This document shows, piece by piece, positions 1 through 64,000 of a DNA stretch of 64,000 nucleotides; position 1 is the first letter of the stretch, and every line of letters begins with the position of its first letter. Under the pieces are notes generated by a model. It ran no database searches and was not told the DNA's origin. It saw nothing but the letters and a program-made list of their open reading frames with translations. Made by a program: the position numbers and the translations under genes. Source of the DNA: Bradyrhizobium sp. CCGB01 (GTDB lineage: Bacteria; Pseudomonadota; Alphaproteobacteria; Rhizobiales; Xanthobacteraceae); the NCBI RefSeq assembly GCF_024199795.1, contig NZ_JANADK010000001.1, forward strand, positions 8,184,001 through 8,248,000, written 5' to 3'.

Positions 1-2099
1 GCGCGCGGGATGCAGTAATCCTGGTAGCTCGCGGTGAGGAGCTGACCGTCGGCATCGTAGGACACGCCTTCATACAGCGCCTGGCCGATGCCCTGCGCGA
101 CGCCGCCATGGATCTGCCCCGTCACCAGCATCGGGTTCACGGCGACACCGACGTCGTCGACGGTGGTGTAGCGCACGACCTTGGAGACGCCGGTCTCCGG
201 ATCGATCTCGACCTCGCAGATATGCGTGCCGTTCGGCCAGCTCGGACCGTCGACCTCACCTTCCGAATCGACGCTGAGCTTGGCGCCGCCTTCCTTCTCG
301 GCGAGATCGAACAGGCTGATGCGGCGGTCGGTGCCGACCACGGTGAGCATGCCGCCCTGATATTCGATGTCCTCGACCGAGGTCTCCAGCACGTTCGCCG
401 CCTTCTCGCGCGCCTTCTGGATCAGGTCGCTGGAGGAGACCGCGACCGCCGTGCCGCCGACGAACAGCGAGCGCGAACCGACGCTGCCAAAGCCCATGGC
501 GAGATCGGTGTCGCCCTGGACGACGTCGATCTTGTCCATGGCAATGCCGAGCGTGTCGGAGATCATCTGGGTGTAGGTGGTCTGCAAGCCCTGCCCCATC
601 GCCATGGTGCCGGAATGCAGCACGACGCGGCCCTGCGAGATCGCGTGCAGGCTGACCTTCTCGGTGTGGGCGCGGCCGCCGGTCCATTCGATGTAGGAGG
701 TGAGCCCGCGGCCGTAGAGCAGGCCCTTCTTCTTCGCCGCCTTCTTGCGCGCGGCAAAGCCGTCCCAATCAGCCAGCTTCACGGCGCGGTCGAGCATGTG
801 CGCGAAGGCACCGGAGTCGTAAACCTGCCCCGCAGCGTTGGTGTAGGGCAGCTGTGCCGGCTTGATGTAGTTGGCCTTCCGGATCGCGCGCGGATCCATG
901 CCGATCTTTCGCGCGGCGGCGTCGAACAGGCGCTCCACGATGAAGACAGCTTCGGGCCGGCCCGCCCCGCGATAGGCGCCGACGGGCGCGGTATTGGTCA
1001 TCACCGACTGCACCTCGAAATGCACCAGCGGCAGATCGTAGACGCCGGTCTGCACGAACGGTCCGAGCACCAGCGGAATGATGTTCGCCGCACCCGAGGA
1101 ATAGGCGCCGGTGCAACCGATCGACTTGACGCGATAGGCCAGCACCTTGCCCTTCTCGTCGAGCGCGAAGGACGCGGTCGAGGTGAGATCGCGGCCGTGG
1201 GTGCCGCCGACGAATTCGTCGGTGCGATCGCCGCGCCAGCGGATCTTCTTGCTCAGCTTGGTCGCGGCATAGGCGACGATGCCGTCTTCGGGATAGAGGT
1301 TGGTCTTCTGGCCGAAGCCGCCGCCGATATCGCCGACCAGCACGCGCACGCTGTCCTTGGGGCGCTTCAGCACGGCTTCCGCCAGCACGTCGCGGGTCGA
1401 GGCGGGCGTCTGCGACTGCACGTGCAACAGCAGACGGCCGGTCTTCTTGTCGATCTCGGCAATGGTCGAGCGCGGCTCCATCGCCGAGGGCACGAGACGC
1501 TGGCTGACGATGTCGAGCTCGACCGTATGCGCGGCCCTGGCAAACGCCTCGTCGGCCTTGGCGGCATCGCCATAGCTCATCGCGCCGACGATGTTGTCGG
1601 GGGCCTCGGGCCAGACCACGGGCGCGCCGGGCTTCACGGCCTCGACTGGGTCGACCACCGCGGGCAGCACATCGTATTCGACCACGATGGCCTCGGCCGC
1701 GCTCTGCGCATCGGCACGCGAGGCGGCCACCACAGCGGCGACGGCCTCACCGGCATAGCGGACGATCTCATGGGCGAGCAGGCGGCGCGGCGGCACCGTC
1801 ATCGGCTTGCCGTCGGGGCGCTTGAAGATGCTCAAGGTCGGGATGGTGCCGATATCGTCCTTGACGAGATCCGCACCGGTGTAGATCGCGGTGACGCCGG
1901 GCATCTCAGCCGCGGCGCTGGTGTCGATCGAGACGATCTTCGCGTGGGCATGCGGCGAACGCAGCACATGCAACCACAGCGCGCCTTCCTCCGGCTTGTC
2001 GTCGATGAACTGGCCCTTCCCGGTGAGCAGCCGCTGGTCTTCCAAACGCTTGACGGGCTGGCCCGCTCCGAAACGCAAATTGCCGGGAAGAATATTCAT
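1..2099 (-). CDS. Xanthine dehydrogenase-family molybdopterin-binding subunit, form II CoxL type (3' end outside window)
   Basis: Large Mo-cofactor-binding subunit of a molybdenum hydroxylase, which normally works with a FAD subunit and a 2Fe-2S subunit. The ATG at 2099 opens a protein beginning MNILPGNLRFGAGQPVKRLE, and 699 codons are visible before the window edge. Such subunits are usually about 760-800 residues, so the C-terminus, with the catalytic Glu, is missing here. The active-site loop AYRGAGR lies at 957-977 (about residues 375-381). That is the form II signature; true CO dehydrogenases (form I) carry AYRCSFR. Form II enzymes oxidise CO poorly or not at all and their substrates are mostly unknown. 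The partner subunit genes are not in this window and may lie beyond the left edge. Family confidence is high; the substrate is unknown. Confidence 0.9.
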   Translation of the reverse strand, partial: MNILPGNLRFGAGQPVKRLEDQRLLTGKGQFIDDKPEEGALWLHVLRSPHAHAKIVSIDTSAAAEMPGVTAIYTGADLVKDDIGTIPTLSIFKRPDGKPMTVPPRRLLAHEIVRYAGEAVAAVVAASRADAQSAAEAIVVEYDVLPAVVDPVEAVKPGAPVVWPEAPDNIVGAMSYGDAAKADEAFARAAHTVELDIVSQRLVPSAMEPRSTIAEIDKKTGRLLLHVQSQTPASTRDVLAEAVLKRPKDSVRVLVGDIGGGFGQKTNLYPEDGIVAYAATKLSKKIRWRGDRTDEFVGGTHGRDLTSTASFALDEKGKVLAYRVKSIGCTGAYSSGAANIIPLVLGPFVQTGVYDLPLVHFEVQSVMTNTAPVGAYRGAGRPEAVFIVERLFDAAARKIGMDPRAIRKANYIKPAQLPYTNAAGQVYDSGAFAHMLDRAVKLADWDGFAARKKAAKKKGLLYGRGLTSYIEWTGGRAHTEKVSLHAISQGRVVLHSGTMAMGQGLQTTYTQMISDTLGIAMDKIDVVQGDTDLAMGFGSVGSRSLFVGGTAVAVSSSDLIQKAREKAANVLETSVEDIEYQGGMLTVVGTDRRISLFDLAEKEGGAKLSVDSEGEVDGPSWPNGTHICEVEIDPETGVSKVVRYTTVDDVGVAVNPMLVTGQIHGGVAQGIGQALYEGVSYDADGQLLTASYQDYCIPR

Positions 2100-2223
2100 T
2101 CCGTGGGGTCCCTTAAGTCTTAAACTTCGGGCTGCCTTTTAGCGGAACGATCAGAGGCATACCAGCCGCGGTTTTGGGCGGGATATCCGCCATTTCGTCA
2201 TGCCGTCACGCAAATCCGTGATT

Positions 2224-2318
2224 CCGTAGGGTGGGCAAAGGCGCCCTTGCGCCGTGCCCACGATTGCCCAACGGACGCGATCAGGAAGGTGGGCACGCTA
2301 CGCTTTGCCCCCCTACGG
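2224..2318. repeat. Intergenic inverted repeat
   Basis: CCGTAGGGTGGGCAAAG at 2224-2240 faces CTTTGCCCCCCTACGG at 2303-2318, with a second pair, GTGCCCAC and GTGGGCAC, nested inside. It fills much of the gap between the CoxL-type gene and the aldolase gene. It resembles dispersed palindromic elements common between genes in Bradyrhizobium; that resemblance is from memory and was not searched. Confidence 0.6.
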
Positions 2319-2346
2319 CACTGATTATGCCGAGGATGATGGCTCG

Positions 2347-3222
2347 CTAATCAAGCTCCCTCAGCGCCGCTTCCACGACCTTGCGCGCATCGGCCGTCAG
2401 CGGGGCCTGCGGCGGGACCGGGTCGCCGACGTCGTAGCCCTGGATCGCGAGCCCCGCCTTGATGCAGGCGGCGAGGTTGAAGCGGGCGAAGGCCTCGTTG
2501 ATGCGCCACAGCCTGCGCTGGAGCGCCATGGCCTCGTCCCAGCGGCCGGCCCTGCAGAGGTCGTAGAGCGCGACGCTTTGGCGCGGGATGATGCAGGCCG
2601 GCCCCGCCATCCAGCCGAGGCCGCCGATCAGCATCACCGCGGCCGGGATATGGGCGGAGGCCGAGAACACGCGCAGGGACTCGCCGCAGCGGTTCATAAT
2701 CGAGAGCAGCCGACCGGTGTTGGTCGAGGCGTCCTTGATGTAGCCGATGCGCGGATGCTCGGCGAGGCGCGCAATGACATCGAGGGTGAGGTCGGAGCGC
2801 TGGAATTGCGGATTGGTGTAGATGACGACGGGAATGTCCACGGCATCCGCGATGCTGCGGAAGTAGGATTCGACCTGGGCATCAGCGAGCGGGAAATAGG
2901 CCTCCAGGATCGCCAGAATGCCGTTGGCGCCAAGCTTCTGATACGCCTTTGCCTGCGCCACCGCGTCCGCCGTCGAGGTCGAGGCAACGCCGGCCACGAC
3001 GGGCACGCGGCCTTTCGCGGCCTCGATCGTGGTCTGCACGACCGCCATGCGTTGCGCGGCATTGAGATAGGCAAACTCGCCGGTCGAGCCCAGCGGCGTC
3101 AGCCCGTGCACGCCTGCACCGATCAAATCGTCGCAGAGCTTGCCGAGGACTTCGGTGCGCACCGTGCCATCGGCATCGACGGGCGAAACGAGGTAGGGAA
3201 AAACGCCGTGAAAATCGGACAT
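2347..3222 (-). CDS. Dihydrodipicolinate synthase (DapA)/N-acetylneuraminate lyase-family aldolase
   Basis: A 291-residue class I aldolase-type TIM barrel. Visible family features are the GSTGE phosphate/carboxylate loop near the N-terminus, VVIYTNPQ with the conserved Tyr, and GYIKDAS with the Schiff-base Lys. The ATG at 3222 ([14 protein letters not shown]) fits the family N-terminus. A TTG at 3291 would add 23 residues and overlap the stop of the upstream VOC gene, so translational coupling from there is possible. The family includes lysine-pathway DapA, keto-deoxysugar aldolases and other pyruvate lyases. The position beside a VOC gene and a molybdenum hydroxylase, away from lysine genes, suggests a catabolic member. 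The substrate cannot be assigned. Confidence 0.88.
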
Positions 3223-3287
3223 GTCAGGTGTGAACCCCAGAAAACTGGCTAGCGCCTGACGGGTCTTAGCAATGCCGGCGGCGGCGA

Positions 3288-4253
3288 TCAAACCCTGATC
3301 AAGCGCACCCGCGTGCCCCAGGGATCGACGGCCTCCACACCGTTGGCGAGCGCCGTGACCTGCGCACCGCCCTTGCGCAGGCGCTCTTCTTGCGCGGCAA
3401 GAATGTCCTGCTTCGCCATCACCAGCGAGAACCAGGCGAGGCCTGTCGCCTGATCGTCACGCTGGCCGGCGCCCTGGCTCTGCCAGACATTCATGCCGAG
3501 GTGATGGTGATACCGGCCCGACGACAGGAATGCAGCGCCATTGCGGCTGCGGGTCGGGTCGAGGCCAATCGTGCCGTGGTAAAAACTCTGCGCCTGCGCG
3601 AGATCGCCGACGCGCAAATGCATGTGACCGATGCGCAGGCCGTCCGGCGCCTTGGCGTAGTCTGCCACGCGCGTGTTGGTCAGCGACAGCAGGTCGGGGA
3701 TGTTGAGCTCGTCGGACGCCATCTTCACGCTGCCCTCGCTCCACTGCCATTGCGAGGGATCGCGGTCGGCATAGACCTCGATGCCGTTACCTTCGGGGTC
3801 GTCGAGATAGACGGACTCGCTGACGAGATGATCGGCGAAGCCGGACAGCGGCACGCGATGCGAGGCCGCGTGCACCAGCCAGCGCGCCAGATCCTTGCGC
3901 GTCGGCATCAGGAAGGCGGTGTGGTAGAGGCCAGCGGCGTTGCGCGGCTCGATCGCGGCTTCGGGACGGGCCTCGAGCACCAGCAGCGCGATGCCGGCCG
4001 TGCCGAGCCTTGCGACGCTCGCCGAGCGCTCCATCACCGCGAGCCCGATCACGTCGCGGTAATAGTCGGCAACCTTGTCGAGGTTCTTCACCCGGAGCGT
4101 CACCATGCCCACCCGCATCGGCGTGCGGCTGGCATAAGTCGGCCCGCCGCCTTGCGGGGTGCCCTCGGCACGCGCAGCAGCGGCGGCGGCCATCGCGAGC
4201 GAACTCGCACCGGCGAGTTGGAGCAGGGTACGGCGGGTGAGGTCGATGGTCAT
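3288..4253 (-). CDS. Tat-exported VOC family (glyoxalase/extradiol dioxygenase fold) protein
   Basis: A 321-residue protein with two vicinal-oxygen-chelate modules, around residues 45-160 ([20 protein letters not shown]) and 205-320 ([20 protein letters not shown]). Metal-ligand type His and Glu residues are visible, for example HMHLRV and GNGIEVYAD. The N-terminus [20 protein letters not shown] ending in ARA is a Tat signal, so the protein is probably folded with its metal in the cytoplasm and exported to the periplasm. It resembles catechol 2,3-dioxygenase-like proteins. Its TGA overlaps a possible TTG start of the aldolase gene, so the two are probably one transcript. An extradiol dioxygenase, lyase or binding role is possible. 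Confidence 0.85.
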
Positions 4254-4450
4254 CGGTCGAGGCTCGCTGGAAACATAAGGCCGTGGCGCAATTTTCGGAT
4301 TGCTACACGTTCCCGTGAGCGGCTCCCAATCACATGTTCGTCGGCCGTGGTCTTACGGAGGCTCGGTCCGTCCCATCCGTCCTGGCCACCCGGCCAGTTT
4401 CGCAATCGGCCGCGACATCCCAGATTGAGGACAATTTACAGGAGCCTTCC

Positions 4451-5317
4451 ATGACCGACCCCACTGCCCTGTCCTCATTGTCGTCCGCGCTCGCGGATGT
4501 CGTGGCGCGCACCGCGCCATCCGTCGTCGCGGTGCATTCGCATCGCTCCCGCGCCACCGGATTCGTCTGGAAATCCGGCCTGATCGTCACCGCCGACGAA
4601 GCGCTGGCCGACGAGGGCGAGGTCCAGATCAGCCTCCCCGACGGTAAAACTGTCGCCGCCACGATCGCCGGCCGCGACCATACGACCGATATCGCGCTGC
4701 TGCGCACCGATGCCGGTATCGCGCCGGTCAAGCTGGCCGCGACCGTCCCGCCGCTCGGCACGTTGTCGGTCGTCGTCGCCGCCGATCGCGATGCGCCGAG
4801 CGCGGCGCTCGGCATGGTGTCACAGTCCGGCAAGAGCTGGCGCTCCTTGCGCGGCGGCGACATCGATGCACGGATCGAGCTCGACGTGCGCCTGCGCTTC
4901 GCCCAGCAGGGCGGGCTTGCGCTCGATGCATCGGGTGAAGCCTTCGGCATGGCCGTGCTCGGGCCGCGGCGCGTGCTGGTGATCCCGACGGCGACGATCG
5001 AGCGGGTCGCGGCGCAGCTCGAGACGCGCGGCCGCATCGCGCGCGGCTATCTCGGCGTCGGGCTTCAGCCGGTGCGGCTCGACGACGGCGTCGGTGCGAT
5101 GGTGATGAATGTCGACAAGGCCGGGCCCTCCGCCGCGACCGGCATCCGCCAGGGCGACGTGATCGTCGCGGTCAACGACCAGAAACTCTCCGGCGTGCGC
5201 GCGCTGTCGCGGACGCTGGGACCTGCGAGCGTCGGCACGGTGGTCGATGTCGCGGTGCGCCGCGGCGGCGAGCCGATCAGCTTCAAGGTCACGATCGGCG
5301 AGAGGCCGGAGGCGTGA
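4451..5317 (+). CDS. HtrA-like trypsin/PDZ protein with degenerate catalytic triad
   Basis: A 288-residue protein with a trypsin-like domain (about 10-185) and a C-terminal PDZ domain (about 195-285, ARGYLGVGLQPV followed by GIRQGDVIVAVND). The ATG at 4451 follows AGGAG by 6 bases. The layout is that of HtrA/DegP, but two of three catalytic positions are changed. Where HtrA has TNNHV, this has TADEA (Glu50 for His); where it has GNSGG, this has AQQGG (Gln153 for Ser). Asp80 in HTTDIALL is kept. No signal peptide or membrane segment is visible, so a cytoplasmic pseudoprotease that binds peptides through its PDZ domain is likely. It overlaps the LuxR-type gene by 4 bases (GTGA), pointing to translational coupling. 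Confidence 0.85.
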   Translation: MTDPTALSSLSSALADVVARTAPSVVAVHSHRSRATGFVWKSGLIVTADEALADEGEVQISLPDGKTVAATIAGRDHTTDIALLRTDAGIAPVKLAATVPPLGTLSVVVAADRDAPSAALGMVSQSGKSWRSLRGGDIDARIELDVRLRFAQQGGLALDASGEAFGMAVLGPRRVLVIPTATIERVAAQLETRGRIARGYLGVGLQPVRLDDGVGAMVMNVDKAGPSAATGIRQGDVIVAVNDQKLSGVRALSRTLGPASVGTVVDVAVRRGGEPISFKVTIGERPEA

Positions 5318-5685
5318 GCGAGGACAACGCAGCCGAGATCGTGCTCGCCCTGGAGATCGACGACCCCGCCCTCGCCGATCGCCTCGCGACGCTGCTCGGC
5401 GGCATCGCCGGGCTTCGCCTCGCCGCACCCGGCGAGGCTGCCACGGCGACGGTCGTGGCCCGAGATCCGCGCAGCATGCCTGAGGACATCGCACTGACGC
5501 AGCGCGAGCTCGACGTGCTGGCGCTGATGGCGGAAGGCGGGTCCAACAAGATGATCGCGCGCCAGCTCGGCATTTCAGTGCACACGGTCAAATTCCACGT
5601 CGGCTCGCTGCTCGACAAGCTGGACGCCACCGGCCGCACCGACGCGGTCGCGCATGCGGCACGCCGCGGCGTGATCGAGCTATGA
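5314..5685 (+). CDS. LuxR-type HTH transcriptional regulator
   Basis: A 123-residue protein starting at a GTG that overlaps the preceding stop codon. The C-terminal half (about 60-120) is a LuxR/FixJ helix-turn-helix: LTQRELDVLALMAEGGSNK, then IARQLGISVHTVKFHV. The N-terminal 55 residues are too short for a complete receiver domain and show no phospho-acceptor pattern, so this is either a truncated response regulator or an adaptor controlled by a partner. The coupling to the HtrA-like pseudoprotease suggests that protein as the partner; this is inference. Confidence 0.85.
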   Translation: MSEDNAAEIVLALEIDDPALADRLATLLGGIAGLRLAAPGEAATATVVARDPRSMPEDIALTQRELDVLALMAEGGSNKMIARQLGISVHTVKFHVGSLLDKLDATGRTDAVAHAARRGVIEL

Positions 5686-5693
5686 CGCAGCTC

Positions 5694-6770
5694 CTAGTGC
5701 GCTGACGTCACCGGAAAGCTGAGCCGGACCGTGAGGCCGGGCGCGTTGTCGTGCAGCGCAATCTCGGCGCCATGGAGGCCCGCAACGGCCGCGACCAGGC
5801 TCAAGCCCAGACCGTTGCCCGGCGTGTAGCGGCTCTGTTCGAGCCGGTAGAAGCGCTTGAACACGTGATCGCGCCGGTCTGCGGGAATGCCCGGACCATC
5901 GTCGGCGATCGCAATCACGGCCCCGCCGCCGGCGCTGCGGCAGGTCACGGTGACCTGCCCGCCTGCGCGGCCGTGCTTGATCGCGTTGTCGACGAGATTG
6001 GCGATGGCGTCAAACAGCAGGTCGCGGTCCCCCGTGATCGCCACCTCGCGGTCGCCGCCAAGGCTGAGGCGGGTCGCCACCTGCTCCGCCGCGGCGTCGT
6101 AGAGCTCGACAACCTCGCCGGCAATTTCAGTGAGGTTCAGCGCGCGAAACGCGCTCCGGCGGGCGCGGGTCTCGATTTCCGAGATCCGCGTGATGGAAGC
6201 GAACATGCCGAGCACGGAATCGAGATCGGCGATGGTGTCGCCGATCAGCACGGCATCGGCCTCACCGCTGCGCTCATGGTGATAGGCCTTTTCCAGCCGG
6301 CCGCGCATGCGCGTCAGCGGCGTGCGCAGATCGTGAGCGACATTGTCGCTGACCTGCTTGACCTCGCCCATCAATGTCTCGATGCGGTCGAGCATCTGGT
6401 TGAGGTTTTCGGCGACGCGGTCCCATTCGTCGTTGCTGCCGCGCAACGGGATGCGCCGGTCGAGGCCGGACAGCATGATGGCGCGGCTGGTGGCGTTGAT
6501 CTCCTCGATCCGCCCGACCGTGCGACGCGTGACCAGCACCGCGGCGAGACCGGCCAGCACGGCCAGCAGCACCGCGACCGCGACCATCGCGAGCTCGATC
6601 ATCGCGGTGAAGCCGCTGTGGTCGCCGGCGTCGCCGACCCGGCCCTGCACATAGGCGATCGTGCCGAAATAGACATAGGCCATGATCGCCGCGACGATCA
6701 GCCCGAACGCCGCGATCGCGATCAGCGCCAGACGGAAGGTCGAGGAGCGGAGAGTCTTAGCCAGGAGCAC
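5694..6770 (-). CDS. Sensor histidine kinase (EnvZ/QseC type)
   Basis: A 358-residue membrane sensor kinase. Transmembrane helices lie around residues 13-37 and 57-80, with only about 20 residues of periplasmic sequence between them, followed by a HAMP linker, a HisKA domain with His146 in NVAHDLRTPL, and an ATPase domain with the N-box LVDNAIKHG and the G-box DDGPGIP. The tiny sensor loop suggests that it senses the membrane, a partner protein or a small ligand. It overlaps its response regulator gene by 14 bases and is co-transcribed downstream of it. Confidence 0.92.
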   Translation of the reverse strand: MLLAKTLRSSTFRLALIAIAAFGLIVAAIMAYVYFGTIAYVQGRVGDAGDHSGFTAMIELAMVAVAVLLAVLAGLAAVLVTRRTVGRIEEINATSRAIMLSGLDRRIPLRGSNDEWDRVAENLNQMLDRIETLMGEVKQVSDNVAHDLRTPLTRMRGRLEKAYHHERSGEADAVLIGDTIADLDSVLGMFASITRISEIETRARRSAFRALNLTEIAGEVVELYDAAAEQVATRLSLGGDREVAITGDRDLLFDAIANLVDNAIKHGRAGGQVTVTCRSAGGGAVIAIADDGPGIPADRRDHVFKRFYRLEQSRYTPGNGLGLSLVAAVAGLHGAEIALHDNAPGLTVRLSFPVTSAH

Positions 6771-7449
6771 GGAGGCAATATCCGATGCCGCGGATGGTGT
6801 GGATCAGCGGGTAGGCCTGGGCATCGTCGACCTTGCGGCGGACCCGCCCGACATAGACGTCGATGATGTTGGTGGAGGGATCGAAATGCAGGTCCCAGAC
6901 ATGCTGGAGCAGCATCGCCCGGGAGACCACGCGGCCCTCGTTGCGGACGAGGTATTCCAGCAACTGGAATTCGCGCGGCAGCAGTGGAATCTTCCGGCCC
7001 CGGCGGCTCGCGCTGCGCGCGATCAGGTCGATGGCGAGATCGCCGACGCGCAGAAGCGTTTCCTTGGCGATGGTCTCGCTACGGCGGCCGAGAGCCTCGA
7101 GCCTTGCCAGCAATTCAGTGAAAGAGAACGGCTTGACGAGATAGTCGTCGCCGCCGGCGCGCAGGCCGCGCACGCGGTCGTCGACCTCGCCGAGCGCCGA
7201 GATGATCAGGAAGGGCGCGGCGATGCCGTCGTCGCGCAATTGCCGCATCATCGTTATGCCGTCGATGTCGGGCAGCATACGGTCGATGGTGATCACGGCA
7301 TAGTCGCGCGCAGCACCATGGCTCAGGGCTTCGCGCCCGTTGGCTGCGAGATCGACCTCGTAACCAGAGGTCGTCAGCTCCTCGACGAGCTGGCCTGCGG
7401 TTTCCGGATCGTCCTCGACGACCAGAATGCGGCGGTGACCTCCGGTCAT
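6757..7449 (-). CDS. OmpR/PhoB-family response regulator
   Basis: A 230-residue two-domain regulator: a receiver (about 8-120; acidic pair in VVEDDP, phospho-acceptor Asp56 in ITIDRMLPD, Lys in VKPFSF) and a winged-helix DNA-binding domain (about 135-228, ending YVGRVRRKV and HTIRGIGYCL). The ATG at 7449 follows GGAG. A large hairpin sits just upstream of the ribosome binding site (7468-7521). It forms a two-gene operon with the overlapping kinase gene. The target genes are not evident; the Gly-rich exported protein upstream on the same strand is one possibility. Confidence 0.93.
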   Translation of the reverse strand: MTGGHRRILVVEDDPETAGQLVEELTTSGYEVDLAANGREALSHGAARDYAVITIDRMLPDIDGITMMRQLRDDGIAAPFLIISALGEVDDRVRGLRAGGDDYLVKPFSFTELLARLEALGRRSETIAKETLLRVGDLAIDLIARSASRRGRKIPLLPREFQLLEYLVRNEGRVVSRAMLLQHVWDLHFDPSTNIIDVYVGRVRRKVDDAQAYPLIHTIRGIGYCLRAPG

Positions 7450-7467
7450 GCAAAACTCCGCGCGACG

Positions 7468-7521
7468 ATCGCCACCAGACTATCCCGTTCCGGGGCTGAG
7501 CGGAACCGCCCGGTGGCGATC
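7468..7521 (-). promoter_or_regulatory. Nested hairpin in the leader of the two-component operon
   Basis: GATCGCCACC (7468-7477) pairs with GGTGGCGATC (7512-7521), and inside it GTTCCG (7487-7492) pairs with CGGAAC (7501-7506). The structure ends 18 bases before the response regulator ATG, next to its GGAG ribosome binding site. It could end transcription from the Gly-rich gene upstream, attenuate, or modulate translation. No U-tract follows on the minus strand, so a simple terminator is less likely. Confidence 0.5.
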
Positions 7522-7549
7522 GCGACAATGGTGCGGTACCGCGATGCGA

Positions 7550-8125
7550 CTACCAATAGTCTCCGCACACATTGACCCATTGCCACCCATAGGCTGTCCA
7601 GCTCCTTTGCCAGCAGCCATCGTCGTAATAATTGGCATAGTTGGCATAGAAGAACGGCGCGCCGACGAAAGCGAACCGGTTGAAGCGGTGACGGTGGAAG
7701 AAGGCATGGCGACCAATGAACGGCCTGCCGTGCCAGCCCGGGCCAGCAAACCGCGGGCCGAAAGCGGCGCGGGTCGCCAATGGTGCACCGACAAAGCGCG
7801 GTCCCATGGCAGCACGGGCGACCATTGGCGAACCGGCGAAGCGTGCTCCACCGAAGCCCGGGGCGCCAGCAAAGCGCGCGCCACCCATCCCGCCGACATG
7901 CATGCCGCCGAAACCACCCGCGCGCATACCGCCGAAGCCGCCCGCATGCATTCCGCCACCGCCGAAATGCCCGCCACCGCCAAAGCCACCGTGGCCGCCA
8001 CCGCCGAAGCCGCCACCGCCATGCCCTCCGCCACCGCCGCCGCCACGGGCAAGCACAGGTGAAGCGAGCGCCATCATCGCGGCGAGCGTCACCGCAGTGA
8101 CGCCTTTGAGAAGCTTGTTGTCCAT
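7550..8125 (-). CDS. Exported Gly/Ala/His-rich low-complexity protein
   Basis: A 191-residue protein with a Sec signal peptide (LLKGVTAVTLAAMMALASPV ending near ALA) followed by GGGG/GGH runs (about 27-60), repeated GGM/GGARF and Ala-Pro-Arg-Phe units to about 130, and an aromatic C-terminus rich in Tyr and Trp with two Cys (GCWQRSW and VNVCGDYW). GGAGGA precedes the ATG. Proteins of this build are common in Bradyrhizobium and uncharacterised; a cell-surface role is plausible. There is no enzymatic motif. Confidence 0.75.
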   Translation of the reverse strand: MDNKLLKGVTAVTLAAMMALASPVLARGGGGGGGHGGGGFGGGGHGGFGGGGHFGGGGMHAGGFGGMRAGGFGGMHVGGMGGARFAGAPGFGGARFAGSPMVARAAMGPRFVGAPLATRAAFGPRFAGPGWHGRPFIGRHAFFHRHRFNRFAFVGAPFFYANYANYYDDGCWQRSWTAYGWQWVNVCGDYW

Positions 8126-8250
8126 CGAAGCATCCTCCGTGCTGCGCGGCGATCTTTCTGCCGCGCGAGGAGGATCAGATGAGAGGAAGGGACGGGCACC
8201 TTCAACTTACAAACGCGCCAGATTCTGACGCGGATGTCAGGGAGGCCCCG

Positions 8251-8288
8251 CTCTCTCACTCCCTCGCCCCGCTCTTGCGGGGAGAGGT
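8251..8288. repeat. GC-rich palindromic repeat, copy 1
   Basis: CTCTCTCACTCCCTCGCCCC, a short loop, then GCGGGGAGAGGT. A near-identical copy lies at 47856-47895 and a longer inverted pair with the same core at 58264-58408, all between genes. It is a dispersed REP-like element in this window. Confidence 0.7.
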
Positions 8289-8296
8289 TTAAAAAG

Positions 8297-10636
8297 TCAC
8301 GCCCGCTTGCCGTTGTTCTTTTCGGCCGCGCGACGCATGGCTTCGGCGAGGGCACCGCCACCGCCGGAGGACTCCTGCTTGCGCGGCGCCGAGGAGGTCA
8401 TGCGGGCGGGGTTGCGCGAGCTGTTGTCGCGCTGCATGCCGGGCGCGTCCTTCTTGGCACCGACCTCGTCGTCGAGACGCAGGGTCAGCGAGATGCGCTT
8501 GCGGGCGACCTCGAAGTCCAGCACCTTCACCTTGACGATGTCGCCGGGCTTCACCACCTCGCGCGGATCCTTGATGTAGGTCTTGGACATCGCCGAGATG
8601 TGAACCAGGCCGTCCTGGTGCACGCCGATATCGACGAAGGCGCCGAAGGCGGCAACGTTGGTCACGGTGCCCTCGAGGATCATGCCCTTCTGGAGATGCT
8701 TGATCTCCTCGACGCCCTCCTTGAACACAGCGGCCTTGAACGCCGGGCGCGGATCGCGGCCGGGTTTTTCGAGCTCGCGCAAGATGTCGGTGACGGTCGG
8801 CAGGCCGAAGGTCTCGTCGACGAAATCCTTCGGCTTCAATGTGCGGACGATCTCGCTGCTGCCGATCAGCGCCTTGATATCGCTCTTGGTGGCGCTGAGA
8901 ATGCGGCGCACCACCGGATAGGCTTCCGGATGCACGCCGGACGCATCGAGCGGGTCCTCGCCGCCGAGGATGCGCAGGAACCCGGCGCACTGCTCGAACG
9001 CCTTCGGCCCGAGCCGCGGCACCTCCTTCAGCGCCTTGCGCGACTTGAACGGGCCGTTGGCGTCGCGGTGTGCCACGATGCTCTGGGCAAGGCCCGAGCC
9101 GACTCCCGACACGCGCGCAAGCAGCGGCGCCGAGGCGGTGTTGACGTCGACGCCGACCGCGTTCACGCAGTCTTCGACCACGGCATCGAGCGATTTGGCG
9201 AGCTTGGCCTGGCCGAGGTCGTGCTGGTACTGGCCGACGCCGATCGCCTTGGGCTCGATCTTGACGAGCTCGGCAAGCGGATCCTGGAGGCGACGCGCGA
9301 TCGAGACCGCACCACGCAGGGTGACGTCGAGGCCCGGCAACTCCTCCGAGGCAAAAGCCGAGGCCGAATAGACCGACGCGCCGGCTTCCGATACCACGAT
9401 CTTGGTCATCTTCAGCTCGGCCAGACCCTTGACGAGATCGCCTGCGAGCTTGTCGGTTTCGCGCGAGGCGGTGCCGTTGCCGATCGCGATCAGCTCGACG
9501 CGATGCTTCAGCGCGAGCTTGCCGAGGATCGCAAGCGACTCGTTCCACTGCCGCTGCGGCTCGTGCGGATAGATCACGGCGGTATCGACCACCTTGCCGG
9601 TCGCGTCGGTGACGGCGACCTTGACGCCGGTGCGGTAGCCGGGGTCGAGGCCCATGGTGACGCGGGTGCCGGCGGGCGCCGCGAGCAGCAGGTCGCGCAG
9701 ATTGGAGGCGAACACGCGCACGGCCTCGGTCTCGGCCGCGTTCCACAGCCGCATGCGCAGGTCGATGTTGAGATGCACCTGGATCTTGGTACGCCAGGCC
9801 CAGCGCACGGTATCGATCAGCCAGCGGTCGCCGGCGCGCTTGAGGTCGGCGATACCGAACCGCTTCATGATCTTCAGTTCATAGGCGCTCGGCACGCCCG
9901 GCGGCGGCGCTTCGGCTTCGGCCTGGATCTGGAGATCGAGGACCTCTTCCTTCTCGCCGCGGAACATCGCGAGGATGCGGTGCGACGGGAGCTTGGTCAG
10001 CGGCTCGGAGAACTCGAAATAGTCGGCGAATTTTTCGCCCTCGGTCTTCTTGCCGTCGCGCACCTTGGAGGCCATGCGCGCATTGGTCCACATCTCCTCG
10101 CGAAGCGCGCCGATCAGATCGGCGTCCTCGTCGAAGCGTTCGACCAGGATGGCGCGGGCGCCGTCGAGCGCGGCAGCGGCATCCGCGACGCCCTTCTCGG
10201 CATTGATGTAACCTTCGGCCACGACCTTCGGATCGTTGCCGGACTCCGCCATGAGTTGATTGGCGAGCGGCTCGAGGCCGGCCTCCTTGGCGATCTCGGC
10301 CTTGGTGCGGCGCTTCGGCTTGAACGGCAGGTAGATGTCTTCGAGGCGCGCCTTGCTGTCGGCGGCGAGAATGGAGGCTTCCAGTGCGGCATCGAGCTTG
10401 CCCTGCTCGCGGACCGATTCGAGGATGGCCTTGCGGCGGTCTTCGAGCTCGCGCAGGTAACCCAGGCGCTCCTCCAGGGTGCGCAATTGCGCGTCGTCGA
10501 GCGCACCGGTCGCTTCCTTGCGGTAGCGCGCGATGAAGGGAACCGTGGCGCCGCCGTCGAGCAGCGTCACCGTCGCCTCGACCTGCTCCGCTCGTACCCC
10601 AAGCTCCTGCGCAATTTTCTGGTTGATATTTGCCAC
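8297..10636 (-). CDS. tex: Tex family RNA-binding transcription accessory protein
   Basis: A 779-residue Tex homologue. The order is the N-terminal helical Tex region ([13 protein letters not shown]), a YqgF-like RNase H fold ([16 protein letters not shown]), helix-hairpin-helix motifs ([15 protein letters not shown]) and a C-terminal S1 domain ([20 protein letters not shown]), then a Lys/Arg-rich tail. Length is typical. The start is taken as the GTG at 10636 ([13 protein letters not shown]), with AGAGGG upstream; an in-frame ATG 14 codons earlier would add residues unlike the family. Tex binds RNA and affects transcription and stress tolerance. It appears monocistronic. Confidence 0.95.
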
Positions 10637-10882
10637 GCGAGAATCCCTCTTCCAAGCACGCGACGCGGGGCGAACCACCGACCGCGGGACGCCGCTTATG
10701 GACCAACCGAGGTTGATTCATCAAGGTGCGGCGCGCAACCGTCGACAGAGGATTTTTTTGTTGAACCGATGCGATCTCGCCACAATCTTGGGGATGTCGG
10801 CGCATCGCCAGTGGCTTGACAGAAGCGGCTGTTCCACGGCTGGTTGACCCGCCGGACCACCGAACTCCATATGAGGACTACC

Positions 10883-11992
10883 ATGCGCACAGCATCGGTC
10901 GGCGTCGTCAAGGTCGCCACCACCGGCCCCGGCGACGTCTCCGGCCTCATGGCTATGATCGGCTCCGGCGCGATCGACCCGACAACGATTTTGGCCATCC
11001 TCGGCAAGACCGAAGGCAATGGCGGCGTCAACGATTTTACCCGGGAGTATGCCGTCGCGGCGCTGTGTGCGGCGCTGGCACCGCAGCTCAGCCTGTCACC
11101 AGAGGCGGTCGAGCAGCGCATCGCCTTCGTCATGTCGGGCGGCACCGAAGGCGTGCTCAGCCCGCACATCACGATTTTCACGCGCGAGGAGGTCGAGGCG
11201 CGGCCGGCAGGCATGTCGGGCAAGCGCCTGAGCATCGGCATGGCGCACACGCGGGATTTTCTCCCCGAGCAGCTCGGGCGCACGGCACAGATCGCGGAGA
11301 CCGCCGAGGCGGTGAAAGCCGCGATGGAGGATGCCGGCATCACCGATCCCACTGATGTCCATTTCGTGCAGATCAAATGCCCGCTGCTCACCAGCGACCG
11401 CGTCGCCGCGGCCAACGCACGCGGCAACAAGACTGTCACGACCAGCGCCTACAGCTCGATGGCCTATTCGCGCGGAGCTTCCGCGCTCGGCGTTGCGGTC
11501 GCGCTCGGCGAGATCACTACCGATCTTCGCGACCAGGACGTGCTGCACCGCTACGATCTGTTCTCGAAGGTCGCCTCGACCTCGTCCGGCATCGAGCTGA
11601 TGCACAACGTCGTCATCGTACTTGGCAACTCGGCGTCGTCAGCGAGCGGGTTCGAGATCGGGCACGCCGTGATGAACGACGCCATCGATGCACCGGCGGT
11701 GTTATCTGCGTTGGACAGTGTCGGACTTGGCGTCGCGCCGCACGCGACCGCAGGCCGCGAGCTCGTCAACATCTTCGCCAAGGCCGAGGCTTCGCCTGAT
11801 GGCAGCGTGCGCGGCTTCCGCCACACCATGCTGGAAGACACCGACATCAGCTCGACGCGTCATGCCCGCGCCGCCGTCGGCGGCCTGATCGCGGGCCTTG
11901 CCGGCACCGGCGCGGTCTATGTCTCCGGCGGCGCCGAGCATCAGGGCCCGGCCGGCGGCGGGCCGGTTGCGGTCATCGCGCGGCTGTCTTAA
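10883..11992 (+). CDS. Ring-opening amidohydrolase of the cyanuric acid hydrolase/barbiturase family
   Basis: A 369-residue member of the AtzD/barbiturase family, which hydrolyses a ring amide of cyanuric acid or barbiturate with Ser-Lys pairs. Family landmarks are Lys42 in ILGKTEGNGG, Ser85 in VMSGGTEG, Lys165 in VQIKCPLL, the STSSG region near 235, Lys300 in IFAKAEAS, and the C-terminal metal-site motif AEHQGPAGGGP (351-361). Length matches the family. The ATG at 10883 has GAGG 8 bases upstream; two earlier in-frame ATGs have no such site. An amidase-signature gene follows 112 bases later, as expected for a pathway that next cuts the ring-opened amide. Barbiturate versus cyanurate cannot be decided by eye. 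Confidence 0.92.
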   Translation: MRTASVGVVKVATTGPGDVSGLMAMIGSGAIDPTTILAILGKTEGNGGVNDFTREYAVAALCAALAPQLSLSPEAVEQRIAFVMSGGTEGVLSPHITIFTREEVEARPAGMSGKRLSIGMAHTRDFLPEQLGRTAQIAETAEAVKAAMEDAGITDPTDVHFVQIKCPLLTSDRVAAANARGNKTVTTSAYSSMAYSRGASALGVAVALGEITTDLRDQDVLHRYDLFSKVASTSSGIELMHNVVIVLGNSASSASGFEIGHAVMNDAIDAPAVLSALDSVGLGVAPHATAGRELVNIFAKAEASPDGSVRGFRHTMLEDTDISSTRHARAAVGGLIAGLAGTGAVYVSGGAEHQGPAGGGPVAVIARLS

Positions 11993-12104
11993 TGACGCGG
12001 CGACCTCTCCGCCCGGCGCAACCCTGCCCTTCGCGCCGGCTCAGTTGATTCACGCGGGCCCTTGCGAAAAAGGTGACGCCGCACCTTTTGGGGATTTGGA
12101 TTTC

Positions 12105-13574
12105 ATGACGTTGCCGATGAGCTGGAATGAATGGGCGCAGCACGACGGCGTTGGCCTCGCGGCGCGCGTGCGCAAGGGTGAGCTGACAGCGAAGGAACTG
12201 GCGCGCCAGGCCGCCGCCGGCGTTGCCAAGGTCAATCCGGCACTGTCGGGTGTGGTCGAGCTGTTCGAGGACGTGATCGCCGACCCGGCCGGGGACGGCG
12301 CCAATCTCGCCGGCCCGTTCGCCGGCCTGCCCTTCCTGATGAAGGACCTCGGGCCGACCATGAAGGGCCGTCTCCAGGAAATGGGCTCGTTGCTGATGCG
12401 CGGCAATCGCGCGAGCGCCGACACCTTCCTGACCGGTAAATTCCGTCAGGCTGGCCTCAACCTGATCGGCCGCACCACGACGCCGGAATTCGGCGTGTGC
12501 AGCTCGGCCGACAACCCCGCCGTCTACGTCACGCGCAATCCCTGGAATACCGACTACACCACCTGCGGCTCGTCGGCGGGCAGCGCCGCGATGGTCGCGG
12601 CCGGCGTGGTGCCGATCGCACATGCGACCGACGGCGGCGGCTCGATCCGCATTCCCGCCGGCGTCAACGGCAATATCGGCCTGAAGGTCTCGCGCGGCGT
12701 GTTCTCGCTCGCCCCGCACATGTCCGATCTCACCGGCCTCGTCTCGATCCAGGGCTGCCAGTCGCGCTCGGTGCGCGACACCGCGGCCTTCGTCGATCAT
12801 GCCCGCGGGCCGGCACCCGGCGAGTTCATGCCGTTCTGGACCACGGCGCAGCCCTATTCCGAGATGATCAAGCGCGATCCGTCAAAGCTGCGCATCGCGC
12901 TCTCGCACACCTGGGGCGACTACACCGCGACGCCCGAGATCGCGGCCGAGCTGGAGAAGGCGGGCCGTTTCCTCGAAGGCCTCGGCCATCACGTCGACTA
13001 CGCGCTGCCCGAGCTCGACTTCCGCGCCGCGTTCGAGGCGCAGACGACCTGCTACATCAGCAATTTTGCGGTGGTGATCTCCAACATGCTCGCGGCGCGC
13101 GGGCTGGACAAGCCGCCGGAAGATCTCATCGAGCCCATGAACATCCGCATCTGGGAAGCCGGCCGGCACACGAGCTTCGCCGAGCGCGCGAAGATGCAGG
13201 GCGTGTTCAACACGACCTCGCGTGGCTTCGGTGCCTTCTTCGAGCAGTGGGACATGATCCTGACGCCGATCACGGCGCTGCCGACGCCGAAGGTCGGCAC
13301 CAAAGAATATCTCACCATCTCCGACAATCCGGATGTGCTCGACTGGTTCGGCAATCTCTGGCGCTTCTTCGCCTTCACGCCGCTCGCCAATCTCTGCGGC
13401 ATGCCGGCGATCTCGATGCCGATGGCGACCCAGGAGCACGGCCTGCCGCTCGGCATCCAGGCGATCGCCAAGCAGGCCAATGACGGCCTCTTGCTGCAGC
13501 TCGCCGCCCAGATCGAGCGCGCCATCGACGGCAAGTGGAACGGCGGCAAGAAGCCGAAGGTGCATGTCGGCTAG
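12105..13574 (+). CDS. Amidase signature family enzyme
   Basis: A 489-residue amidase-signature enzyme. The Ser-cisSer-Lys triad is visible: Lys80 in FLMKDLG, cis-Ser156 in TCGSSAGSAA, and nucleophile Ser180 in DGGGSIRIPA. The ATG at 12105 (MTLPMSWNEW) follows a GGGGATTTGGA stretch; a second ATG four codons on is also possible. The gene follows the cyanurate/barbiturate ring hydrolase on the same strand. Amidase-signature enzymes act downstream of such ring openers (AtzE and AtzF in cyanurate breakdown), so a paired role is reasonable. The length fits a single-domain amidase without the C-terminal domain of allophanate hydrolase. Confidence 0.9.
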   Translation: MTLPMSWNEWAQHDGVGLAARVRKGELTAKELARQAAAGVAKVNPALSGVVELFEDVIADPAGDGANLAGPFAGLPFLMKDLGPTMKGRLQEMGSLLMRGNRASADTFLTGKFRQAGLNLIGRTTTPEFGVCSSADNPAVYVTRNPWNTDYTTCGSSAGSAAMVAAGVVPIAHATDGGGSIRIPAGVNGNIGLKVSRGVFSLAPHMSDLTGLVSIQGCQSRSVRDTAAFVDHARGPAPGEFMPFWTTAQPYSEMIKRDPSKLRIALSHTWGDYTATPEIAAELEKAGRFLEGLGHHVDYALPELDFRAAFEAQTTCYISNFAVVISNMLAARGLDKPPEDLIEPMNIRIWEAGRHTSFAERAKMQGVFNTTSRGFGAFFEQWDMILTPITALPTPKVGTKEYLTISDNPDVLDWFGNLWRFFAFTPLANLCGMPAISMPMATQEHGLPLGIQAIAKQANDGLLLQLAAQIERAIDGKWNGGKKPKVHVG

Positions 13575-13616
13575 GCTGCGCTATTCGCCTTGGATGAGCG
13601 TCGACTGCCTTGCGGC

Positions 13617-13730
13617 CATCCTTCGAGACGCCCGCTTTGGCGGGCTCCTCAGGATGAGGTCTGGTGTCGCGGCGCGATGTTAGACCCTCATGGTGAGGAG
13701 ACCGCGAAGCGGTCGTCTCGAACCATCAGG
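13617..13730. repeat. Intergenic inverted repeat
   Basis: CCATCCTTCGAGACG with GGCTCCTCAGGATGAGG on the left faces CCTCATGGTGAGGAG with CGTCTCGAACCATCAGG on the right, so two related palindromic units lie head to head. It fills most of the gap after the amidase gene. It looks like a dispersed Bradyrhizobium element; this is from memory only. Confidence 0.6.
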
Positions 13731-13764
13731 CCGAGCGCGCGAGCCAACCTCCAAACCGTCGGCG

Positions 13765-14082
13765 TCAATTCTTCATCGCCGGAATCTCCTCCGTCGGCTG
13801 CTGCTGGCCCTGCCGGTACATCGCAAGTGCCTTGTCGAGTGCCTCTCGCAGCGCCAGCGCGGCGGCCACGCTGCAACGTAAGTGCGCGGTCTGGACCACG
13901 TCGACCCTGACGGCGGCGCCGACCGGCATCAGCAGGTTCGCAGCGAGCTCGATCTGGATCGCACCGTTGTGATGGCCGAAGCAGGATGCGCCGTCGAAAT
14001 AGATGATCGGCGCCCGCTCCGAGCTCGAGCTCGAAATCGTGACGGGCCCCTGATTGGTCGCGGGCGTTTCGGGGTCGGCCAT
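13765..14082 (-). CDS. Conserved hypothetical protein, about 105 residues
   Basis: A small soluble protein read from the ATG at 14082 (MADPETPATN), which has AAGGAG five bases upstream; a GTG two codons earlier is less likely. After a Ser-rich linker, the pattern RAPIIYFDGASCFGHHNGA and then a beta-rich segment ending in a helix (ALREALDKALAMY) suggests one compact domain. I do not recognise a characterised family. It is divergent from the thioesterase gene, with 126 bases between the starts. Confidence 0.7.
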   Translation of the reverse strand: MADPETPATNQGPVTISSSSSERAPIIYFDGASCFGHHNGAIQIELAANLLMPVGAAVRVDVVQTAHLRCSVAAALALREALDKALAMYRQGQQQPTEEIPAMKN

Positions 14083-14208
14083 GGGCACTCCTTACGGCTA
14101 GTCGACGGACGAAGCGCCCACCATCGTTGCTTCGGCCCGCCCTGTCGAGGCCAAACCGGCCCCGTTCGGGGTTTTGCGCGACGCCCGACACTGGTCTACA
14201 ACGTTGCC

Positions 14209-15117
14209 ATGTCCAACACTCCGACCACCCTCCCGTTCGAGGAACTCGCCGAGGCGATCAAGGGCCGCCGCTCCGATTACGGCCATATCAGCGGGCTCCA
14301 GCTCGACCGCTTCGCACCCGCCGAGGCCTGGTCCAGCCTGCCCTACCGCCCCGTCTTCGTCGGCGACACCGACACCGGCGTGCTGCATGGCGGCGTCGTC
14401 ACCGCGATGCTGGACGAGAGCTGCGGCATGGCGGTGCAACTTGCGCTCGACGGCACGCGCGCCATCGCAACGCTGGACTTGCGCATCGACTATCAGAAGC
14501 CGGCAACGCCCGGCCTCGACATCAAGGCGCATTCGGTCTGCTATCGCACCACGCGCTCGATCGCCTTCGTACGCTCCACCGCCTACCAGGAATCCGAGGA
14601 CGATCCGGTCGCGACCGCGACCGCGTGCTTCATGATCGGCGCCAACCGCACCAACATGCTGGCGGACCGCAGGATGGATTCACGCAGCATCCCGATGCTT
14701 GAGGCGCCCGATGATCCGGACGGCCCGTTCGCGAGCAGCCCGTTCGCGCGCTGCCTCGGCATTCGCGTCAACGACGACGGCACGCTGACGATGCCGTTCT
14801 CGCCGAAGATCATCGGCAATCCGATCCTGCCCGCGATCCATGGCGGCATGACCGGCGCCTTCCTCGAGACCACCGCGATCCTCGGCGTGAGGCGTGAGCT
14901 CGGCATCGCCGCGCTGCCCAAGCCGATCGGGCTCACCGTTAACTATTTACGTTCCGGCCGCGCGCTCGACACAGTTGCCAACGTGTCGATCGTGAAACAG
15001 GGCCGGCGCATCGTCGCCTTCGAGGCGCGGGCCTGGCAGGACGATGCGAACAAGCCGATCGCCACCGCTTTCGGCCATTTCATGCTGCGGCCAACGCCCG
15101 GAAGCGACGAGGAATAG
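14209..15117 (+). CDS. Tandem hotdog-fold (PaaI-like) acyl-CoA thioesterase
   Basis: A 302-residue protein with two hotdog domains, each with a PaaI-type HGG motif at the helix start: VLHGGVVTAMLDESCG near residue 65 and AIHGGMTGAFLETTA near 210. PaaI enzymes are usually about 140 residues and dimerise; here both halves are in one chain. Substrates are probably aryl- or acyl-CoA thioesters. The ATG at 14209 (MSNTPTTLPF) lacks a strong ribosome binding site, but upstream in-frame sequence is not protein-like. A small membrane protein gene follows. Confidence 0.87.
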   Translation: MSNTPTTLPFEELAEAIKGRRSDYGHISGLQLDRFAPAEAWSSLPYRPVFVGDTDTGVLHGGVVTAMLDESCGMAVQLALDGTRAIATLDLRIDYQKPATPGLDIKAHSVCYRTTRSIAFVRSTAYQESEDDPVATATACFMIGANRTNMLADRRMDSRSIPMLEAPDDPDGPFASSPFARCLGIRVNDDGTLTMPFSPKIIGNPILPAIHGGMTGAFLETTAILGVRRELGIAALPKPIGLTVNYLRSGRALDTVANVSIVKQGRRIVAFEARAWQDDANKPIATAFGHFMLRPTPGSDEE

Positions 15118-15185
15118 ACGTATTTTCCCTTGACGGCCGGGGGCCGGGCCACAACGATAGCGCGTCCCTCACGAGAGGTATTGGG

Positions 15186-15551
15186 TTGCGGCATCCGCTC
15201 GACATCATCGCCATGTTCGCCGCGCTCTGGCTGCTGGCATCGATGGTGCTCGACGCACTGACGCCGAAGGAGCTGACTGCGGTGATGATCGGCATCGCGA
15301 TCGGGCCCGCCATCGTCATCACCGCCGTGTTCTACTATCTGCGCTGCCCGCGCACCGATTTCGCCGTGATGTTCGCGGCGCTCTGGCTGATCTCCGACAT
15401 CGCCATTGCGTTCATCTCGCCGACGCAGCTGCCGCATTTCCTGATCGCGCTCGGCTTCGTGCCCGCCCTGCTGATCGGCATCGTGCTGCACTGGCAACGC
15501 TTCCAGCACCGCCACGAGCGGCTGCCCGCGCCATCGGTGAAGCGCGGCTAG
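15186..15551 (+). CDS. Small four-helix membrane protein with internal duplication
   Basis: A 121-residue protein, TTG start at 15186 preceded by GAGAGG. Four hydrophobic helices lie at about 5-25, 30-52, 59-78 and 83-103. The two halves are repeats: MFAALWLLASMVLDALTPKE in the first matches MFAALWLISDIAIAFISPTQ in the second. The function is unknown. Its stop codon abuts the stop of the convergent SCO-like gene (GGCTAGCTAGCG). Confidence 0.72.
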   Translation: MRHPLDIIAMFAALWLLASMVLDALTPKELTAVMIGIAIGPAIVITAVFYYLRCPRTDFAVMFAALWLISDIAIAFISPTQLPHFLIALGFVPALLIGIVLHWQRFQHRHERLPAPSVKRG

Positions 15552-16712
15552 CTAGCGCAAGGCGCGATCATTCAACGTTTCGACCGCGCAGCTCACAATT
15601 TGCTCCTCGTCCCACTGGAGGCGCTCGAAAGCAACCGCGATCCGTCCCGCGGCATCAAGGATGTAGAGCTCTATGCGGTGACGGTTTACCAGCGACTCAC
15701 CGAAATTGACGCCGAGCTCAAAATACTCCCGCAACGCATCATTGCCTTTGATGGCCCGTAGCATCCGGTGATCTTCATCCATACGTACAGCACGGTCCTT
15801 GCCGTAGACGCGTAACCGCTCGGCCCGATCGAACTCCGGATCGTACGTGATTGCGGCCGTGTGGATGCGCCTGGCGAGACCTTGCGCATCGAGCAATGCC
15901 TGGACGCGTGCAAGTTTTGTGACGTTGAGCGAGCACTTCAATGGATTATCACACCGTGTATAGAAGAAGACCACGATGGATGGGCAGCCGCTGAAGAATT
16001 CGACGAACTTCAGCAATTTCCCATCTTGATCCTGCATAATGATGGCGTCGATCGATTTGGACTCAAAGCGAGCAATCGACGTTCGGATCGAGGTATTTCT
16101 GCCTTCCGGCAAGCCACCGCAGCATGATCGAACGCCGTCGGCGGGCCCATGGATGACCTGCAGAGCCCGATCGAGATCGATTCGCCGCTTTCGTGACAGC
16201 CCGGGCTCAGCGCGCCAGCGCTCGAGCTGCGGCAGAACTGCCCGCGCGTTCGGACCGAGCCAGGCCAGAGTTGCCAGCAATTCGGATACCGCGCTCGTCC
16301 CGGTGGATGAGGTGGCGTACTCGCCGTAGCTCTCGAACGACATCGGCTCGTCATGGTATCGAATCTGGTTGAGGGCACGCACGACGAACGGCGCAAAACT
16401 TTCATTCGGTTGCGCATAGGAACGCAATGCCCGGGCGGCCGCGGCAACCAAGTAAGCATCGATACCCGTGTCGAGCTCTTCAAGCACGAAGATCAGCGCA
16501 TGATCGGAGAGTCCGGAGCGCGCCAGCGCGAGCAAGATCCAACCTCGCATGCGTACGACGGTCGCCGTCCCTCGCCCGCCGTAGACGGGATGTTCTTCGC
16601 GCAGCAAATCAATGAGTTTCGCGCTGCGGAGCGGATCGGCGGCAAGCGCGTTGACTAGACCGGCGAACTCGTCTTCCGACATCGCGCGCGTTGCGTTGCC
16701 GGAGAACGCCAT
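15552..16712 (-). CDS. HEAT-like/SCO1-SenC fusion protein
   Basis: A 386-residue protein. Residues 1-190 are helical, Ala/Leu-rich and HEAT-like. Residues 220-386 match the SCO1/SenC thioredoxin-like copper chaperone fold: DQDGKLLKF, SIVVFFYTRC, TYDPEFDRAERLRVYG, then NRHRIELYILDAAGRI. Copper-ligand positions are retained as Cys254, Cys260 and His345, but the usual CxxxC is widened to Cx5C. An extra CC pair sits at 197-198. There is no signal peptide or membrane anchor, unlike normal SCO proteins. One base separates it from the HEAT-repeat gene, and the tyrosinase gene is first in the unit. A role in loading copper into the tyrosinase is inferred. Base composition is lower in GC than the flanks. 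Confidence 0.78.
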   Translation of the reverse strand: MAFSGNATRAMSEDEFAGLVNALAADPLRSAKLIDLLREEHPVYGGRGTATVVRMRGWILLALARSGLSDHALIFVLEELDTGIDAYLVAAAARALRSYAQPNESFAPFVVRALNQIRYHDEPMSFESYGEYATSSTGTSAVSELLATLAWLGPNARAVLPQLERWRAEPGLSRKRRIDLDRALQVIHGPADGVRSCCGGLPEGRNTSIRTSIARFESKSIDAIIMQDQDGKLLKFVEFFSGCPSIVVFFYTRCDNPLKCSLNVTKLARVQALLDAQGLARRIHTAAITYDPEFDRAERLRVYGKDRAVRMDEDHRMLRAIKGNDALREYFELGVNFGESLVNRHRIELYILDAAGRIAVAFERLQWDEEQIVSCAVETLNDRALR

Positions 16713-16713
16713 T

Positions 16714-17529
16714 TTACTGACCGTACTTGCTGAGGAAGCGACGCGCAGTCTGCTTGTATTTCGCTGGCGTCTTGGATGAATTGAAGCGATTGACGCTCTG
16801 CATCAGGGCCTTGTCCTTGCCGAGCGCAGCGTCGTCGCCGAATTGTTCCAGCGCGGCCAAGCTGGTGGCCTTGATATCCGCATAATCTGATTTGTCCTTC
16901 AGGATCTTGAGCGCCTGCTGTTGCAGCTTTTCCGGGTTCAGCGAATGCAATGCAGAGGCTGCGAGCTGCCGGTTCTCGCGCAACTCTTTCTTGTCGCGGA
17001 GCACCTTCTCGAACAGCGGCGCCGACTTCGCGTCGGCTGCGAGCAGACGTAACGCCTCACGCCTCGCCTCTTGGTTCGGTGGCTTCTTCACGATTGCCCG
17101 TGCGACCGAGTAGGCTTCCGTGTGCACATCATTGCCGAGAAGCTGAAGCGCCTTCTCGGGCGGGAGCAGCGCCTTGGCGGGATCCTTCAGACCGTTCAGA
17201 AGCTTCTTCTGCGCAAAGCCATCCTTGTTGCGCGTGAGAATGCCAAGCGCGCGCCGCCGCAGCTGCTCATGAGAATCCGTCGAGACTTCCCGCAGGGCAG
17301 CAATGTAGTCTGCATTAACCGATTCGAAGTTGGCAACACTGAACGCCGCCGCGCCGAGCGATTGCAGCGCGGCCATCCGCACCTCGATGGGCTTGCTGGT
17401 GTCGCACAGAACTTTCAGTCGGCGCTGAACATCGTCGGTGTTTTCCGCCACTTGAACTAGGGCCGGGGCACCAGCTATCTTCTTTCGGGTTGAGACCTTC
17501 CTTGCAACTTTCCGTTTCGTTGCCATCAT
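16714..17529 (-). CDS. HEAT-repeat protein with basic N-terminus
   Basis: A 271-residue all-helical protein. After a basic start (MMATKRKVARKVSTRKK), at least five two-helix units of HEAT/Armadillo type follow, for example VRMAALQSLGAAAFS, LRRRALGILTRNKDG, ARREALRLLAADAKS and LQQQALKILKDKSDY. Such repeats serve as protein-binding scaffolds. It sits between the tyrosinase gene (24-base gap) and the HEAT/SCO gene (1-base gap), so one transcript is likely. No catalytic motif or export signal is visible. A scaffold joining tyrosinase and the SCO-like protein is a guess. Confidence 0.8.
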   Translation of the reverse strand: MMATKRKVARKVSTRKKIAGAPALVQVAENTDDVQRRLKVLCDTSKPIEVRMAALQSLGAAAFSVANFESVNADYIAALREVSTDSHEQLRRRALGILTRNKDGFAQKKLLNGLKDPAKALLPPEKALQLLGNDVHTEAYSVARAIVKKPPNQEARREALRLLAADAKSAPLFEKVLRDKKELRENRQLAASALHSLNPEKLQQQALKILKDKSDYADIKATSLAALEQFGDDAALGKDKALMQSVNRFNSSKTPAKYKQTARRFLSKYGQ

Positions 17530-17553
17530 CTCGTCTCCTCGCGCAAGAGCGCG

Positions 17554-18783
17554 CTAGACCTGTACATCATCATAGTTGAATCCCATGTTGGACGCCGCAT
17601 TAACGACGCCGTGGTAATCGATACAGTCTCGAACACGCGGTTGCAGGCCCGGCGCCGCGATGTAGGGCGATGTTGCCAAGGGTCCGCCCGGTGCCGTCGA
17701 TGGACGGGTGGGGTCGGTGGCATTGGTGATGCCGTTCCAGGGCCACATGGTGTCGTTCAGTCTGTGGCCCGGCCGACTGGTCGGTCTATCATCGAATGAT
17801 GATGCGACTCCTGGGTCGAAGCGGCCGTTCTGACGTTGCCATTTTGCCCACAACCGATCGACGTTGCAGTGAAGCAGGAAAAACAGCGGGTCTTTTGCCG
17901 CGGTCGGTGGGTCGTGGATGGAACCGCCAAAGCTGATATGCGCGAGCCCGTGCGGGTCACCTTCCATGCTCCGGAACACGCGAAACTGATTGCCGAGTGC
18001 CAGCGTCTGCGCCTCATTCATAAGATTGGGCGGAGCCTGCGAGGTGGGAAAGTCCGGTCTGCGTTTGACCCCTGGCGTGTTGTCCGTTTGCCAGAATTCC
18101 AGCGGGTTGCCGTTGCGGAATTTCACGGTGCCATTCGCGTCGGACTCCCCGAGGAAGTCGCGTGTGAAAATGTTCGGAGCGGGTTGGTCGAAGCGCCAGT
18201 AGGGCAGTGGCACGCTCGGATCAATTGCTTGAAGCTCGCGCTCAAGGTCGAGCAGATAGGCGCGATGCCAGGGCAAGAAGCCAGGCGCGGCGTGCGCCTG
18301 GAAATAGCCGGGCTCCTTGTGCATGTTGTTGAAATCTGCGAATCGCCCGAGCCCCTGATTATTGAGCTTGGCGAACGCCGCGATGAACCGGTCGCGCTCA
18401 CCATTGGTGAGATTGTTGGCGTTCTTGCGGATGCGCACCATCAGCGCGACAGTTCCGACCAGCGTGTTTCCCACGCGAGCCTCGATCTTGACGTCGCCGT
18501 TATGGATACTCGGCCGGCCGAACTTCCCGGCCGTGAAGAACGAAACCGTCGCGCCGCTTGTCGGGACGGTCAGCGTGAGAGTGCTCGCGAACGCTCCGGT
18601 TGTGCCGCTGCGGAACCTGACCGCGCCGCCATTTGCCGCCGATACACCGGCGATCCTTACGCTGACGGTTGGCGCATTGGTGCCGATGGGATTGGTCACA
18701 CGAATCCGGCACGGAGACGGTGACCATGTAACGAACCGTGCCTCTGGAGCGATGCTGTTATTAATCTGCAGTTCGACGTCCAT
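17554..18783 (-). CDS. Tyrosinase-family dicopper oxidase with N-terminal beta domain
   Basis: A 409-residue type 3 copper protein. The ATG at 18783 (MDVELQINNS) has GGGAGGG upstream. Residues 1-120 form a beta-rich Ig-like region. The catalytic core (about 125-395) has CuA ligands His155, His164 and His173 (MHKEP, QAHAAPGFLPWHR) and CuB ligands His278, His282 and His305 (DPHGLAHISF, DPLFFLLHCNVDRLW). Tyrosinases oxidise phenols to o-quinones. No signal peptide is seen, so it is cytosolic or exported through a partner. It heads an operon with a HEAT-repeat protein and a HEAT/SCO fusion, both unusual companions. Lower GC than neighbouring genes hints at horizontal acquisition. Confidence 0.92.
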   Translation of the reverse strand: MDVELQINNSIAPEARFVTWSPSPCRIRVTNPIGTNAPTVSVRIAGVSAANGGAVRFRSGTTGAFASTLTLTVPTSGATVSFFTAGKFGRPSIHNGDVKIEARVGNTLVGTVALMVRIRKNANNLTNGERDRFIAAFAKLNNQGLGRFADFNNMHKEPGYFQAHAAPGFLPWHRAYLLDLERELQAIDPSVPLPYWRFDQPAPNIFTRDFLGESDANGTVKFRNGNPLEFWQTDNTPGVKRRPDFPTSQAPPNLMNEAQTLALGNQFRVFRSMEGDPHGLAHISFGGSIHDPPTAAKDPLFFLLHCNVDRLWAKWQRQNGRFDPGVASSFDDRPTSRPGHRLNDTMWPWNGITNATDPTRPSTAPGGPLATSPYIAAPGLQPRVRDCIDYHGVVNAASNMGFNYDDVQV

Positions 18784-18979
18784 GATTATGCCCTCCCGAA
18801 GTCTGGACGGCCTAAACGGCATTCTCCGCGAGTAACGAATAAAACTACAACCCTGTTGTGCGAATAGCAAGGCGATCAGTCGTCGCAGGTCAGCTCTTGG
18901 CCCAAGGCCGAGAGGCTGCGTCCGCTTCACCGTCAACTTCCGAAAGCAAAAGGGACGCGACGAAGTATGAGTGCACGCC

Positions 18980-20716
18980 CTAGCGCGGCAGCAGGTTCGT
19001 CTTCGCGAGGTCGAGCACCTCGTCGCCGCGGCCGTTCATCACTGCACGCAAGACCCAGAGGCTGAAACCCTTGATCTGCTCGGGCGTGATGGTCGGCGGC
19101 ATCGACAGCTCCTGCTTGGCGGTGACGACGTCGAGCAGCGCCGGCCCGTTGTGCGCGAGCATCTCCTTCATGGCGCCCGGGAGCTCGCCGGGATCTTCGA
19201 CGCGCCTGGCAAAGATGCCCATCGCGCGCGCCATCGCCGCGAAGTCCGGGTTCTCCAGATCGACATTGGTATCGACGAAGCCCGCAGCTTTCATCTCCAG
19301 CGCGACGAAGCCGAGCACGCCATTGTTGAAGACCACCACCTTTACCGGCAGCTTCATCTGCGTCAGCGTGATCAGGTCGCCCATCAGCATGGTGAAGCCG
19401 CCGTCACCCGACAGCGAGATCACCTGACGACCGGGCTGCGAGGCCTGCGCGCCGATCGCCTGCGGCATGGCGTTGGCCATCGAGCCGTGCACGAAGGAGC
19501 CGATCAGCCGGCGACGGCCGTTCATGTCGAGATAGCGCGCGGCCCACACCGTCGGCGTGCCGACATCGGCGGTGAACACGGCATCGTCAGAGGCATGATC
19601 GCTGATGACCTTTGCCAGATATTGCGGATGGATCGGCTTAGCTCCCGGCGTGCCCTTCGCCAGCGAGTCCAGCCCTTCGCGCGCCTTCTTGTAGTGCGCG
19701 ATGGCATCGTCGAGATGCTTGCGCTGCGTCTTGGACTTGAGCAGCGGCAGCAGCGCCTCGATGGTGAGCCCGACGTCGCCGACGAGGCCGAGATCGATCC
19801 TGCACCGCCGTCCCAGATTCTCCGGGCGGATGTCGATCTGCGCGATCTGGCAATCGCTGGGGAAGAATTGCTTGTAGGGAAAATCAGTGCCGAGCATCAC
19901 GAGCGCGTCGCAGGCGTGCATGGCGGCGTAGCCCGAGGAGAAGCCGATGAAGCCGGTCATGCCGACGTCGTAGGGATTATCGTATTCGACATGCTCCTTG
20001 CCGCCGAGCGCATGCACGATCGGGCTCTTCAAGGTCTCCGCAAGCTGCATCAGCGGCGCGTGCGCGCCGGCACAACCGCGACCGCAGAACAGGGTGATGC
20101 GCTCGGCGCCGTTGAGGAGATCCGATAGCGCCTTCAGTTCATCGGCCTGCGGCACGACTTTTGGCGCCGCCAGCGCGAGCCCGCGCGTCGTCGACAGCGC
20201 GCGCTTGGGCGCGGCGCGGAAGGCGACGTCTCCGGGCATCGCGACGACCGCAACACCGCGCATTCCGACGGCTGCACGGATCGCGTTCTCCAGCACGAAA
20301 GGAAGCTGGCTCGCATCCGAGATCAGTTCGCAATAATGGCTGCATTCGCGGAAAAGGTCTTGCGGATGGGTTTCCTGGAAATAGCCGCCGCCGATCTCCG
20401 CCGAGGGGATCTGCGCCGCGATCGCCAGCACGGGGACGCGGCTGCGATGCGCGTCGAACAGGCCGTTGATCAGGTGCAGATTGCCCGGACCGCAGGAGCC
20501 CGCGCAGACCGCGAGGCTTCCCGTCATCTCGGCGTCGCCGGCAGCGGCGAACGCCGCGACCTCCTCGTGCCGGACATGAATCCATTCGATCGTGCCACGG
20601 CGGCGCAGCGCCTCGGTGATCGCGTTCAGGCTGTCGCCGACGATGCCATAGATGCGCTTGACGCCGGCCTGCTCGAGCGTTGCCACGAACAGATCGGCCA
20701 CGTTGTTGATCGCCAT
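18980..20716 (-). CDS. poxB: Thiamine-diphosphate-dependent pyruvate oxidase/dehydrogenase (PoxB-like)
   Basis: A 578-residue ThDP enzyme of the PoxB/acetolactate synthase superfamily. The N-terminal domain has the activating Glu in [11 protein letters not shown] and the GDSLN motif typical of PoxB; the middle domain is FAD-binding; the C-terminal ThDP-binding GDG motif is [14 protein letters not shown], ending at VVFNN. PoxB oxidatively decarboxylates pyruvate to acetate at the membrane, passing electrons to quinone. Length matches E. coli PoxB. It is monocistronic, with an 81-base gap to the dgo genes. A glyoxylate carboligase or other decarboxylase activity is less likely. Confidence 0.88.
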
Positions 20717-20797
20717 GTCGGTCTCCTGATCTCACCGGTAGCAGCAAGATAGGATAACGCACGACCGCGACGCCATCACGGCTTGTTTATTGCGGGC

Positions 20798-21430
20798 TCA
20801 GTCTTTCGCAATCGCCCGATCATAGGCCGTGATCGTCAATTTCGCGCGAGAAGCCACATCGGCCGCCGACATGCCGGGCTTGTAGAGGCTGGAGCCGAGC
20901 CCGAAAGCGGTCACGCCGCCCTTGATGTACTCAGCAAAATTCTGATCGGAGACGCCGCCGACGGCGGCGATCATCACGCCGGCCGGCAGCACGGCGCGGA
21001 TCGCGGCAATGCCGGAGGCGCCGAGCACGCTCGCCGGAAAGAATTTCAGGCCCGACGCGCCGGAGCGCGCGGCAAGCAGAGCCTCGGTCGGCGAGAACAC
21101 GCCCGGCAACGTCACCATGCCGTGCTGGTGCGCGCGCGCCAGCACCTCGGTGTCGACATTCGGCGAGACCATCAGCTTGCCGCCAGCATCATTGAGACGG
21201 TCGACATCTGCAGCGGTCAGCACCGTGCCGGCGCCGATCAGCACGCCCGCCGACGCCTGCTTCACGGCGGTGGCGATCGAACGGAACGGATCGGGCGAGT
21301 TCAGGGGAATCTCGATCGCGGTCATGCCGGCCTCGATCAGCACGCCGACGATGGCTTCGGTCTCCTCCGGCTTGACGCCGCGCAGGATCGCGACCAGCGG
21401 CCGCTTCATCGGCGGAAAGGGAACGCTCAT
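20798..21430 (-). CDS. dgoA: 2-dehydro-3-deoxy-6-phosphogalactonate aldolase
   Basis: A 210-residue KDPG/KDPGal aldolase. The Schiff-base Lys lies in SGLKFFPAS, with AIEIPLNSPDP and LIGAGTVLT as family motifs. It splits 2-keto-3-deoxy-6-phosphogalactonate into pyruvate and glyceraldehyde 3-phosphate. The ATG at 21430 (MSVPFPPMKR) is the natural start, 13 bases after dgoK. Pairing with dgoK identifies it as DgoA and not the Entner-Doudoroff Eda. Confidence 0.93.
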   Translation of the reverse strand: MSVPFPPMKRPLVAILRGVKPEETEAIVGVLIEAGMTAIEIPLNSPDPFRSIATAVKQASAGVLIGAGTVLTAADVDRLNDAGGKLMVSPNVDTEVLARAHQHGMVTLPGVFSPTEALLAARSGASGLKFFPASVLGASGIAAIRAVLPAGVMIAAVGGVSDQNFAEYIKGGVTAFGLGSSLYKPGMSAADVASRAKLTITAYDRAIAKD

Positions 21431-21443
21431 CTCAAAAATCCTT

Positions 21444-22358
21444 CTACTTCGTCCAGATCGCTGCAGCCGCCATCGACAGGCCGCCGCGGACGGCTTCATC
21501 GGCATCGATCGGCTGCACAGTGACCGACAGCGCATCGAAAGCGAGCCGGTACAGCATCGCGAGCCGCCCCGAGGCAATCAGCGTGATGCCTGTTTTCGGC
21601 ACAGTGCCGGAGAGCCCCGCCGCCAGCTCGACGCCGATCAACGTGCCCGACAGTGTCTCGCGCGCGGCAGCCGGCGTGCCGCCGAACAAGAGCTGCCGCG
21701 ACCGCGCGCCGAACAGGAGATTAGCCGCAAAGGCAGGCGCTTCGTACGCGGCTTTCACGGCCGCCTTGAAGCTCGCGACATCCTCGGCGTCGTCGGCGCC
21801 GGCGACCGCGAGCGACAGGATCGTCTCGCGCGAGACCACGCTGAAGAGCTCGCCCGTCATGAAGGTGGAAAAATGCGCGACCGTGCCATCCTTCACGCGC
21901 ACCCATTTCGAATGCGTGCCGGGCATGCAGACCAGCGCCTCGCCGGCGGCATCAAAGCCGAGCGCGCCGAGCAGCTGTGTCTCCTCGCCGCGCATCACGT
22001 CCGGCGCCCTGGCGTCGCGCTGCGCGATACCCGGCAGGATGCGGACGTCGCGCACTTCGCCCGGCACGCGGGCGGCCTGCTTCAGGACCGCAGAGAGTGG
22101 CGCCGGCGTATCGACGTAGCCGGCCTCGACCCAGCCGGTCTTGGCACCGGCCATGCCGCAGACGAGGACCGGCAGATGCTCGGGTGCCTCGACAGCCGTG
22201 AGATGCGAGTGCAGCACGGCGGGGAAGCCGGCCTTGGCCGCGGCCAGCATGCCCTCGTTGCTGCGGCGCTCGGCCAGCACCTTCCCGGCGCGATCGATCA
22301 GCCAGAGCCGGAAGCTGCTGGTGCCCCAGTCCACCGCGACATAGGCGGGTTCGGTCAT
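21444..22358 (-). CDS. dgoK: 2-dehydro-3-deoxygalactonokinase
   Basis: A 304-residue DgoK-family kinase. The N-terminal AVDWGTSSFRLW is the ATP-binding loop of this family, followed by NEGML and later CMPGTHSKWV. It phosphorylates 2-keto-3-deoxygalactonate for DgoA, so the two genes form the lower De Ley-Doudoroff galactonate pathway. The dehydratase and transporter genes are not in this window. Confidence 0.94.
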   Translation of the reverse strand: MTEPAYVAVDWGTSSFRLWLIDRAGKVLAERRSNEGMLAAAKAGFPAVLHSHLTAVEAPEHLPVLVCGMAGAKTGWVEAGYVDTPAPLSAVLKQAARVPGEVRDVRILPGIAQRDARAPDVMRGEETQLLGALGFDAAGEALVCMPGTHSKWVRVKDGTVAHFSTFMTGELFSVVSRETILSLAVAGADDAEDVASFKAAVKAAYEAPAFAANLLFGARSRQLLFGGTPAAARETLSGTLIGVELAAGLSGTVPKTGITLIASGRLAMLYRLAFDALSVTVQPIDADEAVRGGLSMAAAAIWTK

Positions 22359-22495
22359 CTCGACTTGTATCCTCGTCTCACCGGCAAGACGCCGTCTCGC
22401 GACAATGAGACGGCTCCTTTCAAATCCGCCCCGGGATATCGGCTATTGCCGCCGCAAACCAGCCTTTTCTCGCGGGTCTGAGGCGCGAGATGCGC

Positions 22496-22510
22496 TGGCA
22501 CACCGCTTGC
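22496..22510 (+). promoter_or_regulatory. Sigma-54 (-24/-12) promoter, upstream copy
   Basis: TGGCACACCGCTTGC matches the RpoN consensus TGGCAC-N5-TTGC, with GG and GC ten bases apart. An identical 15-mer lies 22 bases downstream. Both precede the luciferase-like monooxygenase gene. The base after TTGC is G here, less favourable than in the second copy. Confidence 0.65.
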
Positions 22511-22517
22511 GAAGCGG

Positions 22518-22532
22518 TGGCACACCGCTTGC
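22518..22532 (+). promoter_or_regulatory. Sigma-54 (-24/-12) promoter, downstream copy
   Basis: A second exact TGGCACACCGCTTGC, followed by TAAA, which fits the preferred T after TTGC. Transcription would start near 22544, giving a leader of about 55 bases before the ATG at 22599. A CCGCTTGCGAAGCGG palindrome at 22503-22517 links the two copies and could be an artefact of the duplication. An AcoR-type sigma-54 activator is encoded 4 kb away. Confidence 0.72.
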
Positions 22533-22598
22533 TAAAGCCGTCTTGTTCAAGTCCAGGAACGCGCAACAAGACGCGTCAACATCAGATGAGGAAACCCA

Positions 22599-23696
22599 AT
22601 GGAGATCGGCTATTTCACGATGCCTTCGCATCCGCCGGAATGCGGCCTGAAGGAAGGACACGACTGGGACCTGCAGGTCCTGCGCTGGCTCGACGAGCTC
22701 GGCTATCAGGAAGCCTGGATCGGCGAGCACCACACCGCGCCCTGGGAACCCAATCCCACGCCGGACCTGCTGATCGCACAGGCACTGATGCAGACCAAGC
22801 GCTTGCGCATCGGACCGGGCGGCTTCCTGCTGCCCTACCATCACCCGGCCGAACTCGCCAACCGCGTCGCGATGCTCGATCATCTCTCCGAAGGCCGGCT
22901 CAATTTCGGCGTTGCGGCATCGGGGCTACCGAGCGACTGGGCGATGTTCAACGTCGACGGCATGAGCGGGCAGAACCGCGACATGACCCGCGAGGCGCTG
23001 GAGATCATCCTGAAGCTTTGGTCTGATCCCGCACCCTTCACCTACAAGGGCAAGTTCTGGACGGTGACCAAGCCGGACACGATGTTCGACTTCCTCAAGC
23101 CTCACATCAAGCCGTTGCAGGCGCCGCATCCGCCAATCGGCGTTGCCGGGCTGTCGAAGAACTCGGACACCCTGAAGCTCGCCGGCGAGCGCGGCTTCAT
23201 TCCGATGAGCCTCAACCTCAATCCGGCCTATGTCGGCAGCCATTGGGACTCCGTGGAAATCGGCGCCGCCAAGACCGGCCGCAAGCCGAACCGCGCGGAC
23301 TGGCGGCTGGTGCGCGAGGTGTTCGTCGCCGACACCGACGAGGAGGCCTGGAAGCTCTCGACCGGCGACATGATGGGCCGGATGATGGGTGAGTACTTCT
23401 TGCCGCTGCTCGGCCATTTCGGCTTCAAGGACTATCTGAAGCACGCGCCCGATGTGCCCGACAGCGACGTCACCGTCGAATATTGCGCCAAGCGGAACTG
23501 GGTCGTCGGCTCGCCCGCGACCGTCGCCGAGAAGATCGAGAAGATCTACGACGAGGTCGGCGGCTTCGGCGTGCTCTGCGTGTTCGGCTTCGACTACAAG
23601 CACAAGCCGGAAGCCTGGCACCACTCGCTCTCGCTCCTGAAGAACGAGGTGATGCCGCGCCTGAAGCATCTCGGCTCCGCGCAGAAGGCAGCTTGA
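22599..23696 (+). CDS. Luciferase-like flavin-dependent monooxygenase (LLM class)
   Basis: A 365-residue bacterial-luciferase-fold oxidoreductase (MEIGYFTMPSHPPE at the start; WIGEHHTAPWEPNP is the typical EHH motif near residue 40; LRIGPGGFLLPYHHP follows). These enzymes use reduced flavin and O2 to oxygenate alkanes, terpenes or other organics. The flavin reductase gene 57 bases downstream supplies reduced flavin, so this is a two-component system. GAGGAAA precedes the ATG. Two sigma-54 type promoters lie upstream. The substrate is unknown. Confidence 0.9.
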   Translation: MEIGYFTMPSHPPECGLKEGHDWDLQVLRWLDELGYQEAWIGEHHTAPWEPNPTPDLLIAQALMQTKRLRIGPGGFLLPYHHPAELANRVAMLDHLSEGRLNFGVAASGLPSDWAMFNVDGMSGQNRDMTREALEIILKLWSDPAPFTYKGKFWTVTKPDTMFDFLKPHIKPLQAPHPPIGVAGLSKNSDTLKLAGERGFIPMSLNLNPAYVGSHWDSVEIGAAKTGRKPNRADWRLVREVFVADTDEEAWKLSTGDMMGRMMGEYFLPLLGHFGFKDYLKHAPDVPDSDVTVEYCAKRNWVVGSPATVAEKIEKIYDEVGGFGVLCVFGFDYKHKPEAWHHSLSLLKNEVMPRLKHLGSAQKAA

Positions 23697-23753
23697 CCCG
23701 AGGCGGGTGCGGCGCGAATCTGCCGCACCCGCATTCATTTCGGAGATTTCCGC

Positions 23754-24308
23754 GTGAGCGTCGACGCAAAGGATTTCAAGCAGGCCATGCGCCAATGCGC
23801 CGGCGCGGTCGCGCTGGTGACGGTCGGCGCCGAGCACGGCACGCGCACCGGGCTGACGGTGACGTCGGCCTGCTCGCTGTCGGACAATCCGCCGTCGCTG
23901 ATCGTCTGCGTCAACCGCAACGCCAGCGCACATGCGCGAATCCGCGAGGAGGGCGCCTTCGCGATCAATTTCCTGCACGAGGATCACGCGGGGCTGGCGC
24001 TGACCTTCAGCGGCCAGAAGGGCGTCAACGGCGACGACCGGTTTGCGTTCGGGCAATGGACGCGCGGGGTGACCGGCGCCCCGGTGCTGACGGATGCGGT
24101 CGCGGCCTTCGACTGCGTGCTGGCCCAGGAGTTCGAGACGACAACGCATTCGATCTTCGTCGGCGAGGTCCGCAGCGCGTCGCATTCGGCCACGGCGAAA
24201 CCGCTGGTCTATCTGCGCGGCCATTTTCATACCCCGCAGGAAATCCGTGAGACCGCGTCGCTCGGCGACCTCGATGCCCGTCATCTGAGCTGGACGGACT
24301 TCTCCTGA
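23754..24308 (+). CDS. Flavin reductase (two-component monooxygenase partner)
   Basis: A 184-residue flavin reductase-like protein, GTG start at 23754 with GGAG upstream. Typical family motifs are FKQAMRQCAGAVALVTVG, then GLTVTSACSLSDNPPSLIVC and FAINFLHEDH. It reduces FMN or FAD with NAD(P)H for the monooxygenase encoded directly upstream. It ends one base before the convergent flavoprotein gene. Confidence 0.92.
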   Translation: MSVDAKDFKQAMRQCAGAVALVTVGAEHGTRTGLTVTSACSLSDNPPSLIVCVNRNASAHARIREEGAFAINFLHEDHAGLALTFSGQKGVNGDDRFAFGQWTRGVTGAPVLTDAVAAFDCVLAQEFETTTHSIFVGEVRSASHSATAKPLVYLRGHFHTPQEIRETASLGDLDARHLSWTDFS

Positions 24309-24309
24309 T

Positions 24310-25734
24310 CTAGAACAGATCATATCCGGGCGTGAGAATGCCGCCCGGGTCGTGACGGTGCTTTGCCTCGCGCAGCAGCGGCCATCGCGGGCCGAAATGA
24401 TCCATCCAATCCGGTGGCGACATCGCAAGCGCGCTGACCGGATACAGCATGCCGCCGGCGCTGCGAATGCGATCGTAAACTGCACGATTGCGCGCGACCT
24501 GCCGGTCCGCATTCGCCTTGTCTGGCGATGCCGGAATGCGGATGAGATTGAACGGGAAGACGACGGGTTCGTCGGGCAGCCTAAGCAGAGGCGTACGGCA
24601 GCTGCCCGTGAACATCGGATAGTAGGTGATCCGCCCGAACGGGCCGAGATCATCACTGTTCAACCCGGCAATGACCTTGTTGGCGACCGCCAGCGCGTTG
24701 CTGCCGCGTAGATAGGTCAGCAGCCAGGGATGCGGATTGAACCATTGGCCGTTTGACCGCAGCAGCTTCTCGAGCTTGGCAAATGCATTGGCGTCATCGC
24801 CGAAGGTCAGGTCGGAGACGATCTCGTGCTTGTCGGCCAGGCCCGCCAGCAAGGCCTTGTCGTCGGGAGGCGTGCTGCTGTCATAGAACACGCCCGCTTC
24901 CATCTGATAGCGCCAGCTGCCCGCGCCATCGGGCACGACAGCGCCCTGCAACTGATCGAAGCGCGCGTCGCCCAGGGCGCGCCGCTGATCGACGGTCAGT
25001 GAATCCAGATCGGTATAGTGCAGTAGATAACGCCTGACGCGTTCTGGTGCGCGCATCAATCGAAGTGTTGCTCTGGTGATGATGGCGCATTGCGCGAGCC
25101 CGGCCCGAACGGCATCGAAGAGCTCGGCATGCGCGGTCGGAGAGCAGGTCAGCTCCACACCCTCGCCGGTGACAATGTCGAGTTCCAGAACCTGGTCGGT
25201 CTGCAGACCGTGGCGAGACGAAGACCCGCCGATCCCGCCGACGGCGAGCGTGCCGCCGACGGACAGGCCAAGGTAGTTGGTCAGCACCGGCGGCGCGCGC
25301 CCTTTGGCCAGGGTCGCCTCCAGCACCGCGTGCCAGGTCGCACCGGCATCGACCACGACACGATCCGGTTCGACCCGGTGGATCGCCGTGAGCGCGCTGA
25401 GGTCCATTACGATGCCGTCTTCGGCCATGGCCCGGCCGTAAGTGGCATGCCCCTGCCCGCGCGCCGCAACCTTCAGCTCCTGTCGCCTTGCCCAGCGCAG
25501 GATGTCGGCGATCTCGGCGCTCGACCTGGGTTTGCAGACAACCCGTGGCTGCCTCTGAATGATGTGGCCAAAATCCTGCGCGGCGGCTGCGCGGGATTCC
25601 GCGTCGTCTAAAGGCAAGGTTTTGAGCGGCTGCGGCTCGGGCGAGCCCGGCGATTGTCCGGCAAAGGTGGCGGAAGCCAGCGTCGCGGTGACGCTGACGC
25701 CGGCGTGCAAAAGTGTCCGTCGATCGGGAGTCAT
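24310..25734 (-). CDS. Tat-exported FAD-linked oxidase resembling cytokinin dehydrogenase
   Basis: A 474-residue flavoprotein. A Tat signal (RRTLLHAGVSVTATLASA, residues 5-22) is followed by a PCMH/VAO FAD-binding domain: VVCKPRSSAEIADILRWA, ARGQGHATYGRA with His96 at the place of the covalent FAD His, and VGGTLAVGGIGGSS. The C-terminal half has cytokinin-dehydrogenase-like elements: ELDIVTGEGVEL, AIITRATLRL, NPHPWLLTYLRG, GRITYYPM and a terminal DPGGILTPGYDLF. Cytokinin dehydrogenases cleave the side chain of plant cytokinins. For a plant-associated bacterium this would be meaningful, but sugar or alditol oxidases of the same fold remain possible. A LysR gene lies upstream on the same strand. 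Confidence 0.78.
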   Translation of the reverse strand: MTPDRRTLLHAGVSVTATLASATFAGQSPGSPEPQPLKTLPLDDAESRAAAAQDFGHIIQRQPRVVCKPRSSAEIADILRWARRQELKVAARGQGHATYGRAMAEDGIVMDLSALTAIHRVEPDRVVVDAGATWHAVLEATLAKGRAPPVLTNYLGLSVGGTLAVGGIGGSSSRHGLQTDQVLELDIVTGEGVELTCSPTAHAELFDAVRAGLAQCAIITRATLRLMRAPERVRRYLLHYTDLDSLTVDQRRALGDARFDQLQGAVVPDGAGSWRYQMEAGVFYDSSTPPDDKALLAGLADKHEIVSDLTFGDDANAFAKLEKLLRSNGQWFNPHPWLLTYLRGSNALAVANKVIAGLNSDDLGPFGRITYYPMFTGSCRTPLLRLPDEPVVFPFNLIRIPASPDKANADRQVARNRAVYDRIRSAGGMLYPVSALAMSPPDWMDHFGPRWPLLREAKHRHDPGGILTPGYDLF

Positions 25735-25882
25735 GGTGCAGTCCTCCGCGCCCTCGCCGGGCGGATGGGCCCCTGCACCTCAATCTGCGATCGACCGCCC
25801 GCCGCGACAACTGGCGCATCGCGGGATAGACATTCCCGCTAATCGAGAGAATGGCGCGTCCCCGTCGCGCGCGTCGTTGCCG

Positions 25883-26770
25883 TCAAAGCCGCTCGTGCTT
25901 CAGCCTCTCCGCCAGGAGATCGACGAAGAGATGTGTCTTGGCAGGCGGTATCGCGCTTGGCGGAAACACGGCACGCACCGGCGTTCGCGGCGCCTCGAAC
26001 GCCTCCAGCACGATTTCGAATGTGCCCTGATCGACGAGATCGCGGATCTGCCAGAACGGGCCATATCCGACACCGAGGCCATGACGGGCGGCGGTATGTG
26101 CAGCCGTCATGTTGTCGGTGTGAAAGCGGCCGTTCACCTGCACGGTCGCCGCGCTGCCGTCGATCTGAAATCGCCATATGTCGGCTTCGCCCCGACCGGT
26201 CCTGCGCAGGATGCATTGATGATTAGTGAGATCATGAGGGTGATGCGGACGGCCGTGAGACTCGAAATAGGCAGGTGCTCCGTAGACGACCGTGCGCAGC
26301 TCTCCCAACCGCCGGGTCTTCAGCGAGGAGTCCGGCAACTCCCTGATCCGGACGGCAAGATCAAAGCCATCGCCGACGACATCGACAGGCTGGTCCGACA
26401 TGTTGACGTCGGCCTCGATTTGCGGAAAGCGCGCCATGAATTCGGCGACAACGGGCACCACATGGGTCGATCCGAACAGGACCGGTGCGGCAATCCGCAG
26501 AAGTCCAGAGGGCTCGACGCGCCGGTTTGCCGCTTCGAGACGCGCTTCGGTGATCTCCGTAAAGGCCGGCCTCACACGGCGATAGAACGCCAGCCCCGCT
26601 TCGGTCGCCACCGATTGCCGCGTGGTTCGCCGCACCAGTTCGACGCCGACGCTCTGTTCCAGAGCGGACAGTGCGCGGTTCACCGATTGCAATGACCGGC
26701 CCAGTTGCCGCGCGGCGGCCGTTTGGCTGCCGGCCTCGATGACGGCCAGGAAGACTTCGATCTCCTCCAT
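25883..26770 (-). CDS. LysR-family transcriptional regulator
   Basis: A 295-residue LysR regulator. The winged helix-turn-helix (about 1-60) shows FLAVIEAGSQTAAARQLG, then LQSVNRALSALEQSVGVELV; the C-terminal part is the substrate-binding co-inducer domain (about 85-290). The ATG at 26770 follows AGGAG; an ATG 11 codons earlier is less well placed. It lies 148 bases upstream of the cytokinin-dehydrogenase-like gene on the same strand and may control it, though LysR regulators more often face a divergent target. Confidence 0.92.
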   Translation of the reverse strand: MEEIEVFLAVIEAGSQTAAARQLGRSLQSVNRALSALEQSVGVELVRRTTRQSVATEAGLAFYRRVRPAFTEITEARLEAANRRVEPSGLLRIAAPVLFGSTHVVPVVAEFMARFPQIEADVNMSDQPVDVVGDGFDLAVRIRELPDSSLKTRRLGELRTVVYGAPAYFESHGRPHHPHDLTNHQCILRRTGRGEADIWRFQIDGSAATVQVNGRFHTDNMTAAHTAARHGLGVGYGPFWQIRDLVDQGTFEIVLEAFEAPRTPVRAVFPPSAIPPAKTHLFVDLLAERLKHERL

Positions 26771-26893
26771 CGAGCGCTCTCCTCTCTCGAACTCTCGGGA
26801 CATATGTTCGGGGCGACGCGTTTGCCGCCTGATCCACGAGAATCGATCAAGAGCCGAGCGGCGGCCGGGTTCCGACAGCAGCCCGCGAGCTCA

Positions 26894-28759
<1,866 letters not shown>

Positions 28760-28839
28760 CCTGTATTATTGTGCAAAGTCTGGCAGCACGGGCGGGGATG
28801 TCAATCGGGAACCGGGACGCAGCTATTGCTGCACCGCCC

Positions 28840-31800
28840 TCACCACGTGTCGATGCACGGCCGCTTCTTCTCCGTCCGCACCGGCGGCTTCGGCACCGAC
28901 CGCAGACCCGCCATGATCCAGCGCCGCGTCTCGGCGGGGTCGATGACGTTGTCGATCTCGAACACGGACGCGATCGAGACCGCCTTGCCGTTGGCGTAGA
29001 GCTCGGCGACCTTGTTGCGATAATAGGTCTCGCGCTCTTCGGGATCGGCGATCGCCTCCATCTCCTTGCGGAAACCGAGGCGGACATAACCCTCCAGGCC
29101 CATGCCACCGAATTCGCCGGTCGGCCAGGCTGCGGTGAAGAAGGAGGCGTGGAAGCCGCCGCCGATCATCGACTGCGCGCCGAGACCATAGCCCTTGCGC
29201 AGCACAATGCCGAACAGCGGCACGGTGAGGCTCGCACCGGTGACGAACATGCGCGAGACGTGGCGCACGATCGCGGTCTTCTCGGCCTCGGGGCCGACCA
29301 TGAAGCCGGGCGTGTCGCACAGCGAGACGATCGGCAGATCGAAGGCGTCACAAAGCTGGAGGAAGCGCGCGGCCTTGTCGCCGGCGTCGGCATCGATCGC
29401 GCCGCCGAGATGGCGCGGATTGTTGGCGATCAGACCGAACGGCTTACCCTCGATGCGGATCAGCGCGGTGATCATGCCGACGCCGTAATCGCGGCGCAGC
29501 TCCAGCACGGAATCCTTGTCCGCGACGAGATCGATCACGCTGCGGATGTCGTAGACGCGCAGCCGGTTCTCGGGGATGGCGCGGCGCAGCAGGCGCTGGT
29601 CGGCGGCCTCCCATTTCGTGACCGTGCCCTGGAAATAGGACAGGTATTTTTGCGCGACCTTTGTTGCCTCCTCCTCGTCCTCGACGAGGATGTCGATCAC
29701 GCCGTTCGGGGACTGGAACGAGACCGGGCCGACCTCGGCCGGGTGATAGACGCCGAGACCGCCGCCCTCGATCATCGCCGGGCCTCCCATGCCGATCGAG
29801 GCGTTTTTGGTGGCGATGATGACGTCGCAGCAGCCGAGCATCGCGGCGTTGCCGGCAAAGCAGTAGCCGGAGACCACGCCGATCACAGGCACGAGGCCGG
29901 AGAGCTTTGCGAACTGGACGAAGGACGGGCCGTCGAGGCCGGTCATGCCGAGCCGGTCGGTGTCCCCGGGCCGGCCGCCGCCGCCTTCGGCATAAAACAC
30001 CAGGGGGACGCGCCAGTCTTCCGCAAGCGTCAGCATGCGGTCGATCTTCTTGTGGTTCATGTGACCTTGCGTGCCCGCGAGCACGGTGTAGTCATAGGCC
30101 ACGACGATGCAGCGGGCGGCGTCTCCGCCGAACTTCTCGGCGTTGACCGTGGCAACGCCCATCACGAGGCCATCGGCCGGCGTGTTCTTGATGAGATCGT
30201 CGAGCTTGCGGCGGCGGCGCTGCGCCGCAATCGCAAGGCTGCCATATTCCATGAACGAGCCGTCGTCGACGAGCTGTGCGACGTTCTCGCGCGCGGTACG
30301 CTGGTTAGTGTTGCGGCGGCGCTCGACCGAGGCCGGCCGGTTCGCATCGAGCGTATTGGCCTGGCGTGCGATCAGCTCGGCCAAATCGGGACGGATGTGG
30401 TCGAGGTCGACATCGGCTTCCGTTGCCGTGCTATCTGCCGCGACGTCGAGCGGCTCCAGATACATGATCGGCTCGCCATGCATCAGCGTGACGCCGTCGC
30501 CGGCAACGAGTTTTGTCACGCGCCCGCCCTGCTCGGCCATGACGAGATGCTCCATCTTCATGGATTCGATCACGGCGAGCTGCTGGCCCGGGCGCACGAT
30601 CTCGCCTTCCTTCACCTGGATGGTGACGATGGTTCCTTGCAGGGGCGCTGCGACCATCACCGCGCCTTCGGGCACGGCTTGTGCGACGAGAGCTTCCGCG
30701 CCCTGGCCGCCGCTTCGCTCGGTCGCGGCAAAGTACAGTGGCTTGGCCGCGCCATCGGCCGCCTCGACGAGCTTGGCGATGTTGCGATCGATGAAATCGG
30801 TCGCGATGCGGTTGGTCCTGAAATCGGGATGCGCGAGCACGGCCTGGAGGAAGGCGATGTTGGTGACGACGCCGTCGATCCGGAATTCGCGCAAGGCGCG
30901 CGAGGCTTTTGCGACCACGTCGTGCCAGGCTTCGCCCGGCGTATGCACGATGACCTTGGCCAGCAGCGAGTCGAAGGCGGAACTGGTCTTGTAGCCGGCA
31001 TAACCAAAGCTATCGACCCGGACGCCGGGCCCTGACGGCGGCTCGAATACCGCAAGCACGCCGCCGGTCGGATGGGTCGCGCCCGTTGCGTCCAGCGTCT
31101 CCATGTTGATGCGGAGCTGCATCGCATGGCCGCGCGGCTTCGGGATGGATGCCTGCGCGAGTCCGAGCGAGGCGAGCGTCGCGCCGGAGGCGACCGCGAG
31201 CTGGGCGCGGACGAGGTCGAGGCCGAGCACCTCCTCGGTGACGGTGTGCTCGACCTGGAGCCGCGGATTGGCCTCGATGAAGGCAAAGCTGTCCTCGGCG
31301 CTGCCGTCGACCAGGAACTCGAACGTGCCGAGATTGTCGTAGGAGGCTGCCGTCGCGAGTTGCCTCGCCGCCTCGATGATGCGGCCGCGCAGGGCCTCGC
31401 TCAACGACGGGCTTGGCGCCACCTCGATCAGCTTCTGGTGCCGGCGCTGAATGGTGCATTCGCGCTCCCAAAGGTGACTGATCGCACCGTGCTTGTCGCC
31501 GATGATCTGCACCTCGATATGGCGAGCCTGGCGGATCAGGCGCTCGGCGTAGACGCCGTCGAAGCCGAACGCGGCCTTGGCCTCGGACTGGCAGCGGGCA
31601 TGGGCTTCCGCGAGATCCGCGGCGCTTTCGACGACGCGCATGCCGCGGCCGCCACCACCGGCCATCGCCTTGATCACGATCGCCGCATTGCTGCCGAGCG
31701 ACGTGAAGAACGCCGTGATCTCTTCCAGCGACGATGGCCCGCTGGTGCCGACGATAACAGGCACGCCGCAGCGCTTTGCCAATTGCCTTGCCGCAACCTT

Positions 31801-32145
31801 GTCGCCGAACAGTTCGAGCGCGGCGGGCTTCGGCCCGGCGAAGGCGATGCCCGCATCGGCGCAGGCCTTGGCGAACGCGGCGTTCTCGCTGAGGAAGCCG
31901 TAGCCGGGATGCACGGCATCGCAGCCGGCGCTCTTCGCCGCCTTCACCACCGCGTCGATGTCGAGATAGGCCCGCGCGCCACGGCCGGGAATTTCGACGG
32001 CGTCATCGGCAACGCGCACATGCAGCGACAACGCATCGTCCGCAGGGTGAATCGCAACCGTCGCGATGCCGGCATCGGCCGCTGCGCGCGCGATGCGGAT
32101 GGCGATCTCGCCCCGGTTGGCGATCAGGAGTTTCTTGAACGACAT
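28840..32145 (-). CDS. Single-chain biotin-dependent acyl-CoA carboxylase (BC-BCCP-CT)
   Basis: A 1101-residue fusion of all parts of an acyl-CoA carboxylase. Residues 1-450 are biotin carboxylase (LLIANRGEIAIRIARAA; ATP loop MAGGGGRGMRVVE; EANPRLQVEHTVTEEV). Residues 495-565 are the biotinyl domain with Lys530 in the canonical ESMKMEH. Residues 600-1095 are the carboxyltransferase (YDYTVLAGTQGHMNHKK, GYCFAGNAAMLGC, IGMGGPAMIEGGG). In most bacteria these are separate subunits; single-chain forms that carboxylate long-chain or other acyl-CoAs are known from mycobacteria and some proteobacteria. The substrate is unknown here. The sigma-54 activator gene follows 80 bases downstream on the same strand. 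Confidence 0.93.
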   Translation of the reverse strand: MSFKKLLIANRGEIAIRIARAAADAGIATVAIHPADDALSLHVRVADDAVEIPGRGARAYLDIDAVVKAAKSAGCDAVHPGYGFLSENAAFAKACADAGIAFAGPKPAALELFGDKVAARQLAKRCGVPVIVGTSGPSSLEEITAFFTSLGSNAAIVIKAMAGGGGRGMRVVESAADLAEAHARCQSEAKAAFGFDGVYAERLIRQARHIEVQIIGDKHGAISHLWERECTIQRRHQKLIEVAPSPSLSEALRGRIIEAARQLATAASYDNLGTFEFLVDGSAEDSFAFIEANPRLQVEHTVTEEVLGLDLVRAQLAVASGATLASLGLAQASIPKPRGHAMQLRINMETLDATGATHPTGGVLAVFEPPSGPGVRVDSFGYAGYKTSSAFDSLLAKVIVHTPGEAWHDVVAKASRALREFRIDGVVTNIAFLQAVLAHPDFRTNRIATDFIDRNIAKLVEAADGAAKPLYFAATERSGGQGAEALVAQAVPEGAVMVAAPLQGTIVTIQVKEGEIVRPGQQLAVIESMKMEHLVMAEQGGRVTKLVAGDGVTLMHGEPIMYLEPLDVAADSTATEADVDLDHIRPDLAELIARQANTLDANRPASVERRRNTNQRTARENVAQLVDDGSFMEYGSLAIAAQRRRRKLDDLIKNTPADGLVMGVATVNAEKFGGDAARCIVVAYDYTVLAGTQGHMNHKKIDRMLTLAEDWRVPLVFYAEGGGGRPGDTDRLGMTGLDGPSFVQFAKLSGLVPVIGVVSGYCFAGNAAMLGCCDVIIATKNASIGMGGPAMIEGGGLGVYHPAEVGPVSFQSPNGVIDILVEDEEEATKVAQKYLSYFQGTVTKWEAADQRLLRRAIPENRLRVYDIRSVIDLVADKDSVLELRRDYGVGMITALIRIEGKPFGLIANNPRHLGGAIDADAGDKAARFLQLCDAFDLPIVSLCDTPGFMVGPEAEKTAIVRHVSRMFVTGASLTVPLFGIVLRKGYGLGAQSMIGGGFHASFFTAAWPTGEFGGMGLEGYVRLGFRKEMEAIADPEERETYYRNKVAELYANGKAVSIASVFEIDNVIDPAETRRWIMAGLRSVPKPPVRTEKKRPCIDTW

Positions 32146-32339
32146 GCGGCGTCTCCATGCCGCGCAACGAAGCGCGGGTCGGCAGGTTCGATGGGTCCTG
32201 CTTCTTCAGTTTAGCCGCAGCCGTCAAGGGCGGGAAAGCCGGTCGTGACGACCGGTCCCGCGGGCCGGAATATCAATTGCCCGAATGCGCCGCGGCAAGG
32301 CGAATAATCCATGCCACGGCAGATGGTCTCAGTGCGGTA

Positions 32340-34022
32340 TCAAGCCGCCCGCACGCCCGCAACGAAGGCGCTGACCTCGTTCTCGAGCGATTGCAGCTTC
32401 TGCGACAGCCGGCCGCTCGATTGCAGCACGAGGCCAGCGGCCTGGCCGGTTTCCGCCGTCGCATTGGTGACGCCGGAGATGTTTTGCGAGACCTGGTCCG
32501 TGCCGGAAGCCGCCTCCCGCACGCTGTGGGCGATCGCCTGCGTCGCGGCGCCCTGCTCCTCGACCGCGGCGGCGATCGACGAGGAGATCTCGTTGACCTC
32601 CATGATGGTCTTGCGGATGCTCTCGATGTTGCCGACCACCTGGCTGGTCTCGGCCTGGATCGCGGTGATCTGCGCACCGATCTCGTCGGTCGCCTTCGCG
32701 GTCTGGCTCGCCAGCGATTTCACTTCGCTCGCGACCACGGCAAATCCCTTGCCGGCCTCACCGGCGCGCGCCGCTTCGATCGTGGCGTTGAGCGCGAGCA
32801 GATTGGTCTGCGAGGCGATCTGGTTGATGAGGTCGATGACCTCGCCGATCTTGTGGGCGGCGGCGGCGAGCCCCTGCACGGTGTCGTTGGTGCGCTGACC
32901 GTCCGTGGCGGCCTTGTCGGCCACGCTTGCTGCCTGCGCGACGCGCTGGCTGATCTCGGTGATCGAGGACGACAGCTGGCCGGCGGCGGAGGCCACCGTC
33001 TGCACGTTGCTCGACGCCTGCTGACAGGCGGTGGCGACGAAGCTCGCGCGGTCGGTCGCCTTGTTCGCGGTCTCCGACATGCCTTGCGCGGCCTGCTGCA
33101 TGGCGCGCGCCTCGTTGAAGACGTCGCGGACGACGGCCTGAACGCTCGCCTCGAACTTGCCGGCGAGATCGGCCATCGTCTTGCGTTTCTCGTCGTCGGC
33201 CCGCTGCTTCGTCTCCTGCTGCTCGGCATGCATACGGCCGACCGCCGACGCATTGTCCTTGAACACGGCAAGCGCCTTGGCGAGCCCGCCGACCTCGTCG
33301 CTGCGGCCAGTGTAGGGCACCTCGAACGCGCTGTCGCCGGCGGCAAGGCGCTCGGTCAGCGCGGTGATTTTCGCGAGCGGCCGGGTCACGCTGCGGCCGA
33401 TCACGAAGGAGCAGGCGAGCACCAGCACCAGGACGACCAGACATATGGTGCCGAATGTCATCGCGTTCTGGCGAAAAACGGCGTCGACGTCGTCGAGATA
33501 AATGCCGGTTCCGATGATCCATCCCCAGGGCGCAAAGCCCTTCACATAGGAGATCTTCCCGACTGGCTGGTCGAAGCCGGGCTTGGGCCAGAGGTAGCTG
33601 TAAAAGCCCGCACCCTGTTTCTTGACGACGTCAACGAAGCCGACGAACAGCGCGTTGCCGGCAGGATCCTTCATCCCGGCGAGATCCTTGCCGTCGAGCT
33701 CGGGCTTGATCGGATGCATGACCATCTTCGGGGCCATGTCGTTGATCCAGAAATACTCGACCTTGTCGTAGCGCAGGCTCTTGATCTCTGCGATCGCGGC
33801 GGCCTGCGCTTGTTCGCGCGTCAGTTTCCCTTCGCTTTCGAGCTTCTGCTGATGCGCCAGGATGCCGTAGCCGACATCGACCATGTGCTGCGTCTTGGCC
33901 TGGCGGTCGGCGATCATCTGCGCGCGCAGGGTCGAAAGCGCGATCGGCGCCAGAGCGATCATGCCGAGGAGGCTGACGCCGACAATCAGGACCAGCTTGA
34001 AACTGATGCGGGAGAAAAACAT
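32340..34022 (-). CDS. Methyl-accepting chemotaxis protein with Cache sensor
   Basis: A 560-residue chemoreceptor. One transmembrane helix at about 8-30, a periplasmic single-Cache domain (about 35-185, including [15 protein letters not shown] and [13 protein letters not shown]), a second helix (about 187-210), HAMP (about 210-265), and a cytoplasmic signalling domain with the hairpin tip [20 protein letters not shown]. The tip matches the universal MCP core that contacts CheA/CheW. The ATG at 34022 is used; a TTG four codons earlier is less likely. Cache domains of this kind often bind small carboxylates. It is monocistronic. Confidence 0.92.
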
Positions 34023-34319
34023 CGGTGCTCGCAAGAATTGGAAGGGCTGATATGCCAGTTTATCCCGCGCCCCTTAGCAAAGCTTTAAGCATTCGGGTTC
34101 CCGAAACCCCGCAAAATTGCGCGGGGATGCCGCCGGCATGCTGCGCACGGCGTCGTGGGGCCGGCGAGGCTGGCCGCATCCAAGATGCGAGCTCTTCAAA
34201 ACTAGAAGACCTCGATATCGCCCCTCCGCGCGTTGACTTGCAGAGGGCTCTGGCAGAACGATCGGCGCAGATCATCAGCGCCAGCTTTGGCGTGAGCGCA
34301 GCCAGAGGCCAGAGGCTCA

Positions 34320-34820
34320 ATGCATCAATCGACATCGACAGGGTCCCTCGACCTTCCCGCGCTGAGCGCGGCGGAGCGGCTCTTCATCTGGGGATTTCGG
34401 GCCAAGGCACGCAGCGGAAGCGCCGTTCCGACCGCAGCCGATATCCAGCAGGTGTACGACCACTTTCGCGTCGGCGATGCCGTGCTCTCGCTGGAAGCCA
34501 TCATCGAGATCTTTGCGTGCACGGCGCATACGGCCATCGAGGTGCACTGCCCGACTTGTCCGCGGATGTCCGACAGCGAGCACGCAATCCTGCGCGCGAT
34601 CGCCGCGGCACAGCAGGAACGCATCGACGTCGCGCGCGAACAGTTCGAGAGCTGGTTGCCGCCGGTCGGCGCCGATTGGGCTCTCGCGCCCGTGCGGGGA
34701 CTTGCGACGATCTTCCGCTTGGCCGGCCTCATCCTGCCCGACCGGCACGTTCGGTCTTTCGACCAGGACCGGACGATGGCGATGAAGAGCTGGCTGGTCG
34801 GAAGCCCCACATTGCACTGA
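34320..34820 (+). CDS. Hypothetical protein with CxxC, tandem paralogue 1
   Basis: A 166-residue soluble, mostly helical protein. The segment VHCPTCPRMSDSEHAILRAI (about 77-96) contains a CxxC followed by a helix, and it resembles the segment PPSCRRLSKDEAELMRLLAV of the next gene, so the two are likely distant paralogues. I do not recognise a characterised family. The ATG at 34320 has no strong ribosome binding site. The neighbouring paralogue starts 11 bases after its stop, so both are co-transcribed. Confidence 0.7.
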   Translation: MHQSTSTGSLDLPALSAAERLFIWGFRAKARSGSAVPTAADIQQVYDHFRVGDAVLSLEAIIEIFACTAHTAIEVHCPTCPRMSDSEHAILRAIAAAQQERIDVAREQFESWLPPVGADWALAPVRGLATIFRLAGLILPDRHVRSFDQDRTMAMKSWLVGSPTLH

Positions 34821-34831
34821 CGAGATCATTC

Positions 34832-35305
34832 ATGCGCCACGATACGTGCGGTTCTGCGTCAGCCCAACAGACCGGCGAGTCGCGGCTCTGTCCGCTCCAG
34901 GCCGCGCTCGCGACGCGACCTGACGTCGAGAGCTACGATGATTTCTGCCGCGTCGCGCTGTCGCTGTTCCGATTCATCGGAGCTGCCTATGCCACCGGCG
35001 CCTCCGATTGCTGGGAAGCGGCCTATCGCTTCGCCGACGAGGCGCCTGATATTGCCGACAGTCCGCTGCTGGTGGCGCGCGCTGCCGCGCTCGTCCGAAT
35101 TCTGCGCAGCGGCCGGCCGTGCGGGCTGTGCTTCATGCCGCCGTCGTGCCGGCGCCTGTCGAAGGACGAGGCGGAATTGATGCGGCTGCTGGCGGTCGCG
35201 CGCCGCAACCAGCCGGGCGAGCTGGAATCCATCGTCTGCCAGTTCGTCGGCTCCGGGAATGGCGATGCGGCGACGCGAGCGGTCAACGCGCTTGCCTTAT
35301 GCTGA
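34832..35305 (+). CDS. Hypothetical Cys-rich protein, tandem paralogue 2
   Basis: A 157-residue soluble protein starting at the ATG 34832 (MRHDTCGSAS). It has several Cys residues, including RPCGLCFMPPSCRRLS (about 98-113), followed by a helix rich in charged residues. It shares the Cys/Ser-x-Asp-Glu helix pattern with the preceding gene. A metal or redox role is possible because of the Cys cluster but is not demonstrated. Confidence 0.7.
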   Translation: MRHDTCGSASAQQTGESRLCPLQAALATRPDVESYDDFCRVALSLFRFIGAAYATGASDCWEAAYRFADEAPDIADSPLLVARAAALVRILRSGRPCGLCFMPPSCRRLSKDEAELMRLLAVARRNQPGELESIVCQFVGSGNGDAATRAVNALALC

Positions 35306-35447
35306 TGCTTTGATGGGTTCTACTCGCATCTGAAGCCGCCCTGCGCTATCAAGATCGCCATGGAGACGCAGTGCTCGATGCGCTCCATGAAACCTCCAGA
35401 CGATCCCGGCGCGACCACCGCTGGGATCGTCGTTCTCGTGCCTCGGC

Positions 35448-36047
35448 CTAGCCGCCCTTCTTCTCGAGCACGAGATCGATCGTGTGGGCGGCGATTTTAC
35501 GAAGCTGGGATTCATCACCGAAAGCACGTTCGATCACGGCGAGGCCGCGCGTCACCGTGATGATGTGCAGCGCTGCGGCCGCAGGATTGCCGTTGAATTC
35601 GCCGCGCGCTGCGCCCGCCGACAACGTATCCTGAACCAGGACAGTGATGCGCGAAACGAGACTAGCAAACGCCTGGCGCGCATCTTCGTCCAGCCCCTCG
35701 CCTTCAGCCGCACCAAGCTCCATCAAGCCGCGCGTGGTCGGACATCCGCGCGGCGGTGTGCCGGAGCGGAAGTTTGTGATGGTCAGGTCGAAGAACGCGG
35801 TGAGGCGCTTGCGCAATGAGCCCGTGCCGAGCACCTTCTGCAGGGCAACGAGATAGTCGCCCGCATAGCGTTCATAGGCCTGGAGAAACAGTGCCTCCTT
35901 GCTGCCGAAGGCATTGTAGAGGCTGCCGCGCTGGACGCCGGCGTCGCGCGCGATGTCCGACAACGAGGTGCCGCGCACGCCCTTGCGCCAGAACTGGTCG
36001 AACGCGATGCGCAGGACGTCGTCATGGTCGAACTCGCGCGGCCTCAA
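35448..36047 (-). CDS. TetR/AcrR-family transcriptional repressor
   Basis: A 199-residue TetR regulator. The N-terminal HTH (about 8-55) reads VLRIAFDQFWRKGVRGTSLS, then ARDAGVQRGSLYNAFGSKEA; the remainder is a helical ligand domain with a Cys at CPTTRGL (101). It is divergent from the tautomerase gene, with two inverted repeats between the genes as likely operators. It probably represses both the tautomerase gene and itself. Confidence 0.92.
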   Translation of the reverse strand: MRPREFDHDDVLRIAFDQFWRKGVRGTSLSDIARDAGVQRGSLYNAFGSKEALFLQAYERYAGDYLVALQKVLGTGSLRKRLTAFFDLTITNFRSGTPPRGCPTTRGLMELGAAEGEGLDEDARQAFASLVSRITVLVQDTLSAGAARGEFNGNPAAAALHIITVTRGLAVIERAFGDESQLRKIAAHTIDLVLEKKGG

Positions 36048-36088
36048 TTTTTACTCCTCTGCCCGGCAATCCGGGACCACCAAGATAT

Positions 36089-36128
36089 TTGACACAGCGT
36101 CAAGAACATGATTTCTAGACACTGTGTC
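36089..36128. promoter_or_regulatory. Likely TetR operator region (two inverted repeats)
   Basis: TTGACACAGCGTCAA (36089-36103) has arms TTGAC/GTCAA, and GACACTGTGTC (36118-36128) is a perfect palindrome. Both sit between the divergent TetR and tautomerase genes and share the GACAC/GTGTC half-site. The spacing and position fit repressor operators overlapping the promoters. Confidence 0.6.
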
Positions 36129-36229
36129 AAAAACCAGTTGGGATTGATAGCCCGTTTCGTCAATGGGCCGAACGGCCGGCGCTCGCATGCGCTCTGGCCG
36201 ATCGCGCCCGCATGCAAAGGGACCAGCGA

Positions 36230-36607
36230 ATGCCTCTCCTTCACATCTCGATGCGCGCTGGAAAGCCGGAAGCCTATCGACGGGCGATCCTCGACAGCCT
36301 CTATCGCGCCATGCGCGAGGCGCTGAACGTGCCCGAAGGCGACGAGTTCATGACCATCAGCGAGCATGACGCCTCGAACTTCCGCTGCGGCAATGCCTAC
36401 GGCGTCAAGCGCAGCGACGACGCCGTGCTGATCCAGATCACCGTGTTCGCCTCGCGCACCCCTGAGCAGAAGAAGGCGCTGTATCGCCGGATCGCGCATC
36501 TGCTCGGCGAAAATCCAGGCATCCGGCCCGAGGACGTATTCGTCAACGTGCTCGATGCTCCCGCAGAGAACTGGTCTGTCGGACACGGCATCGCGCAATT
36601 CGCGTGA
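36230..36607 (+). CDS. Tautomerase-family protein
   Basis: A 125-residue tautomerase (4-oxalocrotonate tautomerase/MIF superfamily). After Met removal the N-terminal Pro is exposed (MPLLHISMRAG), as required for catalysis. The ATG at 36230 follows AAAGGGA; an in-frame ATG six codons earlier would bury the Pro. It is probably controlled by the divergent TetR repressor. The substrate is unknown. Confidence 0.88.
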   Translation: MPLLHISMRAGKPEAYRRAILDSLYRAMREALNVPEGDEFMTISEHDASNFRCGNAYGVKRSDDAVLIQITVFASRTPEQKKALYRRIAHLLGENPGIRPEDVFVNVLDAPAENWSVGHGIAQFA

Positions 36608-36620
36608 GGCAGCTACAGCT

Positions 36621-37544
36621 TCAGCCCGCAACGCACGCGTCCATGATCGCATCGAGCTCGGCCTTCGAGAGCACGCCGAGCTCGGCGATGAAGACGATCC
36701 GCGACTGCGCAGCACCTTCCGCCGGCGCATCGCCCGGCGCCAGCGTCGCGCGGCCGGCGGCGAACTGAAACACCATCTGGCGGCCGGGTTGCTCGACCGT
36801 CTCGAACAGGCCTTTTGCGCGCGCAAGCTTCGGCGCCAGCTTGCCGATGGCCTGCTGCAAGCGCGGCAGCGAGAGCGGCCGGTCCGAGGTCCAGCTCAGC
36901 GTTTCAAAACGCTCTTCTGCCGGGCGTTTCGGCCCAGGCTCCCGCGGCGCCGGCGCGCGATCGCTAGCGGGGAACAGCAGCGCAGACGGAATCTCGCCGT
37001 GTTTGGCATCGACCACCACGGCAGGAACGCGCTGCGCGCGGATCGCTTCGCGCATCCGTCCACCCGCGCCCTCGTCCGCCAGATCCAGCTTGCTCAGCGC
37101 CACGATGTCGGCGACGCGGAGCTGCGAACGGTGTAGCGCGTCCTCCAGGGCGGCCGGCGGTGTCGCCACATCCATCACACAGAGCACCGTCTCCAGCGGC
37201 GCCTCGCGCAGGATCACGGGGTCCATCAAATTGCGCACGATGTCGGAGGGATCGGCGACGCCGCTGGTTTCGATGACGATATATTCGGGCCTGGGATCAG
37301 GCCGCAGCAACGTCGAGAGCGTGCGGAGCAGGTCGCCTTCGAGCGAACAGCAGATGCAGCCATTGGCGAGGCTGACCACGCCGTCGCTCGCGCCTGCGAT
37401 CAGCTCCGCATCGATGTTGATGGCGCCGAAATCGTTGACGATTGCGGCGATCCGCCGTCCCTCCGCGTGCGCCAGCAGATGGTTCACGACGGTGGTCTTG
37501 CCGGCCCCCAGAAAGCCCGTCACCAGGAGAATGGGGACCGGCAT
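36621..37544 (-). CDS. COG0523 (CobW/YjiA-type) GTP-binding metal-insertion protein
   Basis: A 307-residue G3E GTPase. Visible motifs are the P-loop GFLGAGKTTVV (10-20), the metal-site CxCC in NGCICCSLEGDL (about 62-73), ETSGVADPSDI and SKLDLAD. COG0523 proteins deliver metals such as zinc or cobalt to target enzymes. The C-terminal CobW domain is short. It starts 3 bases after the amidohydrolase gene, so it may serve that metalloenzyme; this is inference. Confidence 0.9.
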   Translation of the reverse strand: MPVPILLVTGFLGAGKTTVVNHLLAHAEGRRIAAIVNDFGAINIDAELIAGASDGVVSLANGCICCSLEGDLLRTLSTLLRPDPRPEYIVIETSGVADPSDIVRNLMDPVILREAPLETVLCVMDVATPPAALEDALHRSQLRVADIVALSKLDLADEGAGGRMREAIRAQRVPAVVVDAKHGEIPSALLFPASDRAPAPREPGPKRPAEERFETLSWTSDRPLSLPRLQQAIGKLAPKLARAKGLFETVEQPGRQMVFQFAAGRATLAPGDAPAEGAAQSRIVFIAELGVLSKAELDAIMDACVAG

Positions 37545-37547
37545 GGG

Positions 37548-39038
37548 TCAGCCCTCGACGACGTGACGACGCACGGGGCGGCCGGGCCGCGCCGCGACAT
37601 CCAGCACACCGTCGGCGATCAGCGGCTGGCCGCTGACGATGAGGTGCCGCACGCCGTCCGAGGGACGGTTCATTGCCGTGAAGGTCGCGCGGTCGCTGAG
37701 CTTCTCATAGTCGAAGACGACGATGTCGGCATCGGCGTCCTTCGCAAGCCTGCCCTTGGCGCGCATCGCGGGCGTGCTCTGCGACAGGATTTCCGCCGGG
37801 ATCAGCGCGCATTTCCGCACGCCTTCCAGCAGCGACACGGTCTTGCGCTCGCGCACCCATTCGCGGATGAACTTCGTGAAGCAGCCGGCCGAGCGCGGAT
37901 GCGAGGTGGCATCGTCCGGCAGCGGCCAGGCATCGCCGGTATAGGTCTTGCCGTCCGACGTCGTCCACGGCATCGCGTCGGAGGCAATCGCGCCGCCGGG
38001 ATACAGCACCGACATGTCGAGCAGATCGCGGTGATGCGCATTGTTCTCGGTGTCGAGGATGTGCCAGAGCACCAGCGAGGACGGCTCGTCGGCCTGCGCC
38101 TTGAGCAGCTCCTCGCGGTCGCGAAAGCGGTGGCCGTCGGTGACGCGCTGCACCGAATCGTAGCCGGTGCCGTTGCGCTCGACGAACTGGGGATCGCTGA
38201 AGAAGGCGGCGGCCAGCACGGTCGAGCCGGTGCCGTAAGGGTAGGCCTCGACCGTGATGGGCAGGCCCTGCGCCTGCGCCTTCTCGACCAGCACGCGGCA
38301 TCGCTCGATGTCGGTCTTGCTCGACGAGTTGAAATGGCAGATGTGCATGTGCGCGCCGGTGGCGCCGGCATAGCCGATCAGGCGGATATAGGCCTCCGCC
38401 GCGCTCTCGGGGTCGACGCGCGACATGTAGGCGACATGGGTGAAGGTCGGCACGTCCTGCCTCGCGGCAAGCTGGCAGACCGCGGTGAGCTCCTGCACGC
38501 CGGCGCCCGGCGCGTACGCGTTCAAGATACCGATGCCGATGCCGCCCTCGTTCAGGCCGCGCGTGAGGCGCTCGAGGATGCCGGCGACTTCCGAGTCGCT
38601 CGCGACATTGTCCATCCAGCGGCGATCGCGCATGGCGTTGCCGAACGCTTCCAGCGAGCTCTCGGCATTGGAGCCCGTCATCGCGCCGATGCGCGCAAAG
38701 GCCCAGTTGGTGGCGGCGCCGTAGTTCAGCACGCGGCCTTTCCTCGCCTGGCGCTCGTACCAGGACCCGACCGGCAGCACGCCGGCTTCGAGATCGAGCG
38801 TCGTCGTCACGCCGTCGAAGGCCTGCATGCGGTCCGCCGGGATCGACTGGCCATGCGCATGCAGATCGATGAAGCCGGGCGCAACCACGAGCCCGGTCGC
38901 GTCGATCACCCGCTCGGCGCCGCCGAGCGAGGAACCGACCGCGGCGATCTTGCCGTCCACCACCGCCACATCGCCAACGGCATCCATGCCGCTCGCGGGA
39001 TCGACCACCCGGCCGCCAGAGATCACCAAGCCGCTCAT
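37548..39038 (-). CDS. Amidohydrolase, D-aminoacylase/N-acyl-D-amino-acid deacylase-like
   Basis: A 496-residue amidohydrolase-superfamily enzyme. The N-terminal beta-sandwich (LVISGGRVVDPASGMDAVGD) leads into the metal HxH motif in PGFIDLHAHGQS, with later ligands in THVAYMS and HMHICHFNSS, and a late Asp in AIASDAMPW. The start is the ATG at 39038 with GGAG upstream. The family hydrolyses N-acyl-D-amino acids or related amides. The GVTTTLDLEAGV segment lacks the bridging-Cys pattern of classical D-aminoacylases, so its substrate may differ. It is co-transcribed with the COG0523 GTPase gene. Confidence 0.87.
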   Translation of the reverse strand: MSGLVISGGRVVDPASGMDAVGDVAVVDGKIAAVGSSLGGAERVIDATGLVVAPGFIDLHAHGQSIPADRMQAFDGVTTTLDLEAGVLPVGSWYERQARKGRVLNYGAATNWAFARIGAMTGSNAESSLEAFGNAMRDRRWMDNVASDSEVAGILERLTRGLNEGGIGIGILNAYAPGAGVQELTAVCQLAARQDVPTFTHVAYMSRVDPESAAEAYIRLIGYAGATGAHMHICHFNSSSKTDIERCRVLVEKAQAQGLPITVEAYPYGTGSTVLAAAFFSDPQFVERNGTGYDSVQRVTDGHRFRDREELLKAQADEPSSLVLWHILDTENNAHHRDLLDMSVLYPGGAIASDAMPWTTSDGKTYTGDAWPLPDDATSHPRSAGCFTKFIREWVRERKTVSLLEGVRKCALIPAEILSQSTPAMRAKGRLAKDADADIVVFDYEKLSDRATFTAMNRPSDGVRHLIVSGQPLIADGVLDVAARPGRPVRRHVVEG

Positions 39039-39857
39039 ATCGTCACTCCAAAAAGCAGAATCCAAAACCTCCAAAGGCCCGGCAGCTTCGGAGGACGAGA
39101 CCGGCCGCATCGCGCGCCGTCCCGGCGCGCATAGTGCAGATTTTTGGGGGCCCGACTACCGCCGCTGATGCCGATGCAGCATGCTTGTCCGGGAGGTCAG
39201 TTCAGATTGTCGCAGACACGCGCTCACGTCCTCGCGGCATGATTTGCCCGAGCTATGCTTCTCGCTTCACCCCTTCGCAGGGAAAGCGCGCAGGGAAGAC
39301 CGGGCGCCGGCTGGCACCCACAAAACCCCCATGCTGAATGGATGCACACGCAATGCACGGGGGAGACACAGGGCAGCCGAGACCAGGCCTTCCCTGCGCG
39401 ATGGTTTGACGACCTATGCCGCGCTCTCCCCGGAGACGAGTTCCTTCTTGCCTCCGTCACCTCCGCGAAATGCACGCGACCCGCGCCGGTTGACGCACGT
39501 GACGCCTTCGCCAAGGCTTGACCGTAGCAACGACGGCCAGGACCACACGGTTTCGCCGTACGCGGGCTTCCTGCTTCGCCCCAGGGCTTCTTAGCCCAAG
39601 GGCGTCGCAGGATTGAGCGCCGTCCGTCGATCGCGGTTCGCGTCATGCTCACGAGGTTCATCTCGCCCTGCATGCAACAAGCCCGCCTTTAACGCCGCCC
39701 GCGTCCACCGCAATCCAGCCCGCGTTCGTGACGACGTACGACCGCCCCTTTGGTGGGCTGGGATAGCCGACACATACGACAAATCCGAATTTCGGTAAAG
39801 TGGAATATTTTGGAGATGGAGTATTGACAGCCGATTTCAGGTATTTTGCCCGGCCGA
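39039..39857. other. 819-base gene-free stretch with repeat-like sequence
   Basis: No open frame here has convincing protein character. The part from about 39180 to 39800 reads like decayed, repetitive DNA: many short frames rich in Arg, Cys and Pro, the phrase CTTCTTAGCCCAAGGGCG, and a CACGTGACG site. Similar blocks occur between genes in Bradyrhizobium genomes, by memory. Near 39823-39852, TTGACA and an AT-rich patch could hold a promoter. No transposase remnant was recognised. Confidence 0.4.
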
Positions 39858-40835
39858 TCACTGGAGCGGCCGAGCTGGATCAGCCAAAGGCCCCGCGAAG
39901 GCATCGCGGCCGGACGGCCCCTGCATTTTCCGCCACTGCGCCGGCGTGATGCCCATGTGGCTCTTGAAGGCGCGCTGGAACGCCGCTTCGGATTGATATC
40001 CGACGGCTTCAGCTACGGCGCCGGTCGAAAGCGACGATGTCCTCAACTCGTTCGCCGCGAGCGCCATCCGGATGTCGGTCAGGAGATCGGCGGCCGAGCG
40101 CCCGAGCCTCTCCTGGAATTGCCGCGCGAGCGTGGCTCGCGACATGCCGCACAGGCGCGCCAGCTCCGGCAGCGACCATGCACGCGCCGGCTCGTTGAAC
40201 AGAGCCGCCACCGCCGGCGCGAGGCGCGGATGACCGGCCAGAGCAAGCAGGCCGCGTGGCGCGTTGTCCGTGAGGCTGGCGAGCCGCAACACCAGCGCGA
40301 ACATCGCGCTCGACAGCGCGTTCAACATCGCGCGGCCGCCGAGGCGATCGTCTGAGGACTCCCGGCGCATCAAGGCGACGAGGCCGGCAAGTTGCCCCGC
40401 CGCGCCTCCGTCGTCGGCGTCGACATGCACGACGAGGCGCGGCGGCAGATAGCTGCGCAGCAAGCGGTCGTGCGGCGATGCGATGGCAAAGTGTCCGCAC
40501 AGCAGATCGAGCCGTTCGCCCGAGCCCGGATTTTCACTGATCGTGAAATTGAGAGCCGCGCGATTGCGCGCCGGCAGCGGCGTGGCCCCGCCGCCGTCAT
40601 GCATGACGTGTCGGGGATTGCTGGGAAGCAGCAGGATGTCACCGGTCCTGAGCTGCAACGGCGGGCCTCCTGCCGGATCGTCCAGTGTCGCTGAGCCCGC
40701 GAGAACGGCGTGATAGGGAATTTCATTCGGCTGGCCCGGCCCCTGATCGATGCGCCAGGGCGCACCGTAGGCGCAGCGCAGGTCGAGCCGCCCGCGCACG
40801 GGCATCATCTCGAAAAGCTGGCTCAACCAATCCAT
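39858..40835 (-). CDS. AraC-family regulator with cupin domain, RclR-like
   Basis: A 325-residue regulator with an N-terminal cupin domain (about 1-180) and a C-terminal AraC double HTH (about 205-305: LARLCGMSRATLARQFQERL, then AVAEAVGYQSEAAFQRAFK). It resembles the hypochlorite sensor RclR. Cys21 in LDLRCAYG is at the same position as RclR Cys21, and Cys113 in LDLLCGHFAI fits the second redox Cys (followed by Gly). It is divergent from genes for an AhpD-like protein and a DUF417 membrane protein, the latter matching RclC. Control by reactive chlorine or other oxidants is inferred. Confidence 0.9.
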   Translation of the reverse strand: MDWLSQLFEMMPVRGRLDLRCAYGAPWRIDQGPGQPNEIPYHAVLAGSATLDDPAGGPPLQLRTGDILLLPSNPRHVMHDGGGATPLPARNRAALNFTISENPGSGERLDLLCGHFAIASPHDRLLRSYLPPRLVVHVDADDGGAAGQLAGLVALMRRESSDDRLGGRAMLNALSSAMFALVLRLASLTDNAPRGLLALAGHPRLAPAVAALFNEPARAWSLPELARLCGMSRATLARQFQERLGRSAADLLTDIRMALAANELRTSSLSTGAVAEAVGYQSEAAFQRAFKSHMGITPAQWRKMQGPSGRDAFAGPLADPARPLQ

Positions 40836-40967
40836 CGCAGCCCCTCTCCCAGCCCCTTCAATTGAGACGATTGAGCATATAATCGAGATTTGTTGACATT
40901 CATAGTATCAATTCAGGCTCCTATTGTCACTCCGCAATCGTTCACCAGCGAACCAAGGAGTGCCAAC

Positions 40968-41504
40968 ATGTCCCGTCTTCCCGTCCCCCCTCTCGAATCC
41001 GCAACCGGCGCGACCGCTGCTGTCTATGGCCAGATCAAGAAGGCGATCGGCAGCGTGCCCAACACCTTTGCCGCGATCGGCGCCCATGGGCCGGATGCGC
41101 TCAAGGCCATTCTGCTCGCCGACAGCGTTCTCGCTTCGGGTTCGCTGTCGAAGCGTGACCAGGAAACCATCAAGCTCGTCATCTCCGAAGTCGCCGGCTG
41201 CGACTACTGCGTCGCCGCGCACAGCCTGCTTGGCAAGCTCGCGGGCCTGAGGCCCGAACAGTTGAAGCAGATCCGGGAGCATCAGCCGACCGGCGATGAC
41301 AAGCGCGATGCGCTGATCCGCTTCGTCCGCCAGCTCGCGCAGTCCAGCGGCACCGTCAGCGCCGAGGATTTCGCCGCGATCAAGGCTGCCGGCTACACCG
41401 ACGCGCAGCTCGTCGAGATCAGCCTGGCCTTCGCGACCACCGTCTTCACCAACGTGTTCAACCGCATCAACGACACCGAGATCGACTTCCCCGCGATCGC
41501 GTGA
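40968..41504 (+). CDS. Carboxymuconolactone decarboxylase/AhpD-like protein
   Basis: A 178-residue all-helical AhpD-like protein. The motif EVAGCDYCVAAH (about 84-95) contains the redox CxxC with the following His typical of alkylhydroperoxidase D. The ATG at 40968 follows AAGGAG. It is divergent from the RclR-like regulator gene and 41 bases upstream of the DUF417 gene, so a peroxide- or chlorine-stress operon is likely. Confidence 0.9.
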   Translation: MSRLPVPPLESATGATAAVYGQIKKAIGSVPNTFAAIGAHGPDALKAILLADSVLASGSLSKRDQETIKLVISEVAGCDYCVAAHSLLGKLAGLRPEQLKQIREHQPTGDDKRDALIRFVRQLAQSSGTVSAEDFAAIKAAGYTDAQLVEISLAFATTVFTNVFNRINDTEIDFPAIA

Positions 41505-41545
41505 AGCGAACGCCCAGTCAGATCTTGATTGAAAGGATCACGACA

Positions 41546-42052
41546 ATGACCGCAATGACCAGCACCACGCAAAATCCGTTTGTCCGCGCGCTGCAGAAAT
41601 CCGGCCTGCTCACGGAGGATCTCGACTACCACGCCCTCCGCGCCTCGATGGTGATCATGTTTCTGTTCTTCAGTTACCAGAAGTGGTTCCCGTACGAATT
41701 CGAGCGACTGGAGCCGTTCATCAGCAACGGCCCGCTGATCTGGTGGCTCTATCCCGTCTTCGGCCACGCCGGCGCCAGCTACTTCCTCGGCACTTCGGAG
41801 TTCACGTTCGGGACGCTGCTGCTCGCCGGCTTCTGGGACAAGCGGCTCGGCATTCTCGGCGCCCTCGGCTCGACCGGCACCTTCATCGCAACGGTCACGA
41901 TCATTCCGTTCATGCCGGAGGGCTGGGACGTCGCGGCGGGAGGATTCCCCGCGATGACCGGCAACGTGCCCTTCCTGATGAAGGACGTCGTTCTGCTGGC
42001 GGTGTCGTTCTATCTGCTGAGGCAGGACGTGGTTCGGCTGATCCGGCAATAG
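41546..42052 (+). CDS. DUF417 (YkgB/RclC-like) inner membrane protein
   Basis: A 168-residue membrane protein with about four helices: RASMVIMFLFFSYQKWFPYE, a helix with LIWWLYPVFG, the GTLLLAGFW region, and a C-terminal DVVLLAVSFYLLR. It matches the DUF417 family, which includes E. coli RclC of the reactive-chlorine resistance operon. The ATG at 41546 follows AAAGGAT. It is co-transcribed with the AhpD-like gene. Confidence 0.88.
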   Translation: MTAMTSTTQNPFVRALQKSGLLTEDLDYHALRASMVIMFLFFSYQKWFPYEFERLEPFISNGPLIWWLYPVFGHAGASYFLGTSEFTFGTLLLAGFWDKRLGILGALGSTGTFIATVTIIPFMPEGWDVAAGGFPAMTGNVPFLMKDVVLLAVSFYLLRQDVVRLIRQ

Positions 42053-42099
42053 GTTTGGACTGTTGCGGCCCTCACCGCCCCACGGACCAGGCACGCGCA

Positions 42100-42123
42100 C
42101 CTCCGGACCCAAAGGTCCGGAGG
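42100..42123 (+). terminator. Likely terminator of the AhpD/DUF417 operon
   Basis: A perfect 10-base-pair stem CCTCCGGACC/GGTCCGGAGG with a CAAA loop, 48 bases after the DUF417 stop. The trailing sequence TTGCATGTTG is only weakly U-rich. Confidence 0.55.
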
Positions 42124-42211
42124 TTGCATGTTGGACAGCCGTCACCTCTCTTCCGAGAGGTCGGCGAAATCGATAAAAAGCTGAAGTCGATCAACGCTCG
42201 ATGGAGCCAAA

Positions 42212-42286
42212 TGGCGCTCCCTAGGGGAATCGAACCCCTGTTTCAGCCTTGAGAGGGCCGCGTCCTAACCGCTAGACGAAGGGAGC
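42212..42286 (-). tRNA. tRNA-Glu (anticodon CUC)
   Basis: The minus strand folds into a full cloverleaf. The acceptor stem is GCTCCCT/AGGGAGC with discriminator G and an encoded CCA. The D-arm contains TCTAGCGGTTAGGA, the anticodon loop reads CTCTCAA (anticodon CTC), and the T-arm has GGTTCGATTCC. It reads GAG codons. It lies alone between the DUF417 gene and the divergent pseudouridine synthase region. Confidence 0.96.
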
Positions 42287-42342
42287 GTGAGGGCTAGCCA
42301 ATAGCCGCGAAATCTGTCCGCCGCAAGGACCGATCGGCCGTT

Positions 42343-42687
42343 TTACGGCTCGTTGGCAAATTTCAGCTTTCCGGCCGGCTTCAGGGTGTGGGCGTCGAAG
42401 GTGCGGATCTCGATCACGCCCCCCACATCCAGCGTCACCGCGAGGCGGTCGCCGGCGACGCCCGTGGAGACGATTTTGGCGCCCTTGGGCAGGGTGGCGG
42501 TGACGTCGCCCACGGCTTCGACCGCCCTTCCCTCGGACTTGAAAAGGCGGTAGCCCACCGCGATCAGCACGGCGCAGATCGCCAGCGCCGTGGTCAACCC
42601 CGCGATCAGCATCATCCGCCGCACCCGCGCGAACAGCGCGGCCTGCTCGGGGCTCGGTTCGGGAACAGCGGTATCAGACGTCGTCAT
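42343..42687 (-). CDS. Single-pass membrane protein of unknown function
   Basis: A 114-residue protein with one transmembrane helix (about 27-48, MLIAGLTTALAICAVLIAVG), a short cytoplasmic N-terminus, and a beta-rich periplasmic tail (KIVSTGVAGDRLAVTLDVGG). The ATG at 42687 overlaps the ATG of the divergent pseudouridine synthase (shared CATG). The family is unknown to me. Confidence 0.72.
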   Translation of the reverse strand: MTTSDTAVPEPSPEQAALFARVRRMMLIAGLTTALAICAVLIAVGYRLFKSEGRAVEAVGDVTATLPKGAKIVSTGVAGDRLAVTLDVGGVIEIRTFDAHTLKPAGKLKFANEP

Positions 42688-43693
42688 GGAAAATGTTGGC
42701 TCAGCGCGAAGGTTGGAGGTCGTGGTCGGCGGCGACGAGGGCTCGGTCCGGCTCGACCGCGTGCTGGCGGCGCACCTCACCGACCTGTCGCGATCGCGGC
42801 TGAAAGCCCTGATCCTGGCGGGCGCGGTCAGCCTCAAGGCCGCCGCGGTCCGCGACCCCGCTTATCACGTCGCATCCGGCGATACGATCACAATCGACGT
42901 GCCGGAAGCGGCCCCGCCGGAGCCCAAGGGCGAGGATATCGCCCTCGATATCGTGTTCGAGGACGACGACATCGTGGTCCTCAACAAGCCCAAGGGCCTC
43001 GTCGTGCACCCCGCGGCCGGCCACGAGACCGGCACGCTGGTGAATGCGCTGATCGCCCATTGCGGCGGCTCGCTGTCCGGCATCGGAGGGGTGCGCCGGC
43101 CCGGGATCGTGCACCGGCTCGACAAGGACACGACAGGGCTGATGGTGGTCGCCAAGAACGACCTCGCCCATGCCTCGCTCACCGCGCAATTCGCCGACCA
43201 CGGCCGCACGGGCGCGATGCGCCGCGGCTACATGGCGTTCGCCTGGGGGCTGCCCGGACGCCATCGCGGCACCGTCGACGCGCCGATCGACCGCCATCCG
43301 CATGCGCGCGAGAAGATGGCGGTGCGCCAGGGCGGCCGCGAGGCGGTGACGCATTGGGAGCTTCTGGAGAGTTTTGCGGGACGTGACGGCAAGCCGATCG
43401 CCTCCCTGCTCGCCTGCGAGCTCGAGACCGGACGTACTCACCAGATCCGCGTCCACCTCGCCCATATCGGCCATCCCCTGATGGGCGACGCGGTCTATGG
43501 ACCGCACTTCAAGACCAAGGCGAACCAGCTTGGCCCAGAATCCCAGGGCGTCCTGACCGCGCTCGGACGGCAGGCCCTGCATGCTTATTTGCTGGTATTG
43601 GAGCACCCGAGGACCGGGGAATTACTCCACTGGGAAGCACCTTTGCCGGAGGATTTGCTTCTCCTCCAGGGCGCGCTGCAAGCGGCGCAATGA
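42686..43693 (+). CDS. RluA-family 23S rRNA pseudouridine synthase (RluD-like)
   Basis: A 335-residue protein. An N-terminal S4 RNA-binding domain (SVRLDRVLAAHLTDLSRSRL) is followed by the catalytic domain with the HRLDKDTTGLMVVAK motif holding the catalytic Asp, plus LVVHPAAGH and TGRTHQIRVHLA. It converts uridines of 23S rRNA (or tRNA) to pseudouridine. The ATG at 42686 (MENVGSARRLEVVV) overlaps the divergent gene's start. rpoH follows 215 bases later. Confidence 0.92.
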   Translation: MENVGSARRLEVVVGGDEGSVRLDRVLAAHLTDLSRSRLKALILAGAVSLKAAAVRDPAYHVASGDTITIDVPEAAPPEPKGEDIALDIVFEDDDIVVLNKPKGLVVHPAAGHETGTLVNALIAHCGGSLSGIGGVRRPGIVHRLDKDTTGLMVVAKNDLAHASLTAQFADHGRTGAMRRGYMAFAWGLPGRHRGTVDAPIDRHPHAREKMAVRQGGREAVTHWELLESFAGRDGKPIASLLACELETGRTHQIRVHLAHIGHPLMGDAVYGPHFKTKANQLGPESQGVLTALGRQALHAYLLVLEHPRTGELLHWEAPLPEDLLLLQGALQAAQ

Positions 43694-43908
43694 CGCAGGC
43701 CGCCTTGGAAAAGCGTTACATTACAAAAAGTTATAGCTGCCACACGGGGACGTGACGTCAGCAATCCTTCCCTTTTCGACCCCCCATGGGGTATATTGCG
43801 CCTGCGTTGGAAATGACCAACGGAACATCGCAGCCCGGCCGGCTTTGACAAAGCGGTCGTCTGCCTGGCCCGCCGCTATCGGGGGCCTGAACCTTGGAGG
43901 GCTTCATA

Positions 43909-44808
43909 ATGGCCCGTACCGCTGCTCTGCCGGTCCTCAATGGAGAATCCGGCTTATCCCGTTACCTCGCCGAGATCCGCAAGTTCCCGATGCTGGAACC
44001 CCAGCAGGAATACATGCTCGCCAAGCGTTGGCGTGAGCATGACGATCGCGACGCGGCACATCAACTCGTCACCAGCCATCTCCGCCTCGTGGCCAAGATC
44101 GCCATGGGCTATCGCGGCTACGGCCTGCCGATCTCCGAGGTCGTCTCGGAAGGCAATGTCGGCCTCATGCAGGCGGTGAAGCGTTTCGAACCCGAAAAGG
44201 GGTTCCGTCTCGCCACCTACGCGATGTGGTGGATCAAGGCGTCGATTCAAGAGTACATCCTGCGTTCCTGGTCGCTCGTGAAGATGGGCACCACCGCGAA
44301 CCAGAAGAAGCTGTTCTTCAACCTGCGCAAGGCGAAGAGCAAGATCAACGCGCTGGACGAGGGCGATCTCCGCCCCGACCAGGTGAAGATCATTGCCAAG
44401 CGCCTCGGCGTCACGGATCAGGACGTGATCGACATGAACCGCCGCCTCGGTGGCGACGCGTCGCTCAACGCGCCGATCCGCGACGACGGCGAAGCCGGCG
44501 AATGGCAGGACTGGCTGGTCGACAACACGCCCAACCAGGAAGCCATGCTGGCCGAGCACGAGGAATATGATCACCGCCGTGACGCGCTGAACGGCGCCAT
44601 GGGCGTGCTCAACCCGCGCGAACGCCGTATCTTCGAGGCCCGCCGCCTCGCCGATGAGCCGATGACGCTGGAAGACCTTGCCGCCGAGTTCGGCGTGTCG
44701 CGCGAGCGCGTCCGCCAGATCGAGGTCCGCGCCTTCGAGAAGGTGCAGGCGGCGGTCAAGGGCACCATCGCACAGGCGGAACAGGCTGCGCTGGAAGCCG
44801 CGCATTAA
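43909..44808 (+). CDS. rpoH: RNA polymerase sigma-32 factor RpoH
   Basis: A 299-residue heat-shock sigma factor. Region 2 contains EGNVGLMQAVKRFEPEKGFR with LATYAMWWIKASIQEY, the RpoH box QKKLFFNLRKAKSKI follows, and region 4 ends with EFGVSRERVRQIEVRAFEKV. The ATG at 43909 has GGAGG 8 bases upstream. A clear terminator follows. Alphaproteobacteria often carry several rpoH copies; this one is monocistronic. A CCCCATGGGG palindrome lies in the leader at 43782-43791. Confidence 0.96.
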   Translation: MARTAALPVLNGESGLSRYLAEIRKFPMLEPQQEYMLAKRWREHDDRDAAHQLVTSHLRLVAKIAMGYRGYGLPISEVVSEGNVGLMQAVKRFEPEKGFRLATYAMWWIKASIQEYILRSWSLVKMGTTANQKKLFFNLRKAKSKINALDEGDLRPDQVKIIAKRLGVTDQDVIDMNRRLGGDASLNAPIRDDGEAGEWQDWLVDNTPNQEAMLAEHEEYDHRRDALNGAMGVLNPRERRIFEARRLADEPMTLEDLAAEFGVSRERVRQIEVRAFEKVQAAVKGTIAQAEQAALEAAH

Positions 44809-44851
44809 GCGGGTTTCCGCGCCACGAATTGGCGGATCGAAAGAGACGAAA

Positions 44852-44877
44852 AGCCGGCGGCAACGCCGGCTTTTTTG
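44852..44877 (+). terminator. Rho-independent terminator of rpoH
   Basis: Stem AGCCGGCG/CGCCGGCT with a GCAA tetraloop and a T-run (TTTTTT), 43 bases after the rpoH stop codon. Confidence 0.9.
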
Positions 44878-44988
44878 TTGTGTGAGGCTCAGCATGTTTG
44901 CGGAAGCGGGCGAGGCATCTTGAACCAGGCTCGCCGGTCAACCGACCCAAAATGAGCGCGATCAGCATCAAGCGAACGGACACAGACC

Positions 44989-45330
44989 GTGTCGATCATC
45001 CTGCAATCCACCGTCGGCGGCTTCGAAGCCAGGTTCATGCGCAAGCTGCCGCTGGTCGAGCAGGCGATGCGCGAGCACGGGCTCGAGCCATCGGAGTTCG
45101 TCATCTCCAAGGACTATGCCTCGACCGCGACGATCCCGCTCATGGGCCCGTTCTTCTATAATTACAGCGTGTTCTTCGGCGACGAGCAATTCACCGTCAC
45201 CGAGCCGAACGACATGGTGTTTCTGGATTACTTCCTCAAACGCGTGCTGGCCGCAGACGGGCCGCCGGAGGTGTCGCGGCGACCGGGATTGATGCGGCGG
45301 TTGTTCGGATGGATGTTGCAGCCGGTCTAG
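44989..45330 (+). CDS. Hypothetical protein, 113 residues
   Basis: A small soluble protein from a GTG at 44989 (MSIILQSTVGGFEARFMRKL). It has a mixed helix/strand pattern with aromatic residues (GPFFYNYSVFFGDEQ) and a basic C-terminal helix (RRPGLMRRLFGWML). I do not recognise the family. It stands alone downstream of the rpoH terminator. Confidence 0.6.
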   Translation: MSIILQSTVGGFEARFMRKLPLVEQAMREHGLEPSEFVISKDYASTATIPLMGPFFYNYSVFFGDEQFTVTEPNDMVFLDYFLKRVLAADGPPEVSRRPGLMRRLFGWMLQPV

Positions 45331-45385
45331 CTGCTCTTCTCCTCTCCTCTTGTGCGAGAAGGAAGAGCACCCGCACTCGCCAACC

Positions 45386-46012
45386 TTACTCTCCCCAAAC
45401 CCTCGCCAGCGTCGCGAGCCAGCAGCCTTCGCAATAGCGCGAATCCTTGTAGTCAATCCAGTTGTGCGCATAGACGTGGTCGAGCGGGATATCGTAGCGC
45501 GCACGCAGGACCTTTACGAGGATCTTCCACGCGGCGACCTGCGCCTCGGTGGGACCTGCCGTGACGTCGGGATAGTTGCCGGCGAACTCGACACCGATCG
45601 AATTGTCGCGCACGACCTGCCGATAGGTCGGTCTGTTGTCGATGTACTTGTTGTCGTTGCGGTTGGCGCCGTCGCCATGGGTCGGCACCAGATTTTCCGC
45701 CACCGCCCAATAGACCGTGCCGTCGGTCTCGACCCACACCGTGACGCCGCGACGGGTCGGGTTCTTCGCCTGCTCCTGCGCCCCGCCGCGCGCCGAGCCC
45801 GCCGGCCCTTCGGTCTGGTGCACGATGATGTTGCGCCAGCGATGGGCGTTCTGGACATCCCCCCAGGGCGCGAGCCAGATGATTTTGAGGCCGGGAATGT
45901 CGGGCGTGCCGGAGGCGCGCGCGAGCTTTGCGAGCTCGGCGTCCATTGCGGTGGCTGGGGCGATCAGGCAGAGCGCGGCGAGAAGAGCCGTGAACAGGCG
46001 AGACATCATCAA
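45386..46012 (-). CDS. Exported N-acetylmuramoyl-L-alanine amidase (Amidase_2/PGRP fold)
   Basis: A 208-residue protein with a Sec signal peptide (MSRLFTALLAALCLIAPATA). The zinc amidase fold shows IIVHQTEG (first His), the conserved IGVEFAGNYPD, and late ligands in HVYAHNWIDYKDSRYC (His and Cys). It cleaves the lactyl-amide bond of peptidoglycan in the periplasm. It is monocistronic, and the diguanylate cyclase gene lies upstream on the same strand. Confidence 0.88.
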   Translation of the reverse strand: MMMSRLFTALLAALCLIAPATAMDAELAKLARASGTPDIPGLKIIWLAPWGDVQNAHRWRNIIVHQTEGPAGSARGGAQEQAKNPTRRGVTVWVETDGTVYWAVAENLVPTHGDGANRNDNKYIDNRPTYRQVVRDNSIGVEFAGNYPDVTAGPTEAQVAAWKILVKVLRARYDIPLDHVYAHNWIDYKDSRYCEGCWLATLARVWGE

Positions 46013-46047
46013 AAGCGACCAATGAGCGGACCCGAGCCTAGCAGGCT

Positions 46048-47259
46048 TCAGGCAAATTTGCGCGCGGCTTCACCAAAGCCGGCCGGCTCGGGCGAGAGCG
46101 GCGGGGCCGGATCGTAGACGGCAAAGTCGTTCTTGCCGTTTTTCTTGGCGGCATAGAGGGCGTGGTCGGCATGGGCGATGAGGCGGTCCGGAAACTGGCC
46201 GATGCCGCGGTCCCATTCGGCGACGCCGATCGAGATCGCGATCGGGATGTCCTTGGCGGTACAGGCCGCGGCATCCTGGCGGCAGACCTCGACTACGCGG
46301 CGGGCGATCGTGGCAGCCTCGCGCAGGGACGAGGACGGCAGCACGACGCAGAACTCGTCGCCGCCGGTGCGGGCCAGCATGTCGCCGGGCCGGAGGCGCG
46401 TCTGCGCCATCAGGGTGAAGTGCCGCAGGCACGCATCGCCCGCGGCATGACCATGGGTATCGTTGATGGCCTTGAAGCCGTCGAGATCGATCACCAGCAG
46501 CGAGAACGGCTCGCCGCTGCGCTCCGAACGGGCGCATTCCTCGGACAGGCGCTGCAACAGATGCCGCCGGTTGGCGACGCCGGTGAGATCGTCGAGCAGC
46601 GCGAGGTCGGCGACCTCGTTGCGCAGCCGATCCATCGCCATCAGCAGGAAGCCGAAATTGAGCGTCATCGACAGGAACAGCAGACCCAGCACCATGACGG
46701 CATGAGCCTGACCTCCGGCGCGCGCCGAGAAATCATGGCCGAGCAGATTGCCCAGCGTTCGGACCGCGAGGATCGCGATGATGGTGAGGATGACGATGGC
46801 GGACAGCCGCGCACCCGGGCTGACGCGGCCTTCCGGCGGCACCAGGAGCAGGCGCAGCGCCAGCACCAGCGGCAGGGCCTGACCGAACGTGTAGCTGAGC
46901 ATGCGCAGCTGCATGTGCTCGAAGCCGACCATGAAGAACACGACGCCCGCGAGGCTTAAGCCGCCCGTTGCGGCCATGGCGCGCCATGAGACCGGTCGGT
47001 CATAGAAGCGCTGAATGCCCATGGCGGCGAGGCAGCTCGCGGCAATGACGCCGGCAGCGCCAAGCAGAAGCGGCAGGGGAGAAGCGACGAACAGGCGGAC
47101 CAGCGCCGTCATCGCGCCGGCGGCACCGACGAACGCCGAGGCCATCCAGAACCGCGCGGCGGCAAATTTCGGGTAGGAGCGCGTCACATAGGCCCAGATC
47201 AGGCCAAGCGCCAGGAAGTTGACGACGAAGACCGTCCAGAGTGTCGGTACGTTCAGCAT
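46048..47259 (-). CDS. Membrane-bound GGDEF diguanylate cyclase
   Basis: A 403-residue protein. About six transmembrane helices fill residues 1-210, followed by a GGDEF domain (about 230-390). The catalytic loop is intact (RTGGDEFCVVL), and an RxxD inhibitory site (RPGD) lies exactly five residues upstream, so it should make cyclic di-GMP and be product-inhibited. The sensor part is of unknown specificity. The ATG at 47259 is used; a GTG at 47277 preceded by GGGGGG is a possible alternative. Confidence 0.92.
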   Translation of the reverse strand: MLNVPTLWTVFVVNFLALGLIWAYVTRSYPKFAAARFWMASAFVGAAGAMTALVRLFVASPLPLLLGAAGVIAASCLAAMGIQRFYDRPVSWRAMAATGGLSLAGVVFFMVGFEHMQLRMLSYTFGQALPLVLALRLLLVPPEGRVSPGARLSAIVILTIIAILAVRTLGNLLGHDFSARAGGQAHAVMVLGLLFLSMTLNFGFLLMAMDRLRNEVADLALLDDLTGVANRRHLLQRLSEECARSERSGEPFSLLVIDLDGFKAINDTHGHAAGDACLRHFTLMAQTRLRPGDMLARTGGDEFCVVLPSSSLREAATIARRVVEVCRQDAAACTAKDIPIAISIGVAEWDRGIGQFPDRLIAHADHALYAAKKNGKNDFAVYDPAPPLSPEPAGFGEAARKFA

Positions 47260-47675
47260 GGCGCGTGCGGCACGCACAGCGTCGCGCCCCCCGTCCCTGG
47301 CAGCCGTTCGTCCATGACCCTTCCCCGCGTTCTTGCGGAGAACAATGCGCGGTTTGCACTTAACGGAACCTCACCGCGATCTGCGAAAGCTCGCCCTTGG
47401 TTTTGGATTCATGAACGGCGCGCGGCGGTTATCGGGTCGTTAGGCATGTCGTCGCCGCTCCGCGCGGTCACGTCGATGCGCACCGCGATGCGGATTCGCG
47501 GGCAAAAAGCACCCGAAAATGCATCTGAGCTGTGGATAACGTGATGACACAGATGTGACAGCACGGGGCAGAGACCAGCGAATCTGCTGAGTTTGTCGTC
47601 GAGGATGTTGCGAGGCTGGCCCTCCGCCGAGCATCCCTCGTGTCGCGTTCCACCATTTAACCCTAAGAGGATACT
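47260..47675. other. Gene-free region upstream of the Lys-rich peptide
   Basis: No convincing gene. It holds the upstream region of the diguanylate cyclase gene and, at 47531-47539, a perfect DnaA box on the minus strand (TGTGGATAA). AGAGGA lies 5 bases before the peptide ATG. No clear promoter was identified. Confidence 0.4.
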
Positions 47676-47744
47676 ATGGCTAAGAAAGCGAAGAAGGCGG
47701 CGAAGAAGAAGGCGAAGAAGGCCAAGAAGGCGAAGAAGAAGTAA
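47676..47744 (+). CDS. 22-residue Lys/Ala peptide (histone H1-like)
   Basis: ATG at 47676 to TAA at 47744 encodes 22 residues made only of Met, Ala and Lys, in AKK/AAKKK units. AGAGGA precedes the ATG by 5 bases, and a canonical rho-independent terminator follows 75 bases after the stop, so it looks like a discrete short gene. The composition matches the Lys/Ala tails of bacterial histone H1-like proteins, suggesting nucleic acid binding. A decayed tail of a longer gene is possible, but the upstream frame is interrupted. Confidence 0.6.
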   Translation: MAKKAKKAAKKKAKKAKKAKKK

Positions 47745-47762
47745 CGAGGCTTCTTTTTCTTT

Positions 47763-47791
47763 GCCCGGGTGGAGCCTCGCTCCGCCCGGGC
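47763..47791. repeat. GC-rich hairpin after the Lys-rich peptide gene
   Basis: GCCCGGGTGGAGC pairs with GCTCCGCCCGGGC (one wobble) around a CTC loop. No U-tract follows. It sits between the peptide stop and the canonical terminator and could stabilise the mRNA 3' end. Confidence 0.45.
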
Positions 47792-47818
47792 GTCGGATAA
47801 GGCTGAGAGTTGAAGATG

Positions 47819-47842
47819 GCGGGCGCGAAGCCCGCTTTTTTA
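47819..47842 (+). terminator. Rho-independent terminator of the Lys-rich peptide transcript
   Basis: Stem GCGGGC/GCCCGC with a GCGAA loop, then six T residues. It lies on the plus strand 75 bases after the 22-codon gene and has no other upstream gene on that strand for more than 2 kb. Confidence 0.85.
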
Positions 47843-47855
47843 TTGGCTTGCTGCG

Positions 47856-47895
47856 CTCTCTCACTCCCTCGCCCCGCTCTTCGCGGGGAGAGGTC
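47856..47895. repeat. GC-rich palindromic repeat, copy 2
   Basis: CTCTCTCACTCCCTCGCCCC then a loop and GCGGGGAGAGGTC. Nearly the same sequence as 8251-8288; related to 58264-58408. Confidence 0.7.
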
Positions 47896-47904
47896 AAACG
47901 AAAG

Positions 47905-48516
47905 CTACCTTTCCGCGAACGCCAGCTTGGCGCCGAGTGCCGCGAACCCCGCGGCAAAGCTCCGGCGCAGCCAGGCCATGACACGCGGGCGGGAGATGAC
48001 GCGCTCACGCACCGAGGCGGCGCAGAGGCCGTAGACGACGAACACGGCAAAGGTCATCGCCATGAACGCGCCGCTCAATTCCAGCATCCGCGCCAGCACA
48101 TGGGCCTCGTCCACCGCGATGAACTGCGGCAGGAAGGCGAGGAAGAAGATCGACAGTTTTGGATTGAGGATGTTGATCAGGAAGCCGGTGACGATGACGT
48201 GGCGGCTCGACCGCTCCTTGATCTCGCCGTCGACCGCCAGCGCACCTCGCTCGCGCAGGGCCTGCCAGGACATGTAGAGCAGATAGGCGACGCCGCCCCA
48301 TTTCAGCGCGGCAAAGGCGAGCGCGCTGGTGTGCAGCACCGCGGCAAGCCCGAGCATCGCCGCGATCATGTGCGGCACGATCCCGAGCGTGCAGCCGAAG
48401 GCGGCAGCGATGCTCGCGCGCGAGCCGCGGGTCAGCGCCGCAGCCAGCGTGTAGAGCACGCCGGTGCCGGGCGAGGCGACGACGATGAGCGAGGTGAGCA
48501 GGAAGGACAAGGTCAT
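47905..48516 (-). CDS. LysE/RhtB-family amino acid exporter
   Basis: A 203-residue inner membrane exporter with about six hydrophobic helices. The family motif SPGTGVLYTLAAALTRGSRA lies near the N-terminus, and FLINILNPKLSIFFLAFLPQ marks the conserved middle. LysE-type proteins export amino acids or homoserine lactones. A second family member is encoded at 60904-61521. Confidence 0.9.
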   Translation of the reverse strand: MTLSFLLTSLIVVASPGTGVLYTLAAALTRGSRASIAAAFGCTLGIVPHMIAAMLGLAAVLHTSALAFAALKWGGVAYLLYMSWQALRERGALAVDGEIKERSSRHVIVTGFLINILNPKLSIFFLAFLPQFIAVDEAHVLARMLELSGAFMAMTFAVFVVYGLCAASVRERVISRPRVMAWLRRSFAAGFAALGAKLAFAER

Positions 48517-48571
48517 GGCCAGACCTTATCACCGTGCCTCGGGCCACGAAAGCGAGCTCCCGGATCGGCCG

Positions 48572-48946
48572 TCAGGACAGCTGCGCGAGCTCGGCCTCGC
48601 GGAGCACGTCGAGCGGCGCCCATGGCTTGGCCCAGAATTTTGCGCCGTCGGGCAAGGGCTGCGCCAGGGGGCGGCCGGAGGTGACGACGACGTCGAGCTT
48701 TGGATTGCGGTCCTTGGCGACGTGCGCGAGCTCGACCCCGTTCATGCGGCCGGCAAGCTGGACGTCCGTCAGCATCAGACAGAGCGCGCTGGCGTTGTTG
48801 TCGAGCACCCGCTCGGCAGCCTCGGCGCTTTCGCACTGGATGACGTGGTAGCCGCTTTCTTCGAGCAGAAGGCTGAGCATCTCCCGCTGCATGACGTCGT
48901 CCTCAACGATGAGCGCTGTCGCGCGAAACGGTTGTGCTTGACCCAT
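48572..48946 (-). CDS. Stand-alone response regulator receiver
   Basis: A 124-residue single receiver domain: acidic pair in LIVEDDV, phospho-acceptor Asp in LMLTDVQLAGRMNG, VVTSG and the conserved Lys in FWAKPW. The ATG at 48946 has GGAG upstream. With no output domain it probably relays signals to a partner kinase or phosphotransferase. No kinase gene is adjacent. Confidence 0.88.
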   Translation of the reverse strand: MGQAQPFRATALIVEDDVMQREMLSLLLEESGYHVIQCESAEAAERVLDNNASALCLMLTDVQLAGRMNGVELAHVAKDRNPKLDVVVTSGRPLAQPLPDGAKFWAKPWAPLDVLREAELAQLS

Positions 48947-49068
48947 CGGCGGCTCCCTATGCTCGTTTTGCGTAATGCAAGTTAAGGAGCCAAATCGGCT
49001 GTGGTTCAGTTCCATTCTGAAAAAAAGTAAATCATAGTTCCACACCAGAGGCTTGACGGAGGAACAGC

Positions 49069-49899
49069 ATGACTGCGATTCGCGGCGCCGCCGCCATCAC
49101 CGGAGCGGCGAGCGGCATCGGCCGCGCGCTGGCAATCGAGCTCGGCAACCGCGGCTGCGATCTTGCGCTCGCCGATCGCGACGAGGCCGGATTGAAGACG
49201 CTCGCCGCCGAGATCGGAGCCGGACGCAAGGTCAGCGTGCACCGCGTCGACGTCGGCGAGCCCGGCGACATCGCGGAGTTCGCCCGTGATGCGATCGCGG
49301 CGCATCCCGGCCTCGGCATCGTCATCAACAATGCCGGCGTGGCGCTGATGGGGACGTTCGAGGAGATCGACCAGGCGCAGATGGCGTGGCTGTTCGACAT
49401 CAATTTCTGGGGCGTGGTGCACGGAACGCGCGCCTTCCTGCCGCATCTGAAGACGAGGAGCGAGGCGCACATCGTCAACCTCTCCTCGATCTTCGGCATC
49501 ATCGCGCCGCCCGGACAGTCGGCCTATGCGGCGGCCAAATTCGCGGTGCGCGGCTTTTCCGAGAGCGTGCGCCACGAGCTTGCGGTCGCGGGCAGCCCCG
49601 TGAAACTGTCGGTGGTGCATCCCGGCGGCGTCGCCACCGCCATCGCGCGCAATTCGCGCACCGGGGCCGGCGTCACCGACAATGCGCGACGGGCGCAATC
49701 GATCGAGCGGTTCGAGAATGCGGCAAAGACCACGCCGAAGGACGCCGCGCTGCGCATCGTCAGGGGCATCGAGAAGAACGAGCCCCGCATCCTGATCGGC
49801 AACGACGCCCGCTTCATGGACCTCTTGCAGCGCTTCCGCCCCGGAACGTACTGGGCGCCGTTGCAGCGCAAGCTGGAGAAGATGGCGAAGGGGAAGTGA
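49069..49899 (+). CDS. Short-chain dehydrogenase/reductase
   Basis: A 276-residue SDR. NAD(P)-binding GxxxGxG in ITGAASGIGRA, NNAGVAL, catalytic Ser in IVNLSSIFG and YxxxK in AYAAAKFAVRG. GGAGGA precedes the ATG. The substrate is unknown. It is divergent from the lone receiver gene. Confidence 0.92.
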   Translation: MTAIRGAAAITGAASGIGRALAIELGNRGCDLALADRDEAGLKTLAAEIGAGRKVSVHRVDVGEPGDIAEFARDAIAAHPGLGIVINNAGVALMGTFEEIDQAQMAWLFDINFWGVVHGTRAFLPHLKTRSEAHIVNLSSIFGIIAPPGQSAYAAAKFAVRGFSESVRHELAVAGSPVKLSVVHPGGVATAIARNSRTGAGVTDNARRAQSIERFENAAKTTPKDAALRIVRGIEKNEPRILIGNDARFMDLLQRFRPGTYWAPLQRKLEKMAKGK

Positions 49900-49934
49900 G
49901 GTGGGTGCGCGCTAGCCTCACCACGCATCGCGCT

Positions 49935-50034
49935 GTCATTCCCCGCGAAAGCGGGGAATCCAGTACGCCGCAGCCTCTCGGCTCAATCACTGCCGTCTCT
50001 GGAATACTGGATCACCCGCTTTCGCGGGTGATGA
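49935..50034. repeat. Paired intergenic palindromic repeat
   Basis: GTCATTCCCCGCGAAAGCGG with AATCCAGTA (49935-49965) faces TACTGGATCACCCGC with TTTCGCGGGTGATGAC (50005-50034). Each unit is itself palindromic, and the two face each other. Between the SDR gene and the convergent lytic transglycosylase gene, it may also act as a bidirectional stop. It is typical of Bradyrhizobium intergenic elements, by memory. Confidence 0.7.
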
Positions 50035-50048
50035 CACCGAGTATTTAG

Positions 50049-50855
50049 TCACTGCCCCGCCAGCCGATCCGCGAAATACCCGATCGTCTTCCGGTAAACC
50101 ACCGCCCTGTTCCACTCCCGCATCGCCTCGAAATTGGCGGTGCCTTCGCCGTAGGGCTGGCCCATCTTGAAGCCGCTGGTGTGGAGCAGGTTCGCGGTCG
50201 AGGCGAGCACGTCGGGCACGCTGTGACGCAGGTCGACATGGCCGTCGCCGTCGAAGTCGACGCCGTATTTGATGTAGGACGACGGCAGGAACTGGGTCTG
50301 GCCGATCTCGCCGGCATAGGCGCCGATGAGGTCGCGCAGCGGCAGGTCGCCGCGCTGCACGATCTTGAGCGCGGCGAGCAACTCGCCCTGGAACAGATCG
50401 GTGCGGCGGCAATCATGCGCGAGCGTGGCGAGCGTGCGGATCACCGGCAGCTTGCCGATGTCGCCCTTGCCGAAATCGCTCTCCAGCCCCCAGATCGCGA
50501 CCAGGATATAGCGGGGCACGCCGAACTGCTGCTCGATGCGCGACAACAGCGCGGCGTGACGCTGGAGCAGCGCGCGGCCGCCATTGATGCGGCCCGGGCC
50601 CACGCGGGTCGAGACATACTGCTCAAAGCTCTTGTTGAAGGTGTAGCGCTGGCGGCGGTCGAAGGCGAGCACCGCGCCGTCCTGGGTGATGCCGCTGAAG
50701 GCCGCGCTGGTCACGCCCGCCGAGACGCCGGCGCCTTGCGCCTCCGCGGTCATGCTGGCGACAAAGCTGTTGAAGTCGCCGCCGCAGCGCGCGGCCTCGG
50801 CCGAACCACCGGCGAGACAAATGATGACGGCGGCGGCCAAGGCGTGTCTCAGCAT
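50049..50855 (-). CDS. Lytic murein transglycosylase (MltB family)
   Basis: A 268-residue periplasmic enzyme with a signal peptide (MLRHALAAAVIICLAGGSAE ending near AEA). The catalytic Glu lies in AIWGLESDFGK, and LIGAYAGEIGQTQFLPSSY is the second family motif. It cleaves peptidoglycan to 1,6-anhydromuropeptides. The ATG at 50855 has AAAGGAT upstream. It lacks a lipobox Cys, so it is probably soluble. Confidence 0.92.
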   Translation of the reverse strand: MLRHALAAAVIICLAGGSAEAARCGGDFNSFVASMTAEAQGAGVSAGVTSAAFSGITQDGAVLAFDRRQRYTFNKSFEQYVSTRVGPGRINGGRALLQRHAALLSRIEQQFGVPRYILVAIWGLESDFGKGDIGKLPVIRTLATLAHDCRRTDLFQGELLAALKIVQRGDLPLRDLIGAYAGEIGQTQFLPSSYIKYGVDFDGDGHVDLRHSVPDVLASTANLLHTSGFKMGQPYGEGTANFEAMREWNRAVVYRKTIGYFADRLAGQ

Positions 50856-51002
50856 GCGGGGAAATCCTTTGAAAATGCGAGCGAAGCAGCGCGCGATCAT
50901 GCCCGGGAACCGGATTCGCGTCAAAGCGGCAAAACCTCGCCAGAACCGATCCCGCCATGGCCGCGACTAAGGAGCAGCGCTCCCCGTCACCAACAGATCG
51001 AG

Positions 51003-51941
51003 ATGGCCATGCCCCTTCCGTACCGGATGCTTGCTGTCCTCGCCTTGCTCTCGCTTCAGACCGTCACCGCCGCCGCGCAGACGCGCGATGTCGCCGGCTC
51101 CCGCGACTATCCCGGCATCGGCCGCTTCGCGGGCAGCGTCATCACCGGCTACGTGACCAAGGACTTTGACGCGGCGCGGATGCAGGCGGCGCCCTTCAAG
51201 GACGGTCAGCCGACCGATGCGCGGCGGCTCGAGGGCCGCGTGTTCCGTATCGCCTATCGCACCAATCCCGGCCCGTCGATCGTGGAGGTGTCGCGCAATT
51301 TCGAGACGCAACTTGCGAAAGCCGGCTTCGAGACATTGCTGGCCTGCGACACCGACGCCTGCGGCGCCATTCCCTTCACGGAAAGCATCGACACGCTGCC
51401 GGTGCCGCAGATGTGGGTCGACGGCTTCAACTACCGCTATTTTGCCGGCCGCAAGATCGAGGGCGGGCGCGAGACTTATGCCAGCGTCATCATCAGCCAG
51501 AACAACCAGGACATCTACGCGCAGGTCACGATCGCCGAGCTCGGCGCCATCGCAAACAAGATGGTCGACGCGGCTGCGATGGCCAAGGGCCTGGGCGAGA
51601 CCGGCCACATCGCGCTCTACGGCATCTATTTCGACACCGACAAGGCCGTGCTCAAAGCGGAAAGCCGCCCGACGCTGGAGCAGATCGCAAAGCTGCTGAC
51701 GAGCCAGCCGCAGCTCAACGTCATCATCGTCGGCCACACCGACAGCCAGGGCGCCTACGAATACAATCTCGATCTCTCGAAGCGCCGCGCCGAAGCGGTC
51801 GCAGCCGAGCTCGTGAAGAGCTTTCGCATCGCGCAGACGCGGCTGCGCACCGCCGGCGTCGGATTGCTTGCCCCGGTCGGCTCGAATGCTACCGACGGAG
51901 GCCGCGCGCTGAACCGGCGCGTGGAACTGGTGGCGCCGTAG
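51003..51941 (+). CDS. OmpA-family cell-envelope protein (DUF4892-like N-terminus)
   Basis: A 312-residue exported protein with a signal peptide (MLAVLALLSLQTVTAAAQ). Residues 35-190 are an uncharacterised domain starting DYPGIGRFAGSVITGY, similar to DUF4892. Residues 200-312 are an OmpA-like peptidoglycan-binding domain (IYFDTDKAVLKAESRPTLEQ, then VGHTDSQGAYEYNLDLSKRR and ALNRRVELV). It should sit in the periplasm or outer membrane, bound to the wall. Starts at 51003, 51009 or 51027 are all possible; none has a strong ribosome binding site. Confidence 0.87.
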   Translation: MAMPLPYRMLAVLALLSLQTVTAAAQTRDVAGSRDYPGIGRFAGSVITGYVTKDFDAARMQAAPFKDGQPTDARRLEGRVFRIAYRTNPGPSIVEVSRNFETQLAKAGFETLLACDTDACGAIPFTESIDTLPVPQMWVDGFNYRYFAGRKIEGGRETYASVIISQNNQDIYAQVTIAELGAIANKMVDAAAMAKGLGETGHIALYGIYFDTDKAVLKAESRPTLEQIAKLLTSQPQLNVIIVGHTDSQGAYEYNLDLSKRRAEAVAAELVKSFRIAQTRLRTAGVGLLAPVGSNATDGGRALNRRVELVAP

Positions 51942-52260
51942 CCCGCGCGCACCCTGGAACTCGCGCAGCCCACGCGCACGCATTGAGATGTACGACGCAA
52001 AGCGGAACTCGTTTACGTGCAGTGAATGAGACCCTCTGCGCGTCCTTTGGAAAAGATGCAGGTCTACGCGCTTCGATACATCGCGCACGACCTCTCGCTG
52101 CGTTGCGAGAACCGCGAAGGTAAACGAAGTGTTTTGGCAAACAAATCATCTGCGGTGAAAACGCGTTGAAGCAACGCGCGCGATCGACGCATATCTGACG
52201 CGTATGCTGCGACATCACCGCGCCAACGATTTGCCTTGCCATCGCACAGCGCGAGTTATA

Positions 52261-52350
52261 GTCTTCTATTCTAGGTTGTCGCCCTGCCAGCCCCGGGCGA
52301 CACTGAAGACCCCAAAATAAACGGCGGGCTTCGCGGCCCGCCGTTTATTG
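52261..52350 (+). ncRNA. Candidate small structured RNA
   Basis: GTCTTC (52261-52266) pairs with GAAGAC (52305-52310), and inside it TGTCGCCC (52277-52284) pairs with GGGCGACA (52295-52302) around a TGCCAGCCCC loop. A strong terminator hairpin follows directly at 52317-52349. A weak promoter-like TTATAG lies at 52256-52261. This nested structure ending in a terminator, with no open frame, fits a small RNA. No known family was recognised. Confidence 0.42.
52317..52349. terminator. Strong GC stem terminator
   Basis: AAACGGCGGGC/GCCCGCCGTTT with a TTCGCG loop, flanked by A and T patches (ATAA before, ATT after), so it could act in both directions. A near twin lies at 52778-52808. Confidence 0.75.
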
Positions 52351-52507
52351 AAGCAAGGGGCGCAGCGGTCGCCTAGCGACGCTCCCCGCAGACAATCGCG
52401 ATCAAAGCGGCCCCATTGCTGGTGAGACCGGCCCTCCGGCTCGACGCCGATGTCGACAAGCCGCCGAAGTCATTTGACTGCGGCCCCCTGATCGACGACA
52501 AGCCGCC

Positions 52508-52744
52508 ATGGCCAAAAAACCCGGAACCAATCCCAAAGGCGAATTCGCCTTCTTCAACGTCTTCTATGAAGACGATTCCCAACGCTCCAACCGCCGCGTT
52601 CCCTCCGAACTGCTCGGCGGCCTCGACGGCGACGAACCCGCGCGCGGCTTCATCATGGAGCAGGACCGCGAGATCGCCGAAAAGTCCGGCCGCCCGGCGC
52701 TCGAGATCAAGCGGATCGAGCGGGTCGGGGTGAAGAAGAAGTAG
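52508..52744 (+). CDS. Small conserved-type hypothetical protein, 78 residues
   Basis: A charged, soluble protein starting MAKKPGTNPKGEFAFFNVFY and ending IERVGVKKK, with an acidic middle. Coding composition is good. It has no strong ribosome binding site. It sits between two very similar terminator hairpins. Function unknown. Confidence 0.6.
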   Translation: MAKKPGTNPKGEFAFFNVFYEDDSQRSNRRVPSELLGGLDGDEPARGFIMEQDREIAEKSGRPALEIKRIERVGVKKK

Positions 52745-52777
52745 GCGCCTGCGAGAGGCGCAAAATATCAGCACAAA

Positions 52778-52808
52778 GAAAACGGCGGGCTTTCGGCCCG
52801 CCGTTTTC
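52778..52808. terminator. Bidirectional terminator between the small ORF and rpoD
   Basis: A 13-base-pair stem GAAAACGGCGGGC/GCCCGCCGTTTTC with a TTTCG loop, GTTTTG after it on the plus strand and TTTGTGC on the minus strand. It can end the small plus-strand gene and the minus-strand rpoD transcript. It shares its core with 52317-52349. Confidence 0.85.
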
Positions 52809-52818
52809 GTTTTGATGG

Positions 52819-52841
52819 ATGCCCGGGTCAGGCCCGGGCAT
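52819..52841. repeat. Short GC-rich palindrome
   Basis: TGCCCGGG/CCCGGGCA with a short loop, between the bidirectional terminator and the rpoD stop codon. It is a REP-like unit of a type common in these genomes, by memory. Confidence 0.55.
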
Positions 52842-52852
52842 GACGATCCGAA

Positions 52853-55015
52853 TTAGTTATCCAAGAAGCTCCGCAGCTTCCTCGACCGCGACGGATGCTT
52901 CAGCTTGCGCAGCGCCTTCGCTTCGATCTGGCGAATACGTTCGCGCGTCACGCTGAACTGCTGGCCGACTTCCTCCAGCGTGTGGTCGGTGTTCATGCCG
53001 ATGCCGAAGCGCATGCGCAGCACGCGTTCTTCGCGCGGGGTGAGCGAGGCGAGCACGCGCGTGGTGGTTTCGCGCAGGTTCGACTGGATCGCGGCGTCGA
53101 TCGGGAGGATCGCGTTCTTGTCCTCGATGAAATCGCCGAGGTGTGAATCCTCTTCGTCACCGACGGGTGTTTCGAGCGACAAGGGCTCCTTGGCGATCTT
53201 GAGGACCTTGCGGACCTTCTCCAAGGGCATGCCGAGCTTCTCGGCGAGCTCTTCCGGGGTCGGCTCGCGGCCGATCTCGTTGAGCATCTGGCGCGAGGTG
53301 CGCACGATCTTGTTGATCGTCTCGATCATGTGCACGGGAATGCGGATGGTGCGCGCCTGGTCGGCGATCGAGCGGGTGATCGCCTGCCGGATCCACCACG
53401 TGGCGTAGGTCGAGAACTTGTAGCCGCGGCGGTACTCGAACTTGTCGACCGCCTTCATCAGGCCGATGTTGCCTTCCTGGATCAGGTCGAGGAACTGCAG
53501 GCCGCGGTTGGTGTACTTCTTCGCAATCGAGATCACGAGACGGAGGTTGGCTTCCACCATCTCCTTCTTGGCCTGGCGTGCCTCGCGCTCGCCCTTCTGC
53601 ACGGAGTGCACGATCTTGCGGAACTCGACGATCTCGAGGCCGGTCAGCGCGGCGAGCTGGTGCACCTCGTGACGGAGGTCCTTGATGCGGTCCTTCTCGA
53701 TATGGACGAAATTCTTCCAGCCCTTGGCCGAGAGCTTCGAGACGCGGTTGAGCCAACGCGGATCGAGCTCCGAGCCGGTGTAGTTGCGCAGGAAATCCTC
53801 GCGCGCGACGCCGTGGCTGTCGGCAAGGCGCATCAGGCGGCCCTCGTGCGAGACGAGGCGCTTGTTGATGTCGTAGAGCTGCTCGACGAGTGAATCGATA
53901 CGCGCCTGGTTCAGGCGCAGCGACTTCACCTCGACGATGATCTCGTCCTTGAGCTTGCGGTACTTGCGCTCCTGGTGCGGCGACAGCGAGGGCCCGTGCG
54001 AGGTGCTCTCGAGCTGGTTCTGGATGTCCTGCTCTTGAAGCTTGCGCAGCTTCTTGTAGCTGTCGGCGATCTTGTCGAAGATCTCGACGACCTTCGGCTT
54101 GAGCTCGGCCTCGATGGCCGCGAGCGACATCTGGTTCTCGAACTCGTCGTCCTCGTCCATGTCGGCTTCGGCGGCGGCTTCGCCCGGATCCTTCTCCTCA
54201 CCGGCCTGGCCGCCCGGGGCGGGCTGCGCGGCGCGGAACGGGGTCGGCGACGGCGGAGCAGCGGGCGGCGCGACATGCGCGGGCGCAGCCCCGTTCACCG
54301 CAGCGGCTTCACCGCCTTCGGCTGATGCTTCGCCGTTCTCGCCGGTGGGACCGCCGATCATGGCGGTGTTCATGCCGCCTTTGGCGTCGGGGCCGGCATA
54401 GGTCGCTTCGAGATCGATGATGTCGCGAAGGAAGATCTTGCCTTCGTTGAGCTCGTCGCGCCAGATGATGATGGCCTGGAAGGTCAGCGGGCTTTCGCAG
54501 AGCCCTGCGATCATCGCCTCGCGGCCGGCCTCGATGCGCTTGGCGATCGCGATTTCGCCTTCGCGGGACAGCAGCTCGACCGTGCCCATCTCGCGCAGAT
54601 ACATGCGCACGGGGTCGTCGGTGCGCTCGCCCGGCTCGCTCTTCTTGACCTCGGTGACGGCCTTCTGCGTGACCTCGACGAGCTCGTTGTCGGTCTCGTC
54701 CTCGCCGCCCTCGTCCTTGTCCTCCTCGCCTTCGCTATCGTCGGCTTCGGTGACGTTGATGCCCATGTCCGAGAGCATGGACATGATGTCCTCGATCTGC
54801 TCGGGCGAGGTCTGGTCGGACGGCAAAACTTCGTTGAGCTGATCGAAGGTCACGAAGCCGCGCTTCTTGGCCTGCTTGATCATCTTCTTGACTGCCGCGT
54901 CGGACAGATCGAGCAAGGGCGACGGCGCGTCCTGGGAGTCCTTCTCCGGCGCGTCCGCTGCCTTGTCGTCTTTTTCCTTGTCCTTCGCCTGCAGCGTCTT
55001 TGCCTTGGTGGCCAT
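52853..55015 (-). CDS. rpoD: Primary sigma factor RpoD
   Basis: A 720-residue housekeeping sigma-70. It carries region 1.1 after a Lys-rich start, a long acidic insert (about 95-110) and an Ala/Pro-rich non-conserved region (about 205-290). Then come region 2 ([20 protein letters not shown], then [16 protein letters not shown]) and region 4 ending [11 protein letters not shown]. The ATG at 55015 has AGGAGC upstream. The order dnaG-rpoD is the usual macromolecular-synthesis arrangement. Function is certain from these regions. Confidence 0.98.
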
Positions 55016-55390
55016 CCATTGCTCCTAAACGCGCTTCATGCAGACAGCTCGCCCCGCCTGCGTGAAATCACTTGAACCTGTTGTTCGACGCTCTCGCTTC
55101 GTCAGATCTCGACACGGAAAGGGCGGCGCGCCTATCTCTCGCCACCCCGACCCTTCTCTCGCCGGATTTGCCTAACGCTTCGTGAGCCTCTTTGTCGCAG
55201 CGGATGCAGGTGTAGTGCCAACAGCGATTGCGCGGATTCATTCCTGACGCGTCTGTTCTGCCTGCGGCCGCCTGGTGGCCAAAGTGCTACAAGACCGTTA
55301 AGCCTCGATTAACCCTGTTTTTGCCGCCAAACCTTGGATTTGGCGAGTCTTTTAGCGGTTCCGGCCCCGACCGTCCGCATGATTCTTTCA
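55016..55390. other. 375-base dnaG-rpoD intergenic region
   Basis: No gene. It probably carries the rpoD promoter on the minus strand. A perfect inverted repeat CGCCAAA (55325-55331)/TTTGGCG (55339-55345) is not followed by a U-tract on the minus strand, so it may be a regulatory site. Confidence 0.45.
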
Positions 55391-57415
55391 TCACACGCTC
55401 TTCTGGAACCGGCCCGACAGCTCGCCAAAACCCTCGATCAGGGCCTCGGTACCGTCGACTTCTCCTATCCGAGCCTTGACGTCACGCAGCCACGCCAAAT
55501 TGGCCTCGCTGGGGTCCTCCCCCAAGGCCAGCTCGGCGTCTTTCAGCTCTCTAAGTAGTGAATGCCATTGCCGATGCAAGGCGACGAGCTGATGCCAGGT
55601 GGCAAGAACGTCATCCCGCGCCGCGCCCTCGCGGGCGCCCCACACCGCCGCGGTCGTGATACCGCTCTCAACCCTTTGAAGAATCTGCGAAAATCCGCTC
55701 TTCTCGATGTCGCTTCGCATCTTTTCGGCCTGCTCGCCGGGGTCCGGCGAGTGGTGATGGTCGTTGGCGAAGGCGGCGATGATGCCGGCCCGGAGCTTAT
55801 GGGCCTCGGGGTGGGCCAGCTCCAGGGCGGCGACCTCCTCAAGGTGCTCATGCAGCAGCCAGGGGTGGTTGATCAGGCATTGCAGGATCAGGGCCTCCCG
55901 GCGGGAGATGGCGCTGCGCTGGCCCCGCATGATCGGACTTGTCGCAAGCTGGGGGCTCGCCGCCTGATAGGGGCCGGAGGGTAGCGGGGTGGGACCGGGC
56001 GGGCCGCGGCGCCCTCCACCAAATCCCTGGCCAAATCCCTGGCCACCGAATCGATTCGGCTGTCCGCCGCCGCGGGGCTGGAACGGGCGACCGCCGCCCC
56101 CTTGGCGGAAATTGCCCCGGCCGGCAAAGCCGCCGCGCCCGCCATCAGGGGCAAAGGCGCGCTGAAGCCGCTCGGCAAAGTCGTCGCGATAATAGCGCCG
56201 CACCACCTCGTCGCGGATGCCGTTGGAGAGTTCTTTGACGCGCGCTTCCAGCGCGGCTCGGCGCTCGGGCGTGGCAAAATTGCCGCCTTCGAGCTCGCGC
56301 GACCAGATCATCTCGGCGAGCGGCTTCGCCGCCGCGATCACCTCCTCGATGGCGCCGCGGCCGCCGGCGCGCACGAGATCGTCGGGGTCCTGCCCTTCCG
56401 GCAGCAGCGCAAAGCGCAGGCTCTTGCCGGGTGCGAGGAACGGCAGTGCAAGGTCGGCGGCACGATACGCGGCCTTCTGCCCCGCGCGGTCGCCGTCGAA
56501 GCAGAGGATCGGCTCGTCCGCCATCTTCCAGAGCAACGCGAGTTGGCTCTCGGTGAGCGCGGTGCCGAGCGGCGCGACCGCGCCTGCAAAGCCCGCGGTC
56601 ACCATCGCGATGACGTCGACATAGCCTTCGACCACGATCAGCGCGCCGCCATCATGGGTGGCTTTGCGCGCGGTCTGGTGATTGTAGAGATTGTCGCCCT
56701 TGTGAAAGAGCGGCGTCTCCGGCGAATTCAGGTACTTTGCCGGAACGTCCTTCTCCAGCGCGCGCCCGCCGAACGCGATGACGCGGCCACGCAAATCCGT
56801 GATCGGAAACATCACGCGATCGCGGAAACGATCGTAGGGCACGGGGATGTCGTTGCCGGCAACCAGCAGCCCGGTCTCGACCATGTCGTCGACGGAGACG
56901 CCGAGCTTGCCGAGATGCTCCTTCAGCGCGAAGCGATCGGGCGAGGCATAGCCGAGGCGGAACTGCAATTGCGTCGCCGGCGAGATCGCACGGTCGGCGA
57001 GATAGCCGCGCGCCTTGGCGCCGACCCGCGAGGCCAGCGTTTCCGCGAAATACTTGGCGGCGAGATCCATGACGTCGTGGAGCGAGCGCCGCCGCTGCTC
57101 CTCGCGCGCCGCGTTGGGCGTCACCGCCGGCAACGCCAGCCCCGCCATGTTGGCGAGCCGCTCGACGGCTTCCGCGAACGGCAGGCCGTCCGTCTCCATC
57201 ACGAAGGTGATGATGTCGCCATGCTTGCCGGAGGAGAAGTCGTGGTAAAATCCCTTCTGGTCGTTGACGTAGAAGGACGGCGTCTTCTCCTGCTGGAACG
57301 GCGATAGCCCCTTCCACTCCCGCCCCGCCTTCTTCAGCTTGACGCGCTTGCCCACGACTTCGGAGACCGAAAGCCGGGCACGAAGCTCGTCGAGGAACTG
57401 GGGCGTGAAGCGCAT
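55391..57415 (-). CDS. dnaG: DNA primase DnaG
   Basis: A 674-residue primase. The N-terminal zinc-binding domain here shows CHC2-type sequence (KKAGREWKGLSPFQQEKTPS, with the usual Cys/His ligands apparently replaced), followed by the TOPRIM catalytic core (ALIVVEGYVDVIAM, LCFDGDRAGQKAAYRAADLA). A Gly-rich linker (about 430-475) joins the C-terminal helicase-binding domain. It is upstream of rpoD. The loss of Cys and His ligands in the zinc region is as read from the sequence and would be worth checking. Confidence 0.96.
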   Translation of the reverse strand: MRFTPQFLDELRARLSVSEVVGKRVKLKKAGREWKGLSPFQQEKTPSFYVNDQKGFYHDFSSGKHGDIITFVMETDGLPFAEAVERLANMAGLALPAVTPNAAREEQRRRSLHDVMDLAAKYFAETLASRVGAKARGYLADRAISPATQLQFRLGYASPDRFALKEHLGKLGVSVDDMVETGLLVAGNDIPVPYDRFRDRVMFPITDLRGRVIAFGGRALEKDVPAKYLNSPETPLFHKGDNLYNHQTARKATHDGGALIVVEGYVDVIAMVTAGFAGAVAPLGTALTESQLALLWKMADEPILCFDGDRAGQKAAYRAADLALPFLAPGKSLRFALLPEGQDPDDLVRAGGRGAIEEVIAAAKPLAEMIWSRELEGGNFATPERRAALEARVKELSNGIRDEVVRRYYRDDFAERLQRAFAPDGGRGGFAGRGNFRQGGGGRPFQPRGGGQPNRFGGQGFGQGFGGGRRGPPGPTPLPSGPYQAASPQLATSPIMRGQRSAISRREALILQCLINHPWLLHEHLEEVAALELAHPEAHKLRAGIIAAFANDHHHSPDPGEQAEKMRSDIEKSGFSQILQRVESGITTAAVWGAREGAARDDVLATWHQLVALHRQWHSLLRELKDAELALGEDPSEANLAWLRDVKARIGEVDGTEALIEGFGELSGRFQKSV

Positions 57416-57536
57416 GGCGTATGTGTAACGCGAAACCGGGTGAGTCGGGCTGGGGATCAGGGATATAGGTGCGATCAGGCTAAAGGCCAGGTTTCTCGGG
57501 ATTATCCGGGTTATTCGACCTATTCACAGGCCTTTC

Positions 57537-57631
57537 CGTCATTCCGCCGAGCCCGCAATCCATTTCTCCGAGCATAGCGGCGGCGCGATGGATTTCGGGC
57601 CCGCCCTTCGGGCGCCCCGGAATGACACGGG
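57537..57631. repeat. Intergenic inverted repeat
   Basis: CGTCATTCCG with CCCGCAATCCAT faces ATGGATTTCGGG and CCCCGGAATGACA. It lies between dnaG and the divergent chlorite dismutase gene. Confidence 0.6.
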
Positions 57632-57668
57632 CCTTGAACCCGGCCCTGTTCCACGCTTCCATAGCGCC

Positions 57669-58232
57669 ATGTTCAGGACGTTTCGAGGCGGCCATAGCGG
57701 GGGTTGGCGCGTCACCTCGATTTCGCCCGTGACGGGCGAACCCCTGCCCTTCATGCCGGCGCTGTCGGTGGTCGACAGCGAGGCCGTCGCATTGCCGCTC
57801 GTGCCCTCGCGCAATGCGTGGCGGCTGGTGGGCGTTGCAAGCACGCTGCGCTACACCGAGCGCGCCGAGAAGCAGCAGCTCACCGCGGTGCAGGCCGGGC
57901 TCGGCCGGCCCGAGGCGACGTCCGCGGCGCTGATCCCGATCCGCAAGTCGCAAGCCTGGTGGGAGCTGACGCAGGAAGAGCGCCGCCGGATTTTCGAGGA
58001 CAAGTCGCATCACATCGCGAGCAGCCTGCGTTTCCTGCCGGCGATCGCCCGGCAGCTCTATCATTCCCGCGACCTCGGCGGCCCCTTCGACTTCCTGACC
58101 TGGTTCGAGTTCGCACCGCCGGATGAATCGCTGTTCGAAGAGCTGGTGGCGATGCTCAGGGCGACCGAGGAGTGGACCTATGTCGAGCGCGAAGTGGATG
58201 TGCGCGTGGTGAAGGAAGTGCTGTCGGCTTAA
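57669..58232 (+). CDS. cld: Chlorite dismutase-family haem protein (short, dimeric type)
   Basis: A 187-residue protein of the short chlorite dismutase lineage, as in Nitrobacter. The conserved block runs from WWELTQEERRRIFEDKSHH to RQLYHSRDLGGPFDFLTWF and ends EWTYVEREVDVRVV. His115 is placed as the proximal haem ligand and Arg128 as the distal catalytic Arg, 13 residues apart, as in Nitrobacter (His114, Arg127 as I recall). Such enzymes turn chlorite into chloride and O2. No signal peptide is seen, so it is cytosolic. The ATG at 57669 lacks a strong ribosome binding site. Confidence 0.88.
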   Translation: MFRTFRGGHSGGWRVTSISPVTGEPLPFMPALSVVDSEAVALPLVPSRNAWRLVGVASTLRYTERAEKQQLTAVQAGLGRPEATSAALIPIRKSQAWWELTQEERRRIFEDKSHHIASSLRFLPAIARQLYHSRDLGGPFDFLTWFEFAPPDESLFEELVAMLRATEEWTYVEREVDVRVVKEVLSA

Positions 58233-58263
58233 TGGTCGAACTGCCGGCAACGATGAAGGTCTG

Positions 58264-58408
58264 CTCCCTCGCCCCGCCTGCGGGGAGAGGGTTGGGGTGA
58301 GGGGGAGTCTCCGCAAGGACGGTGAGAGTTAGACTCGCGGAGAGTCCCCCTCACCCGGATCGCATCTTTGATGCAATCCGACCTCTCCCCGCAAGCGGGG
58401 CGAGGTGA
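58264..58408. repeat. Large inverted repeat of the GC-rich palindrome family
   Basis: CTCCCTCGCCCCGCCTGCGG with GAGAGGG at the left and CCTCTCCCCGCAAGCGGGGC with GAGGT at the right, and CCCCTCACC/GGTGAGGGG elements between them. It shares the core of 8251-8288 and 47856-47895. It fills the gap between the chlorite dismutase gene and the convergent gene. Confidence 0.7.
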
Positions 58409-58423
58409 AATCGAGAGCCCTCG

Positions 58424-58825
58424 TCAATGATCGAGAAAGCGGCCGGACTCGATGCGTGGAAGGTCGGTGACGGGCCAGTTGTAGATGTAGGTCCAGGCCT
58501 TCTCCGTGGTGGTGCCGTCAGGCAGCGTCACGTCGATCAGCTCGCGCAGATATTCGGTCGGCTCCGGAAAGCCTTCGCCGCAGGCCTCGTACATGTCGAG
58601 CTCGCGCAGGAGCTCGTCGGGCACGCGCAATTGAAAGAGCTCACCATGGACGACGTCGGAGGCCGCGTCCGACAGCAGCAATCCCGGATAGTGCTTCACG
58701 AGAACGAGCCGGCCGCGACAGGTCGCCTCTCCCAGGAAATCCGCATGGCCTGCAAGCAGCCGCGCCATTGGATGGTCGAAGCCGTGCATCAGGGTGCCGT
58801 AGACGAAAAGACGATCGGAGGTCAT
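58424..58825 (-). CDS. Gamma-glutamylcyclotransferase-like (AIG2/GGCT fold) protein
   Basis: A 133-residue protein with the N-terminal LFVYGTLMHGF motif that defines the fold, VVHGELFQL in the middle, and EACGEGFPEPTEYLREL later. The ATG at 58825 (MTSDRLFVYG) is the natural start. The activity (gamma-glutamyl peptide cyclisation or other) is unknown. Confidence 0.87.
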   Translation of the reverse strand: MTSDRLFVYGTLMHGFDHPMARLLAGHADFLGEATCRGRLVLVKHYPGLLLSDAASDVVHGELFQLRVPDELLRELDMYEACGEGFPEPTEYLRELIDVTLPDGTTTEKAWTYIYNWPVTDLPRIESGRFLDH

Positions 58826-59032
58826 GGGGTGTCTATAGCCGTCAATTGCGCGAAACGACAGCCGCACATCTTCTTCATCCCGCAAAGCTCCGGGGGAGCA
58901 AGCGAGATTCGGTCTTGTGATGAATCGAAAGCAGCGGCATCGTCCGGCGATCACGATGATTTTGGGTGGACCGACCCGCAAGCGATTGCTGCCCAATCTG
59001 GACGATATCTGCTTTTTCCATAGGCAATCAGG

Positions 59033-59839
59033 ATGGATTTGGACACGGCCGACGCGACCGATCAATTGCTCGGCGCGGGCGATATTCCGCCAGTGCATGA
59101 GGTGAATGCAGGGGGCGCATCGCCCTTCCTGCTCACTTCGGATCATTACGGACGGGAGCTGCCGCGCGCGCTCGGCGACCTCGGCGTCGCGGAAAGCGAG
59201 CTGACGCGGCACATTGCCTGGGACATCGGCATTGCCGGCGTCGCCGATCGGCTTGCACAAATGCTCGATGCGCATCTGATCGCGCAGCGCTATTCGCGGC
59301 TCGTGATCGACTGCAACCGCTCACCCGGCGTTGCAAGCTCGATCCCCGTGATTTCAGAGGCGACCGCGATCCCGCGCAACGAGGGCATCTCCCAGGGCGA
59401 GCGCGCGGCGCGGCGGCGCGAGATCTTCGAGCCCTATCACCGCCGCATCGATGCCGCGATCGATCGCCGCCTGCACGACAAGCGGCCGACGGTGCTGGTG
59501 TCGCTGCACAGCTTCACGCCTGTTTATGCCGGCGTCGCGCGGCCCTGGCACATCGGCGCATTGTACAACCGCGACACCGTGCTGCCGCAGCTGCTGCTGA
59601 AACATTTGCGCAGCGAGGGCGACCTCGTCGTCGGCGACAACGAGCCCTATGCGGTGAGCGACCTCAGCGACTACACCATTCCCGTCCACGGCGAAGCCCG
59701 CGGCCTCGTCAACACCGGCATCGAGATCCGCCAGGATCTGATCGCGGACCAATCCGGCCAGCAGCAATGGGCCGAGCGGCTGGGAAGGATATTTGCGGAG
59801 ATCGAAATCGAGCTGATGGCGGAGAGGCTGGTCGACTAG
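59033..59839 (+). CDS. N-formylglutamate amidohydrolase family protein
   Basis: A 268-residue zinc hydrolase of the HutG/N-formylglutamate amidohydrolase family: LLTSDHYGRELPRALGDLGV, LVIDCNRSPG, and VLVSLHSFTPVYAG with a conserved His. It probably removes N-formyl groups from glutamate or a related compound. No hut genes adjoin it. Its TAG overlaps the stop of the convergent gene in a CTAG. Confidence 0.88.
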   Translation: MDLDTADATDQLLGAGDIPPVHEVNAGGASPFLLTSDHYGRELPRALGDLGVAESELTRHIAWDIGIAGVADRLAQMLDAHLIAQRYSRLVIDCNRSPGVASSIPVISEATAIPRNEGISQGERAARRREIFEPYHRRIDAAIDRRLHDKRPTVLVSLHSFTPVYAGVARPWHIGALYNRDTVLPQLLLKHLRSEGDLVVGDNEPYAVSDLSDYTIPVHGEARGLVNTGIEIRQDLIADQSGQQQWAERLGRIFAEIEIELMAERLVD

Positions 59840-60825
59840 CCGCCCCGCGTCGCGACGAACAGTGCGAGCGCGGCAAAGATCGCGGCGATGCCCCACAGCA
59901 CAAAGGCGATGCGGCCGGCGCCGCGTGCATCGAGCGTTGCCTCGGCCGGATTGTCCGGATTGACGCGAACCTCGACGGTCGCGCCGTCCTTGTAGCGCGA
60001 CATCAGCTTCTTCAGCATCTCATCGGACCCCGACCGCGTGCCGGTCGCGACGCGCGCGCATTCATTGGTGTAGCTGACGTTCTGATAGCGATAGGTGTAG
60101 GTCACGCGTTTGCCGACCATCTCGGTGCCGCGGCGCTCGCCCGGCTCGCTGGCCTCGTGATAGTGCTCGATTCCCGACAGCTTGATCGTGCCCCGCACCA
60201 CCGGCCAGCGCGACGCCATCGAGGCCTGCCGCCGCACGGCCCATCCCATCAGCGCGATGACGAGGCCGAACGCGCCGAAGCCGACGACGAGGCCCGCGAG
60301 ATCGGGCCGGGCGATGTGGTGCGCAAGCCAGGCATAAGTCTGGTTGAGGCCGAACGCCGAGCCGAACACGATGCCAAGCACGATCGCCGTGCCTATGCCG
60401 AGGCAGCCCCACAGCCCCTTGGGCAGGTCGCGCTCGAGCACGGCCTGATCGGGATGGCGCGGATTGTAATAGACGGTGACGATGCTGCCGGAGGGATACT
60501 TTGCGAGCTTCTCGGCGACCTCGAAATTGCCGAGATCCTCGCCGATCGAGATGCGGTTACAGCGCAGCTTGCGGCCGCCGATCGCATAGTCGTAAGTCAC
60601 GTTCGCAAAATTGCGCTTCTCGAGGCGATAGCCTTCCTCGCGGTCGCTGTCGGAGACCCTGACCTCGCGCACCTCTGCAACCGAGGTGACGACCTTGCCC
60701 GGTGCCTGCGGCCAGTTGCGCGCCTCGCGCACCTGCCAGGTCTTCACAACGGCGGCGACCAATAACAGCCCGAGCGGTGCGAGCAGCATCGCGTAGACGA
60801 ACCAGGGCAGATCAGGCACGACCAA
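59836..60825 (-). CDS. DUF3592 membrane protein
   Basis: A 329-residue protein with transmembrane helices near 8-27, 140-160, 175-197 and 303-325. Two DUF3592-type soluble stretches (about 35-135 and 205-300) each contain a GxIV/VxVxxNPxxP-like ending (YYNPRHPDQAVLE; RVNPDNPAEATLD), so the protein is an internal duplication. Its function is unknown. Confidence 0.82.
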   Translation of the reverse strand: MVVPDLPWFVYAMLLAPLGLLLVAAVVKTWQVREARNWPQAPGKVVTSVAEVREVRVSDSDREEGYRLEKRNFANVTYDYAIGGRKLRCNRISIGEDLGNFEVAEKLAKYPSGSIVTVYYNPRHPDQAVLERDLPKGLWGCLGIGTAIVLGIVFGSAFGLNQTYAWLAHHIARPDLAGLVVGFGAFGLVIALMGWAVRRQASMASRWPVVRGTIKLSGIEHYHEASEPGERRGTEMVGKRVTYTYRYQNVSYTNECARVATGTRSGSDEMLKKLMSRYKDGATVEVRVNPDNPAEATLDARGAGRIAFVLWGIAAIFAALALFVATRGG

Positions 60826-60903
60826 ATTCCTTCGTCAGCGGCAATGCCCGATTGGACGCATCGCCGCCGCGAAGGGTTCAAGCGCGAACCGGCTTGCGGA
60901 AGG

Positions 60904-61521
60904 TTATTTCGCCCTGGTCAGCGCCAGCCAGATGCCGCCGCCGATCATGAAGCCACCGGAGATGCGCGACATCAGCCGCGTCCGTCGGGCCGAGAAGAAT
61001 TTCCGCGCGCGCCCGGCGGCGAGAGCGTAGAGCGCATCGGTCATCGCCGCAGTGACCATGAAGGTGGCGCCCAGCAGCGCGACCTGCGGAAAGTGGTCGC
61101 GGTTCATGTCCATGAACTGCGGAATGAAGGCGCCGAAGAAGATCAGCACCTTCGGGTTCGACAGCAGCACAAGAAAACCTTGCAGGAAGAACCCGCCGCG
61201 CGGCGGCGCCGGCGGCTCGTCGACATCGAGGCCTTCGACCGGCGCCCAGATCAGCTTGATGCCGAGCCAGATCAGATAGGCGGCGCCGGCAAAGCGCACC
61301 CAATCGAACCAGTAACCCATGGTCGCCATCAGCGAGGTCAGGCCGACCGCGACGATGCCGATGACGATGGCAAGGCCGGCCTGCGCACCCGCGACATTGG
61401 TCAGCGCTGCGCGCGTGCCGTGGCGCAGCCCGTTGGCGATGACGAGGGTGACGATCGGCCCCGGCAGCAGCGCCAGCGCGATGCAGGCGGCAACGAAGGC
61501 GAAATAGGCTTGCATGGACAT
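60904..61521 (-). CDS. LysE/RhtB-family exporter
   Basis: A 205-residue exporter with about six helices, the family motif LLPGPIVTLVIANGLRHG and LLSNPKVLIFFGAFIPQF. The start is taken as MSMQAYFAFV (ATG 61521); an upstream ATG at 61557 is possible. The substrate is unknown. It is divergent in sequence from the copy at 47905-48516. Confidence 0.9.
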   Translation of the reverse strand: MSMQAYFAFVAACIALALLPGPIVTLVIANGLRHGTRAALTNVAGAQAGLAIVIGIVAVGLTSLMATMGYWFDWVRFAGAAYLIWLGIKLIWAPVEGLDVDEPPAPPRGGFFLQGFLVLLSNPKVLIFFGAFIPQFMDMNRDHFPQVALLGATFMVTAAMTDALYALAAGRARKFFSARRTRLMSRISGGFMIGGGIWLALTRAK

Positions 61522-61570
61522 CATGGGGAGGACTCGGCTCGGGGCGGTTTGGGGCATTAATGCATGACAC

Positions 61571-62113
61571 TCACTTTCCGTCCAGCGCGGCGAGCACCCA
61601 GTCCTTCATCCCCTGCGTCTCCAGGAACACCAGTGCCGCACGCTGCATCTCGCTTGCTTTCCCACGCCCTTGAGCCGCCGCAACGAAAAGATCGCACCGC
61701 CGCGCGAGTGCAACGCCGATCGCGATGCGATGGACGCCGTCCGGCATGTCGAGATCATAACGCCTCGCGCGTCCGCGCATCTCGCCAACGCCCACTTCCT
61801 GACCCGGCGCGACGGCCGCGAAGCGCGGGCTGATCAGATCGATGTCAGCGACGCGATCCACCTCGTCGTCATCGGCAACGCCGCGGTCGCAATTGCAGAA
61901 GCCGCGCTTGGCGCGCGCGTAGAGCTCGGCGCCCGCGCAGGCCCCATCGCAACGGAACGCGCGGCCGGCGGGCCAGCCGTCACGCGGGAACGGCCATGCG
62001 ATCTCGCGCCAGTGCGCCGTCTCCTCCACCGGCGACGGCGCGAGTTGATAGGCCCCGACGCCGGACCCACCGAGCGCAATCGCCACAATCGCGATCGCCG
62101 CGCCGCGCCGCAT
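61571..62113 (-). CDS. Exported Cys-containing protein of unknown function
   Basis: A 180-residue protein with a Sec signal (MRRGAAIAIVAIALGGSGVG). Cys55, Cys59, Cys73 and Cys75 in RAFRCDGACAGAE and GFCNCDRG may bind metal or form disulfides. It starts 2 bases after the stop of the LVIVD gene, so the two are co-transcribed and likely act together in the periplasm. Confidence 0.75.
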   Translation of the reverse strand: MRRGAAIAIVAIALGGSGVGAYQLAPSPVEETAHWREIAWPFPRDGWPAGRAFRCDGACAGAELYARAKRGFCNCDRGVADDDEVDRVADIDLISPRFAAVAPGQEVGVGEMRGRARRYDLDMPDGVHRIAIGVALARRCDLFVAAAQGRGKASEMQRAALVFLETQGMKDWVLAALDGK

Positions 62114-62115
62114 CG

Positions 62116-63561
62116 TCAGTTCCTCGGCAGGCCGGCGACGGCGCGCGCGGGCCCTGTCAGTTCGAGGATATGCAGGCCGGTATTGGCGCGGTCGACGATG
62201 TAGATGTAGCCGCGCTCGTCGGTCTCGACATTGTTGGTCTGGATCGCGACCTTGCAGCGTTCGCCGCCCTCGACGGGAATGCAGCGCTTGTCCGTCGCGC
62301 TCGTGATCGCCGGGATGAAATATCCGACCTCCCTGGGATGATAGGGATCGCGGATGTCGAGCGCGCGCACCCCGGCATTGAAGAAGGCGATGAAGGCCAT
62401 CTTCTTGTAGTAGACCGGCGCCATGCTCTCGTTCGACGAATGCGAGCCGAAGCGGCCGCCGCGCTGGCAGAACTGGCCGCTCGCCTCCGGCACGGTGTAG
62501 CTCGAGATCATCATCGGCCGCGTCTCGGTGGTGACGTCGGCGAACCACACCATCTGCCGCGCCTCGCCGCATTCGTTCAAGATCGCCTCGTCGACGATCA
62601 TGACGATGTCACGGGTCTTGCCGTCCTTGTCCTCGGCGAATTCGGCGACGGGCATGTCGAGCATCGGAAACGTCGTGTGCGCCCCGTTGAAGGCGGACAT
62701 CGGCATGCGCGAAATCTCGGGATAGCGCAGATTGTCCGGCGTCGGCTCCTTCGGCCCGTTCAAGAGCTTGTCGCGATCGACGATCTGGAGGATGCCGCCC
62801 TTGTTGGTGCCGTAGCCGAAGAAGACGCGGTTGCCGTGGGGCCCGGTCGAGATCGGCCCGTGCAATTCGGTCGGCACCGCGCCGGTCGAGCCTGGCTCCT
62901 GCCCGGGCAAGCCAAAATCCCTGATCTTCTGCGGATGCGCGGGATCAGAGAGGTCATAGACCTGCGTCATGCGCCGCGTGCGCCAGTCCGGTGCGCCCGA
63001 GACGAGAAAAGCAATGCCAGTGTCGCACTCCCACCAGCTCTTGTGCGTGTCCTTCAGGCCGCCAATGCGCGTGATCAGCACGGGATTTGCGGGATCGGCG
63101 ACGTTCCAGATCTCATGCGCCTCGCTGCCGAAGGTGCGGAGCATGTAGACCGCATTGGGATCGCCCTTCGGCAACGACTTGCCGTCGCAGACCCGCACCA
63201 TTTGTGCGCCGCCGGACTCGTACTTTCCCTCCTGGCCCGGCAGGTGCCGCAGATATTTTGGACGCGCGGGATCGGTGACGTCGACGATGGACGTTCCGTT
63301 CGGCTCGGCCTGCCCCGTCATCGGGTTGACCGGAGCCGGCACGTCGTCGGTGCCGCCGTGATGGCCGATATAGGCGATCCAGCGGTCGCCCTGGTGATGG
63401 ATGGTCGGCTGGTAGGCACTGCGCGCCTGGAGGTCGTTGCTGCCGACCAGCTTCATGTTGGACGCTTCCGGCGGCGCGCCGATGGTCTGCTTCTGCGCGT
63501 AGGCGGATGTGCTGCATGCAAAAAGGACAAGGCACGCAGCAGTCAAGACGCAACGGAACAT
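62116..63561 (-). CDS. Exported LVIVD-repeat beta-propeller protein
   Basis: A 481-residue protein with a signal peptide (MFRCVLTAACLVLFACSTSA). The propeller blades recur as VDVTDPARPKYLRHL, WNVADPANPVLITRI, YDLSDPAHPQKIRDF and LDIRDPYHPREVGYF. Such proteins are periplasmic or surface binding platforms of unknown function. GGGAGGG precedes the ATG at 63561. It is divergent from the ArsR gene. Confidence 0.85.
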   Translation of the reverse strand: MFRCVLTAACLVLFACSTSAYAQKQTIGAPPEASNMKLVGSNDLQARSAYQPTIHHQGDRWIAYIGHHGGTDDVPAPVNPMTGQAEPNGTSIVDVTDPARPKYLRHLPGQEGKYESGGAQMVRVCDGKSLPKGDPNAVYMLRTFGSEAHEIWNVADPANPVLITRIGGLKDTHKSWWECDTGIAFLVSGAPDWRTRRMTQVYDLSDPAHPQKIRDFGLPGQEPGSTGAVPTELHGPISTGPHGNRVFFGYGTNKGGILQIVDRDKLLNGPKEPTPDNLRYPEISRMPMSAFNGAHTTFPMLDMPVAEFAEDKDGKTRDIVMIVDEAILNECGEARQMVWFADVTTETRPMMISSYTVPEASGQFCQRGGRFGSHSSNESMAPVYYKKMAFIAFFNAGVRALDIRDPYHPREVGYFIPAITSATDKRCIPVEGGERCKVAIQTNNVETDERGYIYIVDRANTGLHILELTGPARAVAGLPRN

Positions 63562-63638
63562 AATCCCTCCCGGAACCAATCTGCGTTGGCTGAGCTTCAA
63601 CGCTAGCACAGCCGCTTGCACGCGCCAAAGACACCATC

Positions 63639-63668
63639 TTGACATGCAACCATTTGGTTGCCTATTAT
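63639..63668 (+). promoter_or_regulatory. ArsR promoter with operator in the spacer
   Basis: TTGACA (63639-63644) and TATTAT (63663-63668) are spaced by 18 bases. Between them lies the perfect palindrome GCAACCATTTGGTTGC (63646-63661), which fits autorepression by ArsR. The predicted start point falls on or next to the ATG at 63676, implying a leaderless mRNA. Confidence 0.72.
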
Positions 63669-63675
63669 CGTTGCC

Positions 63676-63990
63676 ATGGATGAGGTCTTCAAAGCGCTCG
63701 CCGACGCGTCACGACGCTCGCTGCTGGACAGGCTTCACACCAAAAACGGCCAGACCCTGAACGAACTCTGCGAAGGCCTGTCGATGACCCGCCAGGCCGT
63801 GACCAAGCACCTTATCATTCTCGAAGAGGCCAATCTGGTCACGACCATCAGGCATGGCCGCGAGAAGCTGCACTATCTCAACCCGGTGCCGATCCATCAG
63901 ATCGGCGAACGCTGGATCAAGAAATTCGAGCGCGGCAAGCTCGCCGCACTCAGCGAGTTGAAACGTCAGTTGGAGAAGCGCGATGAGTAA
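63676..63990 (+). CDS. ArsR-family winged-helix repressor
   Basis: A 104-residue regulator: DEVFKALADASRRSLLDRL, then TLNELCEGLSMTRQAVTKHL as the recognition helix. It lacks the classical metal-binding Cys box. It overlaps the next gene (ATGAGTAA), whose start reads MSKPQF; this ArsR-SRPBCC order is common. The start ATG lies 8 bases after the -10 element. Confidence 0.92.
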   Translation: MDEVFKALADASRRSLLDRLHTKNGQTLNELCEGLSMTRQAVTKHLIILEEANLVTTIRHGREKLHYLNPVPIHQIGERWIKKFERGKLAALSELKRQLEKRDE

Positions 63991-64000
63991 GCCCCAATTC
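63983..64000 (+). CDS. Start of an SRPBCC/AHSA1-type protein (cut by window edge)
   Basis: Only six codons (MSKPQF) are visible. The 8-base overlap with the ArsR gene and the typical SRPBCC N-terminus suggest the usual ArsR-AHSA1 pair. The assignment is by context. Confidence 0.5.

Follow-up and report, generated by a model that had tools for sequence, protein, structure and literature searches.

Three adjoining genes of Bradyrhizobium, encoding a tyrosinase, a HEAT-repeat protein and a fusion of an all-helical domain with an SCO-like thioredoxin-fold domain, form a discrete cassette that moves horizontally as one between soil bacteria. That the three genes travel as a single cassette suggests that the HEAT and SCO-like proteins help to load copper into the tyrosinase within the cell. 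We lean slightly towards reading the trio as a self-contained mobile module, in which a cytosolic tyrosinase is accompanied by a dedicated copper-loading set.

Layout and composition of the cassette

The cassette lies in the window, by which we mean the whole 64,000-nucleotide stretch of Bradyrhizobium sp. CCGB01 DNA that was analysed (Table 1). Re-reading of the sequence bore out the coordinates, strand and spacing given in the initial annotation: on the minus strand, the tyrosinase gene is followed by the HEAT gene and then by the fusion gene, with gaps of 24 and 1 bases. The tyrosinase gene starts with the ATG at 18783, just preceded by GGGAGGG. The cassette is AT-richer than the rest of the window (GC 0.597 versus 0.656). 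Values of dN/dS between 0.10 and 0.24 in nine comparisons with three relatives indicate purifying selection on each of the three genes, so the trio is not a product of chance. The leader is shared with locus L029, where the surroundings differ, at the level given in Table 1, against 32 of 89 bases further upstream; a search of the leader for consensus sigma-70 promoters returned 0 sites. The neighbours of the cassette around the window are metabolic genes.

Table 1. Features of the cassette and its flanks (window positions).
Feature	Position	Strand	Evidence
Whole three-gene cassette (tyrosinase, HEAT, SCO-like fusion)	15552..18783	-	Sole gene set common to 12/12 loci compared
Tyrosinase, 409 aa, without visible export signal	17554..18783	-	Pfam Tyrosinase, 118.2 bits
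Tyrosinase N-terminal beta-sandwich domain, about residues 1-115	18439..18783	-	Strands at 2-121 in AlphaFold2 model
CuA histidines 155, 164, 173	18265..18321	-	Invariant: 13/13 aligned; 120/120 among matches listed
CuB histidines 278, 282, 305 (EGDPHGLAH ... LLHCNVDR)	17869..17952	-	Invariant: 13/13 aligned; 120/120 among matches listed
HEAT-repeat protein, 271 aa, N-terminal tail rich in lysine and arginine	16714..17529	-	PF13646, 31 bits
Fusion of all-helical and SCO-like thioredoxin-fold domains, 386 aa	15552..16712	-	PF02630, 35.7 bits
Linker Cys-Cys (C197, C198)	16119..16124	-	C197 120/120, C198 119/120 among matches listed
C-x5-C motif TRCDNPLKC (C254, C260), where CxxxC is canonical	15933..15953	-	Alignment to solved SCO proteins
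His345, counterpart of SCO1 third copper ligand	15678..15680	-	120/120 among matches listed; 15/15 divergent
Cassette leader, probably with promoter	18784..18894	-	82/107 aligned bases match L029
Flank: ubiquinone-dependent pyruvate dehydrogenase (poxB type), outside the unit	18980..20716	-	NF006591, 1021.3 bits
Flank: 121-aa hydrophobic protein, outside the unit	15186..15551	+	Homologue adjoins poxB, without the trio, in 12/18 relatives

Distribution and mobility

Each of the three genes turned up in one and the same set of 11 among 265 Bradyrhizobium genomes, adjoining the other two, in searches that scored 6 to 8 candidates per genome and may miss weak relatives. The initial annotation had named failure to co-occur elsewhere as a result that would speak against its proposal; the co-occurrence supports the trio as a real, conserved set that is exclusive within Bradyrhizobium. 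The count of 11 leaves aside 61 of the 72 genomes matched by the tyrosinase, which share its catalytic domain only, and five of the 16 matched by the fusion at E up to 0.001 (G053, G080, G093, G168 and G169), which match the SCO domain alone and carry CxxxC (loci L022-L026). A search of genome contigs with the single protein returned one locus.

The trio occurs in several different genomic surroundings and is the sole gene set common to the 12 loci compared, mostly over 4 to 9 kb per side and with L031 omitted as a repeat of L005. At the corresponding site, the flanking genes adjoin without the trio in 12 of 18 relatives, these being the loci of at least 75% identity among 24 matches outside the locus itself; the other six have no poxB within 1.5 kb. 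No repeats pairing the two cassette ends, of the kind that would reveal its mode of transfer, were found.

Plasmids of Rhizobium, Paraburkholderia and Bradyrhizobium also bear the trio. Among 72,556 plasmid records, six match the tyrosinase with at least 80% coverage, and the long fusion matches lie in these same six; a seventh, from Microvirga, matches the SCO domain alone amid cytochrome-oxidase assembly genes. The trio is found in another alphaproteobacterial family as well, and the names of homologues hint at Acidobacteriota and Verrucomicrobiota. A search of 385 genomes matched 32; the C-x5-C spacing was present at three of 29 loci read (L039, L053 and L054), among which the trio was confirmed only in G265 (L039/L068).

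Divergence of the three proteins runs in parallel (Mantel r 0.97-0.98) across 14 loci, a set that leaves out L009, the duplicate L031, and L034, because its tyrosinase has an in-frame TAG. Such parallel divergence is also expected from joint transfer alone.

The tyrosinase

By the six histidines of its CuA and CuB motifs the enzyme is a type 3 copper tyrosinase (PF00264) on sequence grounds. All six, noted in the initial annotation, are invariant in the 13 aligned sequences (window included) and in the best 120 of at least 2831 homologues. The corresponding lists for the other two proteins are the best 120 of at least 1534 and at least 1361, and the weak end of these lists may include other SCO, HEAT and tyrosinase proteins.

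The enzyme also has a beta-sandwich domain at its N-terminus, about 115 residues long, which the earlier description lacked. All 13 aligned sequences, the window protein included, contain it; it has no Pfam match and is hardly covered in the fold comparison. Perhaps it shields the active site or aids its loading. The AlphaFold2 model of the tyrosinase has a mean pLDDT of 63.4 over its whole length and is weak in the catalytic part. Two cysteines are kept in the best 120 homologues (C25 in 120, C306 in 118), so thiol chemistry directed at these nearest tyrosinases is conceivable.

The fusion and the HEAT protein

The fusion exceeds the SCO1-SenC (PF02630) cut-off of 22.8 bits (Table 1). SCO proteins make up 10 of the 12 top fold matches to the AlphaFold2 model of a relative (P0088), and the SCO-like half is thus predicted to adopt the thioredoxin-like SCO fold. 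Its copper-type ligands, two cysteines and one histidine, are intact: C254, C260 and the linker cysteine C197 are each kept in 15 of 15 sequences of a divergent set, and Asp291 is kept in 120 of 120 among the matches listed. Among the best 120 homologues the motif is C-x5-C in all 120 and CxxxC in none.

The earlier description of a HEAT-like/SCO1-like fusion stands for its second half; the first was not recognizable as HEAT by sequence. Pfam gave nothing up to E 1 for the N-terminal half of the window protein, a comparison of profiles with the HEAT family came out negative, and among the six long relatives scanned one reached E 0.14. In the model of P0088, which is 65% identical, this half is all-helical, although it is barely covered in the fold comparison. 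On this model the N-terminal half may be HEAT-like. The second gene passes the HEAT_2 cut-off of 27.7 bits, and its product may act as a scaffold, judging by fold class alone.

Some relatives of the fusion carry an extra membrane domain with CPxC. Hydropathy gives four membrane segments in three of six long relatives, three in two and two in one. Kinship of this domain with MerC was considered and rejected, as Pfam matches were at chance level: among the six long proteins scanned, three scored, with E values from 0.65 to 6.2.

In line with the earlier observation that none of the three proteins has an export signal, hydropathy reveals a hydrophobic N-terminal stretch in none of them, nor an SCO-type N-terminal membrane anchor in the fusion. 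Their best 19-residue hydropathy values are 1.11, 1.18 and 1.63, the last at residue 59, within the helical domain. The trio proteins are thus probably cytosolic. Canonical SCO proteins act in the periplasm, and we are aware of no clear earlier example of one in the cytosol.

A possible route for copper and its alternatives

Based on these features, the SCO-like half may bind copper and pass it to the tyrosinase. The SCO-like domain would take up copper in the cytosol, or on the inner side of the membrane in relatives with the membrane domain, and would hold it via C254, C260 and H345. It would then pass the metal on to the dinuclear site that the six histidines form in the apo-tyrosinase, with the linker cysteines possibly serving as a relay site. 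The HEAT protein and the helical domain of the fusion could dock the SCO-like domain to the tyrosinase, or keep the apo-enzyme open. The likely benefit would be the oxidation of phenols inside the cell.

The tyrosinase fold itself needs no helper: the related exported tyrosinase at L108 has neither an SCO nor a HEAT gene within 16 kb, and the Bacillus megaterium enzyme is described, in the accessible part of its source, as active without a caddie or extension (PMC9454253). We rejected L108 as a version of the unit reduced to two genes, tyrosinase and HEAT, since a comparison of its 323-aa neighbour with the HEAT family shows no kinship (hhalign probability 0.7%).

The C-x5-C spacing is non-canonical and could mean thiol chemistry rather than copper. 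The SCO-like domain might then use C254, C260 and the linker cysteines to handle thiol-disulfides or peroxide, guarding either the cell or the tyrosinase against quinones and peroxide that this enzyme could produce in the cytosol. We consider this unlikely. His345 is kept alongside Asp291 throughout the matches listed, up to E 1 Pfam finds no peroxiredoxin domain (AhpC-TSA, redoxin) in the window fusion, most of the top fold matches are to SCO proteins, and SCO genes that adjoin a copper enzyme can have this spacing too. Alternatively, the HEAT protein or the fusion may be the substrate, with a tyrosine oxidised by the tyrosinase and the modified protein matured by the SCO-like part. The strict co-occurrence of the three genes fits this, as do three invariant tyrosines of the fusion (Y251, Y290 and Y303, 15/15) and the oxidation of caddie Tyr98 by the Streptomyces tyrosinase, reported in the available portion of PMC6312201. 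It is nevertheless improbable, since the HEAT alignment (A4, 17 sequences) contains no invariant tyrosine, and Y251 is likely structural because it falls in FFYTRC, a conserved part of the fold core.

A patchy, mobile distribution, together with the helicases, methyltransferase, transposases and DUF2235 genes of the plasmid trio regions (four of six records viewed), could point to a module that serves mobile elements in defence or competition, perhaps by releasing quinones upon attack, with the copper link secondary. PADLOC matched none of six proteins searched and the window neighbours are metabolic, and we regard this as highly improbable. That a plain tyrosinase merely has two functionally unrelated neighbours is scarcely credible, as it is contradicted by the co-occurrence of all three genes in the same genomes, at several locations and with empty sites.

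A broader scheme is more tentative, and we rate its chances well below even. A cytosolic C-x5-C variant of SCO would pass copper via a HEAT adaptor directly to a cytosolic tyrosinase, with a CPxC membrane domain importing copper in some lineages and everything carried in one mobile cassette. This would represent a new type of loading for type 3 copper enzymes in bacteria; SCO proteins might then be re-targetable and insert copper quite generally, and the C-x5-C spacing would be the mark of those whose target is not cytochrome oxidase but another enzyme (tyrosinase, methanethiol oxidase). If true, the known role of SCO proteins would be widened. A compact mobile soil cassette pairing a tyrosinase with an altered SCO makes the copper-loading question directly testable with three genes.

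Relation to known systems

The gene set had been thought undescribed; indeed, we found no description of it in the open-access literature, with wider searches covering part of the field. ScoI/SenC proteins of cytochrome oxidase, such as Bradyrhizobium ScoI (PDB 4wbj), share with the trio fusion a thioredoxin fold, two cysteines with a distal histidine and a SCO1-SenC score above cut-off. They are membrane-anchored and periplasmic with CxxxC, whereas the fusion has C-x5-C and no N-terminal hydrophobic segment. The host genome also encodes a canonical SCO copy (FGYTHCPDVCP).

Most known bacterial copper enzymes are periplasmic or membrane-bound, according to PMC3817396, which also describes Streptomyces MelC1/MelC2 as a small caddie helper with a Tat-secreted enzyme; the trio enzyme instead has a HEAT protein and an SCO-like fusion beside it and lacks a visible export signal. 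MelC1 had no Pfam match up to E 1 in the three genes and two flanking genes, and a whole-genome search gave no match, as was also the case for the control searches. The intracellular Streptomyces MelD and helper-free Bacillus megaterium tyrosinases resemble the trio enzyme, and the accessible text of PMC9454253 mentions no SCO or HEAT partner for them. According to a review, tyrosinases without a thioether bridge must gain their coppers by other mechanisms, which it leaves open (PMC11608171).

Another comparable arrangement is the mtoX-SCO1/senC-mauG operon of Hyphomicrobium and Ruegeria, in which, from the accessible part of PMC5739008, an SCO gene is likewise tied to one copper enzyme. Two mtoX-type loci (L053 and L054) share the C-x5-C spacing with the trio. 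The operon differs in its SBP56 enzyme, in having MauG as third gene and in lacking a HEAT protein, whereas the trio enzyme belongs to PF00264; an SBP56 enzyme stands beside the SCO gene at L053 and L054 only, and not at the trio. The operon proteins are predicted to be periplasmic in Methylophaga, as far as the available text of PMC6548844 goes. By analogy with mtoX-SCO-mauG and MelC1/MelC2, our best reading is that the trio may be a dedicated copper-loading set.

Distribution of the three genes

The tyrosinase, HEAT-repeat and SCO-like genes, described in the initial annotation as one minus-strand unit, do form such a unit, with refinements to that description; their genome is a single contig of 9.3 Mb, in which the window occupies bases 8184001–8248000. 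When each gene was searched separately in 265 Bradyrhizobium genomes, the full-length SCO fusion, the tyrosinase with its N-terminal domain and the HEAT protein were each found in 11. These are the identical 11 genomes, and the genes are adjacent in every case. The initial annotation asked whether the three co-occur elsewhere, and they do, in these genomes as well as on plasmids and in another family.

Six of 72,556 plasmid records carry the tyrosinase at ≥80% coverage, and the same six carry the fusion (five at ≥80% coverage, one at 77%). A gene lies between the two in all four records inspected (Paraburkholderia caribensis, Rhizobium gallicum, Rhizobium sp. CIAT894 and Bradyrhizobium barranii); tblastn matches it to the HEAT protein in three of the four, and annotation and Pfam do so for the R. 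gallicum plasmid. The trio also occurs, with gene order kept, in one genome of another family (L068), the only confirmed case besides our own genome in a 385-genome sample of the class. Searching 398 genomes of the phylum with a tyrosinase profile added one full-length tyrosinase (G301), which appears exported and lacks the HEAT and SCO-like partners. The distribution of the trio is therefore patchy.

Sequence collections hold at least 1534 homologues of the fusion, 1361 of the HEAT protein and 2831 of the tyrosinase (E ≤0.001), and names among the SCO matches listed point to Acidobacteriota, Chthoniobacteraceae and Xanthobacteraceae. Equal-sized contigs of >10 kb number eight for each pair (tyrosinase/SCO, tyrosinase/HEAT, SCO/HEAT) and four for all three, which suggests that the genes sit together there too. 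In locus L034 (genome G161) the tyrosinase contains one in-frame TAG, from recent decay or sequencing error, while the HEAT and SCO genes are open.

Features of the trio, its surroundings and the loci compared
Feature	Position	Strand	Length	Remark
Trio	window 15552–18783	-		gaps of 24 and 1 bases
Tyrosinase	window 17554–18783	-	409 aa	first gene of trio
HEAT protein	window 16714–17529	-	271 aa	middle gene of trio
SCO-like fusion	window 15552–16712	-	386 aa	C-terminal part matches SCO1-SenC
poxB-type gene		-		flank, 196 bases upstream of trio
Hydrophobic protein	window 15186–15551	+	121 aa	3' side of trio; final base adjoins stop of fusion
Ring-opening amidohydrolase (AtzD/TrzD-type) and adjoining amidase	window 10844–13574			may act as a pair in s-triazine or barbiturate degradation
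Two more tyrosinase-domain genes, own genome	C1:5386908 and C1:2559478			outside window and trio subfamily; match in catalytic part only
LodA/GoxA-type oxidase and FAD-dependent oxidoreductase	L006 1–2145			P. caribensis plasmid, few genes from trio
Long SCO-like fusion	L006 10193–11773			KCPIC
Tyrosinase set without SCO gene	L108:5496–9130			tyrosinase of same subfamily

Mobility and parallel divergence

Across 12 loci compared, the trio is the sole gene set in common. The next commonest genes are those of five loci, the window included, that share window-like surroundings, and the remaining loci represent about five different surroundings. Of 18 relatives examined, 12 lack the trio at this place and have the two flanking genes next to each other, sometimes within a few bases. 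The GC content of the trio is 0.597, and its genes have third-position GC of 0.69–0.72, as against 0.85 and 0.92 for its two neighbours. Locus L029, whose surroundings differ, agrees with the 110 bases directly preceding the tyrosinase at 82 of 107 positions, and upstream of these at only 32 of 89, so a promoter probably travels with the trio.

The three proteins are under purifying selection and diverge in parallel across 14 loci (Mantel r 0.97–0.98). Such parallel divergence is expected from joint transfer anyway and by itself is no proof of contact.

On two Rhizobium plasmids (L007, L008) the trio adjoins large DEAD/DEAH (ResIII) helicase genes, with DUF2235 genes nearby; the arrangements differ. 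An internal tandem duplication is present in the 121-aa protein beside the trio, seen in the DNA as 79% repeats at distances of 156 and 186 bases, and 25 of 60 genomes searched, our own included and all of the same genus, have homologues.

The SCO-like fusion

An AlphaFold2 model of a relative (P0088; aligned identity to the window's fusion 65%, mean pLDDT 75.8) comprises an all-helical and a thioredoxin-fold domain, both modelled with confidence, and between them a linker of low confidence; SCO proteins make up 10 of the 12 solved structures nearest to the thioredoxin-fold domain. The two cysteines and the distal histidine of the fusion align with their counterparts in solved SCO proteins. 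Five residues separate the cysteines (C-x5-C) in all 120 closest homologues of at least 1534; in the genome's other SCO protein the motif reads CPDVC, and a hydrophobic segment lies at the N terminus. The linker holds one invariant cysteine, nearly always as Cys-Cys.

Forms of ~530 aa with a hydrophobic C-terminal domain account for 15 of the 120 closest homologues, plus the Paraburkholderia copy; the window's own fusion is without this domain. KCPxCW occurs in it in 15 of 15 long homologues among those listed. It has up to four segments (in P0039, P0062, P0084, P0088 and others), and a simple hydropathy scan of six long relatives gave four in three of them, three in two others and two in the last, with positive charges in the four-segment cases placing the N-terminal part in the cytosol. 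A Pfam search with this domain returned no significant match, and its AlphaFold2 model is poor.

Proposed function and comparison with known systems

The simplest reading is that the trio would act in the cytosol as a dedicated copper-loading set. The initial annotation's proposal, that the SCO-like half loads copper into the tyrosinase with the HEAT protein as scaffold, is partly supported. The gene set, its linkage and mobility, and the intact ligands are observed, whereas copper binding, transfer and docking are what we infer. SCO proteins have a thiol-reducing role toward CuA. The tyrosinase keeps no cysteine across divergent sets (two in the close set, the best 120 of at least 2831), so this role would not be needed at its site, leaving a role with the metal.

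Searches of open-access literature gave no description of an operon of tyrosinase and HEAT repeat and none tying an SCO family protein to a tyrosinase family protein; they gave no paper on bacterial tyrosinase with SCO1 and, by title, none on tyrosinase with HEAT repeat in bacteria. The initial annotation's view that no system with this gene set has been described agrees with this literature and with the parts of the wider searches covered. Our comparison draws on PMC5739008, PMC6548844, PMC9454253, PMC11608171, PMC3817396, PMC7558416 and PMC6769254.

One tyrosinase of the same subfamily (L108) has, by eye, an apparent signal peptide; the 397-aa protein before it and the 323-aa protein after it also look exported, and there is no SCO gene. 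This looks like a different, periplasmic set.

For an SCO protein dedicated to one other copper enzyme, the mtoX operon of methanethiol oxidase offers the nearest precedent. In two mtoX-like loci from the class sample (L053, L054), an SCO gene with the C-x5-C spacing of the trio's fusion (LFYAQCADPLGC and LFYAQCADPAGC) adjoins a gene of the SBP56 (methanethiol oxidase) family, followed in L053 by a MauG-type gene. SCO proteins whose target is an enzyme other than cytochrome oxidase may be recognisable by this spacing; two such loci are few, and they come from two genomes of one genus with SBP56 proteins 91% identical. The linkage of the trio is strict, while its mechanism is something we infer, and we regard it as a new form of a known theme, in which a copper enzyme is encoded together with a copper helper of its own.
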